This document shows, piece by piece, positions 1 to 39,092 of a stretch of DNA of 39,092 nt. A program made the translations under genes and the position numbers. The DNA is taken from NCBI GenBank assembly GCA_021201035.1, contig JAJQFQ010000030.1, positions 1-39,092 of the forward strand. The letters run 5' to 3'. Each line of letters opens with the position of its first letter. Within the stretch, counting starts at the first letter, position 1. The notes beneath the pieces were generated by a model, which did no database searches, was not told the DNA's origin, and saw nothing but the letters and a program-made list of their open reading frames with translations. The stretch is from Clostridiales bacterium. Lineage in GTDB: Bacteria; Bacillota; Clostridia; Lachnospirales; Lachnospiraceae.

Positions 1-506
1 TGGTGATTGCCTGTGAATTCCCAAAACCCGATCAATTTAAAATATTTGAGACACCGAAGGATCAATTGCAGAACGTGCCGCAGGTGCTGAAAACCGGTGA
101 AAATCTGAATAAGGTGATTTCAAGGGTGAGAAGCAGCGGTCTGTATACAGTGTTTAATGCAACATCAAGCAGCGGTATTGAGAATATCAGTGATAATGTT
201 GTTTTCAGAAGACTTCTGGATTTCTGCAGGGAAAAAATGGACTATGTCATCATAGATGCCTCCCCGATGGCCATGGTCGCGGAGACGGAGGAACTGGCGC
301 AGATGAGCGACGCCACCGTTCTTGTGGTGAAAAGAGATATGGTGCTGACGACAGACATCAACGATGCCGTTGATGCCCTGAATAATACAAACGGAAAAGT
401 TCTCGGATGCATTTTAAATGAAACAGCAGGGAACCCGATGTCCGTTCAGGGAAGCGGATATAGAAGTCGTTACGGTTACGGGGGACGTTATGGAAAACGA
501 GCGTGA
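1..506 (+). CDS. C-terminal part of a CpsD/CapB-like tyrosine kinase (BY-kinase); 5' end lies outside the window
   Basis: Open from the window edge. 'MDYVIIDASPMAMVAETEELAQMSDATVLVVKRD' (Walker A'/B style) and 'GKVLGCILNETAGN' match BY-kinases. Tyr-rich C-terminus RSRYGYGGRYGKRA. Confidence 0.8.
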   Translation, partial: VIACEFPKPDQFKIFETPKDQLQNVPQVLKTGENLNKVISRVRSSGLYTVFNATSSSGIENISDNVVFRRLLDFCREKMDYVIIDASPMAMVAETEELAQMSDATVLVVKRDMVLTTDINDAVDALNNTNGKVLGCILNETAGNPMSVQGSGYRSRYGYGGRYGKRA

Positions 507-2016
507 TAAATCAACATCAGATCCGGGGCTCCTGTATTTTACTACGGTACTGGACAGCTTCTGGAAGGGACTGAAAAAATATTTCTGGCTTCTTTTTCCG
601 ATGGTTATCGCAGGAGCCGCCATACTGTATGCGTATACCCGGCTTACCTATTCCCCGTCCTACAAGGCATATACTTCATTTGTCGTCAGTACGGCGGGGT
701 CAGATAACAGCCTGGCCAATTATTACAATGTCACGACGGCGGAGCAGCTGCAGGAATCATTTGAAGCCATTCTTGAAAGCGGGACATTGAAGGATCTTGT
801 AAAAGCAGATCTGGGGGTGAGCGAAATCCCGGGAACCATTTCCGTGGAAATTCCGGAAGACACATCCATCGCTATCTTTACGATCAATGTCACATCCTCC
901 GATGCACAGTCGGCTTATGATGTGTTGCAGTCTGTGATTGCGAATTATCCCCAGGCGGCGTCCTACATCGTGGGCAGTATAGAATTTACTGTCATTGATG
1001 AGAGCGGCGTGCCTGGATCGCCTTATAACGCATCGAATTACAGTTCAAGTGTGAAAAGAGGAGCGGCCGGCGGCCTGGTTGTTTTTCTGCTGGTGATTCT
1101 CATCTACGCACTCTCACGCAACACGGTGCGCCGGGAAGGCGATCTGGAAAAATACGCGAGTTTGGAATGCCTTGGTAAAGTGCCGAAGATAAAAAGCAAA
1201 AAACGTTCCGGAAAAAAACAGATGGTTCTTCTCGATCAGCAGGACAGAACCGGCGTGGTACGGGAGAATTTCCGGACCATTCGGACGCGTGTGGTGAAAA
1301 ACTGTGAAGAAGCGGGTGCGCACAGCGTGCTTGTAACCGGCACATCCGAAGGCGAGGGGAAAACAACGATTGCCGTAAATCTGGCGCTGTCTCTGGAAAA
1401 GCGCGGATTGAAGGTGGTGCTTGTCGACGCGGATCTGCGCCGCCCGTCCGTGGCGGAGGCTCTCGGAATGGAACCGCCCCAAAAGGGGCTGAAGGATGTC
1501 CTGTCCGGGGACACGAAGATCGCGGAGGCGCTGAAACCGTATAACGAAGGATTATTTGTTCTCGCGGGAATGGGAACGACTGTTTCACCCGCGCGGCTGC
1601 TCGGCAGCGACCGCATGGATGTTGTATTAAAGACACTGACGCAGGTTGCTGATTATGTCATCGTTGATTCCCCGCCCTGCGGACTTCTGTCGGACGCGGC
1701 GCTGCTGGCGCGCAAAACTGACAGTATCGTGATGGTCGTCAAACAGGATTATATGCGGATCGACCGTATTCTGGCGGGTGTGGAGGCCATCTCCGCCACC
1801 GGGAAACCGCTTCTCGGATATGTTCTCAACGAGACGGAAGTCGGGATTACCGGCTACGGTTACGGCTATGGCTATGGTTATGGCTATGGCTACGGAAAAT
1901 ACGGCTACGGCAGATACGGTTATGGCTATGGCTACGGAAAGTACGGCTATGGCAGATACGGCTATGGTGAGAAGAATGATGACGGAAAGAAAAAGGGCGG
2001 CAATGCCGAAGCATGA
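490..2016 (+). CDS. Wzz-like chain-length domain fused to BY-kinase (polysaccharide co-polymerase/tyrosine kinase) with long Gly-Tyr tail
   Basis: ORF track starts at 418, but ATG 490 (MENERDKS...) is a better start and overlaps the preceding stop. N-terminal TM and Wzz-like region, second TM, then 'VLVTGTSEGEGKTTIAVNLALSLEKRGLKVVLVDADLRRPS' (Walker A, A') and 'DYVIVDSPP'. Confidence 0.88.
   Translation: MENERDKSTSDPGLLYFTTVLDSFWKGLKKYFWLLFPMVIAGAAILYAYTRLTYSPSYKAYTSFVVSTAGSDNSLANYYNVTTAEQLQESFEAILESGTLKDLVKADLGVSEIPGTISVEIPEDTSIAIFTINVTSSDAQSAYDVLQSVIANYPQAASYIVGSIEFTVIDESGVPGSPYNASNYSSSVKRGAAGGLVVFLLVILIYALSRNTVRREGDLEKYASLECLGKVPKIKSKKRSGKKQMVLLDQQDRTGVVRENFRTIRTRVVKNCEEAGAHSVLVTGTSEGEGKTTIAVNLALSLEKRGLKVVLVDADLRRPSVAEALGMEPPQKGLKDVLSGDTKIAEALKPYNEGLFVLAGMGTTVSPARLLGSDRMDVVLKTLTQVADYVIVDSPPCGLLSDAALLARKTDSIVMVVKQDYMRIDRILAGVEAISATGKPLLGYVLNETEVGITGYGYGYGYGYGYGYGKYGYGRYGYGYGYGKYGYGRYGYGEKNDDGKKKGGNAEA
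1852..1968 (+). repeat. Tandem Gly-Tyr coding repeat (GGY TAY units) at the BY-kinase C-terminus
   Basis: Iterated ggctatggctacgg units encode GYGYGYGYGYGYGYGKYGYGRYGYGYGYGKYGYGRYGYG. Confidence 0.9.
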
Positions 2017-2037
2017 CGCCCGGGGAGAACAGATGCC

Positions 2038-3893
2038 TTGAATAAGCATGCAAAAAAGGATCCCGTTATCTGGCAGCGGAGGACGGTGCTGGTCATCGTG
2101 GATATTATCAGCGTGATTCTGGCTACCTACGGGGCTCTGATGACACGCTTTGAATTTACAATCGCATTTATAGATGAAACCTTTCTGGAAAACCTGAACC
2201 GGTGTGAGATTCCTTTTATCGTGGCGGCAGTGGTGATATTTTCCGGTTTCCGGATCTACAGCAGCCTATGGGAATACGCGGGGTTTGAAGAAATCTGCTT
2301 TGCCGTGGGCGCATGTCTGCTGTACGGCTGCGTGGAAGTCGCGATCGTGACGGCCATGGGGCGGCATCTGCCCAGAAGCTTTTACGCGATTTCGTCCATG
2401 TATCTGCTGGTGCTCGTTTTATTTACAAGAGGCTGTTACCGGCTGCTTCGCAGAAGGCGGCATCAGAGTAAAACAGATATAAAAAGCAAAGACAGAGTCA
2501 TGATCATCGGCGCGGGAGAGGCTGGCCGCAATCTGATCCGGGAGATACACAACAGCAGTTTTCTGAATAAAAAGGTCTGCTGCGTAATCGACGACGACAG
2601 TGCCAAATGGAACCGCTTCATCAACGGCGTCCGTGTCGTGGGAGACAGGACACAGATACAGAAATACGTCCAGTGTTTCCGTATCCAGCAGATTCTGGTG
2701 GCGATTCCGTCCGCGAATCCCCGGGAACTGAAAAAATCCTGAACCTGTGCAGTGAGACTACATGCAAGATTCTGGTTGTTCCGGGTACGTATCAGTTCGT
2801 GAATGAGGAGATGAGCTTCAGTAAGCTTCGGCCGGTCCGCATTGCGGATCTGCTGGGGCGGGATGAGATATCCGTCAATCTGGAGGAAATCATGGGATAT
2901 GTATCCGGCAAAGTGATTCTGGTCACCGGAGGCGGCGGATCCATCGGCAGTGAGCTCTGCCGTCAGATCGCGGGACACAATCCGCGGCAGCTCATTATTC
3001 TGGATATCTATGAAAATAACGCTTACGAAATCCAGCGGGAACTCATGCACGATTATCCGGATCTGAATCTGACCGTGCTGATCGGTTCAATCAGGGATAC
3101 AGGGCGCATGGAAGCTATTTTCCGGGAATATCGTCCGGAACTGGTCTACCATGCGGCAGCCCATAAGCATGTCCCGCTGATGGAGGACAGTCCCCGGGAG
3201 GCCATCAAGAACAACGTTTTGGGTACATACAATCTGGTGATTCAGGCGGACCGCTGGAATGTAAGGAAGTTCGTGATGATCTCGACGGACAAGGCGGTCA
3301 ATCCGACCAACATCATGGGCGCCTCCAAGCGCGTCTGTGAGATGATCGTGCAGATGTTTAACAAAAAATCGGAGACAAAGTTCGTAGCCGTGCGGTTCGG
3401 CAATGTGCTCGGAAGCAACGGCAGCGTGATCCCGCTGTTTGAAAAGCAGATCGCGAACGGGGGACCCGTTACCGTGACTCATCCGGATATCATACGATAT
3501 TTCATGACCATTCCCGAGGCGGTCTCACTGGTTCTGCAGGCAGGCGCCTATGCGCATGGCGGGGAAATATTTGTCCTGGATATGGGGGAGCCGGTCAAAA
3601 TCCTTGATCTGGCGAAAAAAATGATCCGGTTATCCGGTTATGAAGTCGACCGCGATATACGAATCGAATTTACAGGGCTGCGTCCGGGAGAAAAGCTCTA
3701 TGAAGAGCTGTTGATGGATGAAGAGGGAATGACTGAAACACCCAACCGGATGATCTATATCGGCCATCCGATCGAGATGGATGAAAAGGAACTGGAGGAA
3801 GCCCTTCATATCCTGGAGGAGGCGGTGAAGGATCCGGACAGCGATATGCGCATGGCGATGGCGCGGGTGGTGTCGACCTACCATCCGGCGTGA
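2038..3893 (+). pseudogene. FlaA1/CapD-like nucleotide-sugar 4,6-dehydratase/epimerase, interrupted by a -1 frame disruption near 2731-2736
   Basis: 2038-2742 (TTG start) encodes the TM N-terminal domain ending ...SANPRELKKS*. The next frame continues with ILNLCSETTCKILVVPGTYQF... and the SDR domain 'VSGKVILVTGGGGSIGSELCRQI...STDKAVNPTNIMGASKR'. Adding one A to the 6-A run restores PRELKKILNLC. Confidence 0.85.
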
Positions 3894-3918
3894 CAGGGAA
3901 AGAGAGGTTAGCAGACAG

Positions 3919-5793
3919 ATGAAGGACGCAGACAGGGATATACATTCTGAAAATACAGACGGCGCGGATGCTTCGAAGCAGACGGATACTGCAAAACAGG
4001 CAGACGCTGCGGAAGCGTCAGTTGACGGCAGCCTTGAAGAAGAAATCCTTGATCTGGGTTATCGTGCCAGTGAATCCGACAGCCGCAGCAATGAAACCGA
4101 TAGCCGCAGCAGTGATTCGGGTCACCACAGCAGCCACTCAAGCCATCACAGCAGTCATTCGAGTCACCACAGCAGTCACTCGAGCCATCACGGCAGCCAT
4201 TCAGGCCACCACGGCGGCCATGCAAGCCATCACAGCAGTCACTCAGGTCATAGCAGCGGTCCATCGGCGCAGAACTCCGGTTCATCCGGTCCGTATAAGC
4301 GATCGAAGCGGCTGCAGCGATATGCGAAGCAAAGGGAAGGCAGTCCTCTGCCGGGCATCATTGTAACGTTGTTCATGGCAGCCATTGTCATTATTTTTGA
4401 TATTTTACTTTTTATCAGCCTCTTGGTGCGAGACAAATATATTGCTCCGATTGTGATCGTGCTGGCGGTCCTGGTTCTTGTGGTCTGGCTGCTGACGCGC
4501 AATCATGCGAAGATCGCGCGGTTCGTGGCCGGTACTATCATTGCCGTCGTGACGATTGTCGTCCTGCTGTACGCAACCATCGCGCTGGGAAAGGTGATGA
4601 ATACCCTGAATACGATCATAGAGACGGAGACGGAAGTGTCCTATGTCGGAGTCTATGTGCTGACGGAGGACACGGCACAGGAACTGGAGGATGTGGCGGA
4701 TGATACGTTCGGTATTGTGAAAACGGCAGACCGCGATGTGACGGATCTGGCGCTCGAACAGATCAATGAAGAGCTTGACATGGAAGTAGCCACTGTGGAA
4801 TATGCCGGACCAACGGTTCTGCTCGACGCCCTGTATGGTGAGGAATGCAGATGCATGGTCTTAAATGAGGCCTATGTGGATGTTCTCTCCGAACTGGACG
4901 GGTATGAAGATATCGAAGACCGGATCCGTGAATTGGCCAGATTTGAAGTGGTTCAGGAAACGGATGATTCCTTTGAAGGAGGAACTATCTCCAATGACGC
5001 AACGACATCGGATTCCGTGTTTACCATCTATATCAGCGGTGTTGACAGCCGCACCGGACTCAAGGCCCGCAGCCGCAGCGACGTCAATATTCTGGCGACG
5101 GTCAATAAGGATACACACCAGATTCTGCTGGTTTCCACACCGCGCGACTACTACGTCCCGCTGTCCATTTCCAACGGACAGAAGGATAAACTGACGCATG
5201 CCAGTATTTACGGCGTTCAGGTATCCATGGATACGCTGGGAATGCTCTACGGGATCGATGTGAATTATTACTTCCGCGTCAGCTTTGAAGGGTTTGAGGA
5301 CATTGTCGACGCCCTCGGCGGCGTGACGGTGTATTCGGACTATGATTTTACAACAGGAACCTATGACTTTACCGTCGGATATAACCGGGTGGACGGAGCG
5401 GCCGCACTCGCCTTTGCGCGGGAACGCCATGCTTTTGCTGACGGAGACCGCCAGCGCGGGCGCAACCAGATGGCGCTGATCTCGGCGATCATCGATGAGG
5501 CAGCTTCGCCGAAAATACTGACGAACTATATGTCGGTGCTGAATGCCGCGGAGGATAACATGGAGATGAGCATCCCCTACGACGTGATCGCCGAACTGGT
5601 GAACGACACTCTCGAAACCGGCACAGGCTGGGATGTCATCAGCTACAGTGTGACCGGCAGCGACGGCAAGGCCGTGCCGTATTCGCTGAGCACAAGCGCG
5701 TATGTGATGATACCGGATGAGGATACCGTGGAAACCGCGTCGGAAATGATGCAGGCGATGCTGAACGGGGAGAGAATATCGGATCCGGAGTAA
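3919..5793 (+). CDS. LytR-CpsA-Psr (LCP) family protein with His/Ser-rich cytoplasmic N-terminal repeat
   Basis: Hydrophobic helices after the His-rich segment. LCP signature 'YISGVDSRTGLKARSRSDVNILATVNKDTHQILLVSTPRDYYVPL...GGVTVYSDYDF...AFARERHAFADGDRQRGRNQ'. Confidence 0.93.
   Translation: MKDADRDIHSENTDGADASKQTDTAKQADAAEASVDGSLEEEILDLGYRASESDSRSNETDSRSSDSGHHSSHSSHHSSHSSHHSSHSSHHGSHSGHHGGHASHHSSHSGHSSGPSAQNSGSSGPYKRSKRLQRYAKQREGSPLPGIIVTLFMAAIVIIFDILLFISLLVRDKYIAPIVIVLAVLVLVVWLLTRNHAKIARFVAGTIIAVVTIVVLLYATIALGKVMNTLNTIIETETEVSYVGVYVLTEDTAQELEDVADDTFGIVKTADRDVTDLALEQINEELDMEVATVEYAGPTVLLDALYGEECRCMVLNEAYVDVLSELDGYEDIEDRIRELARFEVVQETDDSFEGGTISNDATTSDSVFTIYISGVDSRTGLKARSRSDVNILATVNKDTHQILLVSTPRDYYVPLSISNGQKDKLTHASIYGVQVSMDTLGMLYGIDVNYYFRVSFEGFEDIVDALGGVTVYSDYDFTTGTYDFTVGYNRVDGAAALAFARERHAFADGDRQRGRNQMALISAIIDEAASPKILTNYMSVLNAAEDNMEMSIPYDVIAELVNDTLETGTGWDVISYSVTGSDGKAVPYSLSTSAYVMIPDEDTVETASEMMQAMLNGERISDPE
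4120..4260 (+). repeat. In-frame about 21-nt tandem repeat encoding (S)HHSSHS units
   Basis: Iterated agcca(c/t)cacagcagtcac(t)cg units encode GHHSSHSSHHSSHSSHHSSHSSHHGSHSGHHGGHASHHSSHSGHSSG. Confidence 0.9.
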
Positions 5794-5840
5794 AGGATTT
5801 AGTACAGCCGGTAAGAATATCGGAACCGGAGTAAGAGATT
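5773..5840 (+). repeat. Imperfect 27-bp direct repeat, 41-bp period, spanning the LCP stop codon
   Basis: 5773-5799 agaatatcggatccggagtaaaggatt; 5814-5840 agaatatcggaaccggagtaagagatt (24/27 identical by eye). Confidence 0.85.
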
Positions 5841-5871
5841 ACTGTGTGTCAGATAAGCAAAGGAGAGACAG

Positions 5872-6405
5872 ATGGAAGCAGGCGGGAAGGCCGGAGAAAA
5901 GACATCACGGCCGGAACTGACAAGAGATGAATATATACGGCTGCTGTCGGCTGCCAAGGTTCAGGGAAAAGAACGGCTGTATTTTATCATTAAACTGTTT
6001 GCCTGTACGGGCATCAAACTGCCGCACCTGCAGAAGTTAACCATAGAGCAGGTGCGCGGCGACGGGAGGACTGCAGGTGCATCATCTGCTGAGTACATAC
6101 CGAACATATTGCGGATGGAGCTGATTGAATACGCAGAACGCAGGGAGATCGCGAGCGGTAGATTGTTTCGCACCAGAAGCGGGTCGGAAATGGACAGGAG
6201 TAATCTGTGCCATGAGATTCAGGATCTGGCGGAAGCGGCCCATGTGGATGCGGAAAAGTGTAATCCGCGATGTCTGATTTATCTGTACCGGAATACGCAA
6301 AAGGCTATACAGGACAGTATGCGTGATCAGGTGATCAGGGTGAATGAGAGGATGCTGGAGAAGGAGCAGGAGATGATTGGATGGGGCAGTAGTTTGTCGG
6401 AATGA
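5872..6405 (+). CDS. Degenerate tyrosine-recombinase/integrase-like protein (catalytic residues apparently lost)
   Basis: 'LTRDEYIRLLSAAKVQGKERLYFIIKLFACTGIKLPHLQKLTIEQV' resembles the integrase catalytic-domain N-terminus. 'NPRCLIYLYRNTQKAI' sits where HxxR-containing 'PHNLRHLFART' is normally found. ORF ends before a normal catalytic Tyr region. Confidence 0.5.
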   Translation: MEAGGKAGEKTSRPELTRDEYIRLLSAAKVQGKERLYFIIKLFACTGIKLPHLQKLTIEQVRGDGRTAGASSAEYIPNILRMELIEYAERREIASGRLFRTRSGSEMDRSNLCHEIQDLAEAAHVDAEKCNPRCLIYLYRNTQKAIQDSMRDQVIRVNERMLEKEQEMIGWGSSLSE

Positions 6406-6470
6406 TATATGCCTGACAGATGAATCTGATGTTGCACTGCATCAGGTGTATAAAAGGAGACAAGTAAGAG

Positions 6471-7583
6471 ATGTCGTTTACTTTAACAAATTACTGGTGG
6501 CTGCTGATCTGGATATTTGCCGGCGGAGGCATCATAGGATTTTTGTTTCAAAGAAAACAGGAATTGGTACTGGGCAAGATGGAAATGCGTTGGAGTATTC
6601 CGGCGGCATTGCTCCTTGTGCTGCCATATATTTTATGGAGCGGATGGAGATCTGACGGTTTCGGAGACACCGCTACATACCGCAGCGTGTTTTTGGAGAT
6701 GCCTTCCTCTTTATCAGAAATATCAGCTTATCTGGGTGAAAATACGAAGGATAAAGGTTTTTCTGTATTATCCATTTGCTTTAAAAGTGTATTTGGTGAC
6801 GCTGACATATTGTTTTTTTTGCTTATAGCAATTTTCCAGATCCTGTGTCTGATCCTGATATACAGGAAATTTTCCTCAAATCTCTGGATAAGCATTTTTT
6901 TGTTCGTAGCATCAACAGATTATCTATCCTGGATGCATAACGGTATGCGTCAGTTTATTGCAGCAGCAGGAATCTTTGCATGTTTTGGACTGATTGTCAA
7001 GAGAAAATTGATTCCGGTTATTGTGATTATTCTTCTGATGGCCACCATTCATGCTTCGGCTTTGATTATGCTGCCTATTATCTTTATCATCCAGGGAAAA
7101 GCGTGGAACAAAATGACAATCTTGTTTATAGCTTTTGTAGGTGTGGTAATTGCGTTTGTGGATCGGTTCACGTCCATATTAGATAATTTGCTTGAGAATA
7201 CGCAATACAGCGATCTGGTTACAAATGATATCTGGTCTAGTGATAACGGAACAAACATCCTTCGAATTCTGGTGTATTCTATTCCGGCCATTTTATCTTT
7301 GATTGGGAAGAAGTATGTAGACGAAGCAAATGATCTTGTGATCAATGTGTCTGTGAATGCCAGTATTTGTACGATGATGCTTTATGTACTGTCCGGTGTA
7401 TCCTCGGGAATCTATATTGGCCGCATGCCGATTTATACTTCCCTGATGAGTTATATTTCCCTGCCCTGGCTGATTCATAATATTTTCACAGAAAATTCTG
7501 CAAGGGTTGTGAGGGTTATTATGATCATCGGATATCTGGTTTTCTTTTATTACCAGATGCATTTTTCGTGGAGCCTTGTATGA
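6471..7583 (+). CDS. EpsG-family (Wzy-like) polysaccharide polymerase, integral membrane
   Basis: 370-aa polytopic protein with 'DTATYRSVFLE...DKGFSVLSICFKSVFGDADILFFLLIAIFQ' and 'YLSWMHNGMRQFIAAAGIF', characteristic of EpsG. Confidence 0.82.
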   Translation: MSFTLTNYWWLLIWIFAGGGIIGFLFQRKQELVLGKMEMRWSIPAALLLVLPYILWSGWRSDGFGDTATYRSVFLEMPSSLSEISAYLGENTKDKGFSVLSICFKSVFGDADILFFLLIAIFQILCLILIYRKFSSNLWISIFLFVASTDYLSWMHNGMRQFIAAAGIFACFGLIVKRKLIPVIVIILLMATIHASALIMLPIIFIIQGKAWNKMTILFIAFVGVVIAFVDRFTSILDNLLENTQYSDLVTNDIWSSDNGTNILRILVYSIPAILSLIGKKYVDEANDLVINVSVNASICTMMLYVLSGVSSGIYIGRMPIYTSLMSYISLPWLIHNIFTENSARVVRVIMIIGYLVFFYYQMHFSWSLV

Positions 7584-8410
7584 ATGACGGAAGAACAGTC
7601 AATAAAAAACATCCTCAGATAAGCGTCATTATGGGCATATTTAATTGTTCCGACACGCTTTCGGATGCCATTGATTCTATATTAAACCAGTCATATTCTG
7701 ACTGGGAATTAATTATGTGTGATGATGGTTCTGTCGATGGTACCTGGCAGGCGGCAAACCAATATAAAGCGGATTATCCGGATAAAATTATTTTAATACA
7801 GAATGAAAAAAACAGAGGTTTAAACTATACATTGAACCGTTGTCTTAAAATGGCAAGAGGTGAGTATATTGCCCGAATGGACGGGGATGACCGATGCCCG
7901 GCTGATCGATTTGCCAAAGAGATTGAGGTATTAAACAGAGAACCGGATATTGCTATTGTAAGTACAGATATGGGTTATTTCGATGATCACGGAGTATGGG
8001 GAAATATGTCACATGCCACTTATCCGGAATCGATGGATTTTTTGAAAGGTACGCCGTTTTGCCACGCTCCCTGTATGGTCAGAAAGTCCGCGTATGATGC
8101 TGTAGGGGGATATTCCGATGAGAAAAAACTGCTTCGGGTAGAAGACTATCATTTGTGGATCAAAATGTACAAAGCAGGTTTCAGAGGAAAGAATATTCAT
8201 CAGCAGCTTTATTTTATGAGAGACGACCGCAATGCTTATGGCAGAAGAAAATTCAAGTTCCGTTTAAATGAAGCTTATGTAAAAGCCCTGGCGGTCAGAG
8301 AATTGAAATTACCCTTGTGGGGATATATGTATGCTATCAGACCAATCCTGACAGGCTTGTTGCCCGCAAAAATTTATGATTGTTTTCATAAAAGGAATCT
8401 GAAAGGATAA
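7580..8410 (+). CDS. Glycosyltransferase family 2
   Basis: 'ISVIMGIFNCSDTLSDAIDSILNQSYSDWELIMCDDGSVDGTW...NRGLNYTLNRCLKMARGEYIARMDGDD'. ATG 7580 overlaps the EpsG stop (ATGA). Confidence 0.93.
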   Translation: MNDGRTVNKKHPQISVIMGIFNCSDTLSDAIDSILNQSYSDWELIMCDDGSVDGTWQAANQYKADYPDKIILIQNEKNRGLNYTLNRCLKMARGEYIARMDGDDRCPADRFAKEIEVLNREPDIAIVSTDMGYFDDHGVWGNMSHATYPESMDFLKGTPFCHAPCMVRKSAYDAVGGYSDEKKLLRVEDYHLWIKMYKAGFRGKNIHQQLYFMRDDRNAYGRRKFKFRLNEAYVKALAVRELKLPLWGYMYAIRPILTGLLPAKIYDCFHKRNLKG

Positions 8411-8456
8411 TTTGTGCAGTGAAAAATCTGAATTGGATGAAAAGGCCGGAAAAAAT

Positions 8457-9164
8457 ATGATACCAAAGAAAATACATTATTGCTGGTTTGGCAGATCAGA
8501 AAAATCTCCCATGATTCAGCGCTGCATTGCCAGCTGGCAAAAATATTGTCCTGATTATGAGATTATAGAATGGAACGAAGATAACTTTAACCTGAACCAG
8601 TATCCATATCTGCGCTGGTGTTATGAAAATAAAAAATGGGCGTTCTTGAGTGATTTTGCACGGCTTATCATAATCAGTGAACAGGGCGGCATTTATTTCG
8701 ATACGGATGTGGAGTTAGTGAAAGAGCTGGATACATATATAAAATATGATGCATTTTTCAGCTTTGAGAATGATGAAAACATAAATACCGGACAGGGATT
8801 TGGGGCTATTCCGCATCATGTTACGGTTGAAGCTATGAAGGAATTATATGTCCGGTTTGAACCTGATTCAATGGGGCAATTTCCGTTGATTCCATGTCCA
8901 GCTCTTAATACCAGGGCACTTTTATCATTAGGGTTGCATTTAGATGGTTCTCGTCAGAAAATTTCCGGTGCGGAAATTCTTCCGGCAGAATATATGAATC
9001 CTTATGATGATCCGACCGGCAGGCTGAACCTGACAAACAATACCATTTCCATTCACTGGTACTCGAAAAGCTGGATGGACAAGGGCACTATTTTGAGAAG
9101 CAAGCTGACAAGGCCTTTGCATAGATTATTTGGAGTTGATGCTTTTGCGGGGTTTCGAAAATGA
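8457..9164 (+). CDS. GT32-like (DXD-containing) glycosyltransferase
   Basis: 'IPKKIHYCWFGRSEKSPMIQRCIASWQKYCPDYEIIEWNE...FLSDFARLIIISEQGGIYFDTDVEL'. Alternative TTG start at 8412. Confidence 0.88.
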   Translation: MIPKKIHYCWFGRSEKSPMIQRCIASWQKYCPDYEIIEWNEDNFNLNQYPYLRWCYENKKWAFLSDFARLIIISEQGGIYFDTDVELVKELDTYIKYDAFFSFENDENINTGQGFGAIPHHVTVEAMKELYVRFEPDSMGQFPLIPCPALNTRALLSLGLHLDGSRQKISGAEILPAEYMNPYDDPTGRLNLTNNTISIHWYSKSWMDKGTILRSKLTRPLHRLFGVDAFAGFRK

Positions 9165-10369
9165 AGAAGAAAATTCTGTTTGTCACACACGCAATGGAAT
9201 TAGGGGGAGCCGAAAGAAGCCTGATTGGGTTGCTGGATGCAATTGATCCTGAAAGATATGATATAGATTTATTCCTGCTGCGCCATGAAGGAGAACTTTT
9301 GTGTCAGATTCCGCAGTATGTGAATGTTCTGCCTGCTGTACCGGCTTACACGGTTTTGGCCCGGCCGATGAAGGAAACCTTAAAAGAAGGACATTTTCTG
9401 CTGACTTTTGCCCGGTTATATGGAAAGCTGCGGGCAGCACAGTTTAATAAAAGGAATAGCTATACTGAAAGTGATGCAGAACTTGAATATAGCCATAAAT
9501 ATACCTATCGTCTGATGCCGGCTATTCAGCCCGAGACAGAATATGATCTGGCTGTCAGTTTTTTGACACCTCATTATATTGTGGCAAACAGAGTCCGTGC
9601 AAGAAGAAAAATCGCATGGATTCACACAGATTATACAAATATAAAAATAGATATACCATCGGAAACGGAGATGTGGGGAGCATATGATCGTATTATTTCA
9701 ATTTCTGAAACAGTGTCTGCAGGGTTTTTAAAGATATTTCCGTCTTTGCGGAATCGCATGACTCTGATTGAAAACATACTGCCGGAAAAATTAATTCATC
9801 AGCAGGAAAAAGAATTTGCTGTGGAAGAGGAAATGAAACTGAATAGTTCTGTACGGCTGCTTTCCGTCGGGCGCTACTGTACCCCTAAAAACTTCGACAA
9901 TGTTCCGGATATCTGTGCCGGGTTATTAGATTATGGGTTGAATATCAAATGGTATATTATTGGTTTCGGTCCGGATGAGGATTTGATTCGGAATAAAATA
10001 TCAGAGTCCGGAATGAAAGACCATGTAATTCTTTTAGGTAAGAAGGAAAATCCGTATCCATATATCAGATACTGTGATTTGTATGTCCAGCCAAGCCGTT
10101 ACGAGGGAAAGAGCGTAACGGTTCGCGAGGCACAGATGCTGGGAAAGCCGGTGGTCATTACCAATTATGCGACTTCATCCAGTCAGCTGGAAGACGGTGT
10201 GGATGGAGTCATTGTTCCAATGGATAACGAGGGGTGTGCAGCCGGTCTTGCAGAACTGATCAACGATTCGTCAAGGATAGAGCGTTTGTGTGAAAATTGT
10301 AAGGCCAGAGATTATTCTAATTCCGAGGAAGTAAAGAAATTATACAGGATAATAGATGATGAAAATTAA
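9161..10369 (+). CDS. Glycosyltransferase family 4
   Basis: 'KILFVTHAMELGGAERSLIGLLDAID...LLSVGRYCTPKNFD...PSRYEGKSVTVREAQMLGKPVVITNY'. Confidence 0.9.
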   Translation: MKKKILFVTHAMELGGAERSLIGLLDAIDPERYDIDLFLLRHEGELLCQIPQYVNVLPAVPAYTVLARPMKETLKEGHFLLTFARLYGKLRAAQFNKRNSYTESDAELEYSHKYTYRLMPAIQPETEYDLAVSFLTPHYIVANRVRARRKIAWIHTDYTNIKIDIPSETEMWGAYDRIISISETVSAGFLKIFPSLRNRMTLIENILPEKLIHQQEKEFAVEEEMKLNSSVRLLSVGRYCTPKNFDNVPDICAGLLDYGLNIKWYIIGFGPDEDLIRNKISESGMKDHVILLGKKENPYPYIRYCDLYVQPSRYEGKSVTVREAQMLGKPVVITNYATSSSQLEDGVDGVIVPMDNEGCAAGLAELINDSSRIERLCENCKARDYSNSEEVKKLYRIIDDEN

Positions 10370-11459
10370 GACAATTACCTGTCATGATGTATATAACGTA
10401 GGCGCTGCTTTGCAGGCTTATGCTCTCCAAAAGTATTTGATTGACTGCGGGCATGAGGTGGAAATCATAGACTATAAGCCGGACTATTTAAGTCGGCATT
10501 ATAACCTGAGAAGTGTAGACAATTCGAGATATGATGTTCCTGTTATACGGGAAGCATATTTGGTCGCAAAGCTGCCGAAAAGGTTAAAGGCAAGGAAAAG
10601 TGAAAGGAAGAAGAATTTTGATATCTTTCGGACGGACTGCTTGCATTTAACACGCAGATATAGCTCTTTCGATGAACTTCAGCGTACGCCTCCGCTTGCT
10701 GATATTTATCTGGCAGGGAGTGATCAGATATGGAATCCTCTGTTACAGAATGGGAGAGATCCGTCATTTTATCTGGCATTTGCTCCAAGAGAAAAGGTGA
10801 GAGCTTCCTATGCGGCCAGTTTTGCAACAGAGCAGATTACGGATGAGGATAAATTGCAGATGAAGCCGATGCTCGCTGAACTGGATGCAGTTTCTGTTCG
10901 GGAGAAAAGCGGCATTGGTATATTAGAAGAGATGGGAATTCGCGGGACAGAAGTGTGCGACCCGGTGTTTTTGCTTTCTCCTTCTGTCTGGGAAAAAACT
11001 GCACAGCCGCAGGGCTTTAAAGGAATCGTTTTTATGTATGATTTTGATGATTCTGGATTCGTTCAGAGCGCGGCAAAGAAAATTGCTGATGATCAGGGAA
11101 AGAATATTGTATCTTTCTTTCCAACCGGCATAGAAGCAACTATTGCTGATTATATGGGACCACGGGAATTTCTGGGTACTCTTCTGGAAGCAGACGTGAT
11201 TGTTTCGAACTCCTTCCACGCAACGGCCTTCGCAATCATGTTTCATAAAGAATTTTTTGTGATAAACCGGAAGGAAAACCTGAATACAAGGATGCGTGAT
11301 CTGTTGGCGACGATGGGGCTTGAAGATCGGTTGATTGATTCTTTGTCTGATCTGGATCATGTGAAACCGATTCGTTGGGATGTGGTAACGGAAAGGATAG
11401 AACGACAGGTAAAAGTATCTGTTGCTTATATTGATCATGTATTACATATAAGAAAGTAG
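10356..11459 (+). CDS. Polysaccharide pyruvyl transferase family protein
   Basis: 'DVYNVGAALQAYALQKYLIDCGHEVEIIDYKPDYL...DIYLAGSDQIWNP...VIVSNSFHATAFAIMF'. Confidence 0.87.
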   Translation: MMKIKTITCHDVYNVGAALQAYALQKYLIDCGHEVEIIDYKPDYLSRHYNLRSVDNSRYDVPVIREAYLVAKLPKRLKARKSERKKNFDIFRTDCLHLTRRYSSFDELQRTPPLADIYLAGSDQIWNPLLQNGRDPSFYLAFAPREKVRASYAASFATEQITDEDKLQMKPMLAELDAVSVREKSGIGILEEMGIRGTEVCDPVFLLSPSVWEKTAQPQGFKGIVFMYDFDDSGFVQSAAKKIADDQGKNIVSFFPTGIEATIADYMGPREFLGTLLEADVIVSNSFHATAFAIMFHKEFFVINRKENLNTRMRDLLATMGLEDRLIDSLSDLDHVKPIRWDVVTERIERQVKVSVAYIDHVLHIRK

Positions 11460-11470
11460 TTGGTTATATT

Positions 11471-12484
11471 ATGGACGCGGTAATTTCAGTGATTATACCG
11501 GTTTATGACGTGGAACAGTGGCTTGAGCGGTGTGTTCAAAGTGTGCTTTCACAGACATATCATGCACTGGAGATTATTCTGGTTGACGATGGTTCGCCTG
11601 ATCAATGTCCGAAACTGTGTGATGAATATGGAGTAAAGGATAGCCGTGTCAGGGTGATACACAAAGAAAACGGAGGGCTTGCTTCGGCACGCAATGCCGG
11701 GTTAGATATTGCGACAGGGGAATATGTTTTTTTCCTGGATAGTGATGACTGGCTGGATGCCGATGGACTGGAACAGCTGGTTGACGTTGCAGAAAAGCAT
11801 CAGGTTGATTTTGTTCGTTATCGGGCCATTCGCAGTGGCTGGCCCGGATTGGAAGAAAATGCTCCCTGTATGCTGGAACCTGTCCGGGAGATGCCGGGTG
11901 GATTTTATGATAAAAACCGCATGATTCAGGAATTATATCGGAGATTGCTGGTTACACCTCAATTGACTATGGGACCCGTCGTTGGGGCGTGCGGCTCATT
12001 ATATAAACGCAGATTTTTGGAGAAGCAGTGTCTGCGTTTTTATGAGAACATCAAATTCAGCGAGGATTTACTTTTCAGTGCCAATGTCGTCATCCGGGCT
12101 GACAGTTTTTATTATATTGAGACAGCGGGTGTTTATCATTACTTTTATAATGATAAGTCTATTTCAAAATCTTTCCGGGCAGGACGATGGGCGGCGTGCA
12201 GAAATCTTATACTGGCGGCGGAGAGAGATTTCTCCGGTATAGAGTCATATGATTTCAGTAAGCAATTTATGTTTTTGAGATGGTTTTGTATCATGATGGC
12301 TCTGAATGAGAGAAAATATATCCCTGTTTCCAAACAGCGAAAAGCGTACTGCAAGGATATTGTACAAGACAGTCTCGTCAGGGAGACAAAATTGGTCCTC
12401 AGGGAATTTGACGTATCCCGGAAACAGAAATTATTGATGGCTTTTATTAAGCTCGGATTATATCGTTTTGTTGCTTCTGTGTAG
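11471..12484 (+). CDS. Glycosyltransferase family 2
   Basis: 'ISVIIPVYDVEQWLERCVQSVLSQTYHALEIILVDDGSPDQCPKLCDEY...GLASARNAGLDIATGEYVFFLDSDDW'. Confidence 0.94.
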   Translation: MDAVISVIIPVYDVEQWLERCVQSVLSQTYHALEIILVDDGSPDQCPKLCDEYGVKDSRVRVIHKENGGLASARNAGLDIATGEYVFFLDSDDWLDADGLEQLVDVAEKHQVDFVRYRAIRSGWPGLEENAPCMLEPVREMPGGFYDKNRMIQELYRRLLVTPQLTMGPVVGACGSLYKRRFLEKQCLRFYENIKFSEDLLFSANVVIRADSFYYIETAGVYHYFYNDKSISKSFRAGRWAACRNLILAAERDFSGIESYDFSKQFMFLRWFCIMMALNERKYIPVSKQRKAYCKDIVQDSLVRETKLVLREFDVSRKQKLLMAFIKLGLYRFVASV

Positions 12485-12496
12485 GAGATTATATCT

Positions 12497-13474
12497 ATGT
12501 CATCTAAGGTAAGTATTATAATTCCTGCTTATAATGCAGAAAAAACAATCGAAACAAGTGTCGGGAGCGTGCAAAAACAGACATATAAGGATATTGAAAT
12601 CCTGATCATTGATGATGGTTCAGAGGATCAAACCCGGCAGATGTGCCGTTCCATTGAAGCAAATGATATCAGATGCCATGTTGTTCACAAAAAGAACGGG
12701 GGCGTGTCATCTGCAAGAAATATCGGAATGCAGGCAGCAACAGGGAGTTATATTATGTTTGCGGACAGTGATGATGAGATGCAGCCTGATCATGTGGAAA
12801 AATATGTGGAAGCAATAGTTGCAAGAAATGCAGATGTAGTTATCGGTGGAATTAACTGGTATGAAAATGGCATATGTGAAAAGCGCTTCTGTTCATGTGA
12901 GGAAAGATATGGAGATGAAATCTGGAATACAATATGTATCCAGCCGGAGATGTTTGGCTATCTTTTTAACAAAATTTACAAAACAGATATCATCAGGCAC
13001 TGGGGAATCCGCTTTGATGAACAGATGTATTCGCAGGAAGATCTGGCGTTTAATTTATCATATTTTGCAAATTGTGAGAGCTTTTATGTCAGCAACTATG
13101 TTGGGTATAACTATTATTATCAGCCGGGAAAAAGAACACCTCCTGTGTGGGATTTTATTGCGAACAGTTTAAAGATGCGCCGGATTGCATTATCGAAGGT
13201 GAAATTATCTGATCAGGCGGAACAGGCGCTTCAACAGAGAATTTTCAATAATATCTTTTGTTATTTATATGAGCAAAAACCACCGGAGGAATATATTTCT
13301 GCATATGAAAAAGTAAGGAACATTGAGCATTTGCCTGCGTATCTTCGTGAAACGCATACTGCGGGAGAATACAGAGTGCTTGTCAAGTGTATATTACAGG
13401 ACAACCCCGAAAAATTGTTTCGTTATTTTAAGTTAAGAGATACAGCAAAGCGGCTGTTCAAAAAGGGATCATGA
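12497..13474 (+). CDS. Glycosyltransferase family 2
   Basis: 'VSIIIPAYNAEKTIETSVGSVQKQTYKDIEILIIDDGSEDQT...GVSSARNIGMQAATGSYIMFADSDDEM'. Confidence 0.94.
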   Translation: MSSKVSIIIPAYNAEKTIETSVGSVQKQTYKDIEILIIDDGSEDQTRQMCRSIEANDIRCHVVHKKNGGVSSARNIGMQAATGSYIMFADSDDEMQPDHVEKYVEAIVARNADVVIGGINWYENGICEKRFCSCEERYGDEIWNTICIQPEMFGYLFNKIYKTDIIRHWGIRFDEQMYSQEDLAFNLSYFANCESFYVSNYVGYNYYYQPGKRTPPVWDFIANSLKMRRIALSKVKLSDQAEQALQQRIFNNIFCYLYEQKPPEEYISAYEKVRNIEHLPAYLRETHTAGEYRVLVKCILQDNPEKLFRYFKLRDTAKRLFKKGS

Positions 13475-14485
13475 ACAACAGGGAAATTCATAGAATGGAT
13501 GTTTCAATTATCATTGTAAATTACAATACGCCGGAAATGGTGATTGATTGTATAAACAGTATACAAACTCAAACAAAAGAAATTTCTTACGAAATTATAG
13601 TGGTGGATAACGGCTCCCGGGATGATTCTTTGGTGATATTCAAAGATAAGCTGTCAGACATTGCTACAGTCATTAATGTAGGTGAAAATCTTGGATTTGG
13701 CAAAGCAAATAATCTGGGGGCAAAATATGCGCGGGGTGACTATCTGTTTCTGCTGAATTCCGATACTTTGCTGGTCAATGATGCCATCAGTTTGCTGCTT
13801 CAATTTCTGACAGATCACTCTGAAGTCGGGGTTGTCGGAGGCAATCTATATACGACAGATATGACGGCGTCTCCTTCCTTTTGTATGAGATTTGATGATG
13901 TAGCCGCTGTGAAAAAAAGATTCGGGTTGGAAGTCTGTTCTGAGCCAGATAATCAGAAATCGAAAAATTGCCGGAATAGAAGATAAGGAATTGAGAGACA
14001 GGGAAATCTTTGCCGATAATTTTAATTTTTCCGATTTGCCGCAGAAAGTCGCTTATATATTCGGGACGGATATGCTTTTAAGCAGGGAACTGTTTAACAA
14101 AGCAGGCGGATTTGATCCGGAGTTCTTTATGTATGCAGAAGAACAGGAGTTATCCGCCAGAATCACGGATATGGGTTATGAGATCTGGTCAGTTCCGGAA
14201 GCCCGGATTATCCACTATGATGGGGGAACCGTGAAGAAGAAAGATACATTCAGTAAGAAGCAATACAGTATGAGACTGAACGGCAGATTTATTTATTATA
14301 AAAAACGATTTGGAATGGACGGCGCCGGAAAGTATTATTTTTATACACATAAGAAGCTGCAAAGACTTATGAAACTGGCAAGGCTGTTTCGCAGGCAGGA
14401 GTTATTATCTCTGAGTACAGAACAGATGAAATGTCTGGAAGGGGCTTATATGGAATTTGTGGCGTTGAACGGAGCGGAGGCGTAA
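13471..14485 (+). pseudogene. Glycosyltransferase family 2 (rhamnosyltransferase-like), split by a +1 frame disruption near 13963-13967
   Basis: N-part 13471-13986 'VSIIIVNYNTPEMVIDCINSI...LLNSDTLLVND' ends ...NQKSKNCRNRR*. C-part 13991-14485 in another frame carries 'YIFGTDMLLSRELFNKAGGFDPEFFMYAEEQELSARITDMGYEIWSVPEARIIHYDGG'. Removing one A from the 5-A run gives ...NQKSKIAGIEDKELRDREIF. Confidence 0.87.
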
Positions 14486-14487
14486 GA

Positions 14488-15645
14488 ATGGCAGAAATTA
14501 TGGATGGCAAGGGATTGAAAATCATTCCTTTCTATTTGCCCCAATTTCATACGATTCCCGAAAATGATCAATGGTGGGGAGAAGGATTTACGGAATGGAC
14601 AAATGTGCGAAAAGCAGTCCCGTTGTTTGAGGGGCATCAGCAGCCCAAATTGCCGCTTGGAGATAATTACTATAATTTACTTGATGATGAAACAAAAATA
14701 TGGCAGGCAGAGCTGGCAAAACAATACGGAATATTCGGTTTCTGTTATTATCATTACTGGTTTAAGGGTGGAAAAAAACTGCTGGAGAAGCCGGCAGAGC
14801 AGATGTTGAAGAATAAAAATATACAATTGCCATTCTGTTTCAGCTGGGCAAATGAAAACTGGTCGAGAAACTGGGATGGCGGGAATCATGAGATCATTAT
14901 GCCGCAGGAATACGGAGGAAAACAAGAGTGGGAACTCCATTTCCAATATTTACTGCCTTTTTTTCGTGATGAGCGATACATGACCATAAATGGAAAGCCG
15001 TTGTTTGTTATATATAAGCCAGAGCAAATCATTGAGATTGCGGAAATGGCAGGATATTTTCGAAAACGTGCAGTGGAAGAGGGGTTTCCGGGCATCTGTC
15101 TGGCTTTTCAGTTTCCGTCTTACTATGCGGATATGTATTATCGGGAAGACGTGTTTGATTACAGAATAGAGTTTGAACCTGTGTATTCCAGAAATCTTAA
15201 GTCGATGAAAAAGCCCGGCACTGCCCGTAGTGTACAGTCCCTTCGAAGTGTATTTGGAGAAACTCCGATTTCTTTTTATCGAAAGAAGAGTAAGCATTCT
15301 GGCGGAGGCTATCCGAACCCGGAGCACTTGTCTGTCTTTTTTTATGATGAGGCATGGAAAAAAATTTTAGAAAATGAGATGGATGAAAAATTCCTGCCGG
15401 GCGGTTTTGTGGATTGGGATAATACACCCAGAAATAAGCATGGCGTTATGTATGCCGGATTTACAGTAGATAAATTTCGGGAATATATGACGAGACTTGT
15501 TAAAAAGGCAAGGGATTATGATAAGCCGGTGGTGTTTCTGAATGCATGGAATGAGTGGAGTGAGGGAGCATATCTGGAACCGGATAATATTACCGGATAT
15601 GCTAAGCTTGAGGCAGTGAAAGCGGCTTTTGATGCGGTGGGATAA
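14488..15645 (+). CDS. WbsX-like (GH99-type) glycan-biosynthesis protein
   Basis: 'IIPFYLPQFHTIPENDQWWGEGFTEWTNVRKAVPLFEGHQQPKLP...FGFCYYHYWFKGGKKLLEKP...FCFSWANENWSRNWDG...VFLNAWNEWSEGAYLEPD'. Confidence 0.92.
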   Translation: MAEIMDGKGLKIIPFYLPQFHTIPENDQWWGEGFTEWTNVRKAVPLFEGHQQPKLPLGDNYYNLLDDETKIWQAELAKQYGIFGFCYYHYWFKGGKKLLEKPAEQMLKNKNIQLPFCFSWANENWSRNWDGGNHEIIMPQEYGGKQEWELHFQYLLPFFRDERYMTINGKPLFVIYKPEQIIEIAEMAGYFRKRAVEEGFPGICLAFQFPSYYADMYYREDVFDYRIEFEPVYSRNLKSMKKPGTARSVQSLRSVFGETPISFYRKKSKHSGGGYPNPEHLSVFFYDEAWKKILENEMDEKFLPGGFVDWDNTPRNKHGVMYAGFTVDKFREYMTRLVKKARDYDKPVVFLNAWNEWSEGAYLEPDNITGYAKLEAVKAAFDAVG

Positions 15646-15648
15646 ACC

Positions 15649-16899
15649 GTGTCAATGCTGAGAGGAATAACAGTGAATATTACAGAACAAAATTGCTGCG
15701 GATGCGGCGCATGTGCACAGGTTTGCCCATCCGGGGCACTTATGATGGAAAAGAATAAGTATGGTTTTGTTTATCCGATATTGACACAAGGAAAGTGTAT
15801 ATCCTGCGGGTTATGCGAAAAAGTTTGCAGTTATAACAAGATAGAGAAGCACGGAGACAAGATACCATCTGTTTATGCAGCGGTCGGAGCAAATGTAGAT
15901 CTGGCAGAATCTGCTTCCGGCGGGATATTTTCCGCTATTGCTAAGAATGTTTTGCATAACGGAGGCGTAGTGTATGGCTGTTCTCTTGTGTATGAGAATG
16001 ACAGACTGTGGCCGAAACATATTCGTGTAACAGATATGGAAGATTTGAAATTATTGAAAGGTTCCAAATATGTTCAGAGTGATACAGGGAATTCTTTTGC
16101 GAAGACAAAGCAGGATCTGATTTATGGAAAACAGGTTCTCTATAGCGGAACGCCCTGTCAGATCGCAGGTTTAAAGGGGTATCTGGGAAAAGAACACGAA
16201 AATCTGTATACGATAGAAATTATATGTCATGGAGTCCCGAATGTTGATTTTTTCCATTCTTATATTTCATATATAGAAGAGATACATGACATCAAAGTAA
16301 CCGATTTTCGTTTCCGTGACAAAAGGGAAGGATGGAAACTGCACGGCAGTATTTCTTATATGAAAAAAGATGCTACTGAGGGAGAAAGTCATTTTGAACC
16401 GGAGGAATCCTCATATTATCAGATGTTTCTGAATTCCTACACATACCGGGAAAACTGTTACAGTTGTCCTTATGCATCTGATAATCGTCAGGGAGATATT
16501 ACTATCGGAGATTTTTGGTGCATTGACCTTGTTCATCCGGAACTGCTTGCATCCTTTCCTGAAGAGTTAGATGAAAAAAAGGGTATATCCTGTCTGATTA
16601 TAAACAGTGAGCAGGGAGAACGGCTTATAAATCAGTATGGAAATGGTACTAAACGGTGGGATTCATCCTATGAACAGGCGGCGAAATACAATGCTCAGCT
16701 AACGCATCCTTCAGAAATGAAACCGGAAAGAGAAATCGTTTTAAATCTGTATCGATCCTCCGGATATGCGGAAGTGGAAAAATGGTATCAGAATCGATTA
16801 AAAAAAATCGGAAACAGACGTAAGTTGGTATCTATGGTGCCGAAAAGTGTAAAGAAACTGGTCAGACCGATCATTTATTCTGGCTCTGATGAAAAATGA
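15649..16899 (+). CDS. FrhB/FdhB-like (coenzyme F420 hydrogenase beta-related) 4Fe-4S protein of polysaccharide loci
   Basis: Two ferredoxin motifs 'CCGCGACAQVCPSGAL' and 'CISCGLCEKVCS', then 'ASGGIFSAIAKNVL...YSGTPCQIAGLKGYL...GDFWCIDLVHPEL'. Confidence 0.87.
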   Translation: MSMLRGITVNITEQNCCGCGACAQVCPSGALMMEKNKYGFVYPILTQGKCISCGLCEKVCSYNKIEKHGDKIPSVYAAVGANVDLAESASGGIFSAIAKNVLHNGGVVYGCSLVYENDRLWPKHIRVTDMEDLKLLKGSKYVQSDTGNSFAKTKQDLIYGKQVLYSGTPCQIAGLKGYLGKEHENLYTIEIICHGVPNVDFFHSYISYIEEIHDIKVTDFRFRDKREGWKLHGSISYMKKDATEGESHFEPEESSYYQMFLNSYTYRENCYSCPYASDNRQGDITIGDFWCIDLVHPELLASFPEELDEKKGISCLIINSEQGERLINQYGNGTKRWDSSYEQAAKYNAQLTHPSEMKPEREIVLNLYRSSGYAEVEKWYQNRLKKIGNRRKLVSMVPKSVKKLVRPIIYSGSDEK

Positions 16900-16919
16900 A
16901 AAGCCGGGGAGGCATATCA

Positions 16920-17765
16920 ATGGAAGAACAAAAATTTTCAACTGTGATTGAACCGAAAAACGGATGGTTTGATTTGCATCTTAAGGAACTTTTACAGTAC
17001 CGGGATCTGGTTTTCCTTTTTGTAAAGAGAAACTTTACAGCAAATTATAAACAGACCATACTGGGACCGGCATGGGCGATTATACAACCTTTTTTGACAT
17101 CTGTAATATTTACGATTGTTTTTGGAAATATAGCAGGCTTAGCGCCGTCCGGTGTCCCGTCGTTTATTTTTTATTTTAGTGCAAATATTGTATGGCAGTA
17201 TTTTGCCAGATGCCTGACTGCCACATCAACTACATTTACGGCGAATTCCGCTATTCTGGGGAAGGTGTATTTCCCGAGATTGGTGATGCCTGTGTCGACC
17301 GTTTTTTCGCAGTTGATTTCATTTGCGATTCAGTTTGCGTTTTTCCTCGTTTTCTGGATTTATTATATGATCGTTCCGTCCGGTCTGAAACCGAATGTTT
17401 ATATGTTGATGTTACCGCTTCTGATTCTTCAGCTTGCTTTGTTGGGATTGGGGTTTGGTATTATAGTTTCCGCATGTACGACTAAGTACAGGGATCTGGC
17501 GATGCTGGTCGGGTTCGGCACACAGCTTTGGATGTATGCAACACCGGTGGCTTATGATATCAGCTATATACCGGATCGGCTGATGGGTGTGTATATGTTG
17601 AATCCGGTTGCACCGGTTGTGCTGACCATGCGTTATGCGTTTCTGGGAACAGGCTTCTTTGATTTGAAATATTACATAATTGGATGGATAACGACTCTTA
17701 TTGTTCTGTTTGTTGGAATCATTCTGTTCAGCAGAGTTGAAAAGACATTTATGGATACAGTGTGA
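16920..17765 (+). CDS. ABC-2 type polysaccharide export permease (Wzm/TagG-like)
   Basis: 'RDLVFLFVKRNFTANYKQTILGPAWAIIQPFLTSVIFTIVFGNIAGL' is typical of Wzm. ATG 16920 has ggggagg upstream. Confidence 0.92.
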   Translation: MEEQKFSTVIEPKNGWFDLHLKELLQYRDLVFLFVKRNFTANYKQTILGPAWAIIQPFLTSVIFTIVFGNIAGLAPSGVPSFIFYFSANIVWQYFARCLTATSTTFTANSAILGKVYFPRLVMPVSTVFSQLISFAIQFAFFLVFWIYYMIVPSGLKPNVYMLMLPLLILQLALLGLGFGIIVSACTTKYRDLAMLVGFGTQLWMYATPVAYDISYIPDRLMGVYMLNPVAPVVLTMRYAFLGTGFFDLKYYIIGWITTLIVLFVGIILFSRVEKTFMDTV

Positions 17766-17773
17766 GGTATGAT

Positions 17774-19054
17774 ATGAGTGAAACAATAATTAGCATAGAA
17801 CACGTATCAAAAGAATATCGGTTGGGCGCAATTGGAGGAACAACACTTCGGGAGGATATACAGCGTCTGGGTGCACGAATCCTCGGAAAAGAAGATCCTA
17901 CCATGAAGATCGGTGCGCAATCCGGTCAATATAATGAGCGTTTTCTGGCGTTGGATGATATTTCGTTTGATGTAAAAAAAGGAGAGGCTCTTGGCATTAT
18001 CGGTCACAATGGAGCCGGAAAATCAACTCTGCTCAAGCTGCTTTCCAGAGTAACAGCGCCAACGAAGGGGAGAATCTCTTTTAATGGCCGTATTGCGTCA
18101 ATGCTGGAGGTTGGTACCGGTTTCCATCCGGAATTGACCGGCCGTGAAAATGTCTATATGAACGGTGCAATTCTTGGAATGACAAAGGCGGAGATTGACC
18201 GAAAATTTGATGAGATTGTTGCGTTTGCAGAAATGGAGCAGTTTATTGATACACCTGTGAAGCGGTATTCTTCCGGTATGTATGTGAAACTTGCGTTTTC
18301 TGTAGCAGCACATCTGGATAGTGAGATCATGATTATGGATGAAGTGCTGGCGGTTGGGGATATGGCGTTTCAAAATAAATGTCTTGAGAAAATGAGAGAT
18401 GCTTCTCAGCAAGAAGGCAGAACTGTACTTTATGTAAGTCATAATATGAACACAATCAGGCAACTTTGCTCCAGATGCATTGTGCTTGACAGAGGGAAAG
18501 TTGTTTTTAATGGTGCTGTTGAACATGCAATTGATAAATATTTAAGTAAATCAAATGAAAATTCAAGCACTTGTGTAGATCTTTCCGAAAGCATTCGCCC
18601 GAATAATTCATTGAATCTTGTAAAAATGAACTATATCAGTTTTTTAGAAAAAAAAGACTGTATCTTTAGGGCACATGAGCCGATTTATATCAGGCTGAAC
18701 TGGACAAGTATGGAAAATTTAGATGATGTAAGATTTCGTATGATAGTTCGTTCCTATGATGATTCTCCGGTGGGATTGGTTGTGACAGAGCCGATCTGTA
18801 ATACAGTGGCAGGTAATAATTACACAACGGAATTCCTTTTTGAACATGATTTATTGGCAAATGGAAGGTATTACTTAAGCATTGCTTTGTATCAAAGTGA
18901 TGATTCAGGAAAAAGTCAGATACTTGATCATATATCACGTGCCTGTTCTTTTGAATTGTTGAGTGATATTGAAGATGGGAATATTCTGGTGTGGGAGCAT
19001 CGGTGGTGGGGAATGATTAAATTCCCGGAGATGAAAATAATAAAAAGAGGATGA
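17774..19054 (+). CDS. ABC polysaccharide export ATPase (Wzt/TagH-like) with C-terminal Wzt_C-like domain
   Basis: 'ALGIIGHNGAGKSTLLKLLSRVTAPTKGRI', 'ELTGRENVYMNGAILGM', 'SSGMYVKLAFSVAAHLDSEIMIMDEVLAVGD', plus about 170 extra C-terminal aa. Confidence 0.93.
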   Translation: MSETIISIEHVSKEYRLGAIGGTTLREDIQRLGARILGKEDPTMKIGAQSGQYNERFLALDDISFDVKKGEALGIIGHNGAGKSTLLKLLSRVTAPTKGRISFNGRIASMLEVGTGFHPELTGRENVYMNGAILGMTKAEIDRKFDEIVAFAEMEQFIDTPVKRYSSGMYVKLAFSVAAHLDSEIMIMDEVLAVGDMAFQNKCLEKMRDASQQEGRTVLYVSHNMNTIRQLCSRCIVLDRGKVVFNGAVEHAIDKYLSKSNENSSTCVDLSESIRPNNSLNLVKMNYISFLEKKDCIFRAHEPIYIRLNWTSMENLDDVRFRMIVRSYDDSPVGLVVTEPICNTVAGNNYTTEFLFEHDLLANGRYYLSIALYQSDDSGKSQILDHISRACSFELLSDIEDGNILVWEHRWWGMIKFPEMKIIKRG

Positions 19055-19061
19055 GTTATCA

Positions 19062-20075
19062 ATGAGTAATCTGTCTTTGAATGCGATTTTAGTAGATGAC
19101 TGTAGAATCGAATACCGGTTTAATTATGATAATGATTTAAAAAAATATTTTACGGAAAAACCATTTGTTATAGAATTCCCTGAAAGCATAATACATGTTC
19201 CTTATGGTGTGCTTGCCATTCCGTTTGTTGTAAATGTATTACCGATCATTTGGCTGAAAAATGCCAAATTGATAATTCCGGAATTAGATAAAAATTTTTA
19301 CGAATGCATTCCGGAGATAAAACAGGGATATATAAATATGTATCCGGAAGCTGTCTGGAATGGCGAAATCAGTGTAAAGAAAGTTATAGATTGCGAAAAA
19401 GAGATGTCTGAGAATAAATCGGCACTCTTCTTTTCCGGCGGATTAGATGCTACAACTACGGTAATGCGTCATTTTACTGAAAACCCGGAGGCATATGTTA
19501 TCTGGGGATCCGATATAAAATATGCAAACACTGTGGGTTGGAGTAAAATGCACCGGGGTTTGCTTGAAACAGTGAAATATTATGATATGAATTTAAGTGT
19601 GATTCATAGCAGTTTTCGCGAATTTTTAAATGAAGGGATGTTGCATTCCGAATTTTTTGACGTTTTAAAAGATGGTTGGTGGCATGGGGTTCAGCATGGA
19701 ATAGGTATTCTTGGTCATGCGGCTCCGCTCAGTTGGTTGCATAACATTCATTGTTTTTATATTGCGTCTTCCAACTGTCCGGCAGATGGGAAGGTAAGGT
19801 GTGCATCGCACCCGACGATAGATAATCATGTAAGATTCTGCGGATGTCGTATCATTCATGACGGGTATGAACTTAGCCGTCAGGATAAAATCGCGTATGT
19901 AGTAAAACGGCAAGAAGAATTACATGTTAATGTGTTTCTTCATGTTTGTTGGGAATCCGACTCAGGTACAAATTGTTGTCACTGCGAGAAATGTTACCGT
20001 ACGATGGTCGGTTTATGGGCGGAAGGCGTTGAGCCTTATGGTTATGGTTTTTTATATGATGAAAAAAATATTTAA
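19062..20075 (+). CDS. PP-loop (HUP-fold) ATPase-like protein with C-terminal Cys cluster, function unknown
   Basis: 'KSALFFSGGLDATTTVMRHF' resembles SGGxDS PP-loop motifs. C-terminal 'SGTNCCHCEKCYRTMVGLWAEG' is a CxxC/CxKC metal-binding-like cluster. Confidence 0.65.
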   Translation: MSNLSLNAILVDDCRIEYRFNYDNDLKKYFTEKPFVIEFPESIIHVPYGVLAIPFVVNVLPIIWLKNAKLIIPELDKNFYECIPEIKQGYINMYPEAVWNGEISVKKVIDCEKEMSENKSALFFSGGLDATTTVMRHFTENPEAYVIWGSDIKYANTVGWSKMHRGLLETVKYYDMNLSVIHSSFREFLNEGMLHSEFFDVLKDGWWHGVQHGIGILGHAAPLSWLHNIHCFYIASSNCPADGKVRCASHPTIDNHVRFCGCRIIHDGYELSRQDKIAYVVKRQEELHVNVFLHVCWESDSGTNCCHCEKCYRTMVGLWAEGVEPYGYGFLYDEKNI

Positions 20076-21363
20076 AGAAATCTATTCACTCATGGCATTA
20101 AAGTATGATTATCAGGCAAATATCATTCGTCAATGGAAGCATATACAAAAGGCCATTGTAGAAAATTGGGAAACAATATCAGAAAAAAAATATGCAAAGC
20201 ATATTAAATGGATAAAAGGGTTTGATTTTGATGATGTTAAAAGTAATGGCTGCCGTAAACAATACAGAATAAAAATGATATTTAATAAAACTCTGTTATA
20301 TCCAATACGCCGCTTGCATGGAAATCTGCATGAACGCAGAGAGCGTTATAAAGAAAGGGTTTTGCTGGGGCGATATTTAAAAAAATCAACTGGTGAAAAA
20401 ATATTTCTGATTGGAACACCAATACATTCAAATTTAGGTGATAGTGCTATTGTTTTAGCAGAGAGATTATTTTTAGAGAAGTGTGGATTTGACAGGGATA
20501 ATATAAAGGAAATCACGGTAGTTGAATATGACAGATATAATGAGTTGGTTTTGAAATATATACGTGCCAACAACAGTTGTTCCTGTTGTTGGCACGGCGG
20601 CGGAAACATGGGTGATCAGTGGCTTTCAGAAGAGAAATTCCGCCGCCGGGCAATAGAACAGTTATCTGGAAATAAAATGTTTATCTTTCCTCAGACTTTG
20701 TATTATACCAATACAAATCAGGGCGATGCTGAAAAAGAAAGATCTGTTTCATACTATGATAATGACAAGATGATATTGGCTGCAAGGGATTTGATGTCGT
20801 ATAACACAATGATTCATTTATATCCCAATGCCTGTATTTTGGCTGTGCCGGATATTGTACTTTCAATGAAAGCAGAAGATTTTGGCGTGGAGACTCAGGT
20901 TCGCGAACATGTACTTTTATGTATGAGGAAAGATATAGAGTGTTCAATTCCGGATTCTTTAAAAAATGACATTGAAAAGTGCTTGTCTGAACAGGGTATT
21001 ACTTATGAGATGACGGATATGTATTGGGAGGGAAATGTCTCGAAAGAGAAAAGGATGGAGTGTGTAACTGCAAAATTAGAAGAGTTTGCTAAAGCAAGAC
21101 TGGTTATTACAGATCGTCTTCACGGTATGATTTTCTCTGCAATTACGGCTACACCTTGTATTGTTTTTGATAATAACAACCATAAAGTTCAAGGAACATA
21201 TAACTGGATCTCTTATTTGCCATATATTAAATTTGCAAAAACTTTTGAAGACGCAAAAAAATATATTGGTCAGTTGATGGAAATATCTAATTGTAAATAT
21301 GACAATGAACCATTGCAACCGTATTATCAGAAACTCAGAAATGTAATTAGGGGAGAGGAATAA
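20056..21363 (+). CDS. Polysaccharide pyruvyl transferase family protein (second copy in locus)
   Basis: 'IFLIGTPIHSNLGDSAIVLAERLFLEKCG...CWHGGGNMGDQWLSEEKFRRRAIEQ...FIFPQTLYYT...LVITDRLHGMIFSAITATPCIVFDNNNHKVQGTYNWI'. Start refined to ATG 20056. Confidence 0.87.
   Translation: MMKKIFKEIYSLMALKYDYQANIIRQWKHIQKAIVENWETISEKKYAKHIKWIKGFDFDDVKSNGCRKQYRIKMIFNKTLLYPIRRLHGNLHERRERYKERVLLGRYLKKSTGEKIFLIGTPIHSNLGDSAIVLAERLFLEKCGFDRDNIKEITVVEYDRYNELVLKYIRANNSCSCCWHGGGNMGDQWLSEEKFRRRAIEQLSGNKMFIFPQTLYYTNTNQGDAEKERSVSYYDNDKMILAARDLMSYNTMIHLYPNACILAVPDIVLSMKAEDFGVETQVREHVLLCMRKDIECSIPDSLKNDIEKCLSEQGITYEMTDMYWEGNVSKEKRMECVTAKLEEFAKARLVITDRLHGMIFSAITATPCIVFDNNNHKVQGTYNWISYLPYIKFAKTFEDAKKYIGQLMEISNCKYDNEPLQPYYQKLRNVIRGEE
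20563..20596 (+). repeat. Perfect 14-bp inverted repeat with 6-nt loop, inside a CDS
   Basis: cgtgccaacaacag-ttgttc-ctgttgttggcacg. Confidence 0.95.
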
Positions 21364-21366
21364 CAT

Positions 21367-22293
21367 ATGCCAGAAATTAGTGTAATTGTGCCTGTATATA
21401 ATGTCGAGAAGTATCTTCCCCGTTGCATAGAGAGTATTCTGGCACAGACGTTTCAGGATTTTGAATTGATTCTTGTTGACGATGGAAGTCCTGATCACTG
21501 TCCTGATATTTGTGATGAATATGCCGAACGAGATAATCGTATCGTGGTTATTCATCAGAAAAATGCAGGACAGTCAGCAGCAAGAAATGCCGGAATTAGA
21601 AAAGTCCTTGCAGATAATAGAAGTCGATGGGTTGTTTTTGTCGATAGTGACGATATGGTAAAGCCGGATTATCTTAAAAAGTTGATTTTGTGTGCGGAAT
21701 CTACAGGTACAAAGCTGGCTGTGTGTAGTTTTTCACTTGTTTCAGAAGCTGACGAACCGCTTCCGATGAATCTGGTAAATCCGATACCAACAGATTGTTT
21801 GACAGCAACAGATGTTTTAAACAGATTACAGAAATTAAATGGTTGGATGTGGGCAGTTCCCTGGAATAAAATATATCATTGTTCTTTGCTATCGGAATCA
21901 TTTTTCCCTGTTGGAATAGATCATGAGGATGAGTTTATCATTGCACCGTTGATTTGGAATGCACAGAAGATAGGATGTACAGGTGAAGATTTGTATGTAT
22001 ATACTTATATGCGGAAAGACAGTATTATGGGAGCACAGTTGCTGAAAAGCAAATTTGACAAGATGAAGGTGCTTTTCGAAAGATGTAGTTTTTATGAGTC
22101 TATAGGGTTAAATGAACTGATACCATATAATAAAGAAGGTTATCTGAATTTGTTAAAGGAATGCAAAAAAGAAATCAGCAGGTGTCAACAGAAACAAATA
22201 GAATATAAGAAACTTTGGGATGCGAGAAGCAGGTTTTTGCGCATTCCGGGAATAACGATGAAAGATAGGATAAAGTGGTTGTTATGTCGTTAA
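21367..22293 (+). CDS. Glycosyltransferase family 2
   Basis: 'ISVIVPVYNVEKYLPRCIESILAQTFQDFELILVDDGSPDHCPDICDEY...QSAARNAGI...WVVFVDSDD'. Confidence 0.94.
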   Translation: MPEISVIVPVYNVEKYLPRCIESILAQTFQDFELILVDDGSPDHCPDICDEYAERDNRIVVIHQKNAGQSAARNAGIRKVLADNRSRWVVFVDSDDMVKPDYLKKLILCAESTGTKLAVCSFSLVSEADEPLPMNLVNPIPTDCLTATDVLNRLQKLNGWMWAVPWNKIYHCSLLSESFFPVGIDHEDEFIIAPLIWNAQKIGCTGEDLYVYTYMRKDSIMGAQLLKSKFDKMKVLFERCSFYESIGLNELIPYNKEGYLNLLKECKKEISRCQQKQIEYKKLWDARSRFLRIPGITMKDRIKWLLCR

Positions 22294-23267
22294 TAAGTGT
22301 GATTGTTCCGGTATATAAGGTGGAGAAGTACCTTCCTCGTTGTATAGACAGTATTCTTGCTCAGACGTTTCAAAATTTTGAAGTTATTTTGATTGATGAT
22401 GGAAGTCCTGATCATTGTCCTGAGATTTGTGATGAATATGCCGGGAAGGACGATAGAATAACCGTTATTCATCAGGAAAACGGAGGGCTGTCAGCTGCCA
22501 GAAATGCGGGGATCAATTGGGCAGTTGCATATAGCGACAGTGAATGGGTTACTTTTGTTGACAGTGATGATTGGATACATCCAAGAATGCTTGAATTTCT
22601 TTTAAATGCGGCAAAAGTGTTTGATGTAAATATTAGCATGTGCCATTTTGTGAAAACTAATGGTGAGGAACCGATTATTTCGGTATTTAAAGATCCATAT
22701 AGACTGAGTGCTGAAGAAACATGGATTAGCGAACCGGTGCCTGTAGTTGCATGGGGGAAACTTTATAAGAAGAAATGTTTTGATGCTGATTTGAGGTACC
22801 CGGTTGGAAAAATTCATGAAGATCAGTTTGTAACCTATCGATTATTATTCAAAGAAAATGGCATCGCAGTTGTACCTGAACCCTTATATTACTATTATCA
22901 GAATCCGGATGGAATCATGAACAGTCCGTGGACTCCCAGGCGTCTTGACGAGCTGGATGCAATGGAGGAACAGATATTTTTTTTCAAAAAATATGAATAT
23001 TTGCAAGCGTACATGCTTACATGCAGAACATATATTTCAGGGTTGGCAAGTCAGTTACTGAGGCTGCAAAAAGATAATAATTCTAATTTCTTTAAGTATA
23101 AAAGGCATTTGCATTACAAATTGCGAAAGCATATTAGAAAAAATAAAAAAGATTTGCATATGACGCCAAAATCTGACACAGATGTCTGGATTTTTGAGAC
23201 GGCACATCCTGTGAAAATGAAGATTTGGTGGAATATAAAAGCGTTAAAAAGAAAGTTAAAAAACTAA
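22284..23267 (+). CDS. Glycosyltransferase family 2 (close paralog of the preceding gene)
   Basis: 'ISVIVPVYKVEKYLPRCIDSILAQTFQNFEVILIDDGSPDHCPEICDEYAGKDDRITVIHQENGGLSAARNAGI'. Confidence 0.94.
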   Translation: MSLISVIVPVYKVEKYLPRCIDSILAQTFQNFEVILIDDGSPDHCPEICDEYAGKDDRITVIHQENGGLSAARNAGINWAVAYSDSEWVTFVDSDDWIHPRMLEFLLNAAKVFDVNISMCHFVKTNGEEPIISVFKDPYRLSAEETWISEPVPVVAWGKLYKKKCFDADLRYPVGKIHEDQFVTYRLLFKENGIAVVPEPLYYYYQNPDGIMNSPWTPRRLDELDAMEEQIFFFKKYEYLQAYMLTCRTYISGLASQLLRLQKDNNSNFFKYKRHLHYKLRKHIRKNKKDLHMTPKSDTDVWIFETAHPVKMKIWWNIKALKRKLKN

Positions 23268-23291
23268 TTTTTCAAAATTGGAGCGGATAGA

Positions 23292-24164
23292 ATGAATAAT
23301 GGGAAGAAATTAAGGAAAGCATTTATGCTGATGCAATCAATTTTCTTATGTATACGAGATCGTTTTATGCGTTTTGATGATGAACTGTCACTGGTTTGTA
23401 TTGCAAAATATGAGGAAGCATATATCAAGGAATGGATAGATTTTCATTTGTGTGTGGGAATTGATCGCATTTATGTTTATGACAATGACAGTCCGGATTT
23501 AAGGAGGATTCTTCAACCATATATTGAGAAAGGCGTCGTAGTATATAAAGAAATTCATGGAAAGGCAAGACAGTTGGATGCATATAATGATGCGGTTTAT
23601 TTTTTTAAAAACAGGACGCGTTATATGGCATTTCTGGATGTGGACGAATTTCTGGTCTCGGAAGACTTCAATCAATCGTTGAAAAGTGTAATCAGATTGA
23701 TTTTCAGAAAAAAACTGTTATGTGGAGGAATAGCTGTTAACTGGAGAGTATATGGATCATCCGGATACAAAAAAGCTCCTGTGGGTTATGTGATTGAGAA
23801 TTTTTGTTACCGTTGTAAGAATGATGGACAGGGAAATGACTGCATAAAAACGATTGCTAACCCCAGAATGATAAAAAGTTTTGAACATGTTCATTATCCT
23901 GCTTACATATATGGAGTACATAATATTGATGAGTCAGGTAATGTTGTTTATGGCTGGTCAAATCCGGTAGAACAAACAAGACTGATTCGTGTTAATCATT
24001 ATTTTACAAAGTCCGAAGAAGAGTGGATCATGAGACGAAGCAGAGGTAAGGCAGATACCATGGATGATACAGATAAAAGGACATTGGATGAATTCTATTT
24101 ACATGATAATAATGACATTTTGGATGAAATCATGATGCCATATATTCCGATGATAAAAAAGTGA
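23292..24164 (+). CDS. GT92-like glycosyltransferase
   Basis: 'LSLVCIAKYEEAYIKEWIDFHLCVGIDRIYVYDNDSPD...QLDAYNDAVYFFKNRTRYMAFLDVDEFLV' and 'INHYFTKSEEEW'-type C-terminus. Confidence 0.85.
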   Translation: MNNGKKLRKAFMLMQSIFLCIRDRFMRFDDELSLVCIAKYEEAYIKEWIDFHLCVGIDRIYVYDNDSPDLRRILQPYIEKGVVVYKEIHGKARQLDAYNDAVYFFKNRTRYMAFLDVDEFLVSEDFNQSLKSVIRLIFRKKLLCGGIAVNWRVYGSSGYKKAPVGYVIENFCYRCKNDGQGNDCIKTIANPRMIKSFEHVHYPAYIYGVHNIDESGNVVYGWSNPVEQTRLIRVNHYFTKSEEEWIMRRSRGKADTMDDTDKRTLDEFYLHDNNDILDEIMMPYIPMIKK

Positions 24165-24231
24165 GAATACTCTCAGAAAGGACACTAGCCTTAATGAATT
24201 CAGGTATAGATGATAATCAGGAGAATTGAAT

Positions 24232-25104
24232 ATGATCTGTCAAAAACATAAAAATCAAATGGTGGTAATCATCATCATTTTACTTATCCTGACTGGCATC
24301 ATCACCGGTTTACTAAGGTCGAAATACGCCCTGTCGACTTCGTTTTACTGTATCAGATCGGAGAAAATCGAATCCGCTTTTCGGATTCTCCAAATCACAG
24401 ATCTGCACAACAGTGAGTTCGGAGAGGATAATAAACGTTTGGTCTCATTGTCGTCAGAACAGTCACCGGATCTTATCTTAATTACGGGTGATCTGGTAGA
24501 TTACCATTCAGATGATTCCGGTATTGCTGACAGCCTGATTGAAAATCTGACAGAGATAGCGCCGGTATATGTCTCATATGGGAATCATGAAGTAGAGTAT
24601 GAAGAAAATTATAATGCAGATTTAACGGAACTATATGAAGCGGCAGGGGCTGTCGTTCTTGAAAAAAGCTATACAGATATATCTGTGAACAGACAGGAGA
24701 TCCGATTGGGAGGAATTTACGGATATTGTCTTCCCGATGAGCTGGCAACTACAGAAGAGAGATTACAGGAAAGCGATTTCCTTTATGAGTTTCAGGACAC
24801 AGATTTATATACAGTGTTGATGTGTCATATGCCGGTATGTTGGATGAATCAGGGCAGTCTGGATGACTGGTCTGTAGATTGCGTATTATCCGGTCATGTT
24901 CACGGAGGACAGGTAATCATACCATTTATCGGCGGTCTTTATGCGCCGGATCTGGGATGGTTTCCGGGAAAGTTGGAAGGATTATATTACTCTTCCGACG
25001 GGAGTAAGGTAATGGTTTTATCCAGAGGTTTAGGTTCTACTGAAGTGATTCCGCGCTTCAATAATATTCCGGAGATTGTTGTGGTGGATTTTATTCCGGA
25101 TTGA
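24232..25104 (+). CDS. Membrane-anchored calcineurin-like metallophosphoesterase
   Basis: N-terminal TM, then 'RILQITDLHNSEFG', 'DLILITGDLVD', 'PVYVSYGNHEVEY', 'VLSGHVHGGQVIIP'. Confidence 0.9.
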   Translation: MICQKHKNQMVVIIIILLILTGIITGLLRSKYALSTSFYCIRSEKIESAFRILQITDLHNSEFGEDNKRLVSLSSEQSPDLILITGDLVDYHSDDSGIADSLIENLTEIAPVYVSYGNHEVEYEENYNADLTELYEAAGAVVLEKSYTDISVNRQEIRLGGIYGYCLPDELATTEERLQESDFLYEFQDTDLYTVLMCHMPVCWMNQGSLDDWSVDCVLSGHVHGGQVIIPFIGGLYAPDLGWFPGKLEGLYYSSDGSKVMVLSRGLGSTEVIPRFNNIPEIVVVDFIPD

Positions 25105-25134
25105 TCAGGTGATTTGTCAGAGGGGCGATAAAAA

Positions 25135-27072
25135 ATGAGCAAAATACTGATAATTACAAATCATTCGTACATGCTTTGGCAGTTTCGCAGAGAATTGATA
25201 GAGAAGCTTTCAGAATCAAATGAGGTTGTCTTAAGTATGCCGTTTGTCGGACATGAGAATGATTTCAGGGAAATGGGACTGCGATGTATTGAAACCGAGA
25301 TTGATCGCAGAGGAATGAATCCGATAACGGATTTTAAATTGTTTCGCACATATAAAAAAATGATGGAAAAAGAACAGCCGGATCTGGTGATTACTTTTTC
25401 CATTAAGCCGAATATCTATGCCGGTATCACTGCCGGTGAACTGGGTATTCCGTTCTGTGCAAATGTACAGGGTCTCGGCACTGCTTTTCAGAAGCCCGGT
25501 CTTGCGCAATTTGTTACCGCATTTTATAAAATTTCTTTCCGTAATGTTCGAACTGTTTTTTTTGAGAATGAGGAGAATGCCGCTGAGTTTCGAAAGAGAC
25601 ATATTATTCCGAAAGAAAAACAGAAAGTTTTAAAGGGAGCCGGAATTAATCTGGAATCCTATGCATATCAGCCTTATCCGAATAATGAAACGGTGCACTT
25701 TTTGTATTTAGGCAGAATTATGAAAGAAAAGGGCATGGATGAACTTTTTGAAGCTGCGGAGCGTTTGCACAGGAATGGAGAAGCGTTTTTTCTGGATTTA
25801 GTCGGGTTCTATGAGGATACCTATAAGGAACGGGTGAAAAAGCTGGAGGCGGAGGGTATTGCAAAGTTTTATGGATTTCAGGAGAATCCGCGTCCCTGGC
25901 ATACAGCAGCGGACTGTGTGGTGCTTCCAAGCTATCATGAGGGGATGAGTAATGTGTTGCTGGAGGCTGCGGCGACCGGACGGCCGCTGATTACCAGTGA
26001 TATTCCGGGCTGCAGAGAGGCGGTTGATGATGGTGAATCGGGGTTCCTTGTCACAGTGAAGGATTCGAATAGCCTGTATCATGCAATGAAACAGTTTCTT
26101 GCGTTGCGGCGCGAACAAAGAGAGAAGATGGGAATATTGGGCCGTTATAAAATGGAACGTGAATTTCCGAAAGATGCGGTTGTATGGGAAACGATTCAGG
26201 CGCTGGGTATGTCTGAAAAACCGGAGGGGAATCAGATGCGTAATACCGGAGAGGATGAAACTCAGAGTTTACACAGGGAAGAGTATAAAGCGGAGCATTC
26301 CTTAACCGGAAAACAAAAGAAATATCTTCACGTGAAGCGTGCGGCTGACATTATGCTTGCAGGTACGGCCAGCGTTGCATTAGCGCCATTTATGGGGGCG
26401 TTGGCTCTTGCAATTAAGCTGGATTCTCCCGGCCCCGTGCTGTTTAAGCAGAAGCGGGTCGGCAAAGACAAGGAAACTTTTGAAATCTGGAAATTCCGGA
26501 CAATGCGCACGGACACGCCTAAGGATGTTCCGACCCATCTGCTGGAGAATCCGGATACATATATTACCCGCACAGGGCGTTTTATGAGAAAGTATTCTCT
26601 GGATGAACTGCCTCAGTTCTGGCAGGTGCTTACATCGGACTTATCAATTGTCGGACCGCGGCCTGCCCTCTGGAATCAGGATGATCTGATTGCGGAACGT
26701 GATAAATACGGTGCGAACTGTGTGAAACCGGGAATTACCGGCTGGGTACAGGTAAATGGCCGTGATGAACTGGAAATTGATACGAAAGCCAGATTCGATG
26801 GAGAATATGTGAAGCACATGGGTCCGATGATGGATATAAAATGTTTTCTGGCTACCATCGGTGCTGTTTTGTGTCATGACGGCGTTGTAGAAGGCGGCAC
26901 CGGTGAGATGCATAAAGAAGGTGAAAAAACAGGAGACGGTTCAGAAGTGTTTGTTTCTGAAGAAAAGATCAGCAAAGAGATAAAAATGGGGGCAGTTGCA
27001 ACAGGTGCCGCTGCTGCGGCGGGAATCGCTGCTCTGGCGTTGATTGCGAAGTATAGGAAGCGGAAGAAATAA
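25135..27072 (+). CDS. Fusion of a GT4 glycosyltransferase and a monotopic phosphoglycosyl transferase (WcaJ/bacterial sugar transferase), with a C-terminal hydrophobic tail
   Basis: N-half 'YLGRIMKEKGMDELFEAAERL...VVLPSYHEGMSNVLLEAAATGRPLITSDIPGCRE'. C-half 'KRAADIMLAGTASVALAPF...GPVLFKQKRVGKDKETFEIWKFRTMRTD...YSLDELPQFWQVLTSDLSIVGPRPALWNQ'. Confidence 0.93.
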   Translation: MSKILIITNHSYMLWQFRRELIEKLSESNEVVLSMPFVGHENDFREMGLRCIETEIDRRGMNPITDFKLFRTYKKMMEKEQPDLVITFSIKPNIYAGITAGELGIPFCANVQGLGTAFQKPGLAQFVTAFYKISFRNVRTVFFENEENAAEFRKRHIIPKEKQKVLKGAGINLESYAYQPYPNNETVHFLYLGRIMKEKGMDELFEAAERLHRNGEAFFLDLVGFYEDTYKERVKKLEAEGIAKFYGFQENPRPWHTAADCVVLPSYHEGMSNVLLEAAATGRPLITSDIPGCREAVDDGESGFLVTVKDSNSLYHAMKQFLALRREQREKMGILGRYKMEREFPKDAVVWETIQALGMSEKPEGNQMRNTGEDETQSLHREEYKAEHSLTGKQKKYLHVKRAADIMLAGTASVALAPFMGALALAIKLDSPGPVLFKQKRVGKDKETFEIWKFRTMRTDTPKDVPTHLLENPDTYITRTGRFMRKYSLDELPQFWQVLTSDLSIVGPRPALWNQDDLIAERDKYGANCVKPGITGWVQVNGRDELEIDTKARFDGEYVKHMGPMMDIKCFLATIGAVLCHDGVVEGGTGEMHKEGEKTGDGSEVFVSEEKISKEIKMGAVATGAAAAAGIAALALIAKYRKRKK

Positions 27073-28326
27073 ATGAAACCACACGACTTATTCCTGCAGG
27101 CTCTAACCGCCGCATTAAAAAATGAAGAAGTATCCTGGAGCGAAGAATTGTCTCCGCAGACATGGCTCTCGCTGTTCCGGCTGGCGGAAATGCACCACAT
27201 TCTCCCGATGATCTACGGAGCGGTGTACAGCTGTCCGGCCGCCAAAGAGGCTGACCCGAAGCTCTTTTTTTCATATAAACAGCGTACCATTCAGATGGTT
27301 ACGCTGCAGACCATGAAAACCAGTGAATTCCTCAGTCTTTATCAGAAATTGGCCGATGCCGGGATTGCGCCTCTGGTTGTGAAGGGGCTCATTTGCCGGA
27401 ATCTCTATCCGAATCCGGATGATCGGCTTTCCGGGGATGAAGATATTCTCATACCGGATGGTCAGTTCGCGCTGTTTCACAGAGTTATGACGGAAGACGG
27501 CATGGTATGTGCGGATGCGGAGCTCGACATGGAGCAGGCTTACGAAGTGCCCTACGGGAAGCAGGGCAGTCCCATATACATCGAAGCGCATAAGTCCTTA
27601 TTTCCCCCGGAATCGGAGGCATACGGGGATCTGAATCGTTTCTTTTCGGATATCCGGGAACGGGCGGTCGAAGTGTGCGTTGACGGCACGCCGGTTCTGA
27701 CCATGGGATATACAGACCATTTGTTTTATCTGATCTGCCATGCCTATAAGCACCTGCTGCACAGCGGCGTGGGTATCCGGCAGGTGTGTGATATCGCACT
27801 GTTTGCCAATGCATACGGCCGGGAGGTAGACTGGCAGCTTTTGTTAGACCAATGCCGTGAGATTCGCGCGGATCTGTTCACGGCGGCGCTGTTTCGGATC
27901 GGTCGGAAATACCTGACGTTCGATCCGGTGAAATCCTGTTATCCGGAGGAATGGTCTGAGATAAAAGTGGATGAAACGCTGCTGCTGCAGGATCTCCTGG
28001 ATGCCGGTGTGTATGGCGGCGGGTCGATGAGCCGGAAACACAGCAGCAATATGACGCTGCAGGCGGTCGCCGCGCAAAAACAGGGGAAAAAGGCAGGAAG
28101 CGGTGTGCTGAAATCGTTGTTTCCCACGGCAAAAGCGCTGGAAAAGCGCTATCCTTATCTGAAGAAGAAATCGTTTCTGCTTCCGGTTGCGTGGATCAGC
28201 CGGATATGGAATTACAGAAAAGAAACGGGGGAGGGAAGTCATAATGACGCTTCCGAGAGCATTCGAATCGGGGAGCAGCGTCTGGAACTCATGAAACAGT
28301 ACGGGATTTTAGATTCCGGGAAATAG
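27073..28326 (+). CDS. Nucleotidyltransferase family protein (NTP_transf_5-like)
   Basis: 'LAEMHHILPMIYGAVY...LVVKGLICRNLYPNPDDRLSGDEDILIP...YTDHLFYLICHAYKHLLHSGVGIRQVCDIALFANAYGREVDW'. Confidence 0.82.
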   Translation: MKPHDLFLQALTAALKNEEVSWSEELSPQTWLSLFRLAEMHHILPMIYGAVYSCPAAKEADPKLFFSYKQRTIQMVTLQTMKTSEFLSLYQKLADAGIAPLVVKGLICRNLYPNPDDRLSGDEDILIPDGQFALFHRVMTEDGMVCADAELDMEQAYEVPYGKQGSPIYIEAHKSLFPPESEAYGDLNRFFSDIRERAVEVCVDGTPVLTMGYTDHLFYLICHAYKHLLHSGVGIRQVCDIALFANAYGREVDWQLLLDQCREIRADLFTAALFRIGRKYLTFDPVKSCYPEEWSEIKVDETLLLQDLLDAGVYGGGSMSRKHSSNMTLQAVAAQKQGKKAGSGVLKSLFPTAKALEKRYPYLKKKSFLLPVAWISRIWNYRKETGEGSHNDASESIRIGEQRLELMKQYGILDSGK

Positions 28327-28353
28327 CGTGTGTGCGAAGGAGACCTTTATTTT

Positions 28354-30174
28354 ATGTCAGACAAATCACAGAACCCGGACGACATTGAGGAATTTTCCGG
28401 ACTCAACAGGATATTTAAGTCAAAAGCGGTCCAGTGGGTCATAAACAAGATCGGCGACGGCTCGTTCAGCGAGTTTGTTGACGACTGGAAATGGATTTTT
28501 ATATTCAGCAGAAAATATGCGAAGATGATTGTTTTGTATACCATTCTGGGCGTTTGCAGCTCTACGTTGAGCCTCGTATTCTCCGTGGCGAGCAAGTATA
28601 TGATCGATATTATCACCGGGTTTGATTTCAGCATGCTGTGGTTCCTGGCGCTTGTGATGGTCGGCAGCATGGTGGTCAGTCTGGTGTTTTCCAGTCTGGT
28701 CAATCGTATTTCCGCGAAAATCAGTATTCATGTCAACAATGATATTCAGGCAGAAGTGTTTGATCAGATTGTTGACGCGGACTGGCTGGAACTGAGTAAA
28801 TTTGCGAACGGCGATCTGCTGAACCGGTTTAACAACGACATCAGCACGGTATCGTCGAATGCGGTCAGCTGGCTGCCGAATATCATCGTTGCCGTTTACA
28901 ATTTCATTGCGACGTTCTGCGTGATTTTTTACTATGATGCGACCATGGCCTGGATCGCGCTGTCGTCCGCGCCGTTTCTGCTGATCGCCAGCCGTTTCCT
29001 GATGCGCAAGAATAAGGAATACCGGAAACGTGTGCTGGAGATCAACAGCGGCATGATGGGGTTTGAGTCGGAAACGTTTTACAATATGGATACGATCAAA
29101 TCCTTCGGCGTGGCGGGGCATTACAGCCGGGGACTGCGCCGGTGGCAGGAAAAATACAAAAAGTATAACCTGGACTATAATCTGTTTTCCATAAAAACGA
29201 ATATCGGTATGTCGGTGCTCGGTATGGTTGTGTCTTTCGTGGCGTTCGGATATTGTCTGTTCCGGCTGTGGACAGGCGCGATTACATACGGGACGATGAC
29301 GCTGTTTCTGACGCAGCGTTCCCGGCTGACGACGCAGTTTAACTCGATGGTGAATATCATACCGGGCATGCTGAACAGTGCTATTTCCGCGCATCGGATC
29401 CGGGAGCTGATCGAGCTTCCGCGGGAAAAACATATTCCGAAGGAGTCGGAGGAGATGGCAAAGGCTGCGCGCGATGGTTTCGAGGTGCGGATGACCGGTG
29501 TGAATTTTGCCTATGTGGAAAACAATCAGGTGCTGCGCGATTCTGATTTCACGGCAAAGCCGAATGAGATCGTCGCTCTGATTGGTCCGTCCGGCGAGGG
29601 CAAGACAACAATGATCCGTCTGATGCTCGGGCTGACGCATCCCGGCGACGGCAGCGTGTCACTGGTGGATATGAACGGAAACAAGGTGGAGATTAACGCC
29701 GATACGCGGCGGTATTTTTCCTATGTGCCGCAGGGAAATACAATTCTGTCCGGCACGATTGCCGACAACATGCGCATGGTGAAAGAGGACGCCACGGATG
29801 AGGAGATCATTGAGGCGCTCAAGACGGCCTGCGCCTGGGAGTTTGTCTCGAAATTGGAGCACGGTATTCACGGGAAACTGGGAGAGCGCGGGCGCGGCGT
29901 GTCGGAAGGACAGGCACAGCGGATCGCCATCGCCCGGGCGGTCCTGCGCGACGCACCTGTGCTGCTGCTCGATGAGGCCACGAGCGCGCTGGATGTACAG
30001 ACGGAGCGCCGGGTGCTGCGCAATATTATCCGGCAGCGGCCGAATAAGACGATCATCGTGACCACCCACCGCCCCAGCGTGCTGGATATGTGCCGCAGGG
30101 TGTACCGTGTGATGGATACGAAGCTGACGGAGCTGAGCGAGGAAGAATCGCAGGCGATGGTGAAGGATTTCTGA
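28354..30174 (+). CDS. ABC exporter, fused permease/ATPase (no N-terminal C39 peptidase domain seen)
   Basis: Six-TM-type N-half. 'ALIGPSGEGKTTMIRLMLGLTHPGDG', 'FSYVPQGNTILSGTIADNM', 'VSEGQAQRIAIARAVLRDAPVLLLDEATSALD'. Confidence 0.92.
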   Translation: MSDKSQNPDDIEEFSGLNRIFKSKAVQWVINKIGDGSFSEFVDDWKWIFIFSRKYAKMIVLYTILGVCSSTLSLVFSVASKYMIDIITGFDFSMLWFLALVMVGSMVVSLVFSSLVNRISAKISIHVNNDIQAEVFDQIVDADWLELSKFANGDLLNRFNNDISTVSSNAVSWLPNIIVAVYNFIATFCVIFYYDATMAWIALSSAPFLLIASRFLMRKNKEYRKRVLEINSGMMGFESETFYNMDTIKSFGVAGHYSRGLRRWQEKYKKYNLDYNLFSIKTNIGMSVLGMVVSFVAFGYCLFRLWTGAITYGTMTLFLTQRSRLTTQFNSMVNIIPGMLNSAISAHRIRELIELPREKHIPKESEEMAKAARDGFEVRMTGVNFAYVENNQVLRDSDFTAKPNEIVALIGPSGEGKTTMIRLMLGLTHPGDGSVSLVDMNGNKVEINADTRRYFSYVPQGNTILSGTIADNMRMVKEDATDEEIIEALKTACAWEFVSKLEHGIHGKLGERGRGVSEGQAQRIAIARAVLRDAPVLLLDEATSALDVQTERRVLRNIIRQRPNKTIIVTTHRPSVLDMCRRVYRVMDTKLTELSEEESQAMVKDF

Positions 30175-30230
30175 TCATTTGTGTCAGGGTTCGATATCCT
30201 GATATCAGATATTTAACGGAGAGCGGGAAG

Positions 30231-30707
30231 ATGGAGAGTATCATTGAACAGCGGGAGGACATCCGCAGGGTAGACAATCAGGAGTATCTCGGCATGCTGA
30301 AGGGATTGATTCTGGATGGGAAAGATGTGTCCCTTCTTGTGAGCGGCAGCAGTATGAGTCCGTTTATCATTCACCAGCGGGATTCCGTGATTCTGGCTCC
30401 GGTCAGAGAACCTTTGAAAAAAGGAGATATCGTTTTCTATCAGAGGGAAAACGCGGACTATGTTCTGCACCGGATCCGCCGTGTTCATGCGGACGGCACA
30501 TATGATATCATCGGGGATGCGCAGATTGAGATAGAACCCGGTGTGAGACGGGAGCAGATATTTGCCGTTGTCACGATGGTGTGCAGGAAGGGGCGCGATA
30601 TTCGCCCCGGTGATTTCTGGTGGTTTTTTTTCGCACGGGTGTGGCTGCGGATCATTCCGTTGCGTCATTTTGTCATGTGTGTTTATGGTTTCCTGAGGAT
30701 GCGGTGA
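30231..30707 (+). CDS. S24/S26-like signal peptidase family protein (Ser-His type)
   Basis: 'LLVSGSSMSPFIIHQRDSVILAP...LKKGDIVFYQRENADYVLHRIRRVHADGTYDIIGDAQIEIEPGV'. The catalytic-Ser box SGSSM and His in 'VLHRI' replace the bacterial SPase Lys. Confidence 0.82.
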   Translation: MESIIEQREDIRRVDNQEYLGMLKGLILDGKDVSLLVSGSSMSPFIIHQRDSVILAPVREPLKKGDIVFYQRENADYVLHRIRRVHADGTYDIIGDAQIEIEPGVRREQIFAVVTMVCRKGRDIRPGDFWWFFFARVWLRIIPLRHFVMCVYGFLRMR

Positions 30708-30726
30708 ATGATAAAATCAAATAGGC

Positions 30727-32310
30727 TTACCGGAACCTCTCAATGATGCAGGTATGCTTTTTCCCTTTGTCATTTTTGTTATAATTGATGCCGACAAGCA
30801 GAAGATTATCTGTATATTTTTGCAGGGCGCCGTCATATCGCCTGTCGCGGATCTGCCGGATGGCGCCGTCCGCCGTCTGATTATACTTCAGTTCAATCAG
30901 AAGCGCCGGTTTATCCACATGAGGCGCGGGGATGAATGCAAGATCGGCAAACCCTTTCCCTGACGGAAACTCACGGACAATCGTATAATAATTGCGTGCT
31001 GTGTAGTAGGCCAGCGTGACCGCGCAGCTCAGAGAATTCTCGTCGTTGTACTGTAATACAGAAACATTCAGGTCGTGAACTCGTTCCAAAGCTGTTTCCA
31101 CGGCCGCACTGTCTTCGTTGATGGTTGCCTGCAGAAGATCTTCGGATGATGCGAGTGCAGAGGCGATTTCTTCCCAACCGTCTCCTTCAACCGCGTTCTG
31201 AAAAGCCCCGGCAATCTCCAGATTGGGAATATACACCTGTCCGTTTTTTTCATGATATCCCAGATAGCCCAGATGGATCAGCAGGGTCAGTACATCATCT
31301 TTGCTGTTGAAGGATGTAATATCATTCTGAAAACGTGCAATCTCAATTTTGATTTTCCCGCCTCCCAGCATGGCAACAATGGCGTCTTTTAATCCGTCAA
31401 AGTTCATGCTGATATAGCTTTTCAGGGATTCATATGTCTCAGAACCGGTCCAGTAATTTCGAAAACGCTTCCTTTTCACCGCTGACATCACGGAATCAGG
31501 GCTGTACACACAACCGTGATCTTCAAAAGAATATCCGTCATACCAGCGTTTCATTTTTTCAAAATCAACTTCATTTTCCAGGCATAAATCCCTGACTTCT
31601 TCCTCCGTGAAACCGACGTACTCTGAGAGCATATCCGGGTTGGTCATGGAATATTCTTCGAAATCAGTCAGTGCAGACTCTGTGCCGTATTTTTTAATCG
31701 GCAGAATGCCGGTCATATATGCGCCTGCGAGCGCAGACTTCATGGACGGCCCACCTTTAAAAAGACCTCTTAAAAACCGCAGATAAGATTTCTGCAGTTC
31801 GTCGTTATGCTTCACTTCGCGAAACAGGGCATCCCATTCATCTATGATGAGGAAAAACTTTTCATTCGTCCTTCGGCTCACGTTCAGTATGGCGTTGGCA
31901 AGGATCGTTTCGTCCGCTTTCACATAATCGGGAAATGCCTCCCGAAGCTCTTCGATTACAGATCTCTGAATAACGGAAAGGACATCACAGATATCGTCTG
32001 TCACAGAGATAAACCATGTGATATCCAGATAAATCACATCAAATGCATTCAGATACTTTTTATAAGAATGGCGGTGTGAAATCTCCAGCCCGTCAAATAA
32101 TTCTCCGGAATCACAGCTCTTGTCATAATATGCTGCCAGCATGGCCGCAGCGAACGATTTCCCAAAACGACGGGGACGGCTAAAGCAGGTCAGACTGCGG
32201 GCGGTATCAATCGTCTGGTTGATATAATCAATCAGACCGGTCTTGTCAACGTAAGTTCCGTTTCGGATCTGACGGAATGCTTCATTTCCGCAATTGAGAT
32301 ACATGCCCAT
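30727..32310 (-). CDS. AAA-ATPase-like / PD-(D/E)XK nuclease superfamily protein
   Basis: 'RQIRNGTYVDKTGLIDYINQTIDTARSLTCFSRPRRFGKSFAAAMLAAYYD' at the N-terminus. C-terminus 'FPSGKGFADLAFIPAPHVDKPALLIELKYNQTADGAIRQIRDRRY'. Strong aggagg RBS upstream. Confidence 0.92.
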   Translation of the reverse strand: MGMYLNCGNEAFRQIRNGTYVDKTGLIDYINQTIDTARSLTCFSRPRRFGKSFAAAMLAAYYDKSCDSGELFDGLEISHRHSYKKYLNAFDVIYLDITWFISVTDDICDVLSVIQRSVIEELREAFPDYVKADETILANAILNVSRRTNEKFFLIIDEWDALFREVKHNDELQKSYLRFLRGLFKGGPSMKSALAGAYMTGILPIKKYGTESALTDFEEYSMTNPDMLSEYVGFTEEEVRDLCLENEVDFEKMKRWYDGYSFEDHGCVYSPDSVMSAVKRKRFRNYWTGSETYESLKSYISMNFDGLKDAIVAMLGGGKIKIEIARFQNDITSFNSKDDVLTLLIHLGYLGYHEKNGQVYIPNLEIAGAFQNAVEGDGWEEIASALASSEDLLQATINEDSAAVETALERVHDLNVSVLQYNDENSLSCAVTLAYYTARNYYTIVREFPSGKGFADLAFIPAPHVDKPALLIELKYNQTADGAIRQIRDRRYDGALQKYTDNLLLVGINYNKNDKGKKHTCIIERFR

Positions 32311-32351
32311 ATGTTGAACGCCTCCTGTTTTCCGGTTTCGCTTTGATATTC

Positions 32352-32380
32352 ATTCTAACATGCGGTGTCCGGGTTCGCAA
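32352..32380 (-). promoter_or_regulatory. Candidate sigma-A promoter for the AAA/PD-(D/E)XK gene
   Basis: Minus strand TTGCGA, 17-nt spacer, TAGAAT. Confidence 0.55.
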
Positions 32381-32449
32381 GGCACAATTTACGTCATGCA
32401 TCTGTTCCTGTAATTTATAAAAAATTTAGAAAGTTTATATTTTATTACC

Positions 32450-32462
32450 GGGGTCAGACCCC
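32450..32462. repeat. Perfect palindrome GGGGTC-A-GACCCC
   Basis: ggggtcagacccc read directly. Confidence 0.95.
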
Positions 32463-32471
32463 CTCCTCAAA

Positions 32472-32490
32472 TTGATGCAAGATGTATCAA
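32472..32490. repeat. Dyad ttgatgca-aga-tgtatcaa (7/8 arm match)
   Basis: Read directly; operator-like size and AT-rich setting. Confidence 0.7.
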
Positions 32491-32549
32491 TGTATTTCAC
32501 AATTTATATGGAGTAAAGTCTTTATTATATTTATAAAAGAAAAACAGCT

Positions 32550-32577
32550 ATACCACTTTTTGAAACAAATGTGGTAT
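32550..32577. repeat. Inverted repeat ATACCAC...GTGGTAT (7-bp arms, 14-nt loop)
   Basis: Read directly. Confidence 0.8.
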
Positions 32578-32636
32578 TTTGCACAAAAATAATCGAATTA
32601 AAAGGACTTAAATTGTGATAATTGCATAATTTTTTA

Positions 32637-32665
32637 TTGACATCCGACGAAAAACAAAGTATCCT
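32637..32665 (+). promoter_or_regulatory. Candidate sigma-A promoter for the pqqD-VWA-peptide operon
   Basis: TTGACA (32637-32642), 17-nt spacer, TATCCT (32660-32665). Confidence 0.6.
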
Positions 32666-32770
32666 TACATTGTAATGTTTTGAGTGAGAGTGGACTTGTA
32701 TAAGGCAGTGAAATGCTTTAAGAAAGCCAGATGATTTATGCTTCGCGGAAGCAGCAGAAAGGCAGAACCG

Positions 32771-33058
32771 ATGGACAATACAACACGATTTCAGAGAAAT
32801 CCGGATTATATTTTCAGAAATATAGTTGGTGAGGCTGTTCTGGTTCCTACAGGTAAGGCGTGTCAGGATTTTAACGGAATGGCGACTATGAACGGCACGG
32901 GGGTTTTCCTCTGGGAATTGCTGGAAAAGGAGAGGACATTGTCTGAACTGAGTCAGTGTCTGGCTGAAAAGTATGATCTGGATGTAAAACAATGTATGGA
33001 GGATGCTGCGGAATTCCTGAAGGAAGCACAGGAAAAACATGTTGTCATACAGTGTTGA
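32771..33058 (+). CDS. PqqD family protein (RiPP recognition element-like)
   Basis: 'NPDYIFRNIVGEAVLVPTGKACQDFNGMATMNGTGVFLWELLEKERTLSELSQCLAEKYDLDVKQCMEDAAEFLKEAQEK'. ORF track start 32738 sits in a hairpin; ATG 32771 is preferred. Confidence 0.9.
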   Translation: MDNTTRFQRNPDYIFRNIVGEAVLVPTGKACQDFNGMATMNGTGVFLWELLEKERTLSELSQCLAEKYDLDVKQCMEDAAEFLKEAQEKHVVIQC

Positions 33059-33069
33059 CGCGGTTATTC

Positions 33070-33088
33070 ATTGCTGATAGCAATTTTT
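33070..33088 (+). terminator. Weak intrinsic terminator/attenuator-like hairpin between pqqD and the VWA gene
   Basis: attgct-gat-agcaat followed by a T tract. Confidence 0.35.
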
Positions 33089-33141
33089 ATATAGAACAAT
33101 CTAATTCACAACAACCTGAATTTAAGGAAGGAGAATGAGAA

Positions 33142-36100
33142 ATGAGGATGAAAAAGAAAATTCCGAAACGAGTCCTTGCTATGTTTCTCTCGCTGGCTTT
33201 GGTGTTGGCACTTGTGCCGGCAGCGGCATCTTTTGCGGCAGATGAAGAGAGCGGAGATAGCGGAGAGACGACTACCAGCGGTATTGAGCTGAGTAAGACG
33301 GCCACGCTGGAGGATGATGGTACGTATACCATTAATCTGGAGGCGTATGCGACCGGTACCACTGCCACCAGCACCACTAGCGAATCCGTTCCCCTGGATA
33401 TCGTAATGGTCATCGACGAGTCCGGCTCCATGACGTATCCCACAGGAGACGCCATCAAGCTTTCCAACGCCGACACGACCAACGGAGCCGAAGAGGGCTA
33501 TTACGTTTACGAAGTAACCACATCATCTACTGGGTTTAACGGCCAGACTACGACGACAACAACATACTACAAGGTTCGCTATTATAACGGCAACTGGCAG
33601 TATTATAAAGATACAACTTCAGGTCAGGGAATGCAGCAGAATACAACTTACACTTGGACCGATTTCTCCGACCAGTCCAGCACAACCGTCTACCGCACCC
33701 GCCTGTCCGTGCTGAAGGAGGCGGCTACTCAGTTTGTTAACAGCATCGCCGATGATGCAAAGACCACCGGCATGGATCACCGCATCTCCATTGTAGGTTA
33801 TGCAGGCGATAGTAGTAGTACAGGTAATCAGTCATCAGAATCTTACCGCATCACCAGCAACGGAAGTAGCACAGGCAGCTATCTCGATACCGGTCTGTTC
33901 ATCGGCGCGGACGGCAAGATGACGAACTATTCCACGAGCTTGGGCACCGATACCTATTATAGCTCTTTGGTCTATGCCTACGACACCACTAACAGCAAGG
34001 TGAACGGAAACTTGACCGCTGCTATCGACAACTTCGCCTGCAACGGCGGCACCTACACCGAGTATGGTCTGCTGATGGCGCAGAAGGTATTCGACAGCAT
34101 TGATTACAACGAGACCGACACCTATACCAAGCAGGACGGCACCACGGCCGGCCGTGAGCGAATTGTTGTTCTGTTCACAGATGGTGAGACAAACAGCGAC
34201 ATCAGCACTGTCTTGGGCTACTCTAACACGTTGAAGAAGTCGACCTCAGATAAAGGTTATGGCGCGGACATCTTCTGCGTTGGTTTCGGCGACAGCACCA
34301 GCGAGGATTTCCTGACCCATATTTCTTCGAATTATTCTACTGATGCAAGTTACTCCAGCGGCAATCAGGGCGGCGGTCCAGGAGGCCAAGGTGGTTCCAG
34401 CCAGGCAGGCTATGGCGGCACTTCTGTTGCTACCGGCTACTATATGACCGCAGACAGCCTGGACGCTCTGAAAAATGTGTTCAGCACCATCACCTCGACC
34501 ATCACCACGCCGACCACCAGCGTCACGCTGGGTGCTGACGCCGTGATGAAGGACATCATGGGTGACGGCTTCACATTGACGGATGATTCTAAGGTCACTA
34601 TCAAAACGGTGGGAGGAACAAGCGACGGCACGACCATCACCTGGGGTGATGAGACTACAAACAACGCAAGCTACAAAATCAGCGAAGATAATACAACCGT
34701 CTCCGTCACCGGTTTCGACTATGCTGACAAGTACATTTCCAGCGGCCATGCAGGCGAAAAACTTTGCGTCACCATCACCGGCGTTCTTCCGACAGATGCT
34801 GCTGTGACAGGCGAGGAGGTTAACACCAATAAAGCCACATCCGGCATTTACGCGACAGCGGAAGCAGAGGAAGCAACAGCGACATTCAATCAGCCGCAGA
34901 CAATCTTAACGAAGAAGGCTTATGTATTGGATTATGCCAAGATGGCGACGCTGACTGATCTTGATCAGAATACCAGCGTGACCAGTATTGTAAACGAGAT
35001 TAAGGATCTTACAGGTGTTAATAACGATTTGAGCCAGACCTATGGCAACTTAGCTTTGGATTTGGATAATAACATAGTGACATACACGCCAAAAACAACT
35101 TTGTGGGATGGCTATGACAGCTTCTATGTGTTTGGTAAGACTGACAGTGAGACAATAACTAGCTATTCAGCAAATAGTAACGGCAACCTCTGGAGTAAGG
35201 TCAGTGTTATCCCTGCCAACAATGTTTATTATGAGGATGACTTCGTAACTACTTATACAGATGATACTGAGACTGAGACTGCTACAGTGGGCATCGTCTA
35301 CAGCAAGGGTAATTGGTCGGTAGTTGGTGAAAGCGCCGGTAACACCGAAACTGCTAACGGTGGAACTTACGGTTACGGATGGGAAGAATCTTTAGCGAAT
35401 GATATAACCTACAGCGATGGTTCTGCTTATGCATCAGGTACGTATGGCGCAACAGCTGAATTTACCTTTACCGGTACGGGCGTTGATATTTATAGCCGGA
35501 CAAATATGGAATCCGGGATGCTCATTGTCAAACTGACCAGTAAGACAACAGAGAAATCTCAGGGTCTGATTATCAATGGATTGGCTGAGTCAGGTGATTA
35601 TTATCAGATTCCGACGGCATCTTTCAATAATCTGGATTATGACACATATACAGTTACGTTAACTGTAATGTCGGACGGAACTGATGTTTATACTTACTAT
35701 TTGGATGGAATTCGTGTTTACAACCCGTTAGGTACAGTAACTGAAGAAAACGGAGATGCTTATGATGCGTATGCAGCTGATAATGAGTTGAATGCTGTGT
35801 TTACTGAAGTGCGTGATCTTCTGATAACGGCCAATACCTTTGATGCTTCCAGTTCGAATACGGTGACCGGTCCTGTATTCATTGATGAGGTTGATGATGA
35901 GACTGGAGTTCCGACGTGTGATATAGCAACATACAAGACATATGGTCCTGAGAACGAGGTTTATCTTGCGGCTGATCAGGCGATTGTCTTTAAAGTGGAT
36001 CCAAGCGGCAGTTATACTTACTATCTGGGTCTCAAAGCTCCTGCCGGTAGTACAATAGCTTCTGTTACCAATGGTAATGAAGAAAATGCAGCTAATATTG

Positions 36101-36519
36101 AAATAAATGCTGCTTCTGACCTTTATTATGAGATTACTCCGAACAGCAATGGCTACATCATGGTGAAGAACACCGGTACAAATCTGCTTTCCATCACCAA
36201 ACTGCGCACTACGACCACTACTGCCTCCGCTTCTGATGGCATTTCAACAGCAAGTTTGGATGAGCTGGTTGCTTATGCCAACAGCTTTAGCCTGTTAAGT
36301 ACAGTTTCTTATACAGATGATGCTGTTACGGAGGAGGAATTGGAAGGCAATACAGAAACCGGAGATGTGATTGAAGATTTGGATGAGGATGATATTGTTA
36401 TCGACAATCCGACAGAAGATACAGAGAATCAGCAGGAAGAGGAGACAGATAACAGTCAGCAATCCATTTTCAGCAGTTTGCTTAGCAGCATTCGCAACTG
36501 GTTTAATAAAAGGAGATGA
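33142..36519 (+). CDS. Large secreted VWA-domain protein with signal peptide, no LPXTG motif seen
   Basis: 'MRMKKKIPKRVLAMFLSLALVLALVPAAASFAA' signal peptide. MIDAS 'PLDIVMVIDESGSMTYP', 'RIVVLFTDGETNSD', 'GADIFCVGFGD'. C-terminus acidic, then SSLLSSIRNWFNKRR. Confidence 0.88.
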   Translation: MRMKKKIPKRVLAMFLSLALVLALVPAAASFAADEESGDSGETTTSGIELSKTATLEDDGTYTINLEAYATGTTATSTTSESVPLDIVMVIDESGSMTYPTGDAIKLSNADTTNGAEEGYYVYEVTTSSTGFNGQTTTTTTYYKVRYYNGNWQYYKDTTSGQGMQQNTTYTWTDFSDQSSTTVYRTRLSVLKEAATQFVNSIADDAKTTGMDHRISIVGYAGDSSSTGNQSSESYRITSNGSSTGSYLDTGLFIGADGKMTNYSTSLGTDTYYSSLVYAYDTTNSKVNGNLTAAIDNFACNGGTYTEYGLLMAQKVFDSIDYNETDTYTKQDGTTAGRERIVVLFTDGETNSDISTVLGYSNTLKKSTSDKGYGADIFCVGFGDSTSEDFLTHISSNYSTDASYSSGNQGGGPGGQGGSSQAGYGGTSVATGYYMTADSLDALKNVFSTITSTITTPTTSVTLGADAVMKDIMGDGFTLTDDSKVTIKTVGGTSDGTTITWGDETTNNASYKISEDNTTVSVTGFDYADKYISSGHAGEKLCVTITGVLPTDAAVTGEEVNTNKATSGIYATAEAEEATATFNQPQTILTKKAYVLDYAKMATLTDLDQNTSVTSIVNEIKDLTGVNNDLSQTYGNLALDLDNNIVTYTPKTTLWDGYDSFYVFGKTDSETITSYSANSNGNLWSKVSVIPANNVYYEDDFVTTYTDDTETETATVGIVYSKGNWSVVGESAGNTETANGGTYGYGWEESLANDITYSDGSAYASGTYGATAEFTFTGTGVDIYSRTNMESGMLIVKLTSKTTEKSQGLIINGLAESGDYYQIPTASFNNLDYDTYTVTLTVMSDGTDVYTYYLDGIRVYNPLGTVTEENGDAYDAYAADNELNAVFTEVRDLLITANTFDASSSNTVTGPVFIDEVDDETGVPTCDIATYKTYGPENEVYLAADQAIVFKVDPSGSYTYYLGLKAPAGSTIASVTNGNEENAANIEINAASDLYYEITPNSNGYIMVKNTGTNLLSITKLRTTTTTASASDGISTASLDELVAYANSFSLLSTVSYTDDAVTEEELEGNTETGDVIEDLDEDDIVIDNPTEDTENQQEEETDNSQQSIFSSLLSSIRNWFNKRR

Positions 36520-36524
36520 GAGTA

Positions 36525-36782
36525 TTGAAAGTTAATTATGAAAAGCCTGTTATTATATTTGAAACCTTTGCGTTGAGTCAAACTATTGCTCAAGACTGCG
36601 GAGAGTCAGCAATTGGAAATACGAATCATTACAGTAAGAGTTCGTGCGGTTATTATGTGGGAGATGGGACTGTTTGGACATCAGACAATTTAGGGTGTGG
36701 TGTTGCATGGCCTGAGGATATAGCTGTAAACGGATATTGTTACAATAATCCTGACGGCGGCATCAGTGTTTTCAGTTCCTGA
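36525..36782 (+). CDS. Candidate modified-peptide precursor, 85 aa, four Cys, C-terminal Ser
   Basis: MKVNYEKPVIIFETFALSQTIAQDCGESAIGNTNHYSKSSCGYYVGDGTVWTSDNLGCGVAWPEDIAVNGYCYNNPDGGISVFSS. TTG 36525 lies 9 nt after AGGAG, whereas ATG 36516 directly abuts it. Lies between the PqqD/VWA genes and the HprK-like/rSAM genes. Confidence 0.7.
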   Translation: MKVNYEKPVIIFETFALSQTIAQDCGESAIGNTNHYSKSSCGYYVGDGTVWTSDNLGCGVAWPEDIAVNGYCYNNPDGGISVFSS

Positions 36783-36824
36783 TGAGAGCATATGAAGTCG
36801 CGGAAGTGACGATATAACGTTGGG

Positions 36825-36855
36825 GCGGTTGGGTGAAAGCCCGACCGCCTTCTTC
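36825..36855 (+). terminator. Intrinsic terminator/attenuator downstream of the peptide gene
   Basis: ggcggttgg-gtgaaag-ccgaccgcc (9-bp stem, one G-U) followed by ttcttct. Confidence 0.6.
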
Positions 36856-36869
36856 TGTATAAGAAAGAA

Positions 36870-37787
36870 ATGGATATGAACTATGAATATCATATTGCAG
36901 GAATCCGAATATTTGTAGAAGTGCCGTTTTCGATTTTGATACAGCAATCTTCGGAAGCATTTCTTACAGAGCCTGATAAAATGAAATCGGATATCTATTT
37001 TGTATTCCGTGCCGTTTTAAAACTTCCTGCCTGCTCAGAACGTTTTTATGAAGACAGTAATCACTGTTATGTGGAAACATTAGAGAGCCGACAGGTCTTT
37101 TTTCGCCCGATGCCTCATGCCGATCCATACGCTTGTGTTTCCTGGCAAGTTTCAAATCCACACATGCTTTGCTGTGAGTATCTGGCTGGTCAGGAATCTC
37201 GCTTGAACTATTCGGGCAATATTTGCGATCTGCTTGGTTTGGAATCCCTCCTGCTCCAGTTTGATGGGCTTTTACTCCATTCCGCTTTCATTCGCTGGCA
37301 GAATCAAGGTATCCTGTTTTCCGCCGATTCCGGTGTTGGCAAGTCAACGCAGGCGGATCTGTGGGTGAAATATGAGAATGCGGAGATTTTAAACGGTGAC
37401 CGTGCCGGTCTGAGAAAAAAGGATGGCTTATGGACGGCTTACGGTCTTCCCTATGCAGGGTCTTCCCGAGTCTATCGAAATGAATCTGCGCCCGTGGAAA
37501 CGATTGTTATGTTAGAGCAGGCACCGGTCAATGAACTGTCACTGCTGACCCCGGCGCAGGCACTGCGGAAGCTCTATCCGCAGATGACGATTCACAGCTG
37601 GGATGCCGTTTACGTGCAGAAAGCGTTGGAACTGATGGAGGATTTAGTTAGTGCAGTGCCGGTTTATTTGTTAAAATGCCGGCCGGATCAGGGCGCGGTT
37701 GAAATAGTGAAAAACAGGCTGCAGCAGCATGGTGCAGGTGTTGCTGTACCGCCCGGTTTTATCGATTATTCAGGAAAGGAGCCGTAA
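36870..37787 (+). CDS. HPr kinase/phosphorylase-like (HprK C-terminal fold) P-loop kinase
   Basis: 'LLLHSAFIRWQNQGILFSADSGVGKSTQADLWVKYENAEILNGDRAGLRKKDGLWTAYGLPYAGSSRVYRNESAPVETIVMLEQA' resembles HprK-related kinases of RiPP loci. Confidence 0.78.
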   Translation: MDMNYEYHIAGIRIFVEVPFSILIQQSSEAFLTEPDKMKSDIYFVFRAVLKLPACSERFYEDSNHCYVETLESRQVFFRPMPHADPYACVSWQVSNPHMLCCEYLAGQESRLNYSGNICDLLGLESLLLQFDGLLLHSAFIRWQNQGILFSADSGVGKSTQADLWVKYENAEILNGDRAGLRKKDGLWTAYGLPYAGSSRVYRNESAPVETIVMLEQAPVNELSLLTPAQALRKLYPQMTIHSWDAVYVQKALELMEDLVSAVPVYLLKCRPDQGAVEIVKNRLQQHGAGVAVPPGFIDYSGKEP

Positions 37788-37791
37788 TGAG

Positions 37792-38934
37792 ATGAAAACG
37801 AAATATGTGGAAGCGCCCATCACGGAATACCTGCATCGGAAAGCTTCAAAGCTCCTGACCCCCTTAAGCGGCACCTTCGAACTGACGCCGGTCTGCAACA
37901 TGAGCCGCCGGATGTGTTATGTGCGCATGACGCGCGAGGAGCAGGAGTCAGTCCGGCCGCTCCGAACAGCCGAAGAATGGATCCGTCTGGGTGAGACGGC
38001 GAAGGAGCGGGGGATGCTTTACCTTCTCCTGACCGGCGGAGAGCCGTTTTCCCGGCCGGATTTCCGGGAGATCATGGAAGCTCTTCATCAGATGGGGCTG
38101 CTGATTTCCGTCAATTCCAACGCAACGCTGGTCACGCAGGAGACCGTGACGTGGCTGCGGAAGGTGCCGCCCACGCGGATGAATATCACGCTGTACGGCG
38201 CGTCGAATGAGACGTATGCCCGTCTTTGCGGCAATCCGGAGGGATTTTCGCAGGTGACGGGAGCGATTCGCCTTTTAAAAGAAGCGGGCATCCCCATCAA
38301 GATCAACTGCAGCGTCACACCGTACAATGCCGCTGATCTGGAGGACATATTTTCCTTCTGTGAAAAAGAGGAGCTGATCGTGCAGGCGACAAGTTATATG
38401 TTCCCTCCCCTTCGCCGGGATGCCTCTATGGTGGGGAAAAACGAGCGCTTTTCCCCGGAGGAGGCGGCAGAGTATTCTGCAAAGATTGAATACCTCTCCA
38501 ACGGGCGGGAGCGTTTTATGGAGCATGTGGCTGATAACAACCTTGGCGGGCTTCCGACAGATCAGGACAGTGACTGTCAGGAGATCGAGGGCGAGGGCAT
38601 CCACTGCCGTGCCGGGAAATGCAGCTTCTGGGTGACATGGGACGGCCGTTTTCTGCCCTGCGGGATGCTGCCGGGAAAGCACAACGCGGATGTGTTTGAA
38701 GTCGGTTTTGACAAAGCCTGGCAGCTGGCGACAGAGGAGGCGGCGGCGATCCGCCTGCCGGCCGGATGTACCAATTGCAGGAACAAAGATAACTGCCGCC
38801 CGTGTGCGGCTTCCGTGCTGACGGAGACGGGGACCTATCATAACGTACCGGAATACCGCTGCCGGATGGCAGAGGCTTATCCGGAGGCGGCCAGACAGCT
38901 GGTAGATCAGCTGCGCCGGGAGAATGTCGGATGA
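37792..38934 (+). CDS. Radical SAM/SPASM domain protein with a disrupted CX3CX2C motif
   Basis: 'FELTPVCNMSRRMCYVRMTREEQ', 'LYLLLTGGEPFSRPDF', SPASM 'CSFWVTWDGRFLPCGMLPG...GCTNCRNKDNCRPCAAS'. Start refined to ATG 37792. Confidence 0.9.
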   Translation: MKTKYVEAPITEYLHRKASKLLTPLSGTFELTPVCNMSRRMCYVRMTREEQESVRPLRTAEEWIRLGETAKERGMLYLLLTGGEPFSRPDFREIMEALHQMGLLISVNSNATLVTQETVTWLRKVPPTRMNITLYGASNETYARLCGNPEGFSQVTGAIRLLKEAGIPIKINCSVTPYNAADLEDIFSFCEKEELIVQATSYMFPPLRRDASMVGKNERFSPEEAAEYSAKIEYLSNGRERFMEHVADNNLGGLPTDQDSDCQEIEGEGIHCRAGKCSFWVTWDGRFLPCGMLPGKHNADVFEVGFDKAWQLATEEAAAIRLPAGCTNCRNKDNCRPCAASVLTETGTYHNVPEYRCRMAEAYPEAARQLVDQLRRENVG

Positions 38935-39007
38935 CAATTCGCCTGATGTAAGGTGCCGCTCGAATTATCCTGTTTTTGGCAGAAAATCAGTAGTGTGAGG
39001 ATGAACC

Positions 39008-39092
39008 ATGAGAAATAATAAAAAACGGAAGAACCGGAAGATATATATCGCGCTGATCGCGGTCATTGCCATTGCCGCAGTCATACTGGCGG
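39008..39092 (+). CDS. N-terminus of a membrane-anchored or secreted protein, truncated by window end
   Basis: Open MRNNKKRKNRKIYIALIAVIAIAAVILA: basic N-terminus plus TM/signal sequence. Confidence 0.55.
   Translation, partial: MRNNKKRKNRKIYIALIAVIAIAAVILA

Follow-up and report, generated by a model that had tools for sequence, protein, structure and literature searches.

Organization of the locus

The stretch of DNA analyzed here (39,092 nt, hereafter the window) belongs to a 2.44-Mb draft genome assembled in 235 contigs. Its first 27 kb are occupied by an exopolysaccharide gene cluster, which includes a gene for a polysaccharide-type tyrosine kinase whose C-terminal tail is a Gly-Tyr repeat (positions 418-2016). 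The genes that concern us occupy the remainder of the window (Table 1). They are split into two halves by an unrelated ATPase-like gene on the opposite strand, a homologue of which, 33% identical, is present in a related locus (L036). A block consisting of a large secreted protein, a short peptide, an HPr-kinase-like protein and a radical SAM protein is repeated in relatives, and the peptide gene is followed by the kinase and radical SAM genes in nearly every locus where the contig has room; NTP_transf_5, S26, ABC and PqqD genes recur near the block in varying order. No C39 peptidase domain was found in the ABC exporter of the window.

Table 1. Genes and other features at the peptide locus (window coordinates)
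Feature	Position	Strand	Remarks
NTP_transf_5 (PF14907) protein	27073..28326	+	Proposed phosphoserine modifier, after the lasso N enzyme
ABC exporter	28330..30174	+	Membrane and ATPase domains
S24/S26-type (signal-peptidase-like) peptidase	30216..30707	+	Candidate leader peptidase
ATPase-like gene	30727..32310	-	Unrelated to the cluster
PqqD family protein	32738..33058	+	RiPP recognition element that likely binds the leader
Large secreted protein, 1125 aa	33142..36519	+	Stop 6 nt before the peptide start
Ribosome-binding site AAGGAG	36510..36515	+	9 nt before the TTG; overlaps the end of the upstream gene
Putative precursor peptide, 85 aa, TTG start	36525..36782	+	Reads MKVNYEKPVIIFETFALSQTIAQDCGESAIG...NGYCYNNPDGGISVFSS
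Predicted peptide leader, about residues 1-24			YEKPVIIFETF...TIAQD; core holds C25, C41, C58, C72 and the C-terminal Ser85
GC-rich hairpin, then T-rich stretch	36822..36851	+	Between the peptide and kinase genes
HPr-kinase-like protein, 305 aa	36870..37787	+	His137, GKSTQA and NGDR intact; proposed C-terminal Ser kinase
Radical SAM/SPASM protein	37789..38934	+	SPASM Cys all kept; CX3CX2C reads CNMSRRMC

Translation of the short ORF agrees with an earlier note on this DNA, which had described an 85-residue product with four Cys and a terminal Ser. The note had also preferred a TTG start with a well-spaced ribosome-binding site to the called ATG. The AAGGAG directly abuts the alternative ATG at 36516 and stands at a proper distance from the TTG at 36525, and the peptide homologues align starting at M(K/T)xxYxKP, so that TTG is indeed the better start. 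Its statements that the product lacks a signal peptide and matches no recognizable bacteriocin family likewise stand, since no hydrophobic signal-peptide segment is visible in the 85 residues and no Pfam, NCBIfam or PHROGs model matches; nor was any PDB relative of the peptide found.

A conserved family of four-cysteine peptides

Eighteen homologues of the peptide were found, one of them partial (L034), with a patchy spread within the same bacterial family. When 299 genomes of that family were searched at the protein level, clear relatives appeared in several genera, some genomes having two copies, and a scan of contigs with the neighbouring radical SAM protein yielded five further loci in Clostridiales/Bacillota metagenome-assembled genomes. 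At the level of the order, a profile search matched in 3 of 392 genomes, all three from the same bacterial family; a search for relatives in viral contigs found none. Sixteen full-length homologues show 30-58% identity. Eight columns are invariant among the 17 full-length sequences aligned (Y5, P8, E13, F15, C41, C72, F83 and S85), all of which have in common a YxxPx[ILVM]xxxExF leader motif, an IA..C junction and four Cys, a few carrying one extra; the C terminus reads F[SNAG]S in each except one, which ends FSST. The pN/pS of the peptide gene, calculated among closer relatives, is 0.2-0.6, indicating that the reading frame is under purifying selection.

An ORF this short, starting at TTG and matching no Pfam, NCBIfam or PHROG model, could in principle be a chance frame or a remnant, a view that is hardly credible here given the conserved family, the purifying selection and the conserved operon position; the homologues refute it. 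Conservation of both leader and core positions supports instead the leader-plus-core precursor proposed in the earlier note. Of the features whose conservation the note had suggested checking, the four Cys are kept throughout the family, and so is the terminal Ser except in the member ending FSST; the similar ORFs that it placed in gut Firmicutes have their counterpart in the homologues of the same bacterial family, and these homologues adjoin PqqD, kinase and radical SAM genes rather than lying away from them. The note made no mention of the HPr-kinase-like gene, of the large secreted protein encoded just upstream, of the hairpin behind the peptide gene or of the Cys-to-Arg change in the radical SAM protein. 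A related family of longer peptides (127-137 aa; L064, L068, L070, L144 and L043:16056-16442) has an EYVAAC junction and ends in KS or AS; genes of the same radical SAM clade adjoin it, usually together with kinase and PqqD genes.

Coupling to large secreted proteins

The protein encoded immediately upstream of the peptide has a signal peptide, a von Willebrand A domain, an acidic linker and a C-terminal amphipathic tail, SSLLSSIRNWFNKRR. In 11 relatives as well as in the window, the peptide start lies 0-24 nt from the end of a gene for a large secreted protein (1100-3300 aa), the spacing being counted wherever the contig has room. In L045 and L047, both more distant members, the gene upstream is a different one encoding 250 aa. 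These large proteins have a signal peptide wherever the protein start lies on the contig, and most of them end in a short amphipathic tail, for example SSIRNWFNKRR or KNIFGRWF. The overlap of the ribosome-binding site with the end of the large-protein gene makes translational coupling with the peptide likely.

Six of the large proteins (those of the window, L031, L032, L037, L041 and L043) differ in architecture and have in common an acidic or Pro-rich linker as well as the C-terminal amphipathic tail (IRNWFNGRR, LNKWFASR, IFGRWF), which is possibly a new surface-association signal. An AlphaFold model of the C-terminal part of the window protein was too poor to use (pLDDT 39). We set aside a likeness between the end of the window peptide (SVFSS) and the tail of the secreted protein (SIFSS), as it fails in more distant loci and is probably due to chance.

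The strict pairing and probable translational coupling with the large protein raise the question of whether the peptide is simply a small accessory protein of the latter and no RiPP, its Cys forming disulfides or binding metal and the neighbouring enzymes modifying the large protein or something else; a core of 60 residues is also long for a small RiPP. We consider this very unlikely. The peptide has no signal peptide, its leader-type motif matches the YxxPxL of lasso precursors, and the peptide family is accompanied by PqqD, radical SAM, kinase and ABC genes. Moreover, in three related loci (L064, L068, L070) the peptide and toolkit are present without a large secreted gene directly upstream.

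Downstream of the peptide gene, the window has a hairpin, GGGGCGGTTGGG-TGAA-AGCCCGACCGCCTT, followed by a T-rich run, in a region that folds 5.5 standard deviations better than its shuffles. A strong hairpin stands at the same place in all seven relatives that were folded, making 8/8 with the window, and the sequences differ; that of L035 is little better than its own shuffles. This hairpin is probably an attenuator or a 3' stabilizer that would let the peptide outnumber its enzymes, such being the usual arrangement in RiPP operons for expressing the precursor gene above its enzymes.

The HPr-kinase-like protein and the C-terminal serine

No Pfam family matches the kinase-like protein. Its structural model (mean pLDDT 77) matches PEP carboxykinase (E 5e-7) and HPr kinase/phosphatase (E 2e-4), two enzymes that share a fold, and the best PDB sequences for the family profile are HPr kinases, with a weak score (E 0.011). 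His137, GKSTQA and NGDR are kept in 18 of 18 kinase-like proteins, the His, GK[ST] and Asp being all kept in a wider kinase set, and all but one of the conserved positions are intact in the window protein. In the lasso kinase BsfK, the His, the P-loop and the last Asp have been shown to matter (PMC10368454); each of these corresponds in the window protein, whereas the first Asp of the DD pair of BsfK is a Gly.

The survey covered ninety-seven loci, either kinase-containing or belonging to the peptide family. Ser is the last residue in 17 of the 18 full members of the peptide family and in the partial L034, as well as in 13 of 14 other peptides encoded beside related radical SAM genes (e.g. ...WETAKS, ...NPNAS, ...SNYFQS, ...KAFTS and ...GTLMIS), whose leaders are alike and whose cores are quite different; a kinase gene accompanies thirteen of these fourteen, none being visible on the L144 contig. 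The total is thus 31 of 33, the exceptions being a family member whose FSS is followed by a final Thr and a related peptide with a terminal Trp. None of the ten loci of a comparison set, nine of which have a distinct kinase clade, encodes a peptide ending in Ser, and most of these peptides carry a GQGW-like motif. The base rate of Ser as the last residue of large ORFs in the same loci is 6%. Mapped onto the kinase tree, the Ser label requires 4 changes; shuffled labels require 10.8 on average and never so few in 500 shuffles. Because the peptides share ancestry, these Ser statistics overstate independence, and the p-values of the base-rate comparison, in which related sequences are treated as independent, are not to be taken at face value. 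One Ser-ending peptide (L093) lies beside a kinase on a long branch outside the main group. Terminal Ser is coupled to the kinase clade, and the presence of an HPr-kinase-like gene beside the peptide points to a probable role for this residue.

Two sets of loci with HPr-kinase-like genes also stood out. In seven loci (L080, L081, L082, L084, L085, L089 and L092), radical SAM and HPr-kinase-like genes accompany peptides of another family, which carry a G[FY][TSI]G[QIV][GS]W-like motif, have a Cys close to the C terminus and end in a residue other than Ser. Six others (L104, L107, L113, L118, L126 and L129) encode HPr-kinase-like proteins, several of which also match the PqqD profile within a single ORF; the peptides nearby have a YxxP-[...]-AEGVYxASG leader, and no radical SAM gene lies within the stretch retrieved around them.

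The peptide could be a RiPP whose terminal Ser serves as a recognition tag for another step, such as export or tail processing, with the HPr-like protein acting elsewhere, for instance on an internal residue. BsfK provides a precedent, in that it phosphorylates the internal Ser3 and not the C terminus (PMC10368454), and a related kinase clade adjoins peptides that do not end in Ser. We nevertheless regard a tag as unlikely: BsfA itself ends in Asp, and terminal Ser tracks the kinase clade even where the peptide cores are otherwise unrelated. Phosphorylation of the terminal Ser is the activity that we would propose for the kinase-like enzyme.

The radical SAM/SPASM enzyme

Neither the radical SAM protein nor the peptide reached the cut-off of a curated family model. 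The closest solved PDB structure to the radical SAM profile is that of SkfB, a sactionine-forming enzyme. Thirty-three members of the radical SAM clade are present in the 299 same-family genomes, and an HPr-kinase-like gene lies near 31 of them, one of the two exceptions being near a contig end.

The window copy keeps the seven C-terminal SPASM/auxiliary Cys, and the second Cys of its CX3CX2C motif is replaced by Arg40 (codon CGC, 37906-37908, where the five nearest relatives have TGC). The motif is intact in 30 relatives. On the strength of this replacement, the window enzyme is predicted to be inactive unless the base is wrong, and may represent either a recent inactivation or a base error. 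It is a serious prospect, although less likely than not, that the system is decaying in this genome, the peptide being encoded and yet not cross-linked because its radical SAM enzyme is one cluster Cys short. Among 36 columns that do not vary in 24 relatives, the window protein deviates at residue 40 alone; this singularity fits a loss, but a fragmented draft genome may also contain a single-base assembly error, and all other conserved positions of the radical SAM protein and peptide, and all but one of those of the kinase, are intact. It is from the intact enzymes of the relatives that we infer radical chemistry at the level of the family.

Proposed biosynthesis and role

Taken together, these observations make it probable that the ORF encodes a radical-SAM RiPP precursor with a lasso-type C-terminal Ser module, its gene being coupled to that of a giant secreted protein. 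Genomics shows the genes and their conservation, and the chemistry, namely cross-linking, phosphorylation and perhaps glycosylation, is deduced from these. In the proposed pathway, the PqqD protein would bind the YxxPx[ILVM] leader and the radical SAM/SPASM enzyme would install cross-links in the four-Cys core, at least in relatives, as the window copy may be dead. The HPr-kinase-like enzyme would then phosphorylate the C-terminal Ser, to the phosphate of which the NTP_transf_5 protein would perhaps add a sugar or similar group. The S24/S26 peptidase would remove the leader, probably near the IA..C junction, and the ABC transporter would export the product.

Being presumably co-made with the large secreted protein, the peptide most likely has its site of action in the extracellular space, jointly with or alongside it; the tight genetic coupling of the two makes such an extracellular role our leading guess. 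A more specific and rather speculative version, which we hold to be unlikely, is that the peptide is the partner of the giant protein and not a diffusible antibiotic: a cross-linked mini-protein whose C-terminal phosphoserine would be sugar-decorated or would attach the peptide, or through it the large protein, to the cell surface. Were this the case, a RiPP would be among the structural components of a surface assembly in bacteria. The radical-SAM RiPP reading connects giant secreted proteins with a RiPP family, and few RiPPs are known to have such a role; it also designates the last Ser as a directly testable site. By their sequence pattern (YxxPx[ILVM] leader, four Cys, F-x-Ser end, downstream kinase and radical SAM genes) such precursors can be recognized even though no curated model exists.

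Comparison with known systems

As in RiPPs generally, a short ORF with a conserved leader and core lies beside modification genes. The combination of radical SAM, HPr kinase and PqqD genes returned nothing specific in the literature searched, which made no mention of PF14907 or SynChlorMet either, and that of the peptide with a giant secreted protein is described neither in family libraries nor in the papers searched. The SynChlorMet cassette has the same trio of gene types (ScmC kinase-like, ScmD PqqD-like, ScmE/F radical SAM), and weak similarity relates the kinase to ScmC (E 8e-5) and the radical SAM protein to ScmE (E 2e-19); all matches to the ScmC/D/E/F models fall far below curated cut-offs (22/125 bits, 70/400 bits), and the precursor is different as far as known.

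Radical-SAM thioether RiPPs (sactipeptides, ranthipeptides, SCIFF) resemble our system in their Cys-rich core, SPASM radical SAM enzyme and PqqD-like protein. As expected of sactipeptides and ranthipeptides, a SPASM radical SAM gene adjoins a Cys-rich precursor, and the intact CX3CX2C of this class is found in the 30 relatives but not in the window copy. In contrast, a kinase and an NTP_transf_5 protein are not part of the defined thioether systems.

The closest parallels to the latter two genes are found among phosphorylated and phosphoglycosylated lasso peptides (paeninodin, pseudomycoidin), with which the cluster shares an HPr-kinase-like K protein, a nucleotidyltransferase N, a PqqD-type protein, an ABC exporter, a YxxPx[IL] leader motif and a C-terminal Ser. 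Lasso precursors receive a phosphate on their C-terminal Ser from HPr-kinase homologues, and the nucleotidyltransferase puts one or two hexoses on that phosphate (PMC8498205); the His, P-loop GKS/T and catalytic Asp of lasso kinases are all present in the window protein. The YxxPxL motif is conserved in the leaders of lasso precursors from Bradymonadales bacteria (PMC10368454). In the rumen, lasso clusters from Butyrivibrio and Lachnospira frequently include genes for HPr kinase, PqqD and a nucleotidyltransferase, and a Ser is conserved within the C-terminal region of most candidates (PMC7533575). A lasso cluster on a Butyrivibrio plasmid matches the window NTP_transf_5 protein (E 3e-46) and, weakly, the kinase (E 1e-9); the precursor beside its kinase and NTP_transf_5 genes ends in Arg, not Ser. 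A lasso-peptide assignment was rejected because neither an asparagine-synthetase-like cyclase nor a B2 transglutaminase-like protease is encoded among the cluster genes scanned (NTP_transf_5, ABC, S24/S26, PqqD, VWA, kinase-like and radical SAM). Unlike lasso systems, the cluster has a radical SAM/SPASM enzyme, a long four-Cys core, an S24/S26 peptidase and a large secreted protein gene directly upstream. Our best reading of the sequences is that the peptides would form a new RiPP family, belonging to neither the lasso nor the defined radical-SAM families, which predicts that the kinase and nucleotidyltransferase tailoring of lasso peptides is a portable module, used as well by radical-SAM peptides in anaerobic Clostridia.
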